Part shown: positions 1 to 64,000 of the stretch, piece by piece
How positions within the stretch are numbered: the stretch's first letter is position 1
Layout: each line of letters opens with the position of its first letter
DNA from: Pseudomonadota bacterium
Lineage (GTDB): Bacteria; Pseudomonadota; Gammaproteobacteria; JAADHS01
DNA length: 64,000 bases
NCBI GenBank assembly: GCA_021821045.1
Contig: JAKACW010000004.1
Coordinates: 1 to 64,000 of the forward strand
Reading direction: 5' to 3'
Notes under the pieces: model-generated
Database searches by the model: none
Told to the model about the DNA's origin: nothing
Seen by the model: the letters and a program-made list of their open reading frames with translations, nothing else
Translations under genes and position numbers: made by a program

Positions 1-5
1 TCCGC

Positions 6-500
6 TTACTCCAGGGTGTCCAATATGGCGTCAATTTTTTCCGGCGTCAGATACTCATGGTACGTCTTGTTGACTTGTATCATCGGCGCGCCGCAACAGG
101 CGCCGAGGCACTCGACTTCCTTCAACGTAATCTTGCCATCGGCGGTCGTTTGGCCCAGACCGACGCCAAGGCGCTTTTTCAGATGGCTCACCACTTCATC
201 GCTGCCGCACAACATGCAGGAAATGTTGGTGCAGACGGAAATCTTGTTGCGCCCCACCGGCTTCATTTCATACATGCTGTAGAACGTCGCCACCTCGTAG
301 ACGGAGATGGGCTCCATGTCCAGATATTCCGCCACTGCATCCATCAACGGCTGATTCAGCGAGCCGCCGTTCGCATCTTGAACGATTCGCAGCGCGGACA
401 TGACCGCCGAGCGTTTGCGTTCGGGCGGATACTTGGCGACCCATTTGTCGATTTCGCGGCGCGACGCGTCCGATATCAGATTCAAATTGCTCGTGGCCAT
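6..500 (-). CDS. nuoE: NADH-quinone oxidoreductase subunit E
   Basis: This is the 24-kDa, thioredoxin-fold subunit of the NADH dehydrogenase module of complex I. It carries the N1a [2Fe-2S] cluster near the NADH/FMN site, on the cytoplasmic side of the membrane. The 164 residues are the usual length, and the four cluster cysteines are visible as C90-x4-C95 and C131-x3-C135. Its ATG overlaps the nuoD TGA by one base, so the two are translationally coupled. It is the last gene of the operon inside the window; nuoF is expected just past the left edge. Confidence 0.97.
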   Translation of the reverse strand: MATSNLNLISDASRREIDKWVAKYPPERKRSAVMSALRIVQDANGGSLNQPLMDAVAEYLDMEPISVYEVATFYSMYEMKPVGRNKISVCTNISCMLCGSDEVVSHLKKRLGVGLGQTTADGKITLKEVECLGACCGAPMIQVNKTYHEYLTPEKIDAILDTLE

Positions 501-1753
501 CAGCGGTCTACCTCGCCGAAAACAATGTCCTGTGTTCCGATAATGGCAACCACATCGGCGATCATGTGGCCGCGCGACATCTCGTCGGTGGCTGCGATGT
601 GAGCGAAGCCCGGCGCTCGCACTTTCATGCGGTAGGGCTTGTTCGCGCCGTCGGAAATCAGATAGATCCCGAACTCGCCCTTGGGATGCTCCACCGCCGC
701 ATAGGCCTCTCCCGCCGGCACGCAGTAGCCTTCGGTAAACAGTTTGAAGTGGTGAATCAAAGACTCCATGTCGCCCTTCATGGTTTCCCGCGGCGGCGGA
801 ACGATTTTATTGTCGCTCACCATGACGGGGCCCGGATTCTCGCGCAGCCATTTGATGCATTGACGGATAATTCGATTCGACTGACGCAGTTCCTCCACCC
901 GAACGAGATAGCGGTCATAGCAGTCGCCGTTGACACCCACCGGGATATCGAAATCCAGTTGGTCGTAAACCTCATAGGGTTGTTTCTTGCGCAAATCCCA
1001 AGCGATCCCCGAGCCGCGCAGCATGGGGCCGGTGAAACCGAGCTGGAAGGCGCGTTCCGGCGAAACCACGCCGATGCCGACGGTGCGCTGCTTCCAGATG
1101 CGATTGTCGGTCAGCAGGGTTTCATACTCGTCGATGTAGCCGGGAAAGCGCTGGGTGAACGCCTCGAGAAAATCCAGCAGCGAACCTTGGCGGTGTTCAT
1201 TCAGCTTCTCGACTTCGCGGGCATTGTGGCGCGGCGAAACCTCATACTTCGGCATTTCGTTGGGCAGATCGCGATACACGCCGCCCGGACGGTAATAGGT
1301 CGCGTGCATGCGTGCGCCGGATACCGCCTCGTAGCAGTCGAGCAAATCTTCGCGCTCGCGGAAGCAGTACAGGAAGACCGTCATGGCGCCGATGTCCAGC
1401 GCGTGGGCGCCAAGCCACAGCAGGTGGTTCAGCACCCGCGTCACTTCGTCGAACATAACGCGGATATATTGCGCGCGCAGCGGAGGCTCGACCCCGAGCA
1501 ATTTCTCGATGGCCATGACATAGGCGTGCTCGTTGCACATCATCGACACGTAGTCGAGCCGATCCATGTAGCCGATGCTTTGATTGAACGGTTTGGTCTC
1601 CGCGAGCTTTTCCGTGGCGCGGTGCAGCAACCCGATATGGGGGTCCGCCCGCTCGACCACTTCGCCATCGAGCTCCAACACCAGACGCAGCACGCCGTGA
1701 GCCGACGGATGTTGCGGGCCAAAGTTCAGCGTGTAATTACGAATTTCCGCCAC
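500..1753 (-). CDS. nuoD: NADH-quinone oxidoreductase subunit D
   Basis: This is the 49-kDa subunit of the peripheral arm of complex I, which with NuoB forms the quinone pocket; it is related to the large subunit of NiFe hydrogenases. At 417 residues it is full length and separate, not fused to NuoC as in Escherichia coli. The N-terminal [11 protein letters not shown] motif and the GMLRG-type motif in the middle are family hallmarks. The start codon is GTG, 16 bases after the nuoC stop, and the stop overlaps the nuoE start. Confidence 0.97.
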
Positions 1754-1769
1754 AGTTATCTACCTTGTC

Positions 1770-2384
1770 CTACTTGGCCTGCTTTTGAATGCCTTCGTAA
1801 CGATTGTCATGCCGTATCACCCGCGGTACGAGCACGCGGGGCTCGATCTGAACAGGCTCATACACAACCCGCTGCTTCTCCGGGTCGTAGCGCATTTCCA
1901 CGTGACCCGACAACGGAAAGTCTTTGCGGAATGGGTGTCCGACAAAACCGTAATCGGTAAGGAGACGACGCAAATCGGGATGCCCTTCGAACAGCACGCC
2001 GAAAAGATCGAACGCTTCGCGCTCGTACCAATTGGCGCATGTCCACACGTCGGTCACCGACTCGACCCGCGGAACGGGATTTTCGTCGATGAATACTTTC
2101 ACGCGCAGGCGCTGGTTGTGGCGCACCGACAACAGGTGATAGACGACGGCAAAGCGCGGCTTGGTCCATTTCGTTTCGCCGAACTCGGCGTAGTCCACCG
2201 CGCACAGATCGATCAGCTGCTCAAAATGGAACGGCTCTTCGTCGCGCAAGGCCAGCACCGTTTCTTTGAGTTTCGGCGCGGCGATATCGATGGTTACTTC
2301 GCCCTTGTCCAAAACGCATGATGCGTCTTCCAAGTCGAAACGGGATTTCAGAGACTGGGCAAGTGTTTCTATGCGGCTAGCCAT
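1770..2384 (-). CDS. nuoC: NADH-quinone oxidoreductase subunit C
   Basis: This is the 30-kDa subunit of the complex I peripheral arm, which bridges NuoD and NuoB and binds no cofactor. The encoded protein is 204 residues and contains the ERE-x-FD-x-FG signature ([10 protein letters not shown]) followed by the region ending in [10 protein letters not shown] chose ATG at 2384 because a GAGG ribosome-binding site lies six bases before it. A TTG at 2396 would overlap the nuoB stop and add four residues. The adjacent genes form one operon. Confidence 0.96.
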
Positions 2385-2392
2385 GCTCAACC

Positions 2393-2869
2393 TCAACGGG
2401 CAATGGTGTTAGTGCGGCGGATCTTCTTCTGCAACTGGATCACACCGTAGAGCAAGGCCTCGGCTGTCGGCGGACAACCGGGCACATAGACATCCACCGG
2501 GACGATTCGATCGCAGCCGCGAACCACCGCGTAAGAATAATGGTAGTAACCGCCGCCATTGGCACATGACCCCATGGAGATAACCCAACGGGGTTCAGAC
2601 ATTTGGTCGTACACCTTGCGCAGCGCGGGCGCCATTTTATTGACCAGCGTTCCGGCCACGATCATCACGTCCGACTGGCGCGGACTGGGGCGAAACACCA
2701 CGCCGAAGCGGTCAAGGTCATAACGCGCCGCGCCGGCGTGCATCATTTCCACGGCACAGCAGGCCAGCCCGAAGGTCATCGGCCACAACGAACCGGTGCG
2801 CGCCCAATTGATCAGCTTATCCGCGGTCGTCGTGACGATGCTTTTCTCGAGTACGCCTTCTATTCCCAT
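2393..2869 (-). CDS. nuoB: NADH-quinone oxidoreductase subunit B
   Basis: This is the PSST subunit, which holds the terminal [4Fe-4S] cluster N2 that passes electrons to quinone. The cluster cysteines are visible at C37-C38, C102 and C132 of a 158-residue protein. I chose the ATG at 2869 because the protein then begins MGIEGVLEK, as is usual for the family. An upstream ATG at 2890 would lie deeper inside nuoA. With the chosen start nuoB overlaps the nuoA tail by ten bases, a typical coupling in nuo operons. Confidence 0.97.
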
Positions 2870-3216
2870 TCCAAGGCCCCCTTCTTCCATTCATAGGCGA
2901 AGCCGATGACCAAGATGCCGAGAAAGATCATCATCGCGAAGTAGCCAAACCAACCGATGTTGTCCAGGACGACAGCCCAAGGGACGAAAAACGCGATTTC
3001 CAAATCGAAAATGATGAAGAGAATGGCGACGAGGTAATAGCGAACGTCGAACTTCATGCGGCTATCCTCGAATGCCTCGAAGCCGCACTCGTAGGGCGAC
3101 AGTTTCGCATCGTCCGGTCGATTCGGCGCAAGCACCCGCCCCGCCAGCACAGGAACGACACCAAACCCGATGCCTAAGCCCAAAAAAATCAAAATGGGCA
3201 AATAGTTTTCCAGCAT
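2860..3216 (-). CDS. nuoA: NADH-quinone oxidoreductase subunit A
   Basis: This is a small membrane subunit of complex I with three transmembrane helices, at about residues 5-25, 62-84 and 90-110. Between the first two is the conserved loop YECGFEAF, whose Cys and Glu lie near the quinone site. At 118 residues it is of normal length. The ATG at 3216 is preceded by an AGGGA ribosome-binding site; a start further upstream would add an unrelated basic stretch. It is the first gene of the nuo operon, so the operon promoter should lie in the long gap before it. Confidence 0.96.
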
Positions 3217-3845
3217 ATTTCCCTGACCCCTACTCCGTTGTGGCCGAACCCACAAGCGAGCCCCACAGGACCGACTGAGTCACTCGCGGTGTCGAGAATT
3301 CTTGCGTCCCTTACACTCGCACGAAATGCCCGTCAGGCGCTCCATACGGAACGATGACGTACATTTATGAGTCACCCGGTAAACAAAAAGGTTGCAGAGC
3401 GAGTCGGAGCCGCGCTTATTGTGCGCAACATCCTATGCCGCAAACCTGCCTTTTGCTCCCCAATTTTTATGGCCAGCGGGACTACGAACCTTATTCGCAA
3501 GCCGTTGTATTTTCTTCATTTGCGCTGCCGCACTCGCGGTAGCAGGTTTTGGAGTCTAGGCTAGAACAAAGTGTTTCGTCAAGCCATCCTTGCTCTATTG
3601 ATTACTCGCATCAACGTAAATCAAAAATGCCGTCCGCGCAGCAACTCGAATCGTCGCCGCGAACAGCATCGCAATTCGCTATGCGACACTTTTTCCTCGT
3701 ATTTTTTCGTGCGGCGCACAACAAGCAACGCCGAGACATGACTTCATCGGCGGCGCCACAGGTGACTCCGCGGCAACGAGGAACAATCGATCAAGGAACA
3801 TGCAGGATTTCGCTGCGCCCGCGGGGTCAGGCGCTGCCTATTGAA
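3217..3845. other. Intergenic gap upstream of nuoA
   Basis: This stretch of about 630 bases lies between the nuoA start and the tRNA-Leu gene. Short open frames on the plus strand show no recognisable protein sequence and no good ribosome-binding sites. It should contain the promoter of the complex I operon on the minus strand, but I see no convincing -35/-10 pair. It is locally more AT-rich than the flanking genes around 3430-3740. Confidence 0.5.
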
Positions 3846-3930
3846 TGGTGCCGACGGAGAGACTCGAACTCTCACGGCTTTCGCCACTACCCCCTCAAGA
3901 TAGCGTGTCTACCAATTCCACCACGTCGGC
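3846..3930 (-). tRNA. tRNA-Leu (anticodon GAG)
   Basis: Read on the minus strand, a complete class II tRNA can be folded. The acceptor arm pairs GCCGACG with CGTCGGC. The anticodon stem pairs CTATC with GGTAG around a TTGAGGG loop, giving anticodon GAG. There is a long variable arm, a GTTCGAGTC T-loop region and an encoded CCA 3' end. It decodes CUC/CUU leucine codons. It follows secG by only 35 bases, so it may be transcribed with secG. Confidence 0.97.
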
Positions 3931-3965
3931 AATATTTTTAGAACTGAACTCGATCTGGAATCACT

Positions 3966-4367
3966 TTACGGCTCAACACCCTCGGTCGCTGGCGCGGGAA
4001 CGTCGGCTGGTGCGCTCTCGCCGGTCGGTGCGGTCGGAACATCACTGGCAGCAGGCGGCGTCGATGCGCCCGGCGGAAGATCCGTAACCGGTGCCGCTGG
4101 CGCGACCACTTCCGTGACGCTCTTTACTTCTCGCGAACCCACAGCCAAATAACCAAGCACCAGGCTCGTGAGAAAAAAGATCGTTGCCAAGATCGCGGTA
4201 GCGCGCGTCAGAAAGGACGCCGAGCCCCGCGACCCGAACACAGTCTGCGACGCGCCCGAACCGAAAGCTGCGCCGGCATCGGCGCCTTTGCCGTGCTGCA
4301 GCAAAACCAACCCGATAATACCGGCCGCAACAAATATATGAACGGCGATTAAAATATTGTAAAGCAT
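3966..4367 (-). CDS. secG: Preprotein translocase subunit SecG
   Basis: This is the small auxiliary membrane subunit of the SecYEG protein-export channel. The 133-residue product has two hydrophobic helices, at about residues 3-23 and 54-75. Between them is the conserved loop with LLQHGKGADAGAAFG, typical of SecG. The C-terminal 45 residues are rich in Ala, Pro and Thr and are longer than in E. coli (110 residues). I chose ATG at 4367; an earlier start would add a charged stretch. The order tpiA-secG-tRNA-Leu is common in gammaproteobacteria. Confidence 0.95.
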   Translation of the reverse strand: MLYNILIAVHIFVAAGIIGLVLLQHGKGADAGAAFGSGASQTVFGSRGSASFLTRATAILATIFFLTSLVLGYLAVGSREVKSVTEVVAPAAPVTDLPPGASTPPAASDVPTAPTGESAPADVPAPATEGVEP

Positions 4368-4500
4368 ATGTGACTCGAGGCCGCTTTCCGATTTGCGGGT
4401 GCATATTACTACACCCCTTGGCAAAACGCTCTATTCAACGCGATTTTGCACAATTTCCACGCGGCAGCAGATTAACGCGCCGCCCCCTTTTCCATACTCG

Positions 4501-5265
4501 TCAACCGCGACTATTGGCCGCTTCGCAGATGGCGAGGAAGTCAGAGTCCTTCAGTGACGCGCCGCCAATCAGGCCGCCGTCAATATCGTCCATGGCAAAT
4601 AATTCGCCGGCGTTGTCCGGCTTGACCGATCCGCCGTACAAAATCTGAATCTTTGCCGCCAACGCGCTATTCCGCGTCGCAATCCGTGTGCGAATGAAGG
4701 CGTGCACCGCTTGCGCCTGCTCAGGACTGGCCGTCAATCCCGTGCCGATCGCCCAAACCGGCTCGTAGGCGATCACTGCCGCCTGCAACGCCCTCATGCC
4801 GCCATCCGCGTCCATCAGCGCATCAAGTTGGCGGCCAATCACCGCTTCGGTACTGCCGTTTTCCCGTTCCTCGCGCGTTTCGCCGATGCAAACCATGGGA
4901 ATCAAACCCTTGGCGTGCGCCGCAACCATTTTCCGTGCCACCACCGCATCCGTTTCACCGTGGTAAGCCCGCCGCTCAGAGTGACCGATGATCACGCCGT
5001 GACAGCCGACGTCCTTGAGCATTTCCGCGCAAATGTCACCGGTATAGGCTCCGGGAGCGCGGTCAGACAAATCCTGCGCGCCTAACTTGATGGCTGAACC
5101 CTTGAGCGCATTGGCGACTTGGGAAAGGTAAACGTAGGGTGGGCAGACCCAGACTTCGACTTTTGGCGCAGAGCGCACGCCGGTCAGGACGCCGTTGGTA
5201 AGCGCTGTCACGCTCGCTTGGGTACCGTTCATTTTCCAGTTGCCCGCGACCACCGGCTTCCGCAT
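4501..5265 (-). CDS. tpiA: Triosephosphate isomerase
   Basis: This enzyme interconverts dihydroxyacetone phosphate and glyceraldehyde 3-phosphate in central carbon metabolism, in the cytoplasm. The 254-residue protein has the substrate-binding NWKMNG (catalytic Lys11), the GHSERR motif with the catalytic His, the [10 protein letters not shown] motif with the catalytic Glu and flexible loop 6, and the phosphate-binding [10 protein letters not shown] near the C-terminus. It lies between glmM and secG on the same strand. Confidence 0.97.
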
Positions 5266-5475
5266 TTACCCTTCCTCCAATATCAAAATTGAGCACGCAA
5301 GCTTACCTTCCCTCGCCCAATAAATCAAACAAAGGAACAGTGAAACAAGCCCTTGCCCGTGGTGTCGGCGCAACGACGCACGGACCACCGCCCGGACCTG
5401 CAGGTGGGGCGCGGGAACACATAACCGGCTCAAAAAACGAGGAGAAACGTTGCGATCGTAACGACTGATTGCGTT

Positions 5476-6834
5476 CTAACTGCTTTGACTCGCATAGGCC
5501 CGCCGCACGGCGTCGGCGAGCGCTTCGGCGGTGGAGTTGACCAGGGCTTCGTCGGCACCCTCCACCATGACGCGAATAAGCGGCTCCGTGCCCGAAGCGC
5601 GCAACAGGATGCGCCCCTGATCGCTGAGACGCCGCTCCGCTTCCTTGACGGCTTCTTGAACCACGTGGGACGCATTGAAATCAAATTTCTGCTCGGTTCG
5701 AACATTCAGCAACACCTGCGGGTATTTCTCCATCCCGCGCTTGAGTTCATTGAGCGATCGGCCGCTTTCGACCATCGCGGCGAGCACCTGCAGCGCCGTA
5801 ACGATGCCGTCCCCGGTGGTCGTCTTGTCCAGGCACAGCACATGGCCCGACGACTCGCCGCCGAGTTTCCAGCCGTTCTGTTGCAGCATTTCCATGACAT
5901 AGCGATCGCCGACTTTGGCACGATGCAGGACCAGGTCCAACCGTTTGAGCGCGACCTCCAACCCAAGGTTGGACATCAGCGTGCCCACCACGCCCCCGTG
6001 TAGATTGCCGGCATTGCGTCTGGCCTGGGCAATGATGAACAGGATCTCATCGCCGTCCACCAACTCGCCTTTTTCGTCGACCATAATGACTCGGTCGCCG
6101 TCGCCGTCGAGGGCGATGCCAAGCTGGGCGCCGTTTTCCACCACCAACCGCTGCATTGTTTCCGGATGAGTGGAACCGCAATTCTTGTTGATATTAAGCC
6201 CATTGGGATCAACGCCGGTCTTGACGACGTCGGCCCCCAACTCCCGCAGCACGCTGGGGGCAACGTGATAGGTAGCACCGTGCGCGCAGTCCACGACAAT
6301 CTTCATGCCGCGCAGTTCGACGCCGTAGGGGATGGTCGCTTTGCAGAACTCGATGTAGCGACCGGCGGCGTCGACCACCCGTTCCGCCTTGCCCAGCAGG
6401 GCGGAATCGACGGTATGAAGGGGCTTGTCCAGTTCGTCCTCGATGGCCAGTTCGACATCGTCGGGCAACTTGGTGCCATTGCCGGAAAAGAACTTGATGC
6501 CGTTGTCATAGTAGGGATTGTGCGATGCGCTGATCACGATGCCGGCCTGGGCATGCAGCGTTCGGGTAAGGTATGCGATGGCCGGCGTGGGCATGGGACC
6601 CAACAATTTGATGTCCACCCCGGCCGACGACAAACCGGCTTGCAGTGCGGATTCGAACAAGTAGCCTGAAATACGGGTATCTTTGCCGATGACAACGGAA
6701 CCCCGCCCGCGCCGGCTGGCCAGCACGCGTCCGGCGGCCCATCCCAGCTTCAACACAAACTCGGCGGTGATGGGGCCTTCGCCGACCCGGCCGCGCACGC
6801 CATCGGTACCAAAATACTTTCGCTCACGTTCCAT
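5476..6834 (-). CDS. glmM: Phosphoglucosamine mutase
   Basis: It converts glucosamine 6-phosphate to glucosamine 1-phosphate, which feeds UDP-GlcNAc for peptidoglycan and lipopolysaccharide. The 452-residue protein starts [15 protein letters not shown], contains the active-site loop ISASHNP with the phosphorylated Ser104, the metal-binding DGDGDR loop, and the sugar-binding GGESSGH. The C-terminal phosphate-binding loop [15 protein letters not shown] is intact. I chose ATG at 6834; the ATG at 6861 adds nine residues not usual in the family. It follows folP on the same strand. Confidence 0.97.
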
Positions 6835-6895
6835 CGGTCTGTTTCCTCGCAGCGCGCTCATGTCATGGGATATTCGAAATTATAGCCGGGAAACA

Positions 6896-7720
6896 TCACT
6901 GCCCATCACCCCGGACGGCCTGCACAAAGCGCAGCGCATCCACCGTCGCCGCCACGTCGTGGGCGCGAATGATCCGTGCCCCGGCCCACGCCGCCAAGGT
7001 CGCCGCCGCGACGCTGCCGTGAACGCGCTGATCCAACTCTCTGCCGAGAATCGCGCCGAGCATGGACTTGCGCGACAGGCCGACCAGCACCGGACAACCG
7101 AGGTCGACGAACTGGCGCAGTTCGCGAATCAAGGAAAGATTGTGCTGCACGTTCTTTCCAAAACCAAATCCGGGATCGATAATGATGCGCTCCCAGGGAA
7201 TTCCCGAATCGACCGCGGCCGCGATCCGTTCGACAAGAAAAGCCTTCACCTCCGCCACAACATCCCCGTAGCTCGGCGCGTGCTGCATATCGCGCGGCGT
7301 TCCCTGCATGTGCATCAAGCACACCGGAACGCCCAGCCGCGCCGCGGTTTCGAGCGCGCCTTCTTTGCGTAACGCGAACACATCGTTGATCATTCCGGCA
7401 CCATGAGCGACGGCTTCACGCATCACCGCGGGCTTGCAGGTATCGACGGATACCAACACGGGAATTCGTCGACAGATCCCCTCGATCACGGGAATAACGC
7501 GATCAAGCTCCTCAGCCTCGCTCACTTCCCGCGCGCCAGGCCGCGTCGATTCGCCGCCGACATCGATGATCGCGGCGCCCTCATCCACCATGCGCTCGGC
7601 GTGTTTGAGCGCGGAATCGAACGGCAGATGCAGCCCGCCGTCGGAAAACGAATCCGGCGTGACATTCAATATGCCCATGACCTGGGCGACGAAGAAATCG
7701 GGGGAGGCCTTGCTCGGCAT
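6896..7720 (-). CDS. folP: Dihydropteroate synthase
   Basis: It condenses p-aminobenzoate with dihydropterin pyrophosphate in folate synthesis and is the sulfonamide target. The 274-residue TIM-barrel protein has the signatures GILNVTPDSFSDGG, GGESTRPGA, VDTCKP, LMHMQGTP, DPGFGFGK and GLSRKSMLG, in order. Its position between ftsH and glmM is standard for gammaproteobacteria. Confidence 0.97.
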   Translation of the reverse strand: MPSKASPDFFVAQVMGILNVTPDSFSDGGLHLPFDSALKHAERMVDEGAAIIDVGGESTRPGAREVSEAEELDRVIPVIEGICRRIPVLVSVDTCKPAVMREAVAHGAGMINDVFALRKEGALETAARLGVPVCLMHMQGTPRDMQHAPSYGDVVAEVKAFLVERIAAAVDSGIPWERIIIDPGFGFGKNVQHNLSLIRELRQFVDLGCPVLVGLSRKSMLGAILGRELDQRVHGSVAAATLAAWAGARIIRAHDVAATVDALRFVQAVRGDGQ

Positions 7721-7741
7721 AAAAAGCGCGGATCACCAAAC

Positions 7742-7772
7742 GAGGACGGCGCTCAAGGCGCCGTCCTTTTAT
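7742..7772. terminator. Hairpin between ftsH and folP
   Basis: A perfect 10-bp stem, AGGACGGCGC with GCGCCGTCCT, closes a five-base loop (7752-7756). On the plus strand it is followed by TTTATT, so as a classic T-tailed terminator it points rightward. The genes on both sides run leftward, and on their transcript it is a strong hairpin without a good U-run. It may attenuate or process the ftsH-folP message. Confidence 0.5.
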
Positions 7773-7775
7773 TAA

Positions 7776-9689
7776 CTAGGGCGTCTGCCCGGCGGGCCGC
7801 CCATCCACCACGTCACCGCCTCCTTTTGACGGCCTCGGCGCGGATGATGCTCGCGTGCCGGCGGAACCGGAATCATCCCAGTCCTTCGGCGGGCGGGGTT
7901 CGCGACCGGACATGATGTCGTCGATCTGCTCGCTGTCGATGGTTTCGTACTTCATCAGCGCCTCAGCCATCGTGTGGAGCTTATCCATATGGGTGGTCAG
8001 AATGTCCCGTGCGCGCTGGTAGTTCCGATCGACAATGGAGCGGATTTCCTCATCGATGATGTGCGCCGTTTCCTCCGACACCACCTTGTGCTTGGTCACC
8101 GAATGACCGAGGAACACTTCGCCCTCTTCCTCGCCGAAAGTCTGCGGGCCCAATCGCTCCGACAACCCCCACTTCGTCACCATATTGCGCGCCAGATCCG
8201 TGGTGCGCATGATGTCGTTGCTGGCGCCGGTAGTGACCTGCTCCGTGCCGAAAATCAACTCCTCGGCAACACGACCGCCGAACAAGCTGCAAATCGAGCT
8301 TTCAAGCCGCTCTTTGCTGTAGCTGTGGCGATCCTCTTCGGGCAAGAACATGGTTACGCCCAAGGCGCGCCCGCGCGGAATGATCGTGACTTTGTGTACC
8401 GGATCGTGGGCCGGCACCATACGGCCGACGATGGCGTGACCGGACTCATGATATGCCGTCAAGCGCTTCTCTTTCTCGCTCATCACCATGGAGCGGCGTT
8501 CCGCACCCATCATGATCTTGTCTTTCGCGCGCTCGAAATCGATCATTTCGACGGTGCGCTTGTTGGCGCGCGCCGCGAACAACGAGGCTTCGTTCACGAG
8601 ATTCGCCAAGTCGGCGCCGGAAAACCCGGGGGTACCACGGGCGATCACCGAGGGGTTCACGTCATCCGCCAACGGCACCTTGCGCATATGAACACGCAGA
8701 ATCTGCTCGCGGCCGCGCACGTCGGGCAACGGGACCACAACTTGTCGATCGAAACGACCGGGGCGCAACAGGGCCGGGTCCAACACGTCGGGGCGGTTGG
8801 TCGCGGCAATTACGATGACCCCTTCGTTGCCGTCGAAGCCGTCCATTTCAACCAACAGTTGGTTCAACGTTTGCTCGCGTTCGTCATGCCCGCCGCCTAA
8901 GCCGGCACCGCGATGACGGCCCACGGCGTCGATTTCGTCGATGAAGATGATGCACGGCGCGTGCTTCTTGGCTTGTTCGAACATGTCACGCACGCGGGAT
9001 GCGCCCACGCCGACGAACATCTCGACGAAGTCCGAACCGGAGATGGAAAAGAACGGTACGCGCGCCTCGCCGGCGATCGCCTTGGCCAGCAACGTCTTAC
9101 CGGTTCCCGGCGGGCCAACCATCAACACGCCGCGCGGAATCTTGCCGCCCAATTTTTGAAACTTGCCCGGATCGCGCAAGAACTCCACCAGCTCGGCCAC
9201 TTCTTCCTTGGCCTCTTCGCAGCCGGCGACGTCGTTAAACGTGATCTTGACCTGGTCTTCGCCCATCATGCGGGCTCGGCTCTTGCCGAAAGACATGGCG
9301 CCACGACCGCCCACACCGCCCTGCATCTGGCGCATGAAGAAAATCCACACCGCGATCAACAGCAACATCGGGAACCACGAAATGAAGATCTGCATCAGCA
9401 AGCCTTGCTGCTGCTCGGGACGCGCGCGGATCATGACGTTGTTGGCGAGCAAATCGTCCACCAAGCGGTCATCGCCCGGATTGTAGGTAACCACTTTTTC
9501 GCCATTGACGCGGGTGACCTGAATCGTGCGCCCTTCAACCAGCACGCTTTCGACCTGTCCGCCTTTGACTTCGGCGATGAATTGGGAATAGGGATACGGT
9601 TGGCTAGCCGTTTGAGGCGGTCCGAAGTTATTGAAAACCGACATCAAAATGACGGCTATAACAACCCACAGGATCAAATTTTTCGCCAT
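7776..9689 (-). CDS. ftsH: ATP-dependent zinc metalloprotease FtsH
   Basis: This is a membrane-anchored AAA+ protease that degrades misfolded membrane proteins and regulators such as LpxC. The 637-residue protein has an N-terminal helix (about 5-24), a periplasmic segment, a second helix near 100-120, Walker A GPPGTGKT, Walker B FIDEID, the second-region-of-homology motif, and the zinc site HESGH. I used ATG at 9689 (MAKNLILW) rather than GTG at 9698. It lies between rlmE and folP, as in many gammaproteobacteria. Confidence 0.97.
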
Positions 9690-9886
9690 GTCGCTCACGT
9701 CGATTGTGCCTCTTTGTTGGCCTTCCCAAAAAAAGAAGTGCAGCTTGAATGTGCAGTCGCTATTAATTCGTTAAGAGCGTAATTCTTGACTGCGGTTCCC
9801 GGAAATTACTGAGTTTCTTCGGATTCACTGTCCGCTGCATCACGCTGCCGGGACAACTCTCAACTCGTTGAAAAGTTTATACCACA

Positions 9887-10516
9887 TTAGGCACCGGAGA
9901 TGCACTTATAGCCTTTGCCCAATATGTAGTGCTCGCGGCTCTCGGCGCGCGATGCCGGCGGCTTGCGAATTACCACTTTATCGAATGATTTGCGCAAGCT
10001 TCGCACAAAATCTTCGAAACCTTCGCCTTGGAACACTTTGATCAAGAAGTGCCCGCCGGGAGCTAGCACCTCCTGAGCCATTTCCCACGCCAACTCGGCC
10101 AACCGCATCGACCGCGGCTGATCGACCGCCCGTATACCAGTGATATTGGGGGCGATGTCCGACATTACAATAGCAACTTGGTGATCCCCGAGGGCTTCGC
10201 GAATGCGCGCAGCGGTGGCGTCGTCCTGGAAATCGCCCTGAATGAAAGTCACCCCGGCGATGGCCGCCATCGGCAGCAAATCAACCGCCACGACATGGCC
10301 GCGGGGGCCGATCCACTGGGTCGCCATCTGACACCAACCGCCCGGCGCCGCGCCAAGATCCAGCACCCATTGCCCCGGGCGGAACAGACGGTCCTTTTCC
10401 TGCACCTCGGCCAATTTGAACGACGCCCGCGATCGCAGGCCTTGCCGTTTGGCGGCTTTCACGTACGGATCTTTGGCTTGACGCTGAAGCCAACGACGAC
10501 TGCTACTCTTTACCAT
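9887..10516 (-). CDS. rlmE: 23S rRNA (uridine-2'-O)-methyltransferase RlmE
   Basis: Also called FtsJ or RrmJ, this enzyme methylates the 2'-OH of U2552 in the 23S rRNA A-loop using S-adenosylmethionine. The 209-residue protein has the SAM-binding motif VLDLGAAPGGW, the VMSDIAPN motif with the catalytic Asp, and FLIKVFQGEG with the catalytic Lys. It is adjacent to ftsH on the same strand and divergent from yhbY, separated by 90 bases that should hold both promoters. Confidence 0.97.
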   Translation of the reverse strand: MVKSSSRRWLQRQAKDPYVKAAKRQGLRSRASFKLAEVQEKDRLFRPGQWVLDLGAAPGGWCQMATQWIGPRGHVVAVDLLPMAAIAGVTFIQGDFQDDATAARIREALGDHQVAIVMSDIAPNITGIRAVDQPRSMRLAELAWEMAQEVLAPGGHFLIKVFQGEGFEDFVRSLRKSFDKVVIRKPPASRAESREHYILGKGYKCISGA

Positions 10517-10606
10517 GGCGGTATTGTACCCCGCCGGCCGGCACGTCGGGCGAGTATTCGGGCTCGAACTGGTATACTACGCTCCCTTTTTTGTCCGGCA
10601 CCAACC

Positions 10607-10888
10607 ATGAATGCAATCTCGAAACGCGATAAAACACTCCTGCGCCAGAAAGGCCACCGCCTCAAACCCGTCGTCATGATTGGCCAAAACGGCTTGACCG
10701 AGAGCGTTCTGCGCGAGTTGGATTTATCCCTCGACCATCACGAACTCATGAAAGTGAAAATCGCCGGCGCCGAGCGGGCGGACCGCGACGCGCTCATCGC
10801 CCGCATGTGTGAGCAGATGAGCGCGGAGTTGATACAGCGCATCGGCAACATCGCGCTGATTTACCGCAAAGCGCCGGACAAAGCCTAA
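10607..10888 (+). CDS. yhbY: Ribosome assembly RNA-binding protein YhbY
   Basis: This 93-residue protein is a single CRS1-YhbY (CRM) domain associated with pre-50S ribosomal particles. The RQKGHRLKPVVMIGQNGLTE segment and the basic/hydrophobic pattern are characteristic. I chose the ATG at 10607 because it gives the standard MN-x-x-SKRDKTLLRQ start; the same frame is open further upstream over rlmE but without family sequence. Its divergent pairing with rlmE is widely conserved. Confidence 0.95.
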   Translation: MNAISKRDKTLLRQKGHRLKPVVMIGQNGLTESVLRELDLSLDHHELMKVKIAGAERADRDALIARMCEQMSAELIQRIGNIALIYRKAPDKA

Positions 10889-10908
10889 CCCGCTAACATG
10901 CCGCGCCC

Positions 10909-11373
10909 TCAAGATGGGGCGCGTCCCTCGGGGCGCAAGCCGAAGATCACCAGCACGAGTCCCAAAACACTCGTCACCATATACATCAGCGACGATACGC
11001 CGTGCAGTCGGCCGAACTGGGCCGCCGCGTCGCTGCCGGGCGCTAATCCGGCGGCCTTGAGATCCTGCATCATCGGCTGAATAATGAAGAACGCCGCCGC
11101 GATCAACACCAACGCACCGATCATCACCCACGTCCGCCACGCCCGCACGGCGCGCGCGCCGGAGTTATAGAACGCGCCGCCGAGAAGCGCGATCGTCGCG
11201 ACCGCGCCCACAACGTAGATCGCAGTGAACATGTTGCCGGCGAGGGCACCGGCCAGTTGGCGGTCATCGAGCGCGTGAAACAACGACGGCACGGCGAGAT
11301 ATCCGATAGCCCAAGTGCCACCGACCCACAGCGTCAGGAGGATGCGCTCCCCAACGGAAAAAATTTTCCCCAT
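10909..11373 (-). CDS. DUF4149 family membrane protein
   Basis: This is a 154-residue protein with four predicted membrane helices, at about 10-28, 45-68, 83-100 and 125-146. The start WVGGTWAIGYLAVPSLF and the FTAIYVVGA segment match the DUF4149 family, which is often found beside yhbY, ftsH and greA in gammaproteobacteria. The function of the family is unknown. It converges with yhbY, with about 20 bases between the stops. Confidence 0.8.
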   Translation of the reverse strand: MGKIFSVGERILLTLWVGGTWAIGYLAVPSLFHALDDRQLAGALAGNMFTAIYVVGAVATIALLGGAFYNSGARAVRAWRTWVMIGALVLIAAAFFIIQPMMQDLKAAGLAPGSDAAAQFGRLHGVSSLMYMVTSVLGLVLVIFGLRPEGRAPS

Positions 11374-11469
11374 GGCTCGTTCTCTTTCGAATTCGGAAGG
11401 ACAGCCATTATAAGGGAACCGGCTCGATACCGGGCGGGAAAAACGTAGGGGGCAAACGAATTGAAATGG

Positions 11470-12111
11470 CTAAAAGGTAGCGCGATCGCGGCGATTGGCC
11501 AACGTCCGCCAGGCCATGCCCACGCCCACGACGGAGAATGTCCACTGCATGACCAAGAACGCTCCGCCCGCGGTGATGGGCTTGTCTTCCCAGAACGGCG
11601 ACATTTCATTGAATGGACTCTGGTATGCGCGCAGCAGCGTATCGAACAACCACGTCGGGCCGGTACAGTGGATCGCATGACTCACGTAGGTCGAGGAACC
11701 GATCAGAAGCAAAATCGACAGCGCCACCACAATCCAGCCCGTCACATCGGCGGATTTAACCCAATGCCAGGCCAGGACCAGCACCGCCGCGGCGATAACA
11801 TGGGCGCTCAGGCCCGGAACATAGTAATAGATGCGCCACAGGTTGAGTTCCGTTTCTGGGTCGACATGGGCGAATTCCCAGGCCGACTGCTGCAGCAAAT
11901 GCTTTGCGGCCTCGCCGGGATTCTGTTCCCACAAAATCTGGAACAGCCCCCAAAACTCGGCCATGGGCGACCGAACCTCGTTCGGCCAGCGGCCATCCGA
12001 CAGCGCGAAGACAACCACCTCGGTGGCCATAAACGCCGCCGCAATTACACACACCGCAGCCAACCAAGCGAAGGCCGTGCGAAGGGCGGATGAGAGGGAG
12101 CTTAATGCCAT
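11470..12111 (-). CDS. Putative membrane protein of unknown function
   Basis: The 213-residue product has four clear hydrophobic helices, at about 13-36, 103-122, 126-147 and 188-205, and a soluble stretch of about 55 residues after the first. I do not recognise the family. The pattern of Trp, His and Tyr near the membrane edges (FWGLFQILWEQ, WHWVKSADVTGW) is compatible with an integral membrane protein. It lies upstream of and on the same strand as the DUF4149 gene, about 100 bases away. Confidence 0.65.
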   Translation of the reverse strand: MALSSLSSALRTAFAWLAAVCVIAAAFMATEVVVFALSDGRWPNEVRSPMAEFWGLFQILWEQNPGEAAKHLLQQSAWEFAHVDPETELNLWRIYYYVPGLSAHVIAAAVLVLAWHWVKSADVTGWIVVALSILLLIGSSTYVSHAIHCTGPTWLFDTLLRAYQSPFNEMSPFWEDKPITAGGAFLVMQWTFSVVGVGMAWRTLANRRDRATF

Positions 12112-12217
12112 GAGGTTCGCGCTAGTGTGCTCAAATTCAAAAGGGGTTAGAATTCCTACCAGGTTATCGACGCAACCCGCCGTGTTCTCAATTTAACCCG
12201 ATCAACAACTTAACGAT

Positions 12218-12520
12218 ATGATAACTAGATATTTTTTTATCGCTTGCCTGACTTTGGCGAGCGCCGGATGCGGCTTCGACCCCACCGCCCCCGAGCACGA
12301 TCGGGTCCGTTACGATGAATTGCAGAAGGCCGATTGCGACCAAATGGCTCAACTCGGCTCCAAGGAGCTGATCGTCGAAAAGCCGGACGACTACGCCGTT
12401 GTGCTCGAGCGCTGCAAACAAATGCAGGCGTTGACGTTCGAGCAGTATCAAATGGCGGCCGAGTACGCGCGAAGGCATGGCGAGTGGAATTTGGAAGCAG
12501 CGTTGGCCGAGCGGGACTAA
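12218..12520 (+). CDS. Small putative lipoprotein
   Basis: This 100-residue protein has an N-terminal signal with the lipobox ASAGC, which would place the lipidated residue at Cys18. The mature part is charged and helical, with no family I recognise. No strong ribosome-binding site is visible before the ATG. It lies just before the Pho-box array of pstS on the same strand, but its stop is upstream of that array, so it is probably not a Pho gene. Confidence 0.6.
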   Translation: MITRYFFIACLTLASAGCGFDPTAPEHDRVRYDELQKADCDQMAQLGSKELIVEKPDDYAVVLERCKQMQALTFEQYQMAAEYARRHGEWNLEAALAERD

Positions 12521-12573
12521 CGCTAACGGTCGTTGGGTTGTGTCGCAACGCGGGCAATTGCGGCTCCGTAGCG

Positions 12574-12624
12574 TTGTCACAGAACTGTCACATTAGCGTC
12601 ATGAATGCGTAATAAAAATGTCAC
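12574..12624 (+). promoter_or_regulatory. Five-unit Pho-box array before pstS
   Basis: Five 7-bp units recur exactly every 11 bases: TTGTCAC (12574), CTGTCAC (12585), GCGTCAT (12596), GCGTAAT (12607) and ATGTCAC (12618). Each pair is separated by four A/T-rich bases. The consensus PhoB half-site is CTGTCAT with this spacing. The fourth unit is the weakest. The array ends about 40 bases before the pstS start, so PhoB activation under phosphate limitation is expected. Confidence 0.9.
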
Positions 12625-12666
12625 ACACTTTGGCGCAAGCATCACGATGGAGATGGAAAAGTCACT

Positions 12667-13653
12667 ATGGAAAAGAGAATGAACCTCAAAGCACGTGTCA
12701 CCGCGGCAGCCCTCGCGACCGCTTTGGCCGCACCCGCAGCAAGCCATGCACAAACAGCCGTCGACCCAGGGCTCAGCGATTATCAACGGGCCAGCGGCGT
12801 CTCGGGCAACCTCTCCAGCGTCGGCTCCGACACCCTCGCCAACCTCATGACGCTCTGGGCCGAAGAGTACAAACGTCAATATCCAAACGTTAACATTCAG
12901 ATTCAGGCGGCCGGCTCGTCCACCGCGCCACCGGCACTCACCGAGGGCACATCGAACATCGGGCCGATGAGCCGCAAGATGAAAAGCGGCGAAATGGCCG
13001 CGTTCGAACAGAAGTTCGGCTACAAACCCACCGAGATTCGCGTGGCCATCGACGCGTTGGCGATCTTCGTCCACAAGGACAACCCCATTAAAGGGCTAAC
13101 CATCGCCGAGGCGGACGCCATCTTTTCCGCCACCCGCAAATGCGGCCATCCGGAAGACGTCACGCGATGGGGCCAATTGGGGTTGGCTGGAGCGTGGGCA
13201 TCGCGCGATATACAGCTGTTCGGGCGTAACTCGGTGTCGGGCACCTACGGCTATTTCAAAGATCACGCGCTGTGCAAAGGCGATTTCAAATCCACGGTAA
13301 ACGAGCAGCCGGGCTCGGCGTCGGTAGTGCAATCGGTAAGCGCCTCGCTCAACGCCATCGGCTATTCCGGAATCGGATACACCACGGCGGGGATCCGCGC
13401 CCTGCCGCTGAGCACCAAGGGTCCCGGCGACTACGTCGAGGCGACGACCGAAAATGCAATGTCGGGGAAGTACCCGCTGGCCCGCTTTCTCTACGTCTAC
13501 GTGAATAAAGCGCCGAACAAGTCGCTTGCGCCGCTCGAAAAGGAATTCATCAAGATGGTCCTGTCAAAGTCGGGGCAACGGGTCGTCATCAAAGATGGCT
13601 ACATTCCGGTGCCGGCCAAAGTCGCGAAGGCCGAACTGGCAAAGCTGGAATAA
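12667..13653 (+). CDS. pstS: Phosphate ABC transporter substrate-binding protein
   Basis: This periplasmic protein captures inorganic phosphate for the PstCAB importer. The 328-residue precursor has a signal peptide ending near SHA-Q (about residue 28). Phosphate-binding motifs are visible: SVGSDT at 51-56, AAGSSTAP near 90, and [11 protein letters not shown]. The ATG at 12667 has a GGAG somewhat upstream; ATG at 12679 is an alternative that gives a shorter signal. The gene is followed by a terminator and then by an opposing cytochrome gene, so it is separated from the rest of pst. Confidence 0.95.
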
Positions 13654-13667
13654 CGCGGAAAAACCAG

Positions 13668-13695
13668 ACGCCCCCCACCGGGGGCGTTGTTTAAC
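13668..13695 (+). terminator. Rho-independent terminator after pstS
   Basis: An 8-bp perfect stem, ACGCCCCC with GGGGGCGT, around the loop CACC (13676-13679), is followed by TGTTT. It lies 15 bases after the pstS stop. It would let the binding protein be expressed separately, and usually more highly, than the permease genes. Confidence 0.75.
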
Positions 13696-13715
13696 ACGAT
13701 CCAAGTTCTCGCGCC

Positions 13716-14177
13716 CTACTCGGCGCCCCGTCGGCGGCTGCGCGCGGTTATTTCGGTCTGATGCTGTCGAATGTGTTCCGGCCATCGGCTCTTGATATAC
13801 GCCAGCACATTCCAAATGTCGACGTCGCTCAACACTTCGCCCCATGCCGGCATGTCGCTGACATAATCGGGCGGACCATAGGGCGGCACCAGTCCGAACT
13901 TAGTTATGCCGAACAACACGTCATCGGCGTGATGCCAGGTGTGGCCCGACTCATCATGGGGCGGCGCCGGAAGCCGGCCGTCGTCGTTGCGTTGGCGCCA
14001 GTTCGGCTGCCCTTCCAGGTTCGCCCCATGGCACAGCGCGCAGAATTTTTGGTAGACGCGTTCTCCGCGTTCGATCGACGGCGACTCACCCGGCGTGTCG
14101 GCGAGTGCGATCCCCGCAAAACATAAAGCGTTGCAGATGACCGCGCTGAATCCCGTTCTGCACTTTCGCGAAACCAC
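13716..14177 (-). CDS. Small c-type cytochrome
   Basis: This is a 153-residue exported monoheme cytochrome c. It has a signal peptide ending near IALA-D (about residue 27), a heme site C46-x2-C49-H50, and a probable axial Met in the DMPAW motif. The segment with QPNWRQR, LPAPPHDESGHTWHH is typical of small cytochromes often found near copper-resistance genes; I infer an electron-carrier role only. The start is GTG at 14177; I see no ATG in frame. It is inserted between pstS and pstC on the opposite strand and shares its upstream region with the pstC Pho box. Confidence 0.85.
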   Translation of the reverse strand: MVSRKCRTGFSAVICNALCFAGIALADTPGESPSIERGERVYQKFCALCHGANLEGQPNWRQRNDDGRLPAPPHDESGHTWHHADDVLFGITKFGLVPPYGPPDYVSDMPAWGEVLSDVDIWNVLAYIKSRWPEHIRQHQTEITARSRRRGAE

Positions 14178-14268
14178 TTTATCAACACCCCCTTGATGCT
14201 TGTTTTATATAACAAGTGTTCGACCGCGGCAAAACGCATCGAAGATTTTCATCATCTCGCCTCCAGTT

Positions 14269-14302
14269 TTGTAACAAAACTGTCATATTTCGCCCCTATC
14301 CT
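14269..14302 (+). promoter_or_regulatory. Pho box and -10 element of pstC
   Basis: Two PhoB units, TTGTAAC (14269) and CTGTCAT (14280), are separated by AAAA. Ten bases after the second unit is TATCCT (14297-14302), the usual spacing for a PhoB-activated -10 box. Transcription would then begin at about 14308-14310, essentially at the pstC ATG (14309). Confidence 0.8.
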
Positions 14303-14308
14303 ACCGCG

Positions 14309-16561
14309 ATGCGCGCAACCCAATCCCCTCACGTTCTGGCAAAAAAAGACCCTCACCTGCGCTGGCGCCTGCTCAAAGACCTCATCGCGCGGCGCGGCGT
14401 CACCCTCGGCGGTCTAAGTGTCATCTTCTTCATCGTTCTGATTTTTTTCTACCTTGCCTACGTCGTGTTGCCGGTGTTCAAACCGGCAAGCATTGAAAAG
14501 ATCAGCGACTATCCCCTGCCCGGTGACGGCAACACCTTGTCGTTGGCGATCGAGGAGCAGTTGGAGGTTGGCGCTCGCTTCACAGGCGTCGGGGATGTGG
14601 TTTTCTTTCGAGTCCCCGATGGTGCGATCATTTCGCAAACCCATGTCATCCCACAGGGTAGCGAGGCGACCAGTTTCTTTGCCGCCGACCGAGCCCGAGG
14701 CACGCTGACCTACGGTCTAAATGACGGCCGCGTACTCGTTGCCCGCCATGCCTACAAATCGGTCTTCACCGAAGATCGGCGGGAAATCCAACCGCTGATC
14801 GACTACCCCCTTGGTGAGACCCCTTTGGTTCTCGACCCGCGCGGTCAAGCCATCAAGAACATCGCTTTTCAAGATAACGAGAACGAATCGTCTTTCTTGG
14901 GCGTGACGGCGGACGACCGTCTCGTTCTGCTCCACATCGCCAAGGAAGTCTCTTTTCTCGATGAAGAAGTCACCCTAACGGAAACGCGCCAGGAATTGCC
15001 GCCGCTGGTCCATGACGTGGATTACATCCTTTTAGGCAAAACGCAGGCCCGCGTCTATTTACTCTCACGCCATGGCGATCTCACCAACGTCGACATTTCC
15101 AATAAGAGCCGACCCCAGGTTATCCAACATATGCGTGTCGTGCCGCAGCACGTCGAAGTAACGTCCGTGCAGTTTCTCACCGGCCATATTTCGATCATGA
15201 TCGGCGATTCCGCCGGAACGGTGACCCAGTGGTCGTCCGTGCGGCAAGAGGACAACATCAATCGACTGGTAAAAATTCGCTCGTTTAACGAAAGTCCGGC
15301 CGCCGTGACCTCGCTCACCACGGAGCTTAACCGCAAAGGGTTGCTGGCGGGCGACAATAACGGCGTGATGAGCGTCTTTCACTCAACGTCCGAACGGACG
15401 TTGCTGCATGAAAAGGTCAGCGACAGCGCCATCCTCAAAATGGCCGTGGCGCCCCGTGCCAACGGCGTAATCTTCGAGGACGCTGCTCAGCGCGTGCATT
15501 TCTACCGCGTTCACAACGAGCATCCCGAAGTCTCATGGTCATCGTTGTGGGGCAAGGTCTGGTATGAAAATTACGCCGAACCCGATTACATTTGGCAGGC
15601 GTCGTCCGCCTCGGACGATTTCGAGCCCAAGTTCAGTCTAGTGCCGCTTACGTTCGGCACAATAAAAGCCGCTTTCTACGCCATGCTGCTTGCCGTCCCG
15701 CTGGCATTGATGGGCGCGCTCTACTCCGCCCAGTTCATGGCCCGCCGCATGCGAACGTACGTCAAACCCAGCATCGAGATCATGGAGGCGCTGCCAACGG
15801 TAATCCTCGGCTTCCTCGCCGGCCTTTGGCTGGCGCCGTTCGTCGAACAGAATCTGCCGGGGATTTTCTCCATATTGATTGTCGCGCCCATCGGCGTGCT
15901 GCTCACGGCGTTGCTGTGGAACACACTGCCGCGCGCCGTTCGCGAGCCGGTGAGCGACGGCTGGGAGGCCGCTTTACTGTTGCCGGTGATTGGGGTGATC
16001 GTGTGGCTGTCAGTGGAGGCCAGCCCGCTCATCGAAGCCGCGTTTTTTGGCGGCGACGTCCGGGTTTGGATGACCAACGAGATGGGCATCGGCTTCGATC
16101 AACGCAATGCGGTGGTGGTCGGACTCGCCATGGGTTTCGCAGTCATCCCGACGATCTTTTCCATCGCCGAGGACGCCATCTTCGGCGTTCCGAAACATCT
16201 TATTCAAGGCTCGCTGGCCTTGGGCGCGACGCCTTGGCAAACCATGATGCGCGTGGTCATGCTCACCGCGAGTCCGGGGATCTTCTCCGCCATCATGATC
16301 GGCATGGGCCGGGCCGTCGGAGAAACCATGATTGTGCTCATGGCGACGGGCAATACGCCGGTAATGGACTTCAGCCCCTTCGAGGGACTGCGCACGCTGT
16401 CGGCCAACATCGCCGTCGAATTGCCCGAATCCGAAGTCAACAGTACGCATTTTAGAATTTTGTTTTTTGCCGGGCTGGTGCTTTTCTTGTTCACCTTCGT
16501 CGTTAATACCGTGGCCGAATTGATCCGTCAAAACCTGCGCCGCAAATACAGCACCCTGTAA
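14309..16561 (+). CDS. pstC: Phosphate ABC transporter permease PstC
   Basis: This is one of the two membrane permeases of the high-affinity phosphate importer. The 750-residue protein is of the long type found in pseudomonads and relatives: an N-terminal helix (about 38-60), a large extracytoplasmic domain of about 400 residues, then the permease core with six helices. The inner loop with SLALGATPWQTMMRVVMLTASPG contacts the ATPase. The ATG at 14309 is preceded by the Pho-box promoter; earlier starts would include that promoter. No Shine-Dalgarno is visible. pstA starts three bases after the stop. Confidence 0.94.
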   Translation: MRATQSPHVLAKKDPHLRWRLLKDLIARRGVTLGGLSVIFFIVLIFFYLAYVVLPVFKPASIEKISDYPLPGDGNTLSLAIEEQLEVGARFTGVGDVVFFRVPDGAIISQTHVIPQGSEATSFFAADRARGTLTYGLNDGRVLVARHAYKSVFTEDRREIQPLIDYPLGETPLVLDPRGQAIKNIAFQDNENESSFLGVTADDRLVLLHIAKEVSFLDEEVTLTETRQELPPLVHDVDYILLGKTQARVYLLSRHGDLTNVDISNKSRPQVIQHMRVVPQHVEVTSVQFLTGHISIMIGDSAGTVTQWSSVRQEDNINRLVKIRSFNESPAAVTSLTTELNRKGLLAGDNNGVMSVFHSTSERTLLHEKVSDSAILKMAVAPRANGVIFEDAAQRVHFYRVHNEHPEVSWSSLWGKVWYENYAEPDYIWQASSASDDFEPKFSLVPLTFGTIKAAFYAMLLAVPLALMGALYSAQFMARRMRTYVKPSIEIMEALPTVILGFLAGLWLAPFVEQNLPGIFSILIVAPIGVLLTALLWNTLPRAVREPVSDGWEAALLLPVIGVIVWLSVEASPLIEAAFFGGDVRVWMTNEMGIGFDQRNAVVVGLAMGFAVIPTIFSIAEDAIFGVPKHLIQGSLALGATPWQTMMRVVMLTASPGIFSAIMIGMGRAVGETMIVLMATGNTPVMDFSPFEGLRTLSANIAVELPESEVNSTHFRILFFAGLVLFLFTFVVNTVAELIRQNLRRKYSTL

Positions 16562-16564
16562 CCG

Positions 16565-18229
16565 ATGACCACGAACATAAAAGATTGGTATAAATCCGGC
16601 GCGCCGTGGATCTGGCTGGTGGCCGGCGCCGTGAGCGTTTCGCTGCTCATGGTGTTTGGCGTCCTCGCTCTTACGGCGGCGCGAGGACTGACCTATTTTT
16701 GGCCGGCCACGGTGGTGCAGCTCGAATACCAAACCGCTGACGGCCCGGCGCAGCGACTGGTCGGCGAAATCCAAGACAGCGAGGAAGTGCCGGCGGCGCG
16801 CGTTACCGGCGCGGGCGTGCAACTTCCCGATGATTCTCCGGCAGTGGTCCGCCACCTGCTCAAAACGGGTAACCGCGACATTTTCGGCAGCGATTTCCGC
16901 TGGATCCTGCAACCTTTCGTCGTCAGCCGAGAAGCGCCCTCTGACTTGGTGGTCATCGAGCGGAGGGAATGGGGCAATTTTTACGGCTATCTGGTGAGCG
17001 TGAAAGAAAACGGCGCATTGGTCGCCGAGGGCGATGAGGCATGGTCGGCGTTTCAGACCCACGCCGCGGCGACAGCCGAACTACATCAGCGTATCAAGCA
17101 AATCGAAAAAGACGCGATTGGTGATGTAAATTACGCCATCGAACAATTGCGCCTGACAACGCGCGGCTTGGAGCTGGAGGGTGAGTTGACCCCGGCCGCG
17201 CAGGCGGATATTGAGCAACAGCACGCCGTGTTGTCCGAGGAGTTCGCCGCGCTCGAACGGGAACTCAATGAACTGTACCAAGAAATCGAGCGCAACAGCT
17301 ACGTCGTCGAAACAATGGACGGCCGGCAAGTTGAACTACCGTTCTCCAAAGTCGTGCGCGCATTTAAACCAAACAGCATGTCATTGTTACAAAAAGTCGG
17401 TCATTATTTCGAGAAGCTCTGGGAATTCGTATCCGACGAACCGCGCGAAGCCAACACCGAGGGCGGCATCTTTCCCGCGATCTTCGGCACCGTGCTCATG
17501 GTCATGCTGATGTCCATCATCGTCACGCCGCTGGGCGTGATTGCCGCGGTGTATTTGCGCGAGTACGCCAAACAGGGATTCATCACCCGCCTCATTCGCA
17601 TTGCCGTTAACAATCTGGCCGGCGTGCCATCCATCGTTTACGGGCTGTTCGGTTTGGGCTTTTTCGTCTATTTTCTCGGCGGCACGCTCGACCAGTTGTT
17701 CTATCCCGAGGCCCTTCCCGCGCCCACCTTCGGCACGGGGGGAATTATTTGGGCCTCGCTCACGCTGTCGATTCTGACCCTGCCGGTGGTGATCGTGGCC
17801 ACGGAAGAAGGCCTGTCCCGCATCCCCAGGGCGATTCGCGAAGGCAGCTTGGCGCTGGGTGCCACCAAGGCGGAAACCCTTTGGCGCACCGTGATCCCCA
17901 TGGCCAGCCCAGCCATCATGACGGGTTTGATACTGGCGGTTGCGCGAGCGGCCGGCGAGGTCGCCCCGCTCATGCTGGTCGGTGTCGTGAAACTCGCACC
18001 ATCGCTGCCCTTGGATTCCAACGCGCCGTTCTTGCACCTTGACCGCAAATTCATGCATCTTGGTTTTCACATTTACGACGTCGGTTTTCAAAGCCCCAAC
18101 GTGGAAGCGGCGCGCCCGTTGGTTTATGCGACGGCACTGTTGCTGGTCGTTGTCATCATGGTGCTCAATCTCGCCGCGATCACCATTCGAAATCACTTGC
18201 GGGAAAAGTACCGCAATCTGGAATCCTAA
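16565..18229 (+). CDS. pstA: Phosphate ABC transporter permease PstA
   Basis: This is the second permease of the Pst importer. The 554-residue protein is also of the long form. It has an N-terminal helix (about 17-38), an extracytoplasmic domain with a helical coiled-coil-like stretch (about 165-240), and a C-terminal permease core with the ATPase-contact loop EGSLALGATKAETLWRTVI. It is separated from pstC by three bases and from pstB by about 24, in one operon. Confidence 0.94.
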   Translation: MTTNIKDWYKSGAPWIWLVAGAVSVSLLMVFGVLALTAARGLTYFWPATVVQLEYQTADGPAQRLVGEIQDSEEVPAARVTGAGVQLPDDSPAVVRHLLKTGNRDIFGSDFRWILQPFVVSREAPSDLVVIERREWGNFYGYLVSVKENGALVAEGDEAWSAFQTHAAATAELHQRIKQIEKDAIGDVNYAIEQLRLTTRGLELEGELTPAAQADIEQQHAVLSEEFAALERELNELYQEIERNSYVVETMDGRQVELPFSKVVRAFKPNSMSLLQKVGHYFEKLWEFVSDEPREANTEGGIFPAIFGTVLMVMLMSIIVTPLGVIAAVYLREYAKQGFITRLIRIAVNNLAGVPSIVYGLFGLGFFVYFLGGTLDQLFYPEALPAPTFGTGGIIWASLTLSILTLPVVIVATEEGLSRIPRAIREGSLALGATKAETLWRTVIPMASPAIMTGLILAVARAAGEVAPLMLVGVVKLAPSLPLDSNAPFLHLDRKFMHLGFHIYDVGFQSPNVEAARPLVYATALLLVVVIMVLNLAAITIRNHLREKYRNLES

Positions 18230-18253
18230 CGCTTACCTCACGAAGACACCGCA

Positions 18254-19111
18254 ATGACATCGCAAAAATCGACATCCGATTCCGCCGCAGGACGCACCCA
18301 CGCCGTTTCCATGAGCGGCCCCAACCGCGGCCAACCGGCGCTACGCCTAGACAAGGAGGAGACCGCGCTCCAAGTCTCCAACTTGAATCTGTACTACGGC
18401 ACCAGTCACGCCTTGAAGGGGATCACGATGGTGATTCCAAAAAATCGCGTGACGGCGTTCATCGGACCAAGTGGCTGCGGCAAGTCTACGTTGCTGCGCT
18501 GCTTCAACCGCATGAACGACTTGATCGACAATGTTCGGGTCACCGGCGAAATCACGCTGGACGGACAGAACATTTTCGACCGCAGCGTCAACGTCGCCAC
18601 CTTGCGCCGGCGCGTCGGCATGGTCTTCCAGAAACCGAATCCGTTTCCCAAGTCCATATACGAGAACGTCGCCTACGGCCTGCGCATCCAGGGCGTCAGA
18701 AACCGACGAGTCATCGACGAAGCCGTGGAACGAGCGCTGCGCGGCGCCGGTTTGTGGGAAGAGGTCAAAGACCGCTTGAGCCAAAGCGGACTGGGGTTGT
18801 CGGGCGGCCAGCAGCAGCGGCTTGTTATCGCCCGCGCCATCGCCATCGAGCCGGAAATCCTGTTACTTGACGAACCGGCTTCCGCCCTGGACCCCATTTC
18901 CACCTTGAAAATCGAGGAACTCATCCACGAGCTCAAGGAGAACTACACCATCGTCATCGTAACCCATAACATGCAGCAGGCCGCCCGCGTCTCCGACTAC
19001 ACGGCATTTATGTACCTAGGCGATTTGATCGAATACCGCGATACGGATACATTGTTCACCAATCCTCGCAAGAAGCAGACCGAGGATTACATCACCGGCC
19101 GCTACGGCTAA
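18254..19111 (+). CDS. pstB: Phosphate ABC transporter ATP-binding protein
   Basis: This ATPase energises phosphate import through PstCA. The 285-residue protein has Walker [10 protein letters not shown] (71-79), a Q-loop within [16 protein letters not shown], the signature LSGGQQQRL, Walker [13 protein letters not shown] and the switch His in VTHNMQQA. The first 35 residues form a polar extension before the usual start of the domain. It lies between pstA and phoU. Confidence 0.97.
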
Positions 19112-19135
19112 CCTCCTACCGCTTGGAGCCGCACC

Positions 19136-19846
19136 ATGGACAAACCTACGATCGGGCACCACATTTCCAAACAGTTCAACGTCGAACTGGAAGACATACG
19201 CAATCGCGTTCTCACCATGGGCGGTCTGGTGGAGCAGCAGCTCGATGATGCCATGCGTTCCTTGGTGAATGGCGACGTCGAGCTGGCCGCCACCGTCACC
19301 TCGCGCGACTATCAGATAAACGCTCTGGAAGTGGCGATCGACGAGGAGTGCACCCAGATCATCGCCCGCCGTCAACCGGCGGCGAGCGACTTACGCTTGA
19401 TCATGGCGGTGATCAAAACCATCACCGATTTGGAACGCATCGGCGACGAAGCCGAGCGCATCGCGCGCATGGCCATCGCGTTCGCCGAAGCTGAAGGCCA
19501 GAAAAAGCATTTTTCCAGCATCGAGCAACTAGGCGAGCAAGTGAAGCGCATGATTCACAATGCCCTCGACGCCTATGCGCGGACCGATCCGGAAGCCGCC
19601 GTGCGGGTTTGGGGTGAAGACGGCAAAGTCGATGCCCAGTATGAAACGATCACGCGCGAGCTGATCACTTACATGATGGAAGACTCCCGATCCATTCCCT
19701 GGGTCCTCGACGTGCTCTGGTCCGCCAGAGCGCTGGAGCGCATTGGCGACCGGGCGCGCAATATCTGCGAATACGTCATTTACTTCGTCAAGGGCAAGGA
19801 TGTGCGCCACACGAGCCTGGAGCACATGCAGGAAGAAATTAAATAG
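19136..19846 (+). CDS. phoU: Phosphate signalling regulator PhoU
   Basis: PhoU links the Pst transporter to the PhoR kinase and represses the Pho response when phosphate is plentiful. The 236-residue protein is two tandem three-helix PhoU repeats, about 15-110 and 120-215, with metal-binding acidic patches such as [13 protein letters not shown] and [13 protein letters not shown]. It ends the pst operon and is convergent with phoR, with three bases between the stops. Confidence 0.96.
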
Positions 19847-19849
19847 CAA

Positions 19850-21175
19850 CTAGGCGACGATGTTGCGCCGGGGAACGCTCTTTTGATCGCAGATGCGCTC
19901 CGCCGGAAACACGCAGGTAAATGTGCTTCCCCGGCCAAGGACGCTTTCCACTTCCAACTCCGCATGGTGCCGGTTGAGCACGTGTTTGACGATGGCCAAC
20001 CCAAGACCCGTTCCGCCGCTTTGACGAGAGCGGCTGCTGTCGACCCGATAAAACCGCTCGGTCAGGCGCGGGATGTCGCGCGCCGGGATGCCGACCCCCT
20101 GGTCGCTCACTGCCAGATACGCGCTCTTGCGATCGCGCCACCAACGGACGGTGATTTTGCCGCCGTCGGGTGAATAACGAACGGCGTTCATGACCAGGTT
20201 GGAAAACGCCGAGCGCAATTCGTGTTCATCGCCTTGCAGCCACAGCGAGTCGTCAACCTCGAGCATGATCTTGTGTTTGCCTTCTCCGGAGCAGGCCAAT
20301 GCCTCGGCCTGCAATGAAGCCAACATGGTCGGAACATCAACCGGCGCGCGCTTCACCGTATCCTGCTTCGTTTCCAAACGGGTCAGGAACAACAAGTCGT
20401 CCACGATGTTGCGCATGCGCTCGGATTGCTGGCTCATTAGAGACAATTGCCGGCGCCACTGATCCGGATGAACGATCGGCGCGTCTTCCAGCGTTTCGAT
20501 CAGGCCACGGATGACCGTCAGCGGTGTTTTCAGTTCGTGGGATACATTGGCGACGAAGTCGCGGCGCATTTGCTCCAGGCGGATGATGCGCGTCACATCC
20601 TGAGCGACTAGCAACTTCTGCTCGTTGCCGTAGGGTACGATCTTCACCGACAAAATGACATTGCGATCCTCCGGCGAGGGAATCTCGACATGCTCGGCGT
20701 AATCGGTCTGGTGAAAGTAGCGCGAGAAAACCGGGTATCGGATCAGATTGTCGATGCGGTTGCCAACGTCCTGCGGAGTCTTCAATCCCAAATAGCGAAC
20801 CGCCGCCTCGTTCCACCACTGGATTTCGCCGTTCTTGTCCAGCACCACCGTAGCATCCGGAATGGCGGCCGCCGTCTCCTGAAACCTGTTCAGAATGGCG
20901 ACCAGCTTGTCCTTGCGCCGCAAATTACGTTGATAGAGCCGGTAGAAATGGCCGTAGGGCTCACCCCACACGCCGTCGATATCCGGCGGCGCCAGCCAAT
21001 CGCCGCGGCGCGCCCACTCTTCGAATCGGCGCAACTGAAGCAGTTGCCAGCCCAACATGGCGGCGAACGCCACCGCCAGTGCAACCGCGACGTAGCCGGT
21101 GACCAATCCGACAATTAAAGCGATGAGCAGAATGCCCGTCATTCGCCATAAGTCGGTTGACCACGGATTGAACAT
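19850..21175 (-). CDS. phoR: Phosphate regulon sensor kinase PhoR
   Basis: This membrane histidine kinase phosphorylates PhoB when phosphate is scarce. The 441-residue protein has two N-terminal helices (about 12-46), a PAS domain (about 95-195), the HisKA motif FVANVSHELKTPL with phosphoacceptor His213, and a C-terminal ATPase domain with NLVMNAVRYSP, VSDQGVGIP and GGTGLGLAIVKH. It follows phoB by nine bases on the same strand. Confidence 0.96.
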   Translation of the reverse strand: MFNPWSTDLWRMTGILLIALIVGLVTGYVAVALAVAFAAMLGWQLLQLRRFEEWARRGDWLAPPDIDGVWGEPYGHFYRLYQRNLRRKDKLVAILNRFQETAAAIPDATVVLDKNGEIQWWNEAAVRYLGLKTPQDVGNRIDNLIRYPVFSRYFHQTDYAEHVEIPSPEDRNVILSVKIVPYGNEQKLLVAQDVTRIIRLEQMRRDFVANVSHELKTPLTVIRGLIETLEDAPIVHPDQWRRQLSLMSQQSERMRNIVDDLLFLTRLETKQDTVKRAPVDVPTMLASLQAEALACSGEGKHKIMLEVDDSLWLQGDEHELRSAFSNLVMNAVRYSPDGGKITVRWWRDRKSAYLAVSDQGVGIPARDIPRLTERFYRVDSSRSRQSGGTGLGLAIVKHVLNRHHAELEVESVLGRGSTFTCVFPAERICDQKSVPRRNIVA

Positions 21176-21184
21176 GCCTCGAAC

Positions 21185-21877
21185 CTAGCCCTTGGTGGAA
21201 AAGCGATAGCCCGCGCCGCGAACGGTTTGCACCAGGTTTTCATGCCCGCTCGGAGTGAGTGCTTTGCGCAAACGGCGGATATGCACGTCCACGGTGCGCT
21301 CTTCGACGTAAACTTGGTCACCCCAAACCTGGTCGAGCAACTGGCCGCGGTTGTAAACCCGGTCGGGGTGAGCCATGAAAAAATGCAGCAAACGAAACTC
21401 CGTCGGCCCCATCTCCAGCGCTTGTCCGCCGCCCATCACCCGATGGGCCACTGGGTCTAGCCGCAACCCGGCAATCTCGACAGCCTGATTCTCGCCCTCG
21501 GGGCCAACCCGCCGCAGCACGGCACGAATGCGCGCGATCAGTTCCCGCGGCGAAAACGGCTTGGTGACATAGTCGTCCGCGCCGACGTCCAACCCCTTGA
21601 GCTTGTCGGTTTCGTCGCCTTTCGCGGTCAACATAATGATGGGCAGTCGGCGCGTGACATCGGCCTTGCGCAGATAACGCGCGAGTTCGATACCACTCAT
21701 TCCGGGCAGCATCCAGTCCAGGAGAACCAAGTCGGGCAGCGTTTCCGAAATACGCAGTTTTGCCTGAACGGCATCCCCGGCTTCGATGGACTGGAAGCCC
21801 GCTTGGCTGAGTGCAAATCCGATCATTTCGCGAATCGCCGGTTCGTCATCGACTACTAGTATTTTTGGCTGGGTCAT
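21185..21877 (-). CDS. phoB: Phosphate regulon response regulator PhoB
   Basis: PhoB is the transcriptional activator that binds Pho boxes. The 230-residue protein has a receiver domain with acidic pocket D10/D11, phosphoacceptor D54 (LLDWMLPG) and K106, and a C-terminal winged-helix domain (about 130-228) with the recognition segment [17 protein letters not shown] Pho-box array lies about 105-135 bases upstream, so the gene is probably autoregulated. Confidence 0.97.
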
Positions 21878-21981
21878 AGTGTAACTTCGGAGGAAGGAGA
21901 AATCTTCAATTAAAAGATTTGACGTATCATATAGTTAAGTCATCGACCCGACAAAATGGGGGGCTCGCTAAGCACAACTTT

Positions 21982-22010
21982 ATAACAGTCACGTGAAGTT
22001 TTTGTGACAT
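21982..22010 (-). promoter_or_regulatory. Pho box upstream of phoB
   Basis: On the minus strand three 7-bp units with 11-base spacing can be read: ATGTCAC (22010-22004), ACTTCAC (21999-21993) and CTGTTAT (21988-21982). The third unit is weak and overlaps a possible -10 box, TATAAA (21984-21979). The orientation faces phoB and suggests autoactivation. Confidence 0.75.
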
Positions 22011-22149
22011 TTTCACCCCATCGCCAGCGGTAATTTTACTCTGGCCCTCTCGTGGCCCGTACGTATCCCCGCAAGTCACCCGCAAACGTAGACTCGAAAA
22101 ACTTCCCGACCGCAGCGTCATTCATAAATACATGAGGGGATTGAGCCAC

Positions 22150-23727
22150 ATGACAAGCGCCCAATTGAACAACGCTGACTTGCCCACGATGCTGAGAAAT
22201 ACGGCTCGCCAGTTTCCAAACCACATCGCGATCCGCTTCATGGGTCGGGATACGGACTTCGCCACGTTTGATGCCCTGAGCGACCGAGTGGCCGCCAATC
22301 TCGCGGCGCAAGGCATCGCCAAAGGTGATCGGGTCGCCCTTTACTGTGTAAATTCGGACGTTTTCGCCCTGGCCTATTTCGGTATCGTCAAGGCGGGCGC
22401 CACCGTCGTGCCGTTGAATTTGCTCTACAAGCCTAACGAAATCGAATACATCCTCAACGACGCCGAGGTCAAGGGACTCATTTACCACGAGCTGTTCAGT
22501 CAAAGCGTCAACGCTTTTCGCGGCCGAGTGCCATCGCTCGAAATCGTCGCCTGCATCGGCGAACAGCGCGCTAGCCCGGACGATCTGCCGTGGCACGACC
22601 TCATGCTGCCCGCGGCGAATCCGCCCCATTTCGATTTCGACGTCAAAGAAGACGTGGTGTCCATTCTGTATACCTCAGGCACCACGGGCAAACCCAAGGG
22701 CGCGATGCTCACCCATTACAATCTGGCGAACAACACCCAAAGCATCAAGGAAGCCATGGCGTTCGTGCCCGGCCGCGAAGTGTTGCTCGTTGTGCTGCCC
22801 ATGTTTCACTCGTTTGCCGCCACGGCGGGCATGTTGACGCCGCTGCTCCATGGGCTGACGTTTCTACCGGTACCCAAATTCGACCGCAACTTAGTTGCGG
22901 ACACCATTGCTCAGGGCAAAGCCACCATCTTTCTCGGCGTGCCCAGCATGTTCAACGTTTTGCTATCGCTGCCCGACATTGAAGTGGAGAAATTCAAAAG
23001 CCTGCGCTACTGCGTGGCCGGCGGCGCCTCCATGCCGGTGGAGTTGATGAAACGGTTCGAGGAGCGGTTCGGTCTCGCCATCTACGAGGGTGATGGACCG
23101 ACCGAATGCTCCCCCGTGACCTGCGTCAACCCCATCGGCGGCATCCGCAAACCGGGCGCGGTGGGTCTGCCGGTGCCGCGGGTGGAAATGTCCATTCGCG
23201 ACCGCGACGGTCGGCTGCTCGCCGACCGCGAGGTAGGCGAAATCTGCGTCCGCGGCCCGAACATCATGAAAGGCTATTGGCGGCGCCCCGAAGAAACCGC
23301 CGAGTGCTTTTTCGACGACTGGTTTCGCACCGGCGATTTGGGTTATCGCGATGAAGACGGCTACTTCTACATTGTCGACCGCATCAAGGACATGGTAATC
23401 GTCAACGGTATGAACGTGTATCCGCGGGTTGTGGAGGAAGTGCTGTATCAAGACCCGCGAGTTGCCGAAGCGGCGGTTGTCGGCGAGCCGAACGAAACCC
23501 ACGGCGAAATTCCCGTCGCCCACATTGTTCTCAAACCAGGGATCGCGGCGACCGCCAGCGACATTCGCCGATTTTGCGGCGAGCGCCTCGGTGCCCACGA
23601 AGTTCCGCGCAAAGTCATCTTTCGCGCGGAGCTACCCAAGAACGCCGCCGGCAAAGTCCTCAAACGCGAACTGCGCAAACACGGCGAAATCGAGCGCGGC
23701 GTGGATGGCCGCGCGGCCGGGGCCTAG
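22150..23727 (+). CDS. AMP-forming acyl-CoA ligase
   Basis: This 525-residue enzyme of the ANL superfamily should activate a fatty or other carboxylic acid to its CoA thioester via an acyl-adenylate. Motifs in order: YTSGTTGKPKGAMLTH (P-loop), YEGDGPTE (motif A5 region), WFRTGDLGYRDEDGY, the hinge DRIKDMVIVNGMNVYP, and the C-terminal catalytic Lys in PKNAAGKVLKREL. The length and NGMNVYP motif suit long-chain fatty-acid CoA ligases, but the substrate cannot be read. The ATG at 22150 has AGGGGA ten bases upstream; ATG at 22132 is also possible. Confidence 0.88.
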   Translation: MTSAQLNNADLPTMLRNTARQFPNHIAIRFMGRDTDFATFDALSDRVAANLAAQGIAKGDRVALYCVNSDVFALAYFGIVKAGATVVPLNLLYKPNEIEYILNDAEVKGLIYHELFSQSVNAFRGRVPSLEIVACIGEQRASPDDLPWHDLMLPAANPPHFDFDVKEDVVSILYTSGTTGKPKGAMLTHYNLANNTQSIKEAMAFVPGREVLLVVLPMFHSFAATAGMLTPLLHGLTFLPVPKFDRNLVADTIAQGKATIFLGVPSMFNVLLSLPDIEVEKFKSLRYCVAGGASMPVELMKRFEERFGLAIYEGDGPTECSPVTCVNPIGGIRKPGAVGLPVPRVEMSIRDRDGRLLADREVGEICVRGPNIMKGYWRRPEETAECFFDDWFRTGDLGYRDEDGYFYIVDRIKDMVIVNGMNVYPRVVEEVLYQDPRVAEAAVVGEPNETHGEIPVAHIVLKPGIAATASDIRRFCGERLGAHEVPRKVIFRAELPKNAAGKVLKRELRKHGEIERGVDGRAAGA

Positions 23728-23756
23728 CAACGATCGGAACGCATTGCGCCGCCGAT

Positions 23757-23869
23757 CATTGCGGTTGAAACCGCTCCCACAAAGGAGGAGGAGCGGATTC
23801 ATCCGCGATTCGACTCGGCACCAATTAGACGTCAGGCTGAGAATCGCGGTAGGAAACCGCTCCCACGGC
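23757..23869. repeat. Cluster of three REP-like units
   Basis: Three related imperfect palindromes lie in the gap between two convergent genes: 23757-23785 (plus, GCGGTTGAAACCGCTCCCAC), 23785-23811 (inverted) and 23841-23869 (plus). The last shares 26 identical bases with 61088-61113. Alternating orientation is typical of REP/BIME elements spread by REP-associated transposases, and the core resembles the common pseudomonad REP. They may also act as hairpins at the ends of both transcripts. Confidence 0.85.
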
Positions 23870-23871
23870 AA

Positions 23872-24966
23872 TTAGAACACGGCGTGGACGCGGAAGCCGT
23901 AAATGGCCAGCGCATCGTTCGTCGCGTCATTCTCTGGATTGACGACAAACTGCAAGTGCCCCGAGAGGGCAACGGTTTCATCCAGCGCGAAGCTCAAGTA
24001 GGTTTCGACCCAAGAAATGTTGTCGTACGAGTCGGAATCGCCCGGCTGCTCCGTCGAATACGCCAAGGCCGCGCGGTGGCCTTCGCCGAAATTGAATTGC
24101 CCACCGAGACTAAACGCGAACGCGGTGTCTTGATCAAACGCATTGGGTGTGGAACCAATCCGCGAGAACATTCCGAAATATTCGCCCATCTCCTGGTCCC
24201 AGCTTAGGGAAAACCCGCCGGCATCCGCCGAACCGCTGTTCCAGCCGGTCAAACGCAGATTGCCGTCTTCGAGGAAAATGTCATAGTGCAGTCCGACCTC
24301 ACCGATCACGAATTTATTGGCGAATTCGCCGCGAACCTCATTCCCCATTTCATCGCCGTCCATCTGGTCCACTGGCATCACATCCTCGAACACGCCCAGC
24401 ATGAACGTGAACATGTCGCCGCCTTTTGCTTCGCCTAAAAAGCCGAATTCGTGCATTGGAAACATTATCGTCGGATTGTTCACGAACGCGCTGGCCATGA
24501 ACTGACTGGTACCGTCATTAGCCAGAGCGTTGGCGTCGAAATACGCCGAGGGATCGATCTTGCCCACCGTAACCGCGAGAAAGTCCGTGATGTTGCGCGT
24601 CAGTTGGGCAGCAACCAATTCGATCTCGCCCGCGCCCATGTTCAAGGACGGATCGCTCGATCCGGCGTAGACGCCGTCCCCTTCACCGCCCCACAGGTGA
24701 ACGAAGATGAAGTTATCGCCCCAGCCCTTTTTAACCTTCAGCTCAAGCACGAAGTTGGCGCGGTCGCCTTCACCTTCCTCGGTAAACGCCGGATCAGAAA
24801 TGGCTTGGCCGGCAAAGTGCAACGACCCGCTAACCCATGCCGCCGGATCGTCCTCGCCATGGCTAGGAGCGACCGGCAACAGGAACCCCAGCGTGGATCC
24901 AAGAAGAAGACCAACAGTACGGTACAACCGCCCGCGAACGCGGGATGTCAAGAATAGGTTACTCAC
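23872..24966 (-). CDS. Outer-membrane porin-like protein, OprB type
   Basis: The 364-residue precursor has a signal peptide (hydrophobic run about 17-31, cleavage near SHG-E) and then alternating amphipathic strands rich in Gly, Asp and aromatics, ending in Phe, as expected for a beta-barrel. The pattern NFVLELKVKKGWGDNF, a DFLAVTVGKIDPSAYFD-like segment and the C-terminal GFRVHAVF suggest the carbohydrate-selective OprB family. The specificity cannot be told. The start is GTG at 24966. It is divergent from the 25433 operon. Confidence 0.7.
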   Translation of the reverse strand: MSNLFLTSRVRGRLYRTVGLLLGSTLGFLLPVAPSHGEDDPAAWVSGSLHFAGQAISDPAFTEEGEGDRANFVLELKVKKGWGDNFIFVHLWGGEGDGVYAGSSDPSLNMGAGEIELVAAQLTRNITDFLAVTVGKIDPSAYFDANALANDGTSQFMASAFVNNPTIMFPMHEFGFLGEAKGGDMFTFMLGVFEDVMPVDQMDGDEMGNEVRGEFANKFVIGEVGLHYDIFLEDGNLRLTGWNSGSADAGGFSLSWDQEMGEYFGMFSRIGSTPNAFDQDTAFAFSLGGQFNFGEGHRAALAYSTEQPGDSDSYDNISWVETYLSFALDETVALSGHLQFVVNPENDATNDALAIYGFRVHAVF

Positions 24967-25432
24967 AGGCTGGCTCGTTCGGTGTACTACTTATCGCACC
25001 TGGCGAGGGCGTCGATCCTGCGACTGCCCAAACCGCTTTCGTTGTCGTTATCCGGTAATGGGACGCCCATTATGCCATGACCCTATCACGAAAGAAAATG
25101 GATCGTTGCCGTGTTCCGTCGACACGGCGCCGTACCATCGCGCTCGATTCGCAAGGCCTGCGCGAGCACTCGGTGACAGTCACATCGGGGCAGAATAGGC
25201 CGCGCAACGCGACAACATAATCCACCTTCGCATGTCTGCCGTGACAGGATCGATAAACCTCGGGAACCACCCAATTCCCGTACGAAAATGCATGCGTAAT
25301 CAATGCGTAAAATTCCGTGTTCTTACTTATAGCCCGGCGTTGACAAAAGCGTTTAGAGTCATTGCTCAATCTGGCGCCAGGGATACCCGTGCCGGGTCTG
25401 GGGAGAGCAGGACAGAACAAAGGGGGACTCTT
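24967..25432. other. Divergent promoter region of the NAS-like operon
   Basis: This is a 466-base gap between the porin-like gene (leftward) and the di-iron oxidase operon (rightward). Features seen are a direct repeat ATGCGTAA at 25292 and 25303 (11 bases apart) and a consensus -35 box TTGACA at 25340-25345 without a clear -10. Short frames on either strand have no recognisable content. No Fur-type or Zur-type palindrome was found by eye. Confidence 0.5.
25292..25310 (+). repeat. Direct repeat upstream of the NAS-like operon
   Basis: The 8-mer ATGCGTAA occurs twice, separated by TCA, giving an 11-base period, about one helical turn. It lies 30 bases before a TTGACA element and about 125 bases before the first start codon, so an activator binding as a head-to-tail dimer is possible. 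Its GCGTAAT core equals the weakest unit of the pstS Pho array, but the match to the Pho consensus is poor. Confidence 0.45.
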
Positions 25433-26167
25433 ATGCACCACGCCACCGCGTTGCGCAAGCAGTACATCAATTGGGAATTCCGTAAACAACTCGAAGACGC
25501 CTTACACAGTCACAGCACCATCGATCATCCGCTGCTGGGCGAACTCGCCAAGCCCGAAAGAAACAACACGCTCATCCGACTCATCGCCCTTCAAGGCTAT
25601 CAGCTGACCATCAACTTCGCTTGGTATGTCGGATCGCTTTACCGCTACTGCCCGCTGGCCTATTACCGCAAGCGGCTGGCGATCAACTTGTACGAAGAAG
25701 AAACCGGCAAACTGTCCAAGACCGCGAACCATGAAGTGTTGATGCAACGCTTCATCCGCGCCCTTGGCATTACCGATGAGGAACGCGACTCCGCGGTTGC
25801 GCTTCCGGAAACCAAAGATCTCATCGACTATCGCTGGAACTTGGTCGACAACCCGAAAACCTTTCACATGGGCGCCGCCGCCATCATGATCGCCAGCGAA
25901 GGTCAGAACCTGGAAGAAAAGGCCGGCAAAGCGCGCCATGAAATGTTGCCGAGAGTCTACAACCTCAAGCCGGAAGATCTCGCTTTCTTCTCGGTACACG
26001 CCGTCGAAGACGTCTATCACGTCCGCGAGGGTCTCGACTTGGTGTCCGAGATTTGCACAACGCCGCAGATGCAGGCAGAGGCCCTCGAGGCCGTCCACGG
26101 CACCTGCGAACGCTTTTGGCGCTTTTATGATGGCATTCAGCGGGAATACAACCGGCTCACCAAGTAA
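25433..26167 (+). CDS. Heme-oxygenase-like di-iron oxidase
   Basis: This 244-residue, nearly all-helical protein fits the iron-containing redox enzyme (HDO) branch of the TenA/PqqC fold. Probable metal ligands are one of E88-E90 (NLYEEETG), H100 (NHEVLMQRF), E156 (ASEG), and H189, D193 and H196 (FFSVHAVEDVYH). Known HDOs oxidise small carboxylic or amino acids by desaturation, C-C cleavage or N-oxygenation; the substrate here is unknown. The ATG at 25433 has AAGGGGGA upstream, which rules out the longer open frame. It is first in a three-gene operon. Confidence 0.85.
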   Translation: MHHATALRKQYINWEFRKQLEDALHSHSTIDHPLLGELAKPERNNTLIRLIALQGYQLTINFAWYVGSLYRYCPLAYYRKRLAINLYEEETGKLSKTANHEVLMQRFIRALGITDEERDSAVALPETKDLIDYRWNLVDNPKTFHMGAAAIMIASEGQNLEEKAGKARHEMLPRVYNLKPEDLAFFSVHAVEDVYHVREGLDLVSEICTTPQMQAEALEAVHGTCERFWRFYDGIQREYNRLTK

Positions 26168-26238
26168 CGCAATCCCGGTGTAATACGAGACTTCAGCGAC
26201 GCGACATAAATCGCCGCACAGCGGCACTAGGGGGAAGC

Positions 26239-27084
26239 ATGTACGTCGAAACATTACCGGCTCAAAATCTTTCCGTTCCAGGTTTGAGCGCAAGGCTCGG
26301 CCACAAAGCCGACAATCTCGCGACCATCGTCCGCGACATTCGCCGGCGATTGGATGGCAGCATCGGGGATTTCCCCCAGATGCACATGGCCATGAGAGAC
26401 CTGGAACGGTTGCTGCTTCGCGGCGATGAATACCGCGACGAATTCAACCGCCTGTTGAAGATGTTTCCCGCCCACGAGATGGATCACTTCAACAATCTCT
26501 ATTGCTATTGGGAAACACAACTGGAGAAACGCTTTGTCCAGCATCTGGAGCAAGGCGTTTGCCGTCATGTGGTCGACTATCCTCTGTACGCCCGGTTCGA
26601 GCGACTCATCGAACGGGAAGTCAGTCTGTTGGATGGCTATCAGCCGCGACGACTGCTGTTCATCGGTAGTGGGCCGATGCCGATCACCGCGTTCTGCATG
26701 CAGCACCGCATCGACGCGCCCGTGGACTGCCTGGAGCGCTCGCCAGAAGCGGTGGCCGAATCGCGCTCCGTCATCGACATCCTGGGATTCCGCGACAAAA
26801 TCCGGGTCATCACCGGTTTGGGCGAATCCGTCGATGTCGAAGACTATGACGTCGTCCTTGTCGCGCTGCTGGCCAAGCCGAAAAAGCTGATTCTGGAAAA
26901 CCTGCTGCGCACCTGTCGTCGGGACGTCAAGATCATTTGTCGCACGTCTGAGGGCTCGCGCTGTTTCGTTTACGAACCCACGACCACGGACGACATTCCC
27001 AAGAGTTTGAAGGTCGTCAGAACGGAGCGCGCCGGCATTGACGACACCATTTCGTCCAGCCTGCTAATCCGATCCAACAGCTAA
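26239..27084 (+). CDS. Nicotianamine-synthase-like protein
   Basis: The 281-residue protein resembles the nicotianamine synthase family: a helical N-terminal domain (1-125), then a Rossmann SAM-binding domain with FIGSGPMPIT at 141-150, close to the GSGPLPLT motif of plant and archaeal enzymes. Members move the aminocarboxypropyl group of SAM, not its methyl group, to an amine. Related bacterial enzymes (CntL) make staphylopine-type metallophores. No CntK or CntM partner is adjacent. A strong ribosome-binding site (AGGGGGA) precedes the ATG. It lies 71 bases after the oxidase gene and 13 before the acyltransferase gene. Confidence 0.8.
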   Translation: MYVETLPAQNLSVPGLSARLGHKADNLATIVRDIRRRLDGSIGDFPQMHMAMRDLERLLLRGDEYRDEFNRLLKMFPAHEMDHFNNLYCYWETQLEKRFVQHLEQGVCRHVVDYPLYARFERLIEREVSLLDGYQPRRLLFIGSGPMPITAFCMQHRIDAPVDCLERSPEAVAESRSVIDILGFRDKIRVITGLGESVDVEDYDVVLVALLAKPKKLILENLLRTCRRDVKIICRTSEGSRCFVYEPTTTDDIPKSLKVVRTERAGIDDTISSSLLIRSNS

Positions 27085-27097
27085 ACCGCGGAGCGCT

Positions 27098-27724
27098 ATG
27101 AGTCCCTACGCCACAACCGAAACTTCTGCTCCACGCGCCAGGCCGCTCAGCGGTCTGGCCAAACCCATCCGTCTAGAGTGGGTGAGGGAGTTTCCCCAGC
27201 CGCTGCAGGAAGAAGTCCTCGCCCTGATGAATGCGGTGCTGGCACGGGAGACGACCATCGGTTTCGCGGGCCCGCTCACCTACAACGAGGGCATGCGCTG
27301 GATGGCGGGAACCGCCCGCGCCGTCGCCAACGGCGACAAACATCTGCTGCTGTTTCGAGACACCGACGACAAGGTGGTCGGCCACGTGCTCATGACGCCG
27401 AATGCCCTGCCGAACTGCCGTCATATCGGCGAAATCTCGCGCACATTCGTCCATCCCGACTACCGCGGGGTCAGCATTGTTCGCATGGGCTTGCGCTCGG
27501 TCCTCGATCGCGCCGACCAGATCGGTCTCGAAGTGATTCAACTCGACGTGCGCGACGGAACGCGCATCGCCAAGCTGTGGCAGGCGCTGGGATTTCAAGT
27601 CGTCGGCAAAATGGAAGATTACGCCCGGGTGAACGGCGAATCCTTTCCCGGCCTGTTCATGTACCAACACGTCAAGGTACTGCGCCAGCGGCTGGAACGA
27701 ACGGCGGACGATACACTTTCGTAG
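27098..27724 (+). CDS. GNAT family N-acyltransferase
   Basis: This 208-residue protein has a GNAT fold: HLLLFRDTDDKVVGHVLM (strands 2-4), RTFVHPDYRGVSIVRMGL (acyl-CoA loop), and the C-terminal strand with AKLWQALGFQVVG. The pyrophosphate loop lacks the second Gly of the usual R-x-x-G-x-G/A, so the donor may be atypical. It follows the nicotianamine-synthase-like gene by 13 bases, suggesting it acylates an amine of the same pathway. Self-protection by acetylation is an alternative. Confidence 0.85.
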   Translation: MSPYATTETSAPRARPLSGLAKPIRLEWVREFPQPLQEEVLALMNAVLARETTIGFAGPLTYNEGMRWMAGTARAVANGDKHLLLFRDTDDKVVGHVLMTPNALPNCRHIGEISRTFVHPDYRGVSIVRMGLRSVLDRADQIGLEVIQLDVRDGTRIAKLWQALGFQVVGKMEDYARVNGESFPGLFMYQHVKVLRQRLERTADDTLS

Positions 27725-27787
27725 CCATTTTCCGCGCGTTCACACCAAGCCAATCGCGGCTTTAGCGGCGATACTTCGCCAAACACG

Positions 27788-29239
27788 CTACTCCACTTTG
27801 CGCATCAACTGGTAAAAGAACGTCACCATCCGCTGATAGTTCTCGACCGCCAGCCGTTCGTTGACGCCATGAAAGCGCGGCACATCCGCGGGCGTCACCC
27901 ATAACGGCCGAAAGCGGTATATGTTCGATGTCAGCGGCGCGTAGTGCTTGCTGTCCGTGGTTGCAATCAGTAAAGCAGGGGCCGTGAGCACCTCTGGATA
28001 CACCGAATTCACCGCTGATTCGATTGACGCGAATCCCTTGCCGGAAACATCGGACACTTTCGATGCCTCGGTCGCCTCACCGATAACGCGAACCTTCACT
28101 TGCGGGTCAGCGACGGCTGCTTTGACGTAGCGGATGACATCGTCCACCGAATCCCCCGGCAGCAAACGGAAGTTGACGGTAGCACTGGCCAGGCGCGGCA
28201 GAACATTCTCCTTATTGCTGCCCTTCAGCTGCGTCACGGCAGCCGTGGTGCGAATCATGGCATTGGTGCTGGTTTTGCCTTCGAGCTGTTTAATCAGCAG
28301 CGGTTCGAACAGCCAGCGATTGGCGAACAGCGCCTTGGGCACGACCGGCATGGCCGGCGTTAGTCGATCAAACATGGCCGCCGCCGCCCCGTCGAGCCGG
28401 GCGGACATCGGGCTGTTTTCCAGCCGCGCCACCGCTGCGCTGAGCACACCGGCCGCAGTGTGGTGCGGCGGACTCGAGGTGTGTCCGCCCTCGCCTTCAA
28501 CGTAAAGCTCGAGGGTGAGGTAGCCTTTCTCAGCCACGCCGATTAAGGCAATGGGCTGGTCGATGACGCTGATCACCCCGTCGGTGATCACCATGCCTTC
28601 ATCAAGCATCCATTCCGGGCGGATATTGCGCGCTTCCAGTTGGGCCGCAAGCTTGGCCGCGCCGCTGCGCCCGCCGATCTCCTCATCGTGTCCGAAAGCG
28701 AACACCAGCGTTCGGTGCGGAACAAAACCTTCCTCCAGAAGCTTCTCTGTCGCGCTGAGAATGGAGATGACGGCGGCCTTGTCATCCATCGACCCCCTTC
28801 CCCAGACATAACCGTCGGCAAGCTGACCGGAGAACGGCGGGTGGTGCCACTCCCCGTTATCATCAACCGGAACCACATCATAGTGGGCGGTAAAGAGGAT
28901 CGGCGTGGCATCGACCGACTGCCCCGACCAAGTGTAAAGAAAACTGTACTCGTTGATGATTTCCCACTTCAATCGCTGATGGGTGCGCGGAAACGCCTCC
29001 TGCACGAACGCCATCCAGCGGTCGAATGGCCCGTGGTCGATGACGTCAGCATCGTCATACGAAACCGTCGGAATGCGCACTGCCGCGGCCAAAACGGCGG
29101 GGTCGGCGGCGAGGGGCGCAACCGCTTCGATCGGAGCGGAGTGAGCAGCGACAGTCGGCAGACGCGCCACGTTCCATGCGAACACCGCACCGGCGGCCAA
29201 CAGGGTAACGCCCAGCAACGACAGGATCTTTTTAATCAT
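27788..29239 (-). CDS. M20 family metallopeptidase
   Basis: This 483-residue enzyme is of the M20/M25/M40 di-zinc family, close in layout to carboxypeptidase S and PM20D1, which cleave or form N-acyl amino acids. Zinc and catalytic motifs are FTAHYDVVPV, WGRGSMDDK and FGHDEEIGG. An N-terminal helix (5-24) suggests membrane anchoring or export to the periplasm. I chose the ATG at 29239; the same frame is open far upstream over the MATE gene but with antisense sequence. It converges with the GNAT gene. Confidence 0.88.
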   Translation of the reverse strand: MIKKILSLLGVTLLAAGAVFAWNVARLPTVAAHSAPIEAVAPLAADPAVLAAAVRIPTVSYDDADVIDHGPFDRWMAFVQEAFPRTHQRLKWEIINEYSFLYTWSGQSVDATPILFTAHYDVVPVDDNGEWHHPPFSGQLADGYVWGRGSMDDKAAVISILSATEKLLEEGFVPHRTLVFAFGHDEEIGGRSGAAKLAAQLEARNIRPEWMLDEGMVITDGVISVIDQPIALIGVAEKGYLTLELYVEGEGGHTSSPPHHTAAGVLSAAVARLENSPMSARLDGAAAAMFDRLTPAMPVVPKALFANRWLFEPLLIKQLEGKTSTNAMIRTTAAVTQLKGSNKENVLPRLASATVNFRLLPGDSVDDVIRYVKAAVADPQVKVRVIGEATEASKVSDVSGKGFASIESAVNSVYPEVLTAPALLIATTDSKHYAPLTSNIYRFRPLWVTPADVPRFHGVNERLAVENYQRMVTFFYQLMRKVE

Positions 29240-29386
29240 GAGATACGGTTTCCCGTCAGGCAGAGAATGCAGAGTATAGAAGCGACGACCCTTGGTAGGC
29301 GTCCGTACTATACCGTACTGCGCACGCGCGACCGATGGCCCACCATGCCCGAATAACTTAACCATACCGCCATTTTCTGCAGCATC

Positions 29387-30715
29387 ATGAAATCGCCTCG
29401 CGTTGAACCATCCGACCGCCGCCGAATTCTGTTGCTGGCGACGCCGGTGATGCTCGCCATGGGATCGCAGAATCTCGTCAATCTGATCGACATCCTTATG
29501 GTCAGCCGACTCGGCGAGGCCGCCCTGGCGGCGGTAGGTCTCGGCTCGTTTCTGATTTTCACCCTCCAGGCGCTTACCCTGGGCGCGGCGACGGGCGTAC
29601 AGACCCTCACCGCCCGGCTGCATGGCGCGCAGGCGTCGGCAACCCTGTGCGTTCCCTTGGTCAACGCGCTTGCGCTTGCCGTCATTCTGCTGCCCGCGGT
29701 TTCCCTGGTCTTGTTCGCCATTGCTCCCTTGGCGCTGCGAGAAATGCACGCAGACGCTGTAGTCGTGAGCCATACCACCGACTACGCCCAAGCGCGCATC
29801 TGGTCGCTCACCTTCATCGCCGCCAACTTCGCCTTTCGCGGTTTCTTTACGGCCCAGGACCAAGCCCGCGTCTTCCTGTATGTCATGGGCGCCATGCATC
29901 TCACCAACATCGTTTTGAACTATGGGCTGATCTTCGGCCATTTCGGCTTGCCCGCCCTGGGCGTCGCCGGCGCCGGTTGGGCGACCACGCTGTCGGCCGC
30001 ACTGGGCAGCGGGGTTTACGTTTATCTGACTCGCCGTCAGTTGCAGAGCGTCTTGCGACAATGGCGCGCGCAGTGGACGCCACTGCTTACCATTGCCCTG
30101 CCCTACAGCCTGCAGCAGTTTCTGATCACGCTGGGCGCCGCCGCGTTGCTGTGGATTATCGGCCAGTTGGGCACTTCCGCCCTCGCCGCCGGGACGGTGG
30201 TGATGAATCTGATGCTGCTGGCGATCCTGCCTGCCATCGGCATCGGCATCGCGACGGCTTCGTTGGTGAGCCAGTCCGTCGGCGCGGGGGAGCCGGCCCG
30301 CGCCGCCTATTGGGTGCATGAAACCCTTAAACTCGGCACGCTGGTGCTCGGCTGCGTCGGCGCGCCGCTATGGCTGCTGCCCAATACCATCGCCGCCCTA
30401 TTCATCGCCGACCCCGCGACGCTCGCATTGACCGAATGGCCACTCCGCATCGTCGGCATGGGCATGATTTTCGAAGCCAGTGGACTGGTGCTCTTGCACG
30501 CGCTGTATAGCACCGGCCGTTCACGCCACGCGTTGGCCGTAACAACCGGTTTGCAGTGGCTGGTGTTCCTGCCGGCAGCGTACCTGCTCGGCCCGGCACT
30601 CGGCCTCGGCCTCGGCCTGACCTCCATCATGACCGCCTATGTCGTTTACCGCGCCGCTCTGGCCGCGACCCTGTGGCTGGTTTGGCGCCGTCGCCCCAAC
30701 CCGCATCCTACCTAG
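29387..30715 (+). CDS. MATE family efflux transporter
   Basis: This 442-residue membrane protein has twelve predicted helices in two related halves, the layout of Na+ or H+ coupled MATE/DinF exporters. The first half contains GSQNLVNLIDILMVSRLGEAALAAVGL and the second TLGAAALLWIIGQLGTSALAAGTVVMN, both at the family's conserved positions. The cargo is unknown. It is transcribed away from the M20 peptidase and toward the 2OG oxygenase gene 55 bases downstream; it could export the product of the operon at 25433, but this is only inferred. Confidence 0.88.
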   Translation: MKSPRVEPSDRRRILLLATPVMLAMGSQNLVNLIDILMVSRLGEAALAAVGLGSFLIFTLQALTLGAATGVQTLTARLHGAQASATLCVPLVNALALAVILLPAVSLVLFAIAPLALREMHADAVVVSHTTDYAQARIWSLTFIAANFAFRGFFTAQDQARVFLYVMGAMHLTNIVLNYGLIFGHFGLPALGVAGAGWATTLSAALGSGVYVYLTRRQLQSVLRQWRAQWTPLLTIALPYSLQQFLITLGAAALLWIIGQLGTSALAAGTVVMNLMLLAILPAIGIGIATASLVSQSVGAGEPARAAYWVHETLKLGTLVLGCVGAPLWLLPNTIAALFIADPATLALTEWPLRIVGMGMIFEASGLVLLHALYSTGRSRHALAVTTGLQWLVFLPAAYLLGPALGLGLGLTSIMTAYVVYRAALAATLWLVWRRRPNPHPT

Positions 30716-30770
30716 ACGGTATGGAGCGATTTCTATATAGTCGGCGCAGCTCCTGTTTCGGTAATTCACT

Positions 30771-31433
30771 ATGGCAGACAACGCCGCACTCCTCCCTCCT
30801 GAGCCGGCAATCGAGTCGGACAGTCTCGAAAAAATTGTTGATCGGCTCGCCACCCAAGGTTGGGCGGTAACGCCGCACTTTGTTTCCGGCGACGTGACAG
30901 AGGGACTGGAACGCAACATCGCCGAGTTGGAATCCTGCAACCGCCTGCAACCGGCCGCGGTCGGGCGAGGCGCGGGCAAGGTCATCGAGCCATCGATCCG
31001 CGGCGATCGAATCTTTTGGCTCGACGAAAGCGCGACCAGTGCGGCCCAACAAGAATATCTGGCGCGCATGGAACGGTTGCGCACCCTGATCAACCAATCG
31101 TTGTTTCTCGGGCTGAACGAGTTTGAGTGTCATTTCGCCGCTTATCCACCCGGCGCGTTCTACAGCCGACACATCGATCAACATGCCAATCAGGACACGC
31201 GGGTCGTAAGCGCAATCTTATATCTCAACACCGGGTGGATGCCGCAGGACGCAGGCGAATTGCGGATCTATGTTGACGACGACGATTCCTATTTTGACGT
31301 CCCACCGGTAGCGGGCACGCTGGTCACCTTCTTGAGCGACCGTTTCTATCACGAGGTGCTTCCCGCCGGCCGAACCCGGCACAGTATTACCGGCTGGTTT
31401 CGCCGTCGCACCCTGAGTCCCGTTGTCCAATGA
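30771..31433 (+). CDS. 2OG-Fe(II) oxygenase, SM-20/PHD-like
   Basis: The 220-residue protein is a prolyl-4-hydroxylase-like dioxygenase. The iron triad is H134, D136 and H194, and R203 (TRHSITGWF) should bind 2-oxoglutarate. The segments HFAAYPPGAFYSRHID and the final GWFRRR resemble bacterial homologues of the EGLN/PHD enzymes, some of which hydroxylate elongation factor Tu. Its stop overlaps the next ATG (ATGA), so it is coupled to the SpoU methyltransferase and may act on translation components. Confidence 0.88.
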   Translation: MADNAALLPPEPAIESDSLEKIVDRLATQGWAVTPHFVSGDVTEGLERNIAELESCNRLQPAAVGRGAGKVIEPSIRGDRIFWLDESATSAAQQEYLARMERLRTLINQSLFLGLNEFECHFAAYPPGAFYSRHIDQHANQDTRVVSAILYLNTGWMPQDAGELRIYVDDDDSYFDVPPVAGTLVTFLSDRFYHEVLPAGRTRHSITGWFRRRTLSPVVQ

Positions 31434-32272
31434 AGCGTCCACCGCACAGAGGGGCGCGCTCGAGCCAAGCCCGGCCCGTTCCCGCCGGCAATCCGCGATC
31501 CAGCGCGCCAAGGCAGCCCGTCGTAAAACCGACCCGACGCGAAATCAAATACCATGGCTGGCATGCCTGTCTCGCGCTGTGGCAACAGCGCCCCGCGGAT
31601 GTGATTCGAATCTATCTGACGGAGAATCGTCTCAAAGGCGCGGCAAAGCTCTTATCCTGGGCCGCAAGCAACCGTCTTGCTTATCACGTGGTCGATGACG
31701 CCGAATTGGAGCGCGTGACCGAGACGCACCATCACCAAGGGATTTGCGTGCTAGCCTACGAACACCCGCGGACCCCCTTCCAAACGTTTGTGGGCGACGC
31801 CTCCGAATCGGATAGGTGCCTCGGTGTGTACCTCGATGGCTTGGGCAATCCGCACAATACGGGCGCCATATTGCGCACGCTGGCGTTTTTCGGCGTGCGC
31901 TACGTGCTGGGCGACGGCGTCAACCGAATCAACCTGGCGCCCTCGACCTGCCGTGTCGCCGAGGGCGGGGCCGAATTTGTGAAAATCGTCGATCTCGAAA
32001 CGCCCACGCGCCAGCTTGAACTGCTGAAAAAGCGCGGCTTCGTGCTGGCGACAAGTGATGTCAAGAAGGGGCACTCCCTCGCCCGCTACACCTTCCCGCC
32101 CAGAACCATTCTGATTCTTGGCAACGAGGAATCGGGCGTTACCCCCGCAATCGCCCAGCTCGCCGACGCCGTTCTGCGCATCGAGGGCGGCGGAAACGTA
32201 GAGAGCCTCAATGTGAGCGCGGCGGCCGCGTTGTTTGTTTCGACTTATTTTCGCCAGCACCCGGCCGGTTGA
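31430..32272 (+). CDS. SpoU/TrmH family RNA methyltransferase
   Basis: This is a SAM-dependent 2'-O-ribose methyltransferase of the knotted SPOUT class, 280 residues. Motifs 1-3 are visible as LGNPHNTGAILRT, ILGNEESGV and VESLNVSAAAALF. An N-terminal basic, Pro-rich tail of about 40 residues precedes the usual substrate-binding domain, as in E. coli YfiF. The RNA target is unknown. It is translationally coupled to the 2OG oxygenase gene. Confidence 0.9.
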   Translation: MKRPPHRGARSSQARPVPAGNPRSSAPRQPVVKPTRREIKYHGWHACLALWQQRPADVIRIYLTENRLKGAAKLLSWAASNRLAYHVVDDAELERVTETHHHQGICVLAYEHPRTPFQTFVGDASESDRCLGVYLDGLGNPHNTGAILRTLAFFGVRYVLGDGVNRINLAPSTCRVAEGGAEFVKIVDLETPTRQLELLKKRGFVLATSDVKKGHSLARYTFPPRTILILGNEESGVTPAIAQLADAVLRIEGGGNVESLNVSAAAALFVSTYFRQHPAG

Positions 32273-32449
32273 GGACGGTCGCCCGGCTACTGGTACAGCC
32301 ATTGAGGCGCTTTTTTGTCCGGAGCTTGCACCACCCCCCCTTCGTCGTTACACTTTTCCCTTTCCCAGGCTCCCGCGGCATTTCCGGTCGCGGCGGGGTT
32401 TATTGTTTTTTTGTCAATGTAACGGCTGCCAAACCCAATTGTTCGTCCA

Positions 32450-33643
32450 ATGACCGATTCACTAATGAATACTTACAAACGGCTGCCCGTCGGCTTCATC
32501 CGCGGCGAAGGTGCTTGGCTATGGGACGAGGCGAACACCCAATACCTGGACGCCATTGGTGGCATTGCAGTGTGCGCGCTGGGTCACGCCCATCCCGCCC
32601 TGACACGCGCCATTAGCGAACAAGCCGCAACCCTGCTCCACACGTCGAACCTGTTCCGGATTCCGTTGCAGGAGCAGCTCGGCGATCGGCTAACCCGCGC
32701 GTCCGGAATGGAAAAGGCGTTCTTCTGCAATTCCGGCGCCGAAGCCAACGAGGCGGCAATCAAATTGGCGCGCCTGTACGGCAACAACAAAAAATATAAG
32801 GCGCCGACCATCGTGGTCATGGAAAACAGCTTTCACGGTCGCACGCTGGCCACGTTAACCGCGACGGGCAGCCGCAAGGTTCAGGCCGGATTCGAACCGT
32901 TGGTCAAAGGATTTCTGCGCGTGCCTTTCGGCGATGTCGCGGCGCTTGAAACCGTGGCGCAAAACGCAACGGAAATCGTCGCTGTGATGGTCGAACCGAT
33001 ACAAGGCGAAGGCGGCATTCGCATCCCTGATGCGGGCTATTTGGCGCACATTCGCCGCATGTGCGACGAACACGATTGGCTGATGATTCTCGACGAGATT
33101 CAAACCGGCGTCGGCCGGACCGGACGCTTTCTCGCAGCTGAACATGACGGCATTCTGCCGGACATCGTGTCGCTCGCCAAAGCGCTGGGCAACGGGATCC
33201 CCATCGGGGCCTGCCTGGCGCGCGGCAACGCCGCAACCCTGTTTCATCCGGGCAACCATGGCACAACTTTCGGCGGCAACCCGTTCGCGTGCCGCGCCGC
33301 GCTCACTGTCCTGGACACCATCGAAAAGGAACAGCTGATGCCGCGCGCCGCTGCGCTAGGCGCCAAGATTACGGATCTGTTCCGTGCCCGTTTCGACGGC
33401 CACCCGATGGTGCGCGAAATTCGCGGCAAAGGACTAATGATCGGCATCGAGTTGACTCAAGCGGCCCCCGAACTGCCCGCCTTGGCATTGCAGCACGGCG
33501 TCGTCCTGAACGTGACCGCCGATAAGGTCATTCGATTGCTGCCCCCCTATATTTTGACGGACCAAGAGGCTGGGGAACTGGTTGACCGAGTCTGCGCCGC
33601 CGTCGACGCCCTGACGGCTCAGCGCCAAACCGCTACCGCGTAA
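32450..33643 (+). CDS. argD: Acetylornithine aminotransferase
   Basis: This PLP enzyme makes N-acetylornithine in arginine synthesis and can also serve in lysine synthesis. The 397-residue class III aminotransferase has the cofactor-phosphate loop FCNSGAEANEAAIKLAR, the Asp of LILDEIQTG, and the PLP Lys in SLAKALGNGIPIGA. The start could be ATG at 32450 or at 32465. It lies 15 bases before argF, so the pair forms an arginine operon. Confidence 0.94.
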   Translation: MTDSLMNTYKRLPVGFIRGEGAWLWDEANTQYLDAIGGIAVCALGHAHPALTRAISEQAATLLHTSNLFRIPLQEQLGDRLTRASGMEKAFFCNSGAEANEAAIKLARLYGNNKKYKAPTIVVMENSFHGRTLATLTATGSRKVQAGFEPLVKGFLRVPFGDVAALETVAQNATEIVAVMVEPIQGEGGIRIPDAGYLAHIRRMCDEHDWLMILDEIQTGVGRTGRFLAAEHDGILPDIVSLAKALGNGIPIGACLARGNAATLFHPGNHGTTFGGNPFACRAALTVLDTIEKEQLMPRAAALGAKITDLFRARFDGHPMVREIRGKGLMIGIELTQAAPELPALALQHGVVLNVTADKVIRLLPPYILTDQEAGELVDRVCAAVDALTAQRQTATA

Positions 33644-33658
33644 GCCACGAACCGCCCC

Positions 33659-34573
33659 ATGAGCAGCACAAAGCACTTCTTGTCCCTATTGGACCTCACC
33701 TCCGAGGAACTCAACGCCCTGACGCAGCGCGCCATCGAGCTCAAGAAAATGCTCAAGGCGGGGCGCCACTACGAGCCGCTGAAGCACAAAGTGCTCGGCA
33801 TGGTGTTCGAGAAATCATCGACCCGCACGCGCTTGTCGTTCGAGACGGCCATGATTCAACTGGGGGGGCACGCGATATTTTTGCTTCCCGCTGACATGCA
33901 ACTGGGCCGAGGCGAGCCCTTGGAAGATACGGCGCGGGTGTTGTCGCGATTCGTCGACGCCATCATGATCCGAACCTACAGTCATCACAAACTTGAAGTG
34001 TTTGCGACCTATTCCACCGTGCCCGTGATCAATGGCCTGACCGACTTGGTTCACCCTTGTCAGCTGCTCGCCGATGTCCAAACCTTCGTCGAGCACCGGG
34101 GCAGCATAAGCGGTCGTACCGTGGCGTGGATCGGTGACGGTAACAACATGTGCAACGCGTACATCGACGCCGCGCGCCAGTTTGGCTTTCACCTTAACAT
34201 TGCGTGCCCGCAAGGGTACGATCCGGACCCGCAGCGCCTCGCCGACAACAAAAACCGAACGACCCTGATGCGCGACCCGCGCGAAGCCGCCGCCGGCGCC
34301 GACCTGATCGTGACGGATGTGTGGGCAAGCATGGGACAGGAGGATGAGCACCAAGCTCGGGCGAAGGCATTCGCCCCGTTCCAGGTAAATGCGTCCCTTA
34401 TGGCATGCGCCAAGCCGGACGCGCTGTTCATGCACTGCCTGCCGGCCCACCGCGGGGAAGAAGTTGCGGCCGAAGTCATCGATGGACCACAGAGCGTCGT
34501 TTGGGACGAAGCGGAAAACCGGCTTCACTCGCAGAAAGCACTATTGGAACTTCTACTTGCACCTCGCCCATGA
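33659..34573 (+). CDS. argF: Ornithine carbamoyltransferase
   Basis: This enzyme makes citrulline from ornithine and carbamoyl phosphate. The 304-residue protein has the carbamoyl-phosphate loop [13 protein letters not shown], the [11 protein letters not shown] motif and the ornithine-site [13 protein letters not shown]. It is directly after argD. Its TGA overlaps the ATG of the next ABC ATPase gene (ATGA). Confidence 0.96.
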
Positions 34574-35622
34574 CCGGCTTGCTCGCGGTAAACGACATTC
34601 AATGCCGCTACGGCGCTCAAGTCGTCGTCAACAACCTCAGCGTTCACATCAATAAAGGCACGTTCGCCTGCCTGCTCGGCCCCAGCGGTTGCGGCAAAAC
34701 CACCGTCCTGCGCGCCATTGCCGGCTTCGAACCCATCACCGCCGGGGAAATTCTGCTGCGCGGCGTCACCGCCTCGCGACCCGGCTACACGTTGGCGCCG
34801 GAAAAGCGGCGTTTAGGAATGGTGTTTCAGGACTACGCGCTTTTTCCCCACATGACCATCCTGAACAACATCGGCTTTGGGCTGCGCGCCATGACGCGCT
34901 CGGCGCAGCGGGAAACCTCCGAGCGACTGCTGGAGATCGTCGGCATGAGCGGCATGGGCAAGCGGTTTCCCCATGAACTCTCCGGCGGCCAGCAGCAGCG
35001 CGTTGCGTTGGCCCGAGCACTGGCCGCGCGTCCCGATCTCATCTTGATGGACGAGCCGTTTTCCAACTTGGATGTGGAGCTTCGCGAGCGTATCGGGCTG
35101 GAGGTTCGGCAGATTCTCAAGGATGCGGGCATCGCGGCGCTGCTGGTCACCCACGACCAACAAGAAGCCTTCGTGTTGTCCGATATGGTCGGGGTGATGC
35201 ATCACGGCGGCATCGTTCAGTGGGACACGCCCTTCAACCTGTATCACGAGCCGGCAAATCGCTTCGTCGCGGACTTCATCGGCCAGGGATCCTTTCTCCC
35301 GGGCACCTTGGTCAGCCCCGACACGGTCGAAACGGAGATCGGGAAAATCAAGGGTGACCGCGCCTATCAGTGGGACGTGGGAACGGCGGTGGACATCCTG
35401 CTGCGCCCCGATGACCTAGTACCCAACCCGCAAAGCAACCTGCGAGCCCGGGTCGTCGCCCGCGCGTTTAAGGGCGCCTCTATTCTATATACCCTGCAGC
35501 TCGACACCGGCAGCCGCCTTCTTGGCCTGTTTCCCAGTCATTTCGATTACGGAATTGGGGAATTGGTGGGCATCGATGTGGCTGCGCAACACCTCATTTC
35601 GTTTCCGCGAAACGCCGCCTAG
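34570..35622 (+). CDS. ABC transporter ATPase, FbpC/PotA-like
   Basis: This 350-residue ATPase has Walker [10 protein letters not shown] (37-45), Q-loop [12 protein letters not shown], signature [15 protein letters not shown], Walker [13 protein letters not shown] and the switch His in [10 protein letters not shown]-terminal TOBE-like regulatory domain (about 240-350) points to the importer class for ferric iron (FbpC), polyamines, sulfate or molybdate; iron is the best guess. It overlaps argF by four bases, yet no permease or binding protein lies nearby, so it must work with distant partners. Confidence 0.85.
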
Positions 35623-35631
35623 CCCGGCAAA

Positions 35632-35647
35632 TGTGATCGACATCACA
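35632..35647. promoter_or_regulatory. CRP/FNR-type palindrome
   Basis: The sequence TGTGATCGACATCACA is a perfect TGTGA-N6-TCACA inverted repeat, flanked by AAA on the left and CTTTTT on the right. It also contains TGAT-N4-ATCA, the core of an FNR or Dnr site. It is about 115 bases before the GTG start at 35761 and just after the ABC ATPase stop. Confidence 0.75.
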
Positions 35648-35760
35648 CTTTTTACGGGACGCAGATCTCAAAATCGGCCTGTCGCTTGGACAAGCTTGCG
35701 CGCCACGTCACATACTGTCGCGAACTCTTACAGACGGCATTCCGTCAAGCGAGGTGCCTT

Positions 35761-36135
35761 GTGACACGCCAACAGACAACCAACATCAAACGCGCCAGCA
35801 TTGGCGTCCTGGTTGCCGGGTGCCTGTTCGCGGGCTATCTGAGCAGCTCGCCGCTGGGCAACGTTGAGATTCGGCCAGACGATCCCAACACGCCGGCATT
35901 CACCATTATCGAACGCAACATGATCCTGGACACGGCGATCATCTCCGTGAAAACAACCTCTTTGCGCACCAACGACGTACGCCGCATCGCCCGCTACTTG
36001 ACCGAAGAACACATCAAGGACAGCCGCGACGCCGCGTCGATTTATTTCTACAAACCCGACAGCGTCATGAACAAGGACGAGCCTGTTCACAAAATTGCCT
36101 GGAAACGTCAAAGCGGATACGAACTCGAATACTGA
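35761..36135 (+). CDS. Small protein with one N-terminal membrane helix
   Basis: The 124-residue product begins at GTG 35761. It has a basic start and a hydrophobic segment at about 12-30 (ASIGVLVAGCLFAGYL), followed by a soluble domain of about 90 residues with alternating strands and helices. There is a Cys in the hydrophobic run, but the lipobox is poor. I do not recognise the family. A CRP/FNR-like site is upstream, and a terminator shared with cytochrome c4 follows. Confidence 0.6.
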   Translation: MTRQQTTNIKRASIGVLVAGCLFAGYLSSSPLGNVEIRPDDPNTPAFTIIERNMILDTAIISVKTTSLRTNDVRRIARYLTEEHIKDSRDAASIYFYKPDSVMNKDEPVHKIAWKRQSGYELEY

Positions 36136-36169
36136 CACGAACGGCGGCGGCCGCCGAGCTCAAAATAAC

Positions 36170-36192
36170 AAAGCGGGCATTGCGCCCGCTTT
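36170..36192. terminator. Bidirectional terminator
   Basis: A 9-bp perfect stem, AAAGCGGGC with GCCCGCTTT, encloses the five-base loop ATTGC (36179-36183). A/T runs on both flanks suit termination of the convergent transcripts of the 35761 gene and cytochrome c4. Confidence 0.85.
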
Positions 36193-36218
36193 GCGTTACC
36201 TATCCCAAACCCAGTCGC

Positions 36219-36863
36219 TTACAGACTGGACAAGTAATTGGCCACTGCCTCCACTTCCTGGTCGGAAAGTTTCTTGGCAATGTCAGTCATCATATTCGCG
36301 GGATCGTTGGAACGACGGCCTTCCTTGAAATCCTTCAGCTGCTTAACGATGTAGTCTTTATGCTGACCGCCGATGACCGGAAACACGGACACATCGGGTG
36401 ACTTGCCTTTGCCGTTCTGGCCGTGGCAGTTTACGCAGCCATACACGCCGGTTTTCGGGTTGCCTTCCTGGAATATCTTTTTGCCTTGATCGACCAATTT
36501 CTTGTCCACCGGCGCAATGGGCTCCTTGGCCATTTTTTGACCTTGGAAGTAGGCGCCGATATCCTTGGCGTCTTGGACATCCGCGATCGTTGCGGCCATT
36601 CCGGCCATGGTGTCATTGTTGGCGCGGTGGCCCTTCTGGAAATCCAACACTTGCTTAACAATATATTGCTCATACTGACTGGCCAAGCGCGGGAACTCGG
36701 CCACCATGCTGTTGCCGTCGTCACCGTGGCAGCCGGCACACAACGCCGCTTTGTCCTTACCTGCCGCGGGATCACCCTTGGTGCCCGCCGCGAAACCGTT
36801 TGCGGCCCACACCGTGCTCCCTAAAACCGCAAATACAGTGATCAATGCTTTTTTAGTTTTCAT
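36219..36863 (-). CDS. Cytochrome c4
   Basis: This is a periplasmic diheme cytochrome that carries electrons to terminal oxidases. The 214-residue precursor has a signal peptide ending near GFA-AG (about residue 26) and two similar heme domains with C42-x2-C45-H46 and C143-x2-C146-H147. Met ligands are likely in the NDTMAGMA and DPANMMTDIA segments. ATG at 36863 was preferred over the earlier start at 36887. A good promoter lies upstream on the minus strand. Confidence 0.94.
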   Translation of the reverse strand: MKTKKALITVFAVLGSTVWAANGFAAGTKGDPAAGKDKAALCAGCHGDDGNSMVAEFPRLASQYEQYIVKQVLDFQKGHRANNDTMAGMAATIADVQDAKDIGAYFQGQKMAKEPIAPVDKKLVDQGKKIFQEGNPKTGVYGCVNCHGQNGKGKSPDVSVFPVIGGQHKDYIVKQLKDFKEGRRSNDPANMMTDIAKKLSDQEVEAVANYLSSL

Positions 36864-36952
36864 GCAATCGTACCTTTGTGTAGACACCCCAAAAAAACAG
36901 CACCCAAATCCGGCGGAACTGAGCGATCCGCACCCTCAAAATGAAGCTCTTG

Positions 36953-36981
36953 TTTATAACAATCCTGCAAGAATACGTCAA
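36953..36981 (-). promoter_or_regulatory. Sigma70-type promoter of cytochrome c4
   Basis: On the minus strand TTGACG (36981-36976) and TATAAA (36958-36953) are separated by exactly 17 bases. The -10 box is 90 bases before the cytochrome c4 ATG. Confidence 0.7.
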
Positions 36982-37070
36982 CGGAGAAGGGGTTAGAGAA
37001 TGGCTGGCACGCTCGGTGCGGGGATTGCCCCAGCCGTTAATTTTGCGGAATAAACCGGTGGGTTTTGGCG

Positions 37071-38513
37071 CTAATATGCATTACGCCCCATGAAGCCCCG
37101 CAACATTGTCGCAATGATGATCTTTACGTCGAGCCACAGGGACCAATTGCGGATGTAAGCGAGGTCGTGCTCGACACGGGCGCGCATCTTATCGACCGTC
37201 TCCGTCTCGCCGCGCCAGCCGTTGATCTGGGCCCAGCCGGTGATGCCCGGCTTCACTTTGTGGCGCAGCATATAGCCGTTGATGAGTTTACGATATTGCT
37301 CGTTGTGGGCCACGGCATGGGGACGCGGTCCGACAATGGACATTCGGCCCTGCAGCACGTTGATAAACTGCGGCAGTTCATCCAACGACGTTCGACGCAG
37401 AAACTTGCCCAATGGCGTGACGCGCGGGTCGTTTTCCGTCGCCTGCTTGATATCCGAACCGTCGTCGCACACGTTCATGGTGCGAAACTTCCACACCTCG
37501 ATCGGCTGCCCCATCAAGCCATAGCGCTTTTGACGAAACAGAACCGGCCCCGGCGAAGAAAACTTTATCAGCGCGGCAATGATCGCCATCGGCAGCGCGA
37601 TGATCGCCAAGATGAACGACGCGATCACGATGTCCTCCATCCGCTTCACCCAACTGTCTACACCGTAAAACGGCGTTTCGTGAATACTGACCGCCGGCAG
37701 TTCGCCGATGTGGGTCCAGCTCGCATTCATTAAATCGAACATAAAAAAATCGGGAATCATGTACACCGAAACGGTGGTATCCGAGAGCCGCGCCACCAAT
37801 TGCTGAATACGCTTCTCCGCCCGCATGGGCAGCGTGATGTAAATCATATCCAAGGCGCCGTCGCGCGCCTGCGCCACCACGTCGTCGAGATTTCCCACCA
37901 CCTTGACTGGTTTTGTGACCAAGGGACGCGAGCCGGCCGGCGCGCGATCGTCGTAGAACCCCACCACTTGAAATCCCATCCACGGCGCGTCGAGAAATAT
38001 GCTTGCCAACCGGGCGCCCAAATCCCGCGCGCCGACGATGGCGACCGTTTTGGTGTTGACGCCCCGTTGACGCAGCGCCCCCACCACCAGATGCAAGCCG
38101 GTGCGCCACACCGTCAAGACCACGGGGGTCACCACGAACCAGGTGAGCATAGTGCGTCGGGAATACTCGGCGGAGGTTTTGGTGGCGTAGGCGAACAGCA
38201 ACAGCGCGAGAATCACGCTGACCCACACCCACCACAAGCGGATGCCTTCCTGCCACAGCGGGGCCCCACGCCACGAGCGGTAAAGATCGTGAAATTGGGC
38301 GAAGAAGATGAACAGGCCAACCCCGCTGACCATCACGAGACTGTAGCGTTCATTGAAGGGTTGACCGTAGATCAGCGTGATCAGCCAGAAGGTGGCCCCG
38401 ACAATCAGGGCATCGGCGAGACGCGTTAAGATCACCAATTTGGAATGGCGCGTCTTGGTCATGCCGTCCACCAAACTGGTCAAACGGCCGTCTCTTCGGC
38501 TATGCACGTTCAT
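37071..38513 (-). CDS. Undecaprenyl-phosphate sugar phosphotransferase
   Basis: This enzyme starts exopolysaccharide or colanic-acid-like synthesis by moving a hexose 1-phosphate, usually glucose, to undecaprenyl phosphate. The 480-residue protein has four N-terminal helices (about 25-140), a CoA-binding-like Rossmann domain (about 150-290), one more membrane segment near 300-325, and the catalytic domain with RQKRYGLMGQPIEVWKFRTM, RTSLDELPQ and SIVGPRP. It matches the WcaJ/GumD type. No other polysaccharide genes are adjacent. ATG at 38513 is my choice; the frame is open to 38636. Confidence 0.92.
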   Translation of the reverse strand: MNVHSRRDGRLTSLVDGMTKTRHSKLVILTRLADALIVGATFWLITLIYGQPFNERYSLVMVSGVGLFIFFAQFHDLYRSWRGAPLWQEGIRLWWVWVSVILALLLFAYATKTSAEYSRRTMLTWFVVTPVVLTVWRTGLHLVVGALRQRGVNTKTVAIVGARDLGARLASIFLDAPWMGFQVVGFYDDRAPAGSRPLVTKPVKVVGNLDDVVAQARDGALDMIYITLPMRAEKRIQQLVARLSDTTVSVYMIPDFFMFDLMNASWTHIGELPAVSIHETPFYGVDSWVKRMEDIVIASFILAIIALPMAIIAALIKFSSPGPVLFRQKRYGLMGQPIEVWKFRTMNVCDDGSDIKQATENDPRVTPLGKFLRRTSLDELPQFINVLQGRMSIVGPRPHAVAHNEQYRKLINGYMLRHKVKPGITGWAQINGWRGETETVDKMRARVEHDLAYIRNWSLWLDVKIIIATMLRGFMGRNAY

Positions 38514-38692
38514 TCGGCGTTTACGTACGTCCTTGCCCGTTATGCCGCCAATGGGTTCGCTGGCACTGAACACATCGCGAACTGGGGATTTTGCCCGGTT
38601 GGCCTTCGCCTCGCAATACAAGCGCAAAAATCGCAATGAAAAAACGCGTCGTTATCCAGTGACAAGTGATCGCCGCCGGATATTTCTCCGCG

Positions 38693-39760
38693 CTAGGGGG
38701 TGTCCATCAACTCGCGCAGCACGCACGTAGCATAGGCGCCGCTGGCCAGCTCGAATTTGAACATAACGCTTTCGGGTCCCCGCCGCTCGCACTCAGGCGA
38801 ACCGATACTCAATACCAGCGGCCGCCGCTCCTGTTCCAACCCCGCCGCGCTCATGGCAGCAAACCACGCTTCCGGCGCGCTGGCAAGAACCGCTTGCTCG
38901 AAGCGGGCCGCGGCATCGCGCACCGGCGTTTCGCCGCGTCCCCACAACGGGCCGCTGGGCGCGATGTCAAAGCGGGCGCAGCGCTCCGCGATTTCATCAT
39001 CGCGGTCAGTGACGATGAAGAAACTGCGGCTGCCGCTGAGCATTGCCGCGTCACCGCTTATCATCTTGTTCCAGCATCCGGCCAGCACACGCGTCGCCAG
39101 CACACGGTTGAACAACACGGACCGAAGCGTGGATAACCAAATGCCCCGCGTATGGGCGTCGGGTGGCATGATTGTGCCGCGCGCCCAAGCGTCGGCGTCC
39201 GCGATATTGTTGTGCCCAAAACGCTGCTCGCCGAAATAGTTGGGCACACCTTGGCGTGCAATGGTCGCCAGGCGCGTTTCAGCGGCGTCGCGCTCGCCTT
39301 CCACGTCGCGCGCCGTGATACAAAACCGGTTGGCCTTGATCGCCCCATGGCGAAGTTTCTTGTTGTGCCGCACCGCGCGCAGCACACGCCATTCCGTTCC
39401 TTCGAGCCCTTCGATGTCGGGCAATTCGCCGCGCGCGCCGCTGACGCTGAACCATTGCCTTGTCACCGCATGCCGATCCTTCATGCCGGCATAGGCCACA
39501 TCACCGCGCCTTGTACCGAACGCGCGTCCAATCTCCCGGGCGACCCATTCGGTGTTGGCGCCGCGCTTTTCGACCCACAGAAAAAGGTGCTCGCCGGCCC
39601 CGCTGGGCTCGAACTTCAACACCTCTTCGACGATGAAATCCTCGGGCAATTGACGCAGGACGCCGCGCAATGGCGGCGCGCCATGGGCGCGGGGTAGGTG
39701 GTCGACGTGATCCAATGCATACGCATCGTGCGCCTGCCGCGACGGCTCAAACGCACTCAT
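38693..39760 (-). CDS. truD: tRNA pseudouridine(13) synthase
   Basis: TruD makes pseudouridine 13 in tRNA-Glu. The 355-residue protein has the early motif LPEDFIVEE, the catalytic Asp in GMKDRHAVTRQ, and NYFGEQRFG. I chose ATG at 39760 because it overlaps the ispF TGA as ATGA; ATG at 39781 would lie deeper inside ispF. It ends the long dnaE-to-truD gene string. Confidence 0.95.
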   Translation of the reverse strand: MSAFEPSRQAHDAYALDHVDHLPRAHGAPPLRGVLRQLPEDFIVEEVLKFEPSGAGEHLFLWVEKRGANTEWVAREIGRAFGTRRGDVAYAGMKDRHAVTRQWFSVSGARGELPDIEGLEGTEWRVLRAVRHNKKLRHGAIKANRFCITARDVEGERDAAETRLATIARQGVPNYFGEQRFGHNNIADADAWARGTIMPPDAHTRGIWLSTLRSVLFNRVLATRVLAGCWNKMISGDAAMLSGSRSFFIVTDRDDEIAERCARFDIAPSGPLWGRGETPVRDAAARFEQAVLASAPEAWFAAMSAAGLEQERRPLVLSIGSPECERRGPESVMFKFELASGAYATCVLRELMDTP

Positions 39761-40239
39761 GGCAGTGCTTCGATCAGACAAACGGCGAACGCGGCGATGC
39801 CTTCGCCGCGGCCCGTGAACCCCATTCGCTCGGTGGTGGTGGCTTTGATGTTGATCTGCCCCGACTCGATTGCCAGATCCTGCGCCAGCAGCGCTTGCAT
39901 CTGCGCCGCGTACGGTTTGAGCTTCGGCGCCTGCGCGACCACGGTGAGATCGACATTGACCACGCGCCAGCCCGCGTTGGCGATCGCATCGCGCACCCGG
40001 CGCAACAGCACACGGCTGTCGATGTTTTTGTAGCTGGCGTCGTTATCCGGAAAATGACCGCCGATATCACCCAACGCCGCGGCGCCCAGCAGGGCATCGC
40101 ACAAGGCGTGAATGACCACATCGCCGTCCGAGTGTGCCTCCAGTCCGCGATCAAACGGAACGGTGACACCGCCCAATATCAGCGGGCGCGGCGCGCCGAA
40201 ACGGTGGGCGTCGATCCCCTGACCGATGCGAATGTTCAC
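39757..40239 (-). CDS. ispF: 2-C-methyl-D-erythritol 2,4-cyclodiphosphate synthase
   Basis: This is the fifth enzyme of the MEP isoprenoid pathway. The 160-residue protein has the zinc ligands D9 and H11 in GIDAHRFG, the flexible loop ending in SDGDVV with the third ligand (HAL region), and the C-terminal TTTERMGFTGRGEGI. The GTG start overlaps the ispD TGA (GTGA), so translation is coupled. Confidence 0.96.
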   Translation of the reverse strand: MNIRIGQGIDAHRFGAPRPLILGGVTVPFDRGLEAHSDGDVVIHALCDALLGAAALGDIGGHFPDNDASYKNIDSRVLLRRVRDAIANAGWRVVNVDLTVVAQAPKLKPYAAQMQALLAQDLAIESGQINIKATTTERMGFTGRGEGIAAFAVCLIEALP

Positions 40240-40964
40240 GTTTCTCCCTCCTGGCGGCGCAGCACATCCGCGGCGATCTGGAGATCCGCCGGGTGCGTTA
40301 CTTTCAAATTATCCTCGCTACCCGGCACTAGGCGTGGATTGAATCCGAGTAACTCCATGGCCTGCGCTTCGTCGGTCACCACCGTGTCGCTATCCAGAGC
40401 CTTGCTCAGCGCATCCACGAGCATGCCCAGCCGAAACATTTGCGGGGTCTGCGCCCGCCACATGTTTTGCCTGCTCACGGTTTGCGCTACCCGCTGGGCC
40501 TCGTCGCCGAGCTTGAGCGTATCCGCGACGGGCACTGCCAGCAAACCGCCGACCTCATCGTTCCAAACCGTATCGATCAGCCGTTTGAGATCGGCCGCGG
40601 GCAGGCAAGGACGGGCAGCGTCGTGGACCAACACCCAGTCGGAAGGGCGCGCGCCCTGCTCGAGCAGCTTGTGCAAGCCGTTGCGCACCGAATGGCAGCG
40701 CTCGAGGCCGCCCAGCGCGACCCACAAGGCGCAACGCAACGACGGCAACGTCAGGCGCGGCCAATGTTCATCGCCGGCGGAGATCACCACAACGATGCCG
40801 CGCACCCGCTCATCCGCCGCCAAGCGCGCCATACTTCTTGTGAGAATCGGTTCACCGCCAAGGGACAGGTATTGCTTCGGCCGGTCGCTCCCCATCCGCG
40901 CACCGGTGCCGGCGGCGGGGACGACGGCCCAGACTTTAACGTCAGCGGAGTTGAGGGCGGCCAT
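40236..40964 (-). CDS. ispD: 2-C-methyl-D-erythritol 4-phosphate cytidylyltransferase
   Basis: This enzyme activates methylerythritol phosphate with CTP in the MEP pathway. The 242-residue protein has the nucleotide-binding PAAGTGARMGSDRPKQY, the VLVHDAARPCL motif and TPQMFRL. It lies 12 bases after ftsB and overlaps ispF by four, in the order usual for gammaproteobacteria. Confidence 0.95.
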   Translation of the reverse strand: MAALNSADVKVWAVVPAAGTGARMGSDRPKQYLSLGGEPILTRSMARLAADERVRGIVVVISAGDEHWPRLTLPSLRCALWVALGGLERCHSVRNGLHKLLEQGARPSDWVLVHDAARPCLPAADLKRLIDTVWNDEVGGLLAVPVADTLKLGDEAQRVAQTVSRQNMWRAQTPQMFRLGMLVDALSKALDSDTVVTDEAQAMELLGFNPRLVPGSEDNLKVTHPADLQIAADVLRRQEGET

Positions 40965-40976
40965 AGGAATGGAGGA

Positions 40977-41255
40977 TCAGCCGCCGCGCTCGATGATTTG
41001 AAAAAAACTTTCGCCGCGGCGAATCATGCCCAACTCACTGCGGGCGCGTTCCTCGACGGCATCAAGACCATGCTTGAGATCGGCCACTTCGGCCGCCAGC
41101 GCCGCATTGCGCGCGGCAAGCGTGGTGTTCTCGGTTTGTTGGGCGGCGATCGCATCGCGCAGGCGTTGCACCTCGCGTAAGCTGCCCTCGCCGACCCACA
41201 ACTTGAGTTGCAGCGCAAAAAAAACCGCGACCAGGACGACAAAAAACCACTTCAC
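40977..41255 (-). CDS. ftsB: Cell division protein FtsB
   Basis: FtsB is a bitopic divisome protein that pairs with FtsL and FtsQ. The 92-residue protein has one helix (about 3-20), a coiled coil (about 25-70) with regular heptads, and the conserved end ERARSELGMIRRGESFFQI. The start is GTG at 41255. It is located between eno and ispD, as is typical. Confidence 0.93.
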   Translation of the reverse strand: MKWFFVVLVAVFFALQLKLWVGEGSLREVQRLRDAIAAQQTENTTLAARNAALAAEVADLKHGLDAVEERARSELGMIRRGESFFQIIERGG

Positions 41256-41288
41256 CCGCGCAACCTGCTTTTTGCAGCCTCGATGGAT

Positions 41289-42575
<1,287 letters not shown>

Positions 42576-42634
42576 TTACTCCACAGTTCGAATACTTATA
42601 TTGTTCTCGCTGTTCTAGAACACCTAGAAAGCGC

Positions 42635-45159
<2,525 letters not shown>

Positions 45160-45272
45160 CTATCAGAAGATCACCGCGCGCTCAACGCTGCGGCGCGTTT
45201 TCCCCGCACTACGTCACATAACGCAAGGGGATAATTCGACGGCCGCGATCAGTGCGCCGCAACGCGCTGGGT

Positions 45273-46622
45273 TCAGCGGCGCCATTCCACCCACAGACCT
45301 TGCTCATCCTGCGCGGCGGCGTACTTCGCCGCGACACACACACCGGGCACCGCCGCCAGACTGTCGCCCACGTAGACTAACGGCATGCGCTCACGCCACC
45401 ATGGCGCCACGCCATGCTCCTGAAACAGCTTCTTCAAACTGTGCTTATGGCCGCGTCCGACTGGCACGATGTGTTCACCGCCGCGGCGAAAGCGCACGGT
45501 AACGTCGCTCCGTCCAGCCACCGCCCGCGACAACCCGCGACCCGGACGTTTAACCACTCGCAAAAAACCCAGCCCCGGCGGCAAAGCAAACTTTCCGACC
45601 AACGGCCAACGTTCGCAGAACGCCTCAGGCGCGTCCGGCAACGACGTGAATACAAACAGCCGATCACGGTAACGACGAAACTGTCCCCCACGCCAGGCCA
45701 GGATCGGCGCGGCGTCCGGCCCCGCACGCAGCAGCTCCGGCTCCAGGCGCTCATAGATATCCGGACTCGGCGATCGAATCCCCGCCTTGCGCAACCAGCC
45801 TCGAATGGCGTTTTTGCGTCGGTTATGAGGCAGTTGCAGCAACTTATCAATGTGTAGTCCGGCTGACTTTGCGTCCACGAGGCGGCGCAAGTCTTGATGG
45901 GCAAGGGTATCGATGAGATCGGCGATTTCCGCGAACCGCGCGGCACCTCGCGCCAGGATCGCGCCGGCCTCCGGCCAGCGGATTTCCAGCCGCGGCATGA
46001 TGTCGTGGCGAACGAAGTTGCGGCCGAGCGTGGTATCGAAATTACTCGGGTCCTCAACCCAATACAGATCATGGTGTTGTGCGTACTTCTTGATGTCGGA
46101 TCGCGCAACGCTCAGCAGCGGACGCGCCAACCGGCCGGCACCGAACGTTGCCAGCAACGGCATGGCGGCCAGACCGTGCGCGCCGCCGCCGCGCAACAGT
46201 TGCAGCAGCACGGTCTCGGCTTGGTCGTCGCGATGATGGGCCGTGAGAAGAATATGGGTCTCGACCACATGCCGGCGCAGGGCGGCGTAACGAGCGGACC
46301 GGGCCGCCGCTTCGAGTCCGACGCCGCTGCCGCGATCCACTCTCACCGTTTCGACGATGCAATCGATGCCCAACTCGCGGCAGGTGCCGACGCAATGCTG
46401 GGCCCACGTCGCCGAATCCGGATGCAAACCATGATCGACATGAATGGCCCGCACCTCGCTCCCGTTAAGGCGCGGCGCCAATGTGGCCATGGCATGCAAC
46501 AGAACATTGGAATCGCAGCCGCCGCTGTAGGCGACCCAATACACTGCGGGCGTCGGCAAACTGCTCAGGATCTCGTGCAAGTACTGCGGAGAAAATTCGC
46601 GATGTGCCGCGCCCGCCGCCAT
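45273..46622 (-). CDS. tilS: tRNA(Ile)-lysidine synthetase
   Basis: TilS converts C34 of tRNA-Ile (CAU) to lysidine, so the tRNA reads AUA. The 449-residue protein has the PP-loop SGGCDS at 33-38 (usually SGGVDS), LTAHHRDDQAET, and C-terminal domains for tRNA recognition. It starts two bases after the accA stop. Confidence 0.93.
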   Translation of the reverse strand: MAAGAAHREFSPQYLHEILSSLPTPAVYWVAYSGGCDSNVLLHAMATLAPRLNGSEVRAIHVDHGLHPDSATWAQHCVGTCRELGIDCIVETVRVDRGSGVGLEAAARSARYAALRRHVVETHILLTAHHRDDQAETVLLQLLRGGGAHGLAAMPLLATFGAGRLARPLLSVARSDIKKYAQHHDLYWVEDPSNFDTTLGRNFVRHDIMPRLEIRWPEAGAILARGAARFAEIADLIDTLAHQDLRRLVDAKSAGLHIDKLLQLPHNRRKNAIRGWLRKAGIRSPSPDIYERLEPELLRAGPDAAPILAWRGGQFRRYRDRLFVFTSLPDAPEAFCERWPLVGKFALPPGLGFLRVVKRPGRGLSRAVAGRSDVTVRFRRGGEHIVPVGRGHKHSLKKLFQEHGVAPWWRERMPLVYVGDSLAAVPGVCVAAKYAAAQDEQGLWVEWRR

Positions 46623-46624
46623 CG

Positions 46625-47590
46625 CTATTTGGCGCGGCTAGTGAACTGCCCGAAAGCCATGATTTTTTCTTGCCGCTGGCGCAGCAACTCCGGAGTCGAT
46701 AGGCCGCGCAATTCATCGAGCGCCGCGCATAAGGCTTGGCGCAGATTGCCGGCCATGGCATCCGGGTCGCGGTGAGCGCCGCCCAACGGTTCGTCTATCA
46801 CCTTGTCCACCAAGCCCAGCTCAAACAACCGCTTCGAGGTGATACCCAGCGCTTCCGCGGCGTCTTTAGCCTTTTCCGCGCTCTTCCACAAAATGGACGC
46901 ACAGCCCTCGGGCGAGATTACCGAATAAGTGCTGTAAGAGAGCATCATGACCCGGTCGCCTACCCCAATGGCAAGCGCCCCGCCCGAACCCCCTTCGCCG
47001 ATGACCGTGCAAATAATCGGGGTGCGCAACTGCGACATCACCGCCAGGTTGCGCGCGATCGCTTCGCTCTGCCCGCGCTCCTCGGCGCCAATGCCCGGGT
47101 ACGCCCCGGGCGTATCGATGAGCGTGATAAGCGGCAGTTGAAACCGCTCGGCCATCTCCATCAAGCGCCGCGCCTTGCGGTAGCCTTCGGGCCGCGGCAT
47201 GCCGAAATTGCGGCGAATCTTTTCTTTGGTGTCGCGACCTTTTTGCTGGCCGATGACCACCACCGGCTGACCGTCGAGCCGCGCCAGGCCGCCCACGATC
47301 GCGGGATCGTCACTGTAGACCCGATCGCCGTGCAGCTCATCGAATTCGGTGAAACAGCGCTCGAGGTAGTCGAGACTGTAGGGCCGCAGCGGATGACGCG
47401 CCATTTGCGCGATCTGCCACGCATTGAGCGAGGAAAAAATCGACTCCGTGAGCGAACGACTTTTGCCTTCGAGGCGGGCGATCTCCTCGGAGATGTTGAT
47501 CTCGGCGTCCGAGCCAACGTGCCGCAGCTCCTCGATTTTTTCTTCCAACTCAGCGATAGGCTGTTCAAAATCAAGATAATTCAATTTCAT
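46625..47590 (-). CDS. accA: Acetyl-CoA carboxylase, carboxyltransferase alpha subunit
   Basis: AccA with AccD transfers CO2 from biotin to acetyl-CoA to make malonyl-CoA for fatty acids. The 321-residue protein begins with the family's [11 protein letters not shown] helix, then has [26 protein letters not shown] and the oxyanion-hole segment [18 protein letters not shown] at 47590 was chosen; the frame is open back to 47647. It follows dnaE by 62 bases. Confidence 0.97.
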
Positions 47591-47652
47591 TCCGGCGACG
47601 CCATGCAAGCTAGGGGGGCTTTCTGAGACGGCATAGTTTAGCGACAAGCCGC

Positions 47653-50600
47653 TTATTTATAAACAACGCGCACGTGGGGCTCGCCCGCCAGTTCCGCCAG
47701 GCGTCCCAACAGTTCGTCGCAGGGCCGCACGTTCCATTGCGCATCCAGCGCCAGCTCCGCCTCGGCGCCGTGGGTGCGCATCCGCACCCGCACCGGCATG
47801 GCGCCGGCGCGAAACGGCGCCAACGTCTTGGCCAGGGTATCGACGATCGCCTTATCCGACTTGCTATCGGGCAAACGGATTTCCAAGCGCTTGGCATACA
47901 GGGCCCGCGCCTCCTCGATGGTCATGATCTTATCGCCGCTGATGCGAAAGCCGCCGGAATACTCATCCATGCTGACGTTGCCCTTCACCACCAGCAAACG
48001 ATCCTTGACCAATAAATCACGATACTGGCGATAGCTCTCCGGAAATACCGCCAGTTCGATGCGGCCGGTGCGATCGTCCAAGGTGATAAACGCCATCCGG
48101 TCGCCCTTGCGGCTGTTCATGGTGCGCATCGCCACCACCAAGCCGGCGATCAACACTTCTTGGTCGCGGTCGGGTTTCAAGTCGACGATGCGGGCGGTGA
48201 CGAACTGCGCCAATTCGTCCTTGTAACGATTGATAGGATGCCCGGTGAGATACAACCCGAGGGTTTCCTTCTCACCTAACAGGCGTTGTTCCTTGGACCA
48301 TTCCGGAACTTCAACGAACTGCGGCGGTGCAACGTCCGCCACGGCGCCGCCGCCGAACAAGTCCGATTGCCCCAAGGATGCATCACGGGTGGCCTGTTCC
48401 GCCGCCTGGGTCGCCGCGGTCAGATTCTCCATCAAACTGGCGCGATTGGGACCAATCTCGTCCAGCGCGCCGCAACGAATCAAGGCTTCCATCATGCGCC
48501 GGTTCAAGCGACGCAAGTCGACGCGGCGGCACAAATCGAACAAATTTTTGAACGGTCCGTTCTTCGCGCGCTCGGCGACCAAATCGTCCACCGCCGATTC
48601 GCCGACGCCTTTGACGGCGCCCAGACCGTATTGGATCCGACCGTCGTCGCGCACCGTAAACATGGTGAAACTCAGATTGACGTCGGGCGGACGCACGCTC
48701 AGTTTCATGTCGCGGCACTCGTCGATCAGCGTCACCACCTTGTCGGTGTTGTCCATGTCCGCCGACAACACCGCCGCCATGAACGCCGCGGGATAGTGCG
48801 CTTTCAGCCATGCGGTTTGGTAAGACAACAGCGCGTAGGCCGCACTGTGAGATTTGTTAAAGCCGTAGCCGGCGAACTTTTCCATCAAGTCGAAAATGTG
48901 GGTCGCGGTTTTTTCCTCGACACCGCGCTCGGTGGAACCCTTGACGAAAATCTCGCGCTGTTTGGCCATCTCCTCGGGCTTCTTCTTGCCCATGGCGCGA
49001 CGCAGCAAGTCGGCGCCGCCGAGCGTGTAACCCGCCAGTTCCTGGGCGATCTGCATGACCTGTTCTTGGTACAGAATGACGCCATAGGTGGGCTTGAGGA
49101 TGGGCTCCAGCGCCGGATGGGGATAGACCACCGGCGTGCGTCCGTGCTTGCGATTGATGAAGTCGTCCACCATGCCCGATTGCAGCGGACCGGGACGGAA
49201 CAACGCCACCAGCGCCACGATGTCCTCGAAGCAGTCCGGTTGCAGCCGTTTGATCAAATCCTTCATGCCGCGGGATTCCAATTGGAACACCGCGGTGGTG
49301 GCGCAGCGTTTCAACAGCGCATAGGCGGCGACGTCGTCCAACGGAATGGTGGAAATATCCAGTGGCGCTTCGTCGGATCGCGCGCGGCGTTGATTGATGT
49401 TCTTCACCGCCCAATCGATGATGGTCAAGGTGCGCAAGCCGAGAAAGTCGAACTTCACCAACCCGACGGCTTCGACGTCGTCCTTGTCGAACTGGGTGAC
49501 CGTGCCGCTGGCCCCCTGCTCGCAATAGAGAGGCGTAAAATCCGTGAGCGGCGTCGGCGCGATCACTACGCCCCCCGCGTGCTTGCCGGCGTTGCGGGTC
49601 AGGCCTTCCAAGGATCGCGCCAAGTCGATCAACCCGCGAACGTCGTCCTCTTCTTCGTAGCGCTTGCGGAGGGTTTCTTCCGATTCCAGCGCCTTGTCCA
49701 GCGTGATGCCCAACTCGAACGGAATCAATTTGGCGAGCTTGTCGACGAATCCATAAGGGTGCCCCAGGACGCGCCCCACGTCCCGCACCACCGCCTTGGC
49801 GGCCATCGAACCATAGGTGATGATCTGCGCCACGCGGTCGCGACCGTAGCGCTGCACCACGTAGTCGATGACGCGGTCGCGGTTGTCCATGCAGAAGTCG
49901 ATATCGAAGTCGGGCATGGACACACGCTCGGGATTCAAAAAGCGCTCGAACAGCAAATCGTATTTGATGGGGTCAAGATCGGTGATGCGCAACGCGTAGG
50001 CGACCAACGAACCGGCACCCGAACCGCGCCCCGGCCCCACCGGAATGTCATTGTCCTTGGCCCACTGGATGAAATCGGCGACGATCAAGAAATAGCCGGC
50101 AAAACCCATGCTCGAAATGACGCCCAGTTCCCGATCGAGTCGGGCGGTGTAGGTCGCTTGATCCTGCTCCGACACGCCAGCCGGGAACAGCACCGCCATG
50201 CGCTGGCGCAAGCCCTCTTCGGCCAGCGTCCGGAAATGCTGCTCCATGGTCCGTTCGGCCGGAATGGGAAAGTCAGGCAGCACGGCTTTGCCCAAGGTCA
50301 TGCTGAGATTGCAGCGTTTGGCGATTTCGACGGTGTTTTCCAGCGCCTCGGGCAGATCAGAAAAAAGCTCCGCCATTTCCTGGGACGAGCGCAGATACTG
50401 CTGCTCGGAAAACTCACGCGACCGATGTGGGTCGTCCAGCGTGCGCCCATCGTGTATGCACACCCTGGCCTCGTGGGCGTCGAAATCGGTCGGCTTGATG
50501 AAATGCACGTCGTTGGTCGCCACCACGGGAACACCCTGCTCGGCGGCCAAGGCCACGGCGTCGTGCAGATACGATTCCTCGTGCTCCCGTCCCGTTCGAT

Positions 50601-51108
50601 GCAGCTCCAGATAAAAGCGGTCGCCGAACAGGACCCGCCAGTCGGCCAAAAGCGATCGCGCCTGCTGGCCATCCGCCGCGAGCAGTGCGCGACCGATGTC
50701 GCCGGCGCGTCCGGCCGACAACGCGATCAAACCGTCGGCCGCGCCGTCGAACCATGCTTTCTCCACCCTGGGTTGCCCGAGGTGCTGGCCTTCGACGTAA
50801 GCCCGGGTAATGAGGCGGGTAAGATTTAAATAGCCCGTCCGGTTCTGACATAACAAGACAATACGATCGGGACGCGACGCATCGTCGGGATTCGCCACCA
50901 TCAGATCGACACCGGCAATCGGTTTCACACCAGCCCCGAGGGCCGCGCGATAAAACTTCACCCAACCGAAAAGGTTATTCTGATCCGTCAATGCCAGCGC
51001 CGGCGTGCCTTGCGCGACAGCGGCCGCAACCAACGGTTTGATTCGCACAATTCCGTTGGCGATGGAGTATTCAGAATGGATTCGCAAGTGGACGAACTTA
51101 GGCGGCAT
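47653..51108 (-). CDS. dnaE: DNA polymerase III alpha subunit
   Basis: This is the replicative polymerase. The 1151-residue protein is close to the 1160 of E. coli. It has the N-terminal PHP domain ([10 protein letters not shown]), the palm with catalytic aspartates in [10 protein letters not shown], the [14 protein letters not shown] motif, and a C-terminal OB-fold (about 990-1070). It is the first gene of the minus-strand string that ends in truD. Confidence 0.98.
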
Positions 51109-51111
51109 GGC

Positions 51112-51155
51112 CGCTATTCTAGCCTAAGGCGGTCGCTATTCTAGCCTAAGGCGGT
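51112..51155. repeat. Perfect 22-bp tandem duplication
   Basis: The unit CGCTATTCTAGCCTAAGGCGGT occurs twice with no gap, starting at 51112 and 51134. It begins three bases upstream of the dnaE start on the complementary strand, so it sits in the dnaE leader and may be a recent slippage duplication. Confidence 0.9.
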
Positions 51156-51179
51156 CGCTCTTCGCGGAGCGAAAATCAT

Positions 51180-51201
51180 GATTAATTTTCGTTTATTAAT
51201 C
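51180..51201. promoter_or_regulatory. Inverted repeat between dnaE and the ANTAR gene
   Basis: GATTAAT (51180-51186) and ATTAATC (51195-51201) form a perfect 7-bp inverted repeat around TTTCGTTT. It lies about 85 bases before the ANTAR regulator start and 70 before the dnaE start, so it could be an operator for either. Confidence 0.5.
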
Positions 51202-51287
51202 CGCCAGTTACGCATTTTGAGACATGAGCCCTCAAAAAACTCCCCGGTTGAACGATTTAGAGTAGGCGAACTAAGCGGAAACGGAAC

Positions 51288-51890
51288 ATGTCACAACGAC
51301 GAATTTTGATCATGGACGACGACGAGGAGACCCGCGACATCCTTACCGCCGGCCTGACCCAACACGGCTTCGACGTCATCGCCACCGGCAGCGCCGAAGA
51401 GGCCGTTGAAATCTGCCGCACTCAGTCGCCCGACTTAGCAATCCTCGATGTCTACATGCCTGGCGCTTCGGGCATTGATGCCGCGATCGCAATCAAGAAA
51501 GAAACCGTGACGCCGTTTTTGTTTTTGTCCGCTTCTGATGAGAAGGATATCGTTCAGCAAGCGGTGTCGGTCGGCGCGCTCGGCTACATGGTCAAGCCCA
51601 TCGATATCTTTCAGTTGATTCCCGCCGTGGAAGCCGCCCTCGTGCGAGCAACGGACATCAAAGCGTTGCGCGATGCTCAAGACAATCTCAGTCGCGCCTT
51701 AGCAGACGGGCGCGGAACCTCGGTGGCGGTAGGCCTTATCATGGAGCGTTTTCGCGTCGGCGAAGACGAGGCCTTTAATCTGCTGCGCCACCAAGCCCGC
51801 GAACAACGCCGCAAAATCTCCGAACTCGCCCAAGACATCATCGCCGCCGCAGAGAGAATCAACCTCACTCCTCTGCGCAAGGCGGAGTAA
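51288..51890 (+). CDS. ANTAR-domain response regulator
   Basis: This 200-residue protein has an N-terminal receiver domain with acidic pocket D10-D12, phosphoacceptor D54 (LAILDVYMPG) and K103, then a linker helix (about 118-138) and a C-terminal ANTAR RNA-binding domain (about 140-195) with VAVGLIMERFRVGEDEAFNLLRHQA. Such proteins bind paired hairpins in nascent RNA and prevent termination. No cognate kinase is adjacent. The neighbour at 52406 is a paralogue. Confidence 0.93.
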   Translation: MSQRRILIMDDDEETRDILTAGLTQHGFDVIATGSAEEAVEICRTQSPDLAILDVYMPGASGIDAAIAIKKETVTPFLFLSASDEKDIVQQAVSVGALGYMVKPIDIFQLIPAVEAALVRATDIKALRDAQDNLSRALADGRGTSVAVGLIMERFRVGEDEAFNLLRHQAREQRRKISELAQDIIAAAERINLTPLRKAE

Positions 51891-52084
51891 CTTCATACGC
51901 GCCATCCGTTATAACGGTCGCACATAAAGGTGGCCGTCTTTATAACAATTCCAGCTAATGTACTTTTATTGACCCGATTGGTGACAATTGCTGGCTAGGT
52001 TTTATAAATATGTGCTGATACACTCATGCGAAATTATGGGTTGCACCCCCGTGCGCGCAATGCCGCGGTTACGGCGACGCTCGA
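51891..52084 (+). promoter_or_regulatory. AT-rich leader with a possible promoter
   Basis: This region after the first ANTAR gene is AT-rich. A possible promoter is GTGACA (51981-51986), a 16-base spacer and TATAAA (52003-52008). It would serve the small open frame at 52085 or the second ANTAR gene. With 52346-52405 it makes up the 515-base gap between the two regulators apart from that small frame. Confidence 0.45.
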
Positions 52085-52345
52085 ATGCGGGTAATGGCAA
52101 CCCACGGAAAAAAAAATAAACCCTCGGACCCTTGGCACCGAGAGCGGGCAATGGACCGGCGAAATGACGCCGCGACCATAACCCGAAATGAGCAGCGAAC
52201 ATCAGCCGAACCCCCGCTGAGTTCAATTGACGAAGGCCGAATCCCCGCCTTATTTGGTTCCGACAGCAAAGAAACGGATTCTTTTTGGGTGACATGGATC
52301 GTCGCTGAAGTTCAGCGGCGCGCGGTGTTTTTGCTGAAACAATAA
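52085..52345 (+). CDS. Possible small protein
   Basis: This is an 86-residue open frame beginning at ATG 52085, very polar and rich in Arg, Asp and Ser. The hydrophobic/aromatic part is limited to the end (DSFWVTWIVAEVQRRAVFLL). I recognise no family and see no strong ribosome-binding site. A possible promoter lies 75 bases upstream. It may be a real gene or chance. Confidence 0.3.
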   Translation: MRVMATHGKKNKPSDPWHRERAMDRRNDAATITRNEQRTSAEPPLSSIDEGRIPALFGSDSKETDSFWVTWIVAEVQRRAVFLLKQ

Positions 52346-52405
52346 CAATCGACGCCGTTGCGAATGGCGATGCTTAATCGCTGGTAGCACGCAGGCGAGG
52401 CACAG

Positions 52406-53038
52406 ATGGACATATCGACAATACTGATCATAGAGAAGGACAACGTCACCCGGCGCTTGATGAACCAACTGCTCACAGCGCGCGGATACGACGTGCTCGA
52501 AGCCGCCAATCCGCGCGACGCGGAGTCTCTCGTGGAGCAGAATGTGCCGCAGCTCGCCATTGTCGAGTTCGCCGGCCCGTCCGCTGACAGCCTGGACGTC
52601 GCCCGTACATTGCACAGTCGGCGCGGCACGCCCGTGCTGGCCAGCGCGACGGGCATCGACGATTTGGACGTTCCGAGCCTCGTCGCCGAGGGCGTTATGG
52701 GCGTGCTCTACAAACCCTTCGAAGCGGAGCAGTTGTATGTCGCCGTTCTCGCCGCGATACAGCTTGGCGTGCGCATGGCCCACGCGCGTCACAAACAATC
52801 ACAGCTTGAAATAGCCCTCACCGCGGAGCGCAACACCAGCATTGCCATCGGACTACTGATGGAGCGTTTCCGCCTCGATGCCGACAATGCATTCGAAATG
52901 CTGCGCGGCTACGCCCGCACGCGTCGCCGCCGGCTCCCCGACCTTGCTTCGGACATCGTGAACGCGGCGAACGTTCTCAACGGGCCGCAGGGGCTCATCG
53001 ACGATAGCGGGCTGGCTGGACAGAAAAAGCCCCTGTAA
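52406..53038 (+). CDS. ANTAR-domain regulator with degenerate receiver
   Basis: This 210-residue paralogue of the 51288 protein aligns with it without gaps through the receiver. The phosphoacceptor position is Glu (E54, LAIVEFAG), the acidic pocket is E10/D12, and K103 is kept. The ANTAR domain (about 140-195) is intact, with IAIGLLMERFRLDADNAFEMLRGYA. The D-to-E change suggests a phosphorylation-independent or always-active form. A GAGG ribosome-binding site precedes the ATG. Confidence 0.88.
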   Translation: MDISTILIIEKDNVTRRLMNQLLTARGYDVLEAANPRDAESLVEQNVPQLAIVEFAGPSADSLDVARTLHSRRGTPVLASATGIDDLDVPSLVAEGVMGVLYKPFEAEQLYVAVLAAIQLGVRMAHARHKQSQLEIALTAERNTSIAIGLLMERFRLDADNAFEMLRGYARTRRRRLPDLASDIVNAANVLNGPQGLIDDSGLAGQKKPL

Positions 53039-53088
53039 CGAACAACGGCTTCCTTGCCGAGCGAAAGCCGCCAAGCGGGCTCGGCAAA

Positions 53089-53685
53089 TCAACCCAGGGC
53101 TGCCGAGCCCATCAACACCTGGCGCACAGGCCCGAACGACCGCCGATGATGCGCGGTTGCGCCGAAGCGCCGCAGCGACTCAAGGTGCTGTTTCGAAGGA
53201 TAGCCTTTGTGCTGGGCGAAACCGTATTCCGGGAACTGCCGATCAAGATCCAGCATCAGCGCGTCGCGCGCCACCTTGGCCAGAATGGACGCCGCGGCAA
53301 TCGCCGGCTCTTTTTGATCGCCCTTGACGATCGCCGTCGCCGGACAAGACAGCGCCGGACAGCGATTGCCGTCGATCAGAACGTGGCCCGGCTGGATGTG
53401 CAAACCACTCACGGCCCGTTGCATGGCAAACAACGTTGCTTGGAGGATGTTGTGTCGGTCGATCTCTGAAACGTCGCTTTCGGCGATCGCCCAGGCCAGC
53501 GCGCGCGCTTTGATCTCGACCGCCAACCCCTCACGCTGCCGCGCAGTGAGCAACTTCGAATCCGCGACCCCCGGGATGGGTCGCGCCGGGTCCAAAATCA
53601 CCGCGGCCGCCACGACCGGTCCGGCCAGGGGACCCCGCCCCGCTTCATCAACACCCGCAACGAAATTCGAAATAGCGTCGTTCAC
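53089..53685 (-). CDS. rnhB: Ribonuclease HII
   Basis: RNase HII removes ribonucleotides from DNA. The 198-residue protein has the start of the active site in [13 protein letters not shown] (D13, E14), the LIDGN motif with the third Asp, and [10 protein letters not shown]. The start is GTG at 53685, which gives the family length; the frame is open to 54009 but the extra part is antisense to the kinase gene. In many relatives rnhB directly precedes dnaE; here two ANTAR genes intervene. Confidence 0.94.
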
Positions 53686-53776
53686 CGGTTCACCGTCCTT
53701 GGCTTGGGGCGTAAACACAAGGGGGCTAGTCTGAACAAACGTCCACGGCGGGTCAACCGCGCGCACTGGGGCAACG

Positions 53777-55225
53777 TCAATTTTGCTCGACGATGCGTTG
53801 AATCTGTTCACGCCATGCGGCGTAGCGCCCCTCGAGGAGACGATCCGTTTTGGGCGTGAACAGGGTGTCGGCGGCCGCGCCAGTGGGCGATGCTTCCCAG
53901 TAGTATCCGGGGCGCAGCAAACATGCGATGCCGCGCGCCGTAGCTTCCTTGTTGGCGGGTCGAACCACGACCATCGCGCACAAATTCGCGACCCGCTGGC
54001 AGAATCCATCCATCATCGCCAGGCCACCGCTGATGACCAGCCGCGTCGTGACCTGTGCCGAAGCACGGACTTCGTCCAGGTTCGCGCGCGCCAGAAATAC
54101 GATGCTCTCCACGGCCGCGACCCAGCGAGCCGGCCCCGCGCCTTCGCCGATAAAACGGCTAGCCAACGGGGACACCCAGAACGGCGAACCCAGACCGCCG
54201 ATGCCATTAACAAACAACGGCGGTGACCGCACCTCGTCCAACCAGCGCGCCGCCGACGCCTGCCAATGCTCTAACCCTTCCACCTCGGCAACCCAGTCGA
54301 GCGCCGCCGCCGCGCCATTAATGGTGCCCTCCACGGCATAGATCACTCGCTGTTGATCCTTGAGCACCACGCTGACGGGCAATCGCTCCACGCCCTGCGG
54401 CCGTTCAGACCGGGGATGCTGAATAAAAGCGCCGGTGCCTGCGTTCAAGAAAATGTCGCCGGACTTCGGAATTCCATCGGCGAACAGCGCGGCCGATTGA
54501 TCGCCGTTGATCGCCCGCAAGGGTGGATGCCCGGGCAGTGCCTCGACCGGTCCGAAATCGCCGACGGTGGATACGCAACGGGGCAGCCAGCTACGCTGCA
54601 GCGAGAATTCGCTCAACAGCGCGTCGTCCCAATCGCCATTCGCAATACTCCACAGCAAGGTTCGCCCCGCATTGGCCGGATCAACCACCGCAGCCTGGGG
54701 GCCGCACAGCTGCACGGCGAGAAAGCTGGCCAACGGGCCGCAGGCCAACTCTCCGGCGTCCGCGGCGCACTTAACGGCGTCGATATGCTCCACGCACCAG
54801 GCCAGCTTGGAGGCGCCATAGTGGGCCGATGGAAACATTCCCGTTGTCTGGTGAATGGCCGCGCGCCGCGAAACCCAGCCCGCCAGCCGAGCGGCGGCGC
54901 GCGTATCTTGCCAACTGATTACTGGACTGAGCGGCGCCCCCGTGCGCTTGTTCCAGCACACAATGGACGAGCGCTGGGTCGCAAGACCGACCGCGACAAC
55001 GTGCGCCATGCGCCTCGAGCCGAGCGCGGCTTGAACATCGTTGAGAACGTGTTTAATGGAGGACGCAACCTCGTCCGCGACGTGCTCGACGAGGTCGACG
55101 CCATTGCGCTGCGTTGAAATAGGATGCTCGGCACTTGCGACACTCTGCCCCGCCGCGTCGAAAACGATTGCGCGGCTGGCGTGGCCGCCCTGATCGAGCG
55201 CCAGATACAACCGGGGATCATCCAT
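53777..55225 (-). CDS. FGGY carbohydrate kinase, glycerol-kinase-like
   Basis: This 482-residue sugar kinase has the two-domain actin-like fold of the FGGY family. It matches glycerol kinase in layout: ALDQGG start, [10 protein letters not shown], and the C-terminal [14 protein letters not shown]. The phosphate loop reads DQGGHASRA (11-19) instead of the glycerol kinase DQGTTSSRA, so the substrate may be another polyol. It lies 16 bases upstream of the diguanylate cyclase stop on the same strand. Confidence 0.85.
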
Positions 55226-55240
55226 GACTACCCCTTGGAC

Positions 55241-56593
55241 TTATACTGTGCCGGCCTTAGAATTTTCCTCGCTCCCGACTTTGTCGGCGATCTGCGAGAA
55301 ATGGGTTACACAGTTTCGCCCATGGGTCTTGCTGTAGTAAAGGGCCGCGTCGGCGCAGTTAAAAAATTCCGCGGTGGTGCGAATCTCGAAGGGCGACGGA
55401 ACCGAGGCCACGCCAAAGCTCGCCGTCACCTGCAGCGCCTCATTCTCGATGGTGAAGCGGTGACGTTCGATGGCGGCGCGAAGTTTTTCCGCCACCACCA
55501 CCGCATCGATCTGTTTGAGATGCTTGCCCAACACCACGAACTCCTCGCCGCCGATGCGGCACAGAACGTCCGAGCGGCGCACGACCTTGCGCAAAATGAG
55601 CGCGATTTCCTTGAGGACATAATCTCCCGCAGAGTGGCCGTGGGTGTCATTAATCGCCTTGAAGTGGTCAATGTCCACCACCAGCAGGCTGAGGTCCTCC
55701 GAGTGACGCAGGGCCAAACTCAACTCGGCATCGATGATATTCTCGAATTGCCGGCGGTTATACAACCCCGTCAGCGGATCGGTCAGCGATAACTTCTGCA
55801 GCTCTTGGTTCTTCATCTTGAGCTCAAGGGATTGGCGTATCAATTTCTGATTCGCCTCCAGCAGCTTTTTGTCCGCCAGATTGATCTTGGATTGCAGGCG
55901 GCGGTTCGCTTCGTTCAGATCATCGCGCAGGTGATTGAACTGGTCGGCGAGCACGCCGAACTCGTCATTTGACTGTATGGGGATATGACCAACGATTTCC
56001 CCTTGCTCATTGATGCTTTCGCGAAAAGACCGGCTGATGATAGTCACGGGCCGCACGATGATGAAGGACAGCGCAATGAACTCACCAAACGCGACCAGCA
56101 AGATGATAAAACCTTCCCGCACGGTTTGGTGTTGACGTTCCTTCTTGATGTCTTGCAGCACGTTGGCCACGCTGAGCGCCACGTCCAGCTGGCCCACCTG
56201 CACGCCCTCGAACGAGATATTCTCCTTAAACTCCAGCGCCGTGGCGGCGTCTTCCGGCAGTTTTCCGGCCTCGGACATGACCGTTCCCTTGGTGTTTTCG
56301 ACGCGCGCGTAAACGATAAACTCGGTGGTGACCAATTCATCCAGCAGGATTTGAATCGCGTGATAATCGTAGCCCAGCACACTGTAGGCCAAAGATGTCG
56401 AAACCATGCGCGCAATCGCCGCGCCGCGCTTGTTGGTTTCCTCCAATGCATTTCGTGTTTGCCGCTGCAACGCGAACCAACCGTTGATGGCCAGCGAAAT
56501 AATCAGCACCGCCAGCAGCACCAAAACGACTTTCTGGCGGATGCCGAACTGAAAAATTGATTCGAGGGCGCGTTGTTTTTTCGCTTCAGTCAC
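55241..56593 (-). CDS. Membrane diguanylate cyclase
   Basis: The 450-residue protein should make cyclic di-GMP. It has helices at about 21-42 and 160-182 that flank an extracytoplasmic sensor of about 115 residues, a HAMP-like segment (183-235), a coiled coil (235-270) and a GGDEF domain with active site GGEEF (348-352). An inhibitory I-site RxxD (R339-D342) lies five residues before it. The start is GTG at 56593. It lies just upstream of the kinase gene with 15 bases between. Confidence 0.93.
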   Translation of the reverse strand: MTEAKKQRALESIFQFGIRQKVVLVLLAVLIISLAINGWFALQRQTRNALEETNKRGAAIARMVSTSLAYSVLGYDYHAIQILLDELVTTEFIVYARVENTKGTVMSEAGKLPEDAATALEFKENISFEGVQVGQLDVALSVANVLQDIKKERQHQTVREGFIILLVAFGEFIALSFIIVRPVTIISRSFRESINEQGEIVGHIPIQSNDEFGVLADQFNHLRDDLNEANRRLQSKINLADKKLLEANQKLIRQSLELKMKNQELQKLSLTDPLTGLYNRRQFENIIDAELSLALRHSEDLSLLVVDIDHFKAINDTHGHSAGDYVLKEIALILRKVVRRSDVLCRIGGEEFVVLGKHLKQIDAVVVAEKLRAAIERHRFTIENEALQVTASFGVASVPSPFEIRTTAEFFNCADAALYYSKTHGRNCVTHFSQIADKVGSEENSKAGTV

Positions 56594-56914
56594 GAACAGT
56601 TATTTCCACTTTGTTGGACGCCCGCACCGCGACTTCCCAGCCTGTGCATCCATGCTTGTATCTGATCCGCTTGCCAATTCAGCCACACCGACAGTCAGCC
56701 CGAAGGGTGGTTTTCGGTTCGAATTTCACCTCTAACCGTATCGGACACAACTAAGGTTTATTGATCGAAACATCAATTCCCGGAGTGCCCGTACGCCCCA
56801 AACCATGATGCTCGGCGCCATCTACCGCGTTGAAATATGCTTGCTCGACCCTTCCCAAGCCGCGTTCCGCCTGCCACAATTACCCGGTAACCCTGCCGTA
56901 AAGGTCTATTGGAT
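56594..56914. other. Divergent intergenic region
   Basis: This gap of about 320 bases separates the leftward diguanylate cyclase from the rightward glycerophosphodiesterase. No open frame, palindrome or clear promoter pair stands out. It should hold the promoters of both operons. Confidence 0.4.
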
Positions 56915-57742
56915 ATGGAAATTCACGCGCGACAATCGGCGGCTTACCGGGCCCGGCATGGAAGCAGTTTCAAGGTGCCCAAAGTGATCGCTCACCGCGG
57001 TTACGCTGCCCAGTATCCCGAAAATACCTTACTTTCTTTGCACCAAGCCATAAAGGCCGGCGCCTGTTTTGTGGAGTTCGACGTGCAGTTCACCGCCGAT
57101 GGCGTGCCCGTGGTACTGCACGATGATCTCCTTAAGCGCACCACCGGCGCCAAGGGCAGCGTGCTGGAGCTTCCTTATAGCGAGGTCAAAACGTTTCAAG
57201 CTTGCGAAACCAAACGCTTCGGCGCCAAGTTCGCCAACCAAGGCATTGGCATCCCCGCCCTCTCCGACGCCATTTTTCTGCTCAAGGACTTTCCTCACGT
57301 ACACGGCTTTGTCGAAATCAAGACGGAGACACTGGCCAAATTCGGCATCGAGAAAATCATCAAGGCGTTGATCAAAGTCATCGAACCCGCCATCGATCAA
57401 GTGTCGGTCATTTCCTACGACGCGCTGGCCATTCGCTGCGCACGGGCCATGGGTGCGCGTACGATCGGCTGGGTGCTCAAAGAATGGAACAACGACGTGC
57501 GCAGCGCGGCCACTGCACTGACGCCGGATTATCTGTTCTGCAACATTCGCAAGATTCCGCCGACCGTAGACCAATTGTGGCCCGGACCGTGGCAGTGGGC
57601 GCTGTACGACATTGACGATCCGGAGATTGCCGTCGAACTCGCGAACTACGGCGTCGACTTGGTGGAGACGTCGCTGGTCAGCGAATTGCTACAACATCCG
57701 GTAATGCGGCTCGGAGGGTGCTTTGACCAATGCGCCGCTTGA
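56915..57742 (+). CDS. Glycerophosphodiester phosphodiesterase
   Basis: This enzyme hydrolyses glycerophosphodiesters to glycerol 3-phosphate and an alcohol. The 275-residue barrel has the catalytic His27 in IAHRGYAAQYPENT, metal ligands E54 and D56, and H69 in VLHDD. There is no signal peptide, so it acts in the cytoplasm. ATG at 56915 was preferred to TTG at 56909. Its end overlaps the next gene by 20 bases. Confidence 0.92.
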   Translation: MEIHARQSAAYRARHGSSFKVPKVIAHRGYAAQYPENTLLSLHQAIKAGACFVEFDVQFTADGVPVVLHDDLLKRTTGAKGSVLELPYSEVKTFQACETKRFGAKFANQGIGIPALSDAIFLLKDFPHVHGFVEIKTETLAKFGIEKIIKALIKVIEPAIDQVSVISYDALAIRCARAMGARTIGWVLKEWNNDVRSAATALTPDYLFCNIRKIPPTVDQLWPGPWQWALYDIDDPEIAVELANYGVDLVETSLVSELLQHPVMRLGGCFDQCAA

Positions 57743-58928
57743 TGTGGTGGTCATTGGCGGAGGGATTCACGGGGCGGGGGTTGCGCAAGCGGCCGCCGCA
57801 TCGGGCTACCGTGTGTTGGTTTTGGAGCAGTCCCAGATCGCCGCGGGCACATCGAGTCGTTCGAGCAAACTCATTCACGGCGGGCTGCGCTATCTAGAAC
57901 AGGCCCAGCTCCACCTTGTCCACGAGTGCCTGCGCGAACGGGCATTGTTGTTGAAGAACGCGCCGGAACTGGTGCGACTGGTGCCGTTTCACATCCCCGT
58001 GTATCGCGAATCCAAACGGGCAAGTGCAACCATCGCCCTTGGGCTATCCCTGTATTACGGCCTCGGCGGCTTCGGCGCGGCCAATCGCTTTTCCCGTGTA
58101 CCCCGCTCCCAATGGGACACGCTCGATGGCATCGAAACCAAGGGATTGCGCGCCGTATACCGGTATTTCGATGGCCAGACCGACGACCGCGCATTGACCC
58201 AAGCCGTGATGAATTCCGCTTTTTCCCTTGGCGCCGAATTGCGCATGCCGGCGCGGTTCGAAAGAGCGGACATCGCGGGCGACGAAGTAAAAGTGTTTTT
58301 TCAGCACAAGGGGCGCTCGGCGGAAGTGACCACCCGGGTTGTCGTCAACGCGGCAGGCCCGTGGGTTAACGATGTGCTCAAGCAAGTCACACCGGCGACA
58401 GCGGCACTGCAAATCAAGCGGGTTCAAGGCAGCCACATTCTTGTTGCGGGCAACATCACGCGCGGCATTTATTATCTCGAAGCGCCGCAAGACCGGCGCC
58501 CCGTATTCGTCATGCCGTGGCACGAGGACACCATCATGGTGGGCACGACAGAAAAGCTTTTCGACGGCGACCCCGCGCAAGTGTACGCCAGCGTAGAAGA
58601 GAAGACGTACTTGCTCGAGACCTTGTCGGCCTATTTCCCCCGCTATCATTCGGCCGAGGCGGCGCGCATCAAAGACGCCTTTGCCGGTCTCAGAGTGCTG
58701 CCCTCCGGCCCGAGCAACCTCAACGCCCTGCCCCGCGACACCACGCTGCACGTCGATCGATCCGACCGGCCGCGCATTCTAACGATCTACGGCGGCAAAC
58801 TCACCGCCTATCGCGCCACCGCCGAAGCCATCATGAAACGTTTAAGTCCAAGCCTTCCCGCACCGGCCAAAGCCGTATCCACCACAACCCTGCCGTTGAA
58901 ACGCGGCCCCCTGCGCTACGCCCTCTAG
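57723..58928 (+). CDS. FAD-dependent glycerol-3-phosphate dehydrogenase, short form
   Basis: The 401-residue protein resembles GlpD, which oxidises glycerol 3-phosphate to dihydroxyacetone phosphate and feeds electrons to quinone. It has the FAD-binding GGGIHGAG (12-19), GTSSRSSKLIHGGLRYLE, and GGKLTAYRATAEA. It ends about 100-125 residues before the E. coli protein, so the C-terminal helical domain is missing. The start is TTG with GGAGGG just upstream. Palindromic repeats begin right at the stop codon. Confidence 0.85.
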   Translation: MTNAPLDVVVIGGGIHGAGVAQAAAASGYRVLVLEQSQIAAGTSSRSSKLIHGGLRYLEQAQLHLVHECLRERALLLKNAPELVRLVPFHIPVYRESKRASATIALGLSLYYGLGGFGAANRFSRVPRSQWDTLDGIETKGLRAVYRYFDGQTDDRALTQAVMNSAFSLGAELRMPARFERADIAGDEVKVFFQHKGRSAEVTTRVVVNAAGPWVNDVLKQVTPATAALQIKRVQGSHILVAGNITRGIYYLEAPQDRRPVFVMPWHEDTIMVGTTEKLFDGDPAQVYASVEEKTYLLETLSAYFPRYHSAEAARIKDAFAGLRVLPSGPSNLNALPRDTTLHVDRSDRPRILTIYGGKLTAYRATAEAIMKRLSPSLPAPAKAVSTTTLPLKRGPLRYAL

Positions 58929-59041
58929 GGAGTCAGGCCTCCAACCAAGCCGAATCCTTGGGGGTCAGACCCCCGATTAACTGGCTTAGTTGGAGGCCTG
59001 ACCCCCGGCTAATTCGGTTGGTTGGGGGTCTGACCCCGAAC
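58927..59041. repeat. Four-copy palindromic repeat cluster
   Basis: Four related short palindromes lie between the dehydrogenase and the aldolase fusion: 58928-58946 (GGAGTCAGGCCTCC), 58958-58978 (GGGGGTCAGACCCCC), 58986-59009 (GGAGGCCTGACCCCC) and 59018-59041 (GGGGTCTGACCCC). Copies 1 and 3 are also in inverted orientation with their flanks, so the whole can form a larger cruciform. The GGGGTCAGACCCC core differs from the other REP family in this window. Confidence 0.85.
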
Positions 59042-59090
59042 AATAGTAAAATGCCCGTTCACTTGCCTTGACTGAGATAAGTTTCGCGAC

Positions 59091-61064
59091 ATGAAAAACC
59101 TATGGAATCAATCCGAAGCAGATCAATACGCCGGCGACCTGGCCAGCCGCGTCTACACGTCACGTTTACTCGGCCGTGAACCGGCGCTGGTGCTGCACGG
59201 CGGCGGCAATACGTCGGTGAAGATCAGAGAGCGCAACATCGTCGGCGAGGATGAAGACGTCTTATACGTCAAAGGCAGCGGCTGGGATTTGGCGACGATC
59301 GAAGCGGCGGGGTTCGCGCCGGTGCGGATGCCGCACTTACTCAGATTGGCGCAGCTGCCGGCGTTGTCCGACCCGCAGATGGTCAACGAATTGCGCACCC
59401 AAATGACCCGTGCCAGCGCGCCGACACCCTCGGTCGAAACCATTCTTCACGCGGTACTGCCGTTCAAGTTCGTCGATCACACCCATGCTGACGCCCTCGT
59501 GGCAGTCACCAATACCGCCGGCGGCGAAGACCGCATAAAAGAGATTTACGGCGACCGCGTCGTCATCATCCCCTACATCATGCCGGGCTTCGATCTCGCC
59601 CGCTTGGTGGCGGAACGGTTCGCAAAATATGCCACGCCGCGCACCGAGGGCATGGTGCTGTTGAATCACGGCATCTTCTCGTTCGGCGGCACCGCCAAGG
59701 AAAGCTACGACCGCATGATCGACTTAGTCGGCGCGGCGGAGGATTATCTCAAGCGGAAAAGCGCCTGGGATTTGCCGCCGCCCCAGCCCCGCGCGACGGA
59801 GCCGCGTTTGCGCGAACACATCGCCGCTTTGCGCTTGGCTGTCAGCCAGGCCGCCGGCAGCTCCATGACCCTGCGTCGCATTGATCATCCGAAAGCCCTG
59901 GCCTTCTCCCAACGCGACGACATCGCAACCATCGCGCAGCAGGGGCCGGCGACGCCCGACCATGTCATTCGCACCAAGCGGATTCCACTCATGGGGCGCG
60001 ATGTGAACCGCTACTGCGCCGACTACAAGGCCTATTTCGAACGCCATGCGCCCCATGCCCGCGAGCCGAAAACCATGCTCGATCCCGCGCCGCGAGTGGT
60101 CGTGGACTCGGACTTGGGCGTGCTATGCGCCGGTCACAGCGGCAAAGACGCGCAAATCGTCGCCGACATTTACGATCACACCATCGATGTCATCCTGGGG
60201 GCCCAAATGCTGGGCGGCTATGTCGCTCTGCCGGAACGCGATCTGTTCGACATGGAGTACTGGGATCTCGAACAAGCCAAGCTTCGTTCAGGCGCCAAAC
60301 CACCGCTGCTGCGCGGTCAGGTCGCGCTGGTCACCGGTGCGGCGTCGGGCATCGGCCTGGCGTGCGCCAACATGCTGCAAAAGAACGGCGCGTCGGTTGT
60401 GGGCCTGGACATCAACCCCAAGATCAACGCCTTGTTTCGAGGAGACGACGCGCTGGGCATCACCGCTGACGTAACCATTGCGGAACACATTCAGCACGCG
60501 CTGGAAACAACCGTGCGACGCTTTGGCGGTCTGGACATCCTGGTGCTCAATGCGGGCATCTTCCCAGGCGGCTGCCGCATCGAAGCGCTGTCCGATAGCG
60601 ATTGGCGTCGCGTCATGAGCATCAACCTCGACAGCAATCTCGTCTGGCTGCGCGAAGCTCATTCGCTATTGAAGTTATCCCCGAGCGGCGGTCGGGTCAT
60701 CGTAATCGGTTCGAAAAACGTGCCTGCGCCCGGCCCGGGAGCAGCCGCATACTCCGCATCCAAGGCCGCCTTGAACCAACTGGCGCGGGTTGCCGCCCTG
60801 GAATGGGGCCAGGACAATATCCGCATCAACAGCATTCATCCCAACGCAGTGTTCGACACGGGCCTGTGGACCGACGAGGTTCTCCAGGCGCGGGCGCGCC
60901 ATTACGGCATGAGCGTGGACAACTATAAGCGGAACAATTTGCTGCGCACCGAAGTCACCAGCGACGACGTGGCCCAATTGGTGCTCGCCATGTGCGGCCC
61001 GGCGTTCGCCAAAACCACCGGCGCGCAGGTGCCCGTCGACGGCGGTAACGATCGGGTGGTTTAG
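59091..61064 (+). CDS. Bifunctional class II aldolase / short-chain dehydrogenase
   Basis: This 657-residue fusion has an N-terminal class II aldolase domain (about 1-390) with zinc ligands H130, H132 and H193, and a C-terminal Rossmann dehydrogenase (about 405-655) with TGAASGIG (415-422) and the YSASK active site. Relatives act on rhamnulose-type or other sugar phosphates; the substrate here is unknown. It is on the same strand as the phosphodiesterase and dehydrogenase genes but separated from them by the palindromic cluster. Confidence 0.9.
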   Translation: MKNLWNQSEADQYAGDLASRVYTSRLLGREPALVLHGGGNTSVKIRERNIVGEDEDVLYVKGSGWDLATIEAAGFAPVRMPHLLRLAQLPALSDPQMVNELRTQMTRASAPTPSVETILHAVLPFKFVDHTHADALVAVTNTAGGEDRIKEIYGDRVVIIPYIMPGFDLARLVAERFAKYATPRTEGMVLLNHGIFSFGGTAKESYDRMIDLVGAAEDYLKRKSAWDLPPPQPRATEPRLREHIAALRLAVSQAAGSSMTLRRIDHPKALAFSQRDDIATIAQQGPATPDHVIRTKRIPLMGRDVNRYCADYKAYFERHAPHAREPKTMLDPAPRVVVDSDLGVLCAGHSGKDAQIVADIYDHTIDVILGAQMLGGYVALPERDLFDMEYWDLEQAKLRSGAKPPLLRGQVALVTGAASGIGLACANMLQKNGASVVGLDINPKINALFRGDDALGITADVTIAEHIQHALETTVRRFGGLDILVLNAGIFPGGCRIEALSDSDWRRVMSINLDSNLVWLREAHSLLKLSPSGGRVIVIGSKNVPAPGPGAAAYSASKAALNQLARVAALEWGQDNIRINSIHPNAVFDTGLWTDEVLQARARHYGMSVDNYKRNNLLRTEVTSDDVAQLVLAMCGPAFAKTTGAQVPVDGGNDRVV

Positions 61065-61086
61065 CGCCTATTTTGTTGCGGGAAGA

Positions 61087-61196
61087 AATCGCGGTAGGAA
61101 ACCGCTCCCACGGATGACGCGGTTCGGTTGCGCGGGCGGGTCATTCCGCGATTCTTCGCCGATTCGATCGCGGAATAATCCGCTCCCACGGCATGG
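61087..61196. repeat. REP-like unit cluster
   Basis: Units at 61087-61114 (plus), 61141-61155 (partial, inverted) and 61166-61196 (plus; GATCGCGGAATAATCCGCTCCCACGG) belong to the same family as those at 23757-23869. The first shares 26 identical bases with 23843-23868. They fill most of the gap between the aldolase fusion and ettA. Confidence 0.85.
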
Positions 61197-61293
61197 TCGG
61201 ATTTGGCAAGCCGACAGTGGTTCCGCAGCTTCACCCCGGTCACGTATAATGGCCGTCCAAGCACATTCACCAACGGACTGAGTTCAGGACACC

Positions 61294-62967
<1,674 letters not shown>

Positions 62968-62989
62968 TGCACGCGCGCATTTCAAACTC

Positions 62990-63019
62990 GGCGAAGGGGA
63001 ATACGTGCGCCCCTTCGCC
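62990..63019 (+). terminator. Hairpin after ettA
   Basis: GGCGAAGGGG (62990-62999) pairs perfectly with CCCCTTCGCC (63010-63019) around a ten-base loop. It is 22 bases after the ettA stop. There is no T-run directly after it; ATTTTT follows at about 63037. It may stop transcription or stabilise the 3' end. Confidence 0.5.
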
Positions 63020-63241
63020 AACTGCGCACGCCGGTGATTTTTAACCCGGCATCCCAATAATAATATTTTCACGACGGTTTTTTGCGCGCAAGCGTCCGAG
63101 TCCCCTCCCTGTCATCGCGCACTCTCTCCTCAAAATCACTCAATTTAGTAAAGCTTCCCTCCCCCAAAGCCGATTCGTATGTCACAGAACTGACCAGTTC
63201 TGGTTCTGTTTGGCGAACCGGTTGCAGGGAGAATTCAGCGC

Positions 63242-64000
63242 GTGCCAGGGACATTGCCCAACAAGCAGTTCTGCCAGAGGGTTGTGCCGCCCGGCGACTA
63301 TCTCATTCGAGCGTTCAGCGATCGGCTCACCGCCGTTCTCATCATCCATCTGTTAGTCGCCGCGCTCCTGCTCGGCGGCTGCAATCAGCCCTTGCTGCTT
63401 GAATCCAATGCACCCAAACACGTCGTGCTTCTCCTTTACGGAGATTCGCGCAAACCGCTGGTCGACGGCTTTGTCGAGGGTCTGGGAGAGCTGGGCTATG
63501 CGGAGGGCGAGAATATCAAGTTCACTTTTCTGAACGCCCAAAATGATCCATCCCAGCTCGAACCGATGATTCAATCGATGCTCGACAAGGACATGGACGT
63601 GCTTGTGGCCTGCGGCGGACTCGAATCGGACGCGGCCCACGCTGTTCTCCAGCATTCCGACATTCCCGTGGTCAATGCGCAAAACAGCTCGATTGTCGAA
63701 CGCGGCCTCGTCGCCAGCCGCCAGCACCCCGGCTGGAACATCACCGGCGTGGACAGCTTGGGCGCGGAAATCTCCGGCAAAAGGGTCGAACTCATCCACG
63801 ACCTGCTGCCCGATGCAAGGCGAGTGCTCATCCTGTATCACGACAAGATTGCCCCCTCGCGCATCGGCTACGACGTCGCGGCCCAGACTGCCGCGAAACT
63901 CGGCATGACCGTAGTTGGCCGAACCGTAGTCACGCGGCCGGAAATCGAGAACGCGATGTCGAGTCTGCGACCCGGTGAAGTCGACGCCATGCTGCTGGTT
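63242..64000 (+). CDS. ABC transporter substrate-binding lipoprotein (partial)
   Basis: The open frame from GTG 63242 runs off the right edge after 253 codons. It has a hydrophobic segment with lipobox LLLGGC (Cys47), then a periplasmic-binding domain with DGFVEGLGELGYAEGENI and NITGVDSLGAEISGKRVELI. These match the ABC_sub_bind family related to tryptophan or tyrosine binding proteins. A stop at 63191 bounds the frame; AGGGAGA lies about 10 bases before the GTG. The N-terminal leader is long. Its permease should be beyond the edge. Confidence 0.85.
   Translation, partial: MPGTLPNKQFCQRVVPPGDYLIRAFSDRLTAVLIIHLLVAALLLGGCNQPLLLESNAPKHVVLLLYGDSRKPLVDGFVEGLGELGYAEGENIKFTFLNAQNDPSQLEPMIQSMLDKDMDVLVACGGLESDAAHAVLQHSDIPVVNAQNSSIVERGLVASRQHPGWNITGVDSLGAEISGKRVELIHDLLPDARRVLILYHDKIAPSRIGYDVAAQTAAKLGMTVVGRTVVTRPEIENAMSSLRPGEVDAMLLV

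What the first reader, a model, noticed from the sequence alone, without database searches (positions are those of the whole stretch)
25433..27724. Candidate new pathway: di-iron oxidase, nicotianamine-synthase-like and GNAT operon
Three genes in a row on one strand (gaps 71 and 13 bases, good ribosome-binding sites) encode an HDO-type oxidase with a complete ligand set, a SAM-binding protein with the NAS motif GSGPMPIT, and a GNAT with an atypical CoA loop. NAS-type enzymes transfer aminobutyrate from SAM and can form azetidine rings; HDOs oxidise small amino or carboxylic acids. The known bacterial metallophore partners (histidine racemase, opine dehydrogenase) are absent. I infer a short pathway to a modified, possibly acylated, aminobutyrate or azetidine compound that may chelate metal. 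I know of no described system with this trio.
Basis: partly seen in the sequence, partly recalled or inferred. Interest (0 to 1): 0.82.

Follow-up and report, generated by a model that had tools for sequence, protein, structure and literature searches.

The report
Amino-acid biosynthesis operon with NAS-type enzyme
Three neighbouring bacterial genes form a real, recurring and once-fused set that probably builds, oxidises and acetylates an unusual small amino acid; in most relatives a vitamin-B6 enzyme sits where this bacterium has a nicotianamine-synthase-like enzyme, which points to what the enzyme does, but the product is unknown.

Summary
HDO 25433-26167 (PF14518), NAS-like 26239-27084 (PF03059, fold nearest MtNAS, then CntL) and GNAT 27098-27724 lie in a row with gaps of 71 and 13 bases. 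The trio is not a chance neighbourhood. The closest HDOs elsewhere (24 loci, 50-69% identity, five phyla) all have a homologous GNAT beside them. A cyanobacterial MAG encodes HDO-NAS-GNAT as one 744-residue frame; a planctomycete MAG has the three side by side. In 21 of 24 loci a Cys/Met-family PLP gamma-substitution enzyme takes the place of NAS, and it is missing exactly where NAS is present. Actinobacterial versions add homoserine O-succinyltransferase; one locus has an SbnA-like enzyme instead. I infer that all three supply an amino-carboxy-alkyl unit to a nucleophile (NAS from SAM), that HDO oxidises the product, and that GNAT, whose nearest solved relative is the tabtoxin resistance protein, N-acetylates it for self-protection or as a prodrug. 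An MFS exporter is usually linked; the host has its closest match unlinked. Product and nucleophile are unknown. Azetidine and metallophore readings have no specific support; pABA synthase is excluded by motif. I found no described system, but few subscription papers were searchable.

The parts
25433..26167 (+). Haem-oxygenase-like di-metal oxidase (HDO), 244 aa; new subfamily next to CADD
   Evidence: PF14518 1e-18; AF2 pLDDT 90.5, best PDB CtCADD 9.7e-9, then PqqC, UndA, HrmI, BesC, PolF; six ligands invariant in 26 relatives
26239..27084 (+). Nicotianamine-synthase-like SAM aminobutyryl transferase, 281 aa
   Evidence: PF03059 7e-18; PDB MtNAS 2.8e-21, CntL 6e-5; AF2 pLDDT 80.6, Foldseek MtNAS 1.2e-16; catalytic Glu of MtNAS (E81) = E96; MtNAS Y107 position = F120
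27098..27724 (+). GNAT acetyltransferase, 208 aa, family nearest to tabtoxin resistance protein
   Evidence: PF00583 2.6e-9; family profile of 24 vs PDB: 1ghe tabtoxin resistance protein 1.4e-16

Best explanation
The trio is a small biosynthetic operon for an unusual amino acid. The NAS-like enzyme takes the 3-amino-3-carboxypropyl (aminobutyryl) group of SAM and joins it to an unidentified nucleophile, probably an amine, releasing methylthioadenosine; E96 is the likely general base. In most relatives a PLP gamma-substitution enzyme does the equivalent step from O-acylhomoserine, so NAS is a non-orthologous replacement. The HDO then uses O2 and a di-metal site to oxidise the product (desaturation, C-N or C-C cleavage, or N-oxygenation; not resolved). 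The GNAT N-acetylates the product, as the tabtoxin resistance protein does for its toxin, for self-protection or to make an export form, and an MFS transporter exports it. Shown: families, folds, ligands, recurrence of the gene set, fusion, mutual exclusion of NAS and PLP. Inferred: the reactions, their order, the nucleophile and the purpose.
For: HDO homologues (24 loci, five phyla) all have a homologous GNAT in the same gene group: direct neighbour in 22; separated only by PLP and acyltransferase genes in the two Streptomyces loci. L049 encodes HDO, NAS and GNAT in one 744-residue open frame, followed by the MFS; L067 fuses GNAT to the PLP enzyme. NAS occurs only in window, L049 and L051, three of the four loci of 25 without the PLP enzyme (P = 0.0017 if loci were independent). 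The HDO of L051 sits among PLP-type HDOs, apart from window and L049, so the NAS association is found on two branches. The PLP enzyme is nearest to O-succinylhomoserine sulfhydrylase and all three actinobacterial loci add homoserine O-succinyltransferase. L050 has an SbnA-like enzyme instead. Published enzymes of the PLP class add diverse nucleophiles to a vinylglycine ketimine, including proline for LolC as proposed (PMC10367076). GNAT family profile is nearest to tabtoxin resistance protein. The host has the closest match to the L049 MFS, unlinked.
Against: Only three NAS-bearing loci are known and two are MAG contigs. The P value ignores shared ancestry, and in the window/L049 branch NAS may be one ancestral event. 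The Tyr that is essential in AtNAS1 (Y106) and proposed as catalytic in MtNAS is Phe in all three, so activity or the nucleophile may differ, although CntL also lacks it at the aligned place. No substrate, product or expression is known. The window has no adjacent MFS or regulator, and the unlinked MFS may serve another role. The tabtoxin-resistance match is remote in sequence and several other amino-acid and diamine acetyltransferases match more weakly.
Confidence: 0.52

Rival explanations
1. The end product is a heteroatom-substituted vinylglycine-type antimetabolite: after NAS or PLP joins the C4 unit to a nucleophile, the HDO desaturates C-beta/C-gamma and the GNAT protects the producer. 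This is the more specific form of the best explanation.
For: MboA shows that an HDO can desaturate C-beta/C-gamma of an amino acid side chain (PMC13185094); GNAT nearest to a toxin-resistance acetyltransferase; Streptomyces version lies with a SARP-like regulator gene (by sequence, not by family search), aminotransferase and DIT1_PvcA genes, as in a secondary-metabolite cluster.
Against: No direct evidence for desaturation; MboA acts on a peptide and needs a redox partner; the FVG cluster as described in the paper read shows no HDO.
Confidence: 0.2
2. The HDO oxidatively cleaves an N-(aminocarboxyalkyl) amino acid to release a diamino acid (2,4-diaminobutyrate; 2,3-diaminopropionate in L050), replacing the role of SbnB, and the GNAT acetylates the diamino acid.
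For: L050 has an SbnA-like enzyme (TIGR03945 319.6 bits, below the 349.95 cut-off) with HDO and GNAT, no SbnB on the 8-kb contig, and an NRPS downstream. MtNAS and SbnA both use glutamate as nucleophile (own knowledge).
Against: Diaminobutyrate is usually made by a simple transaminase; no precedent of such an HDO; the L050 contig is short.
Confidence: 0.12
3. Metallophore or azetidine pathway.
For: NAS and CntL relatives make metallophores; NAS makes an azetidine in nicotianamine; a GNAT (Mpr1) acetylates azetidine-2-carboxylate (PMC4964394).
Against: No opine dehydrogenase, racemase, TonB receptor, metal importer or metal regulator found beside the trio; AzeJ motifs (FY, PFNxxGN, RxxYYxxC; PMC11794875) absent; the PLP enzyme in the same place argues for intermolecular transfer; contrast G574, where a NAS relative sits by a Fur/Zur-like regulator gene and ABC transporter genes (read by eye).
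Confidence: 0.1
4. The HDO is a self-sacrificing pABA synthase of the CADD kind, and the other genes are bystanders.
For: CADD is its nearest solved relative.
Against: CADD Tyr27 is Leu35 here and not Tyr in any of 26 relatives; Tyr43 is never Tyr; Lys152 corresponds to an invariant Arg168; TIGR04305 83 bits against cut-off 200; constant association with GNAT.
Confidence: 0.03
5. A catabolic or detoxifying operon that breaks down a gamma-substituted amino acid; PLP enzyme works as gamma-lyase, MFS imports.
For: PLP family includes methionine gamma-lyases; AraC/DJ-1 regulators of the FtrA/GbdR kind often control catabolism.
Against: NAS consumes SAM and homoserine O-succinyltransferase makes a donor, both building steps; L049 fusion puts NAS with HDO and GNAT.
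Confidence: 0.1

Closest known systems
MtNAS and CntL (archaeal thermonicotianamine synthase; staphylopine D-His aminobutanoyltransferase)
   Same: PF03059 fold, SAM site, GxGPxP motif, catalytic Glu conserved as E96
   Different: Only 24% (MtNAS) and 16-17% (CntL) identity in the structural alignments; Tyr107 of MtNAS is Phe120; no metallophore partner genes; partnered or fused with HDO and GNAT
CADD / NePabS p-aminobenzoate synthases and other HDOs (UndA, BesC, HrmI, PolF, MboA)
   Same: All-helical HDO fold with E,H,E,H,D,H ligand set; CADD is nearest by sequence and fold
   Different: Sacrificial Tyr, second Tyr and Lys absent; invariant Arg168; distinct subfamily with ALQGYQLT motif
Tabtoxin resistance protein (1ghe) of Pseudomonas syringae
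   Same: Nearest solved relative of the GNAT family; single-domain acetyltransferase
   Different: Remote in sequence; no tabtoxin genes seen beside the trio; P-loop only partly canonical
Cys/Met-family gamma-substitution enzymes in natural products (LolC, Fub7, CndF, Mur24)
   Same: Sister operons carry this PLP class where the window has NAS; known members attach a C4 amino acid unit to a nucleophile
   Different: Window uses a SAM-dependent, PLP-free enzyme; the sister PLP enzymes are themselves uncharacterised

Membership tests
NAS family (PF03059) | Profile score over curated cut-off | tested here: met
   65.4 bits vs 27.1; L051 70.6, L049 62.5
NAS family (PF03059) | NAS fold rather than ordinary methyltransferase | tested here: met
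   Foldseek ranks 1-12 all MtNAS/CntL, TM about 0.63-0.77
NAS family (PF03059) | Catalytic Glu (MtNAS E81, AtNAS1 E77) | tested here: met
   E96, invariant in the three trio members
NAS family (PF03059) | Catalytic Tyr (MtNAS Y107, AtNAS1 Y106); not universal, since CntL lacks it at the aligned place | tested here: not met
   Phe120 in all three. I therefore file it as a member of the NAS-like superfamily, not as a nicotianamine synthase
Nicotianamine synthase in the strict sense | Makes nicotianamine from three SAM | not testable with these tools
   Needs an assay
CntL staphylopine equivalog (NF033601) | Score over cut-off and opine dehydrogenase/racemase partners | tested here: not met
   22.8 bits vs 350; no such genes seen beside the trio
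HDO superfamily | Fold and six metal ligands | tested here: met
CADD-type pABA synthase | Sacrificial Tyr27, Tyr43, Lys152 | tested here: not met
   Leu/Val/Phe, never Tyr, invariant Arg in 26 sequences
AZE synthase (AzeJ/VioH) | FY, PFNxxGN, RxxYYxxC motifs | tested here: not met
   Motifs from PMC11794875 not present in the window sequence, read by eye
GNAT acetyltransferase | Profile score and P-loop Q/R-x-x-G-x-G/A | tested here: inconclusive
   PF00583 37.8 bits vs 20.7 met; P-loop YRGVSIV not canonical
GNAT-HDO-MFS-PLP operon defined here | GNAT and HDO of the subfamily together with a C3/C4-unit transferase | tested here: met
   25 of 25 loci have gamma-PLP, NAS or SbnA-like

The most novel reading that the evidence does not exclude
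An undescribed natural-product pathway, spread over five phyla, in which HDO and GNAT act on an amino acid built by interchangeable aminobutyryl donors: a PLP enzyme using O-succinylhomoserine or a nicotianamine-synthase-type enzyme using SAM, with the latter once fused to HDO and GNAT as a single three-enzyme protein. The product would be a new amino acid, possibly a toxic antimetabolite.
Probability: 0.4. Interest if true: 0.8.

Novelty: new variant of a known kind. Interest (0 to 1): 0.68.

Why it matters
If true, it gives NAS-type chemistry a role outside metallophores, shows that SAM and O-acylhomoserine routes to the same C4 unit replace each other in nature, and defines a compact, widespread HDO pathway in tractable hosts such as Pseudomonas and Streptomyces. 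The prediction that two unrelated enzymes make the same intermediate is directly testable with purified proteins.

Tried and rejected
NAS protein alone as a query found no close relative in genome contigs, viral contigs or plasmids and only remote hits in about 820 genome searches of the class and phylum; most weak PF03059 hits in the class that I read look like CheR-type methyltransferases. HDO in plasmids: no match. pABA synthase: rejected by motif. AZE synthase: rejected by motif. FVG (gvg) cluster: no HDO in the description read. DtpC, an HDO protective factor of Acinetobacter, pairs with katE and not with these genes. The closest PLP homologue in the host (52%, C116) is read as a housekeeping metZ from its neighbours, not part of the operon. 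No promoter, terminator or Rfam element stands out from chance near the trio. Papers on canavanine gamma-lyase and Mur24 are not held.

Full report
Observation. Family searches confirm HDO (PF14518), NAS (PF03059) and GNAT (PF00583), each over the curated cut-off.

NAS-like protein. Sequence and fold point to aminobutyrate transferases and not ordinary methyltransferases: phmmer MtNAS 2.8e-21 and CntL 6e-5, profile 1.1e-31, AF2 model pLDDT 80.6 whose first twelve Foldseek hits are all MtNAS or CntL. MtNAS E81, replaced by Gln in the chains listed as E81Q mutants, aligns with E96. MtNAS Y107 aligns with F120. AtNAS1 E77 and Y106 are both essential (PMC10248798), so the Phe is a real departure, but it is conserved in the three trio members and CntL has no Tyr at the aligned place either.

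HDO. Nearest solved relatives are CADD pABA synthases. The ligand set is invariant over 26 relatives, whereas the CADD residues Tyr27, Tyr43 and Lys152 (Tyr27 and Lys152: PMC11965152) are replaced in all of them. It is therefore an HDO but not a CADD-type pABA synthase.

Relatives. A second HDO 71% identical lies elsewhere in the host genome without NAS or GNAT. The pair was used to scan genome contigs and gave 24 loci in Pseudomonadota, Actinomycetota, Bacteroidota, Planctomycetota and Cyanobacteriota. A homologue of the window GNAT lies in the same gene group in every one. MFS is present in 21, the Cys/Met-family PLP enzyme in 21, a GlxA/AraC-type regulator in about 17. The PLP enzyme is nearest to O-succinylhomoserine sulfhydrylase. 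All three actinobacterial loci add homoserine O-succinyltransferase. NAS homologues (45-46%) occur only in L049 and L051, which lack the PLP enzyme; the remaining PLP-less locus, L050, has an SbnA-like enzyme and an NRPS.

Fusions. L049 reads HDO, NAS and GNAT in one open frame of 744 residues, with Pfam hits to all three, and the MFS gene follows. L067 reads GNAT and PLP enzyme in one frame. So GNAT is fused to NAS in one lineage and to the PLP enzyme in another.

Phylogeny and statistics. In the HDO tree window, C23 and L049 stand apart from the other 23 (98/100), while L051 falls among PLP-type loci. With 25 loci, all three NAS carriers fall among the four without PLP enzyme (P = 0.0017); the loci are related, so this is a guide only. 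Searches of 199 relatives of the planctomycete genome and 119 of the cyanobacterial genome found no further trio.

Partner in trans. The host has an MFS about 50% identical to the one after the L049 fusion, closer than to any other cluster MFS, on another contig beside what read as methylcitrate-type genes. A MATE gene 1.7 kb downstream of the GNAT (29387-30715) may or may not serve.

Mechanism. NAS (SAM), the PLP gamma-substitution class (O-acylhomoserine) and SbnA (O-phosphoserine, own knowledge) all attach an amino-carboxy-alkyl unit to a nucleophile. The gamma-substitution precedent, with proline proposed for LolC, is in PMC10367076. That each stands in the same place beside HDO and GNAT is my main reason for the proposed first step. 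GNAT is kept with both NAS and PLP, so it is unlikely to make the O-acyl donor; its nearest solved relative is the tabtoxin resistance protein, which acetylates a toxin for self-immunity (PMC4964394). HDO chemistry on amino acids includes desaturation, cleavage, N-oxygenation and ring formation (PMC13185094); I cannot choose among them.

Known or new. Ten library searches found no description of the trio or of the GNAT-HDO-MFS-PLP operon. The library holds open-licence papers only, so this is weak evidence. I file it as a new variant of a known kind: familiar enzyme families in a new, recurring arrangement.

Limits. Three NAS loci, two on MAG contigs; no biochemical data; host taxon not named.

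Noticed in passing
window 23790-23871: A roughly 77-base dispersed repeat with some 50 partial copies across the host genome, some in tandem (C19, C10, C133 100.6-101 kb); a 25-base piece lies about 12 bases beyond the HDO paralogue on C23.
   Followed up: no
L043 1612-2382 (host contig C23): Second HDO 71% identical to the window HDO, alone, convergent with a pcm-like gene and near a NitT/TauT-type ABC transporter; role unknown.
   Followed up: partly
L022 7652-8464 (G119): Another NAS-like protein (27%) inside a cluster that reads as ketosynthase, phosphopantetheinyl transferase, adenylate-forming, ATP-grasp and NAT genes; looks like an uncharacterised natural-product locus.
   Followed up: no
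L024 7131-7907 (G574): NAS much closer to the PF03059 profile (2e-49) beside genes that read as a Fur/Zur-like regulator, peptide-type ABC transporter and MFS; a likely bacterial nicotianamine-type metallophore locus.
   Followed up: partly
L064 5619-9884 and L061: Streptomyces versions of the operon lie beside a DIT1_PvcA gene, a family-less 482-aa gene and an Asp aminotransferase.
   Followed up: partly
L044 8089-11780 (host contig C72): A distant HDO beside genes that read as a GH3-like adenylate-forming enzyme and a KASIII-like enzyme, suggesting a separate small cluster in the host.
   Followed up: no
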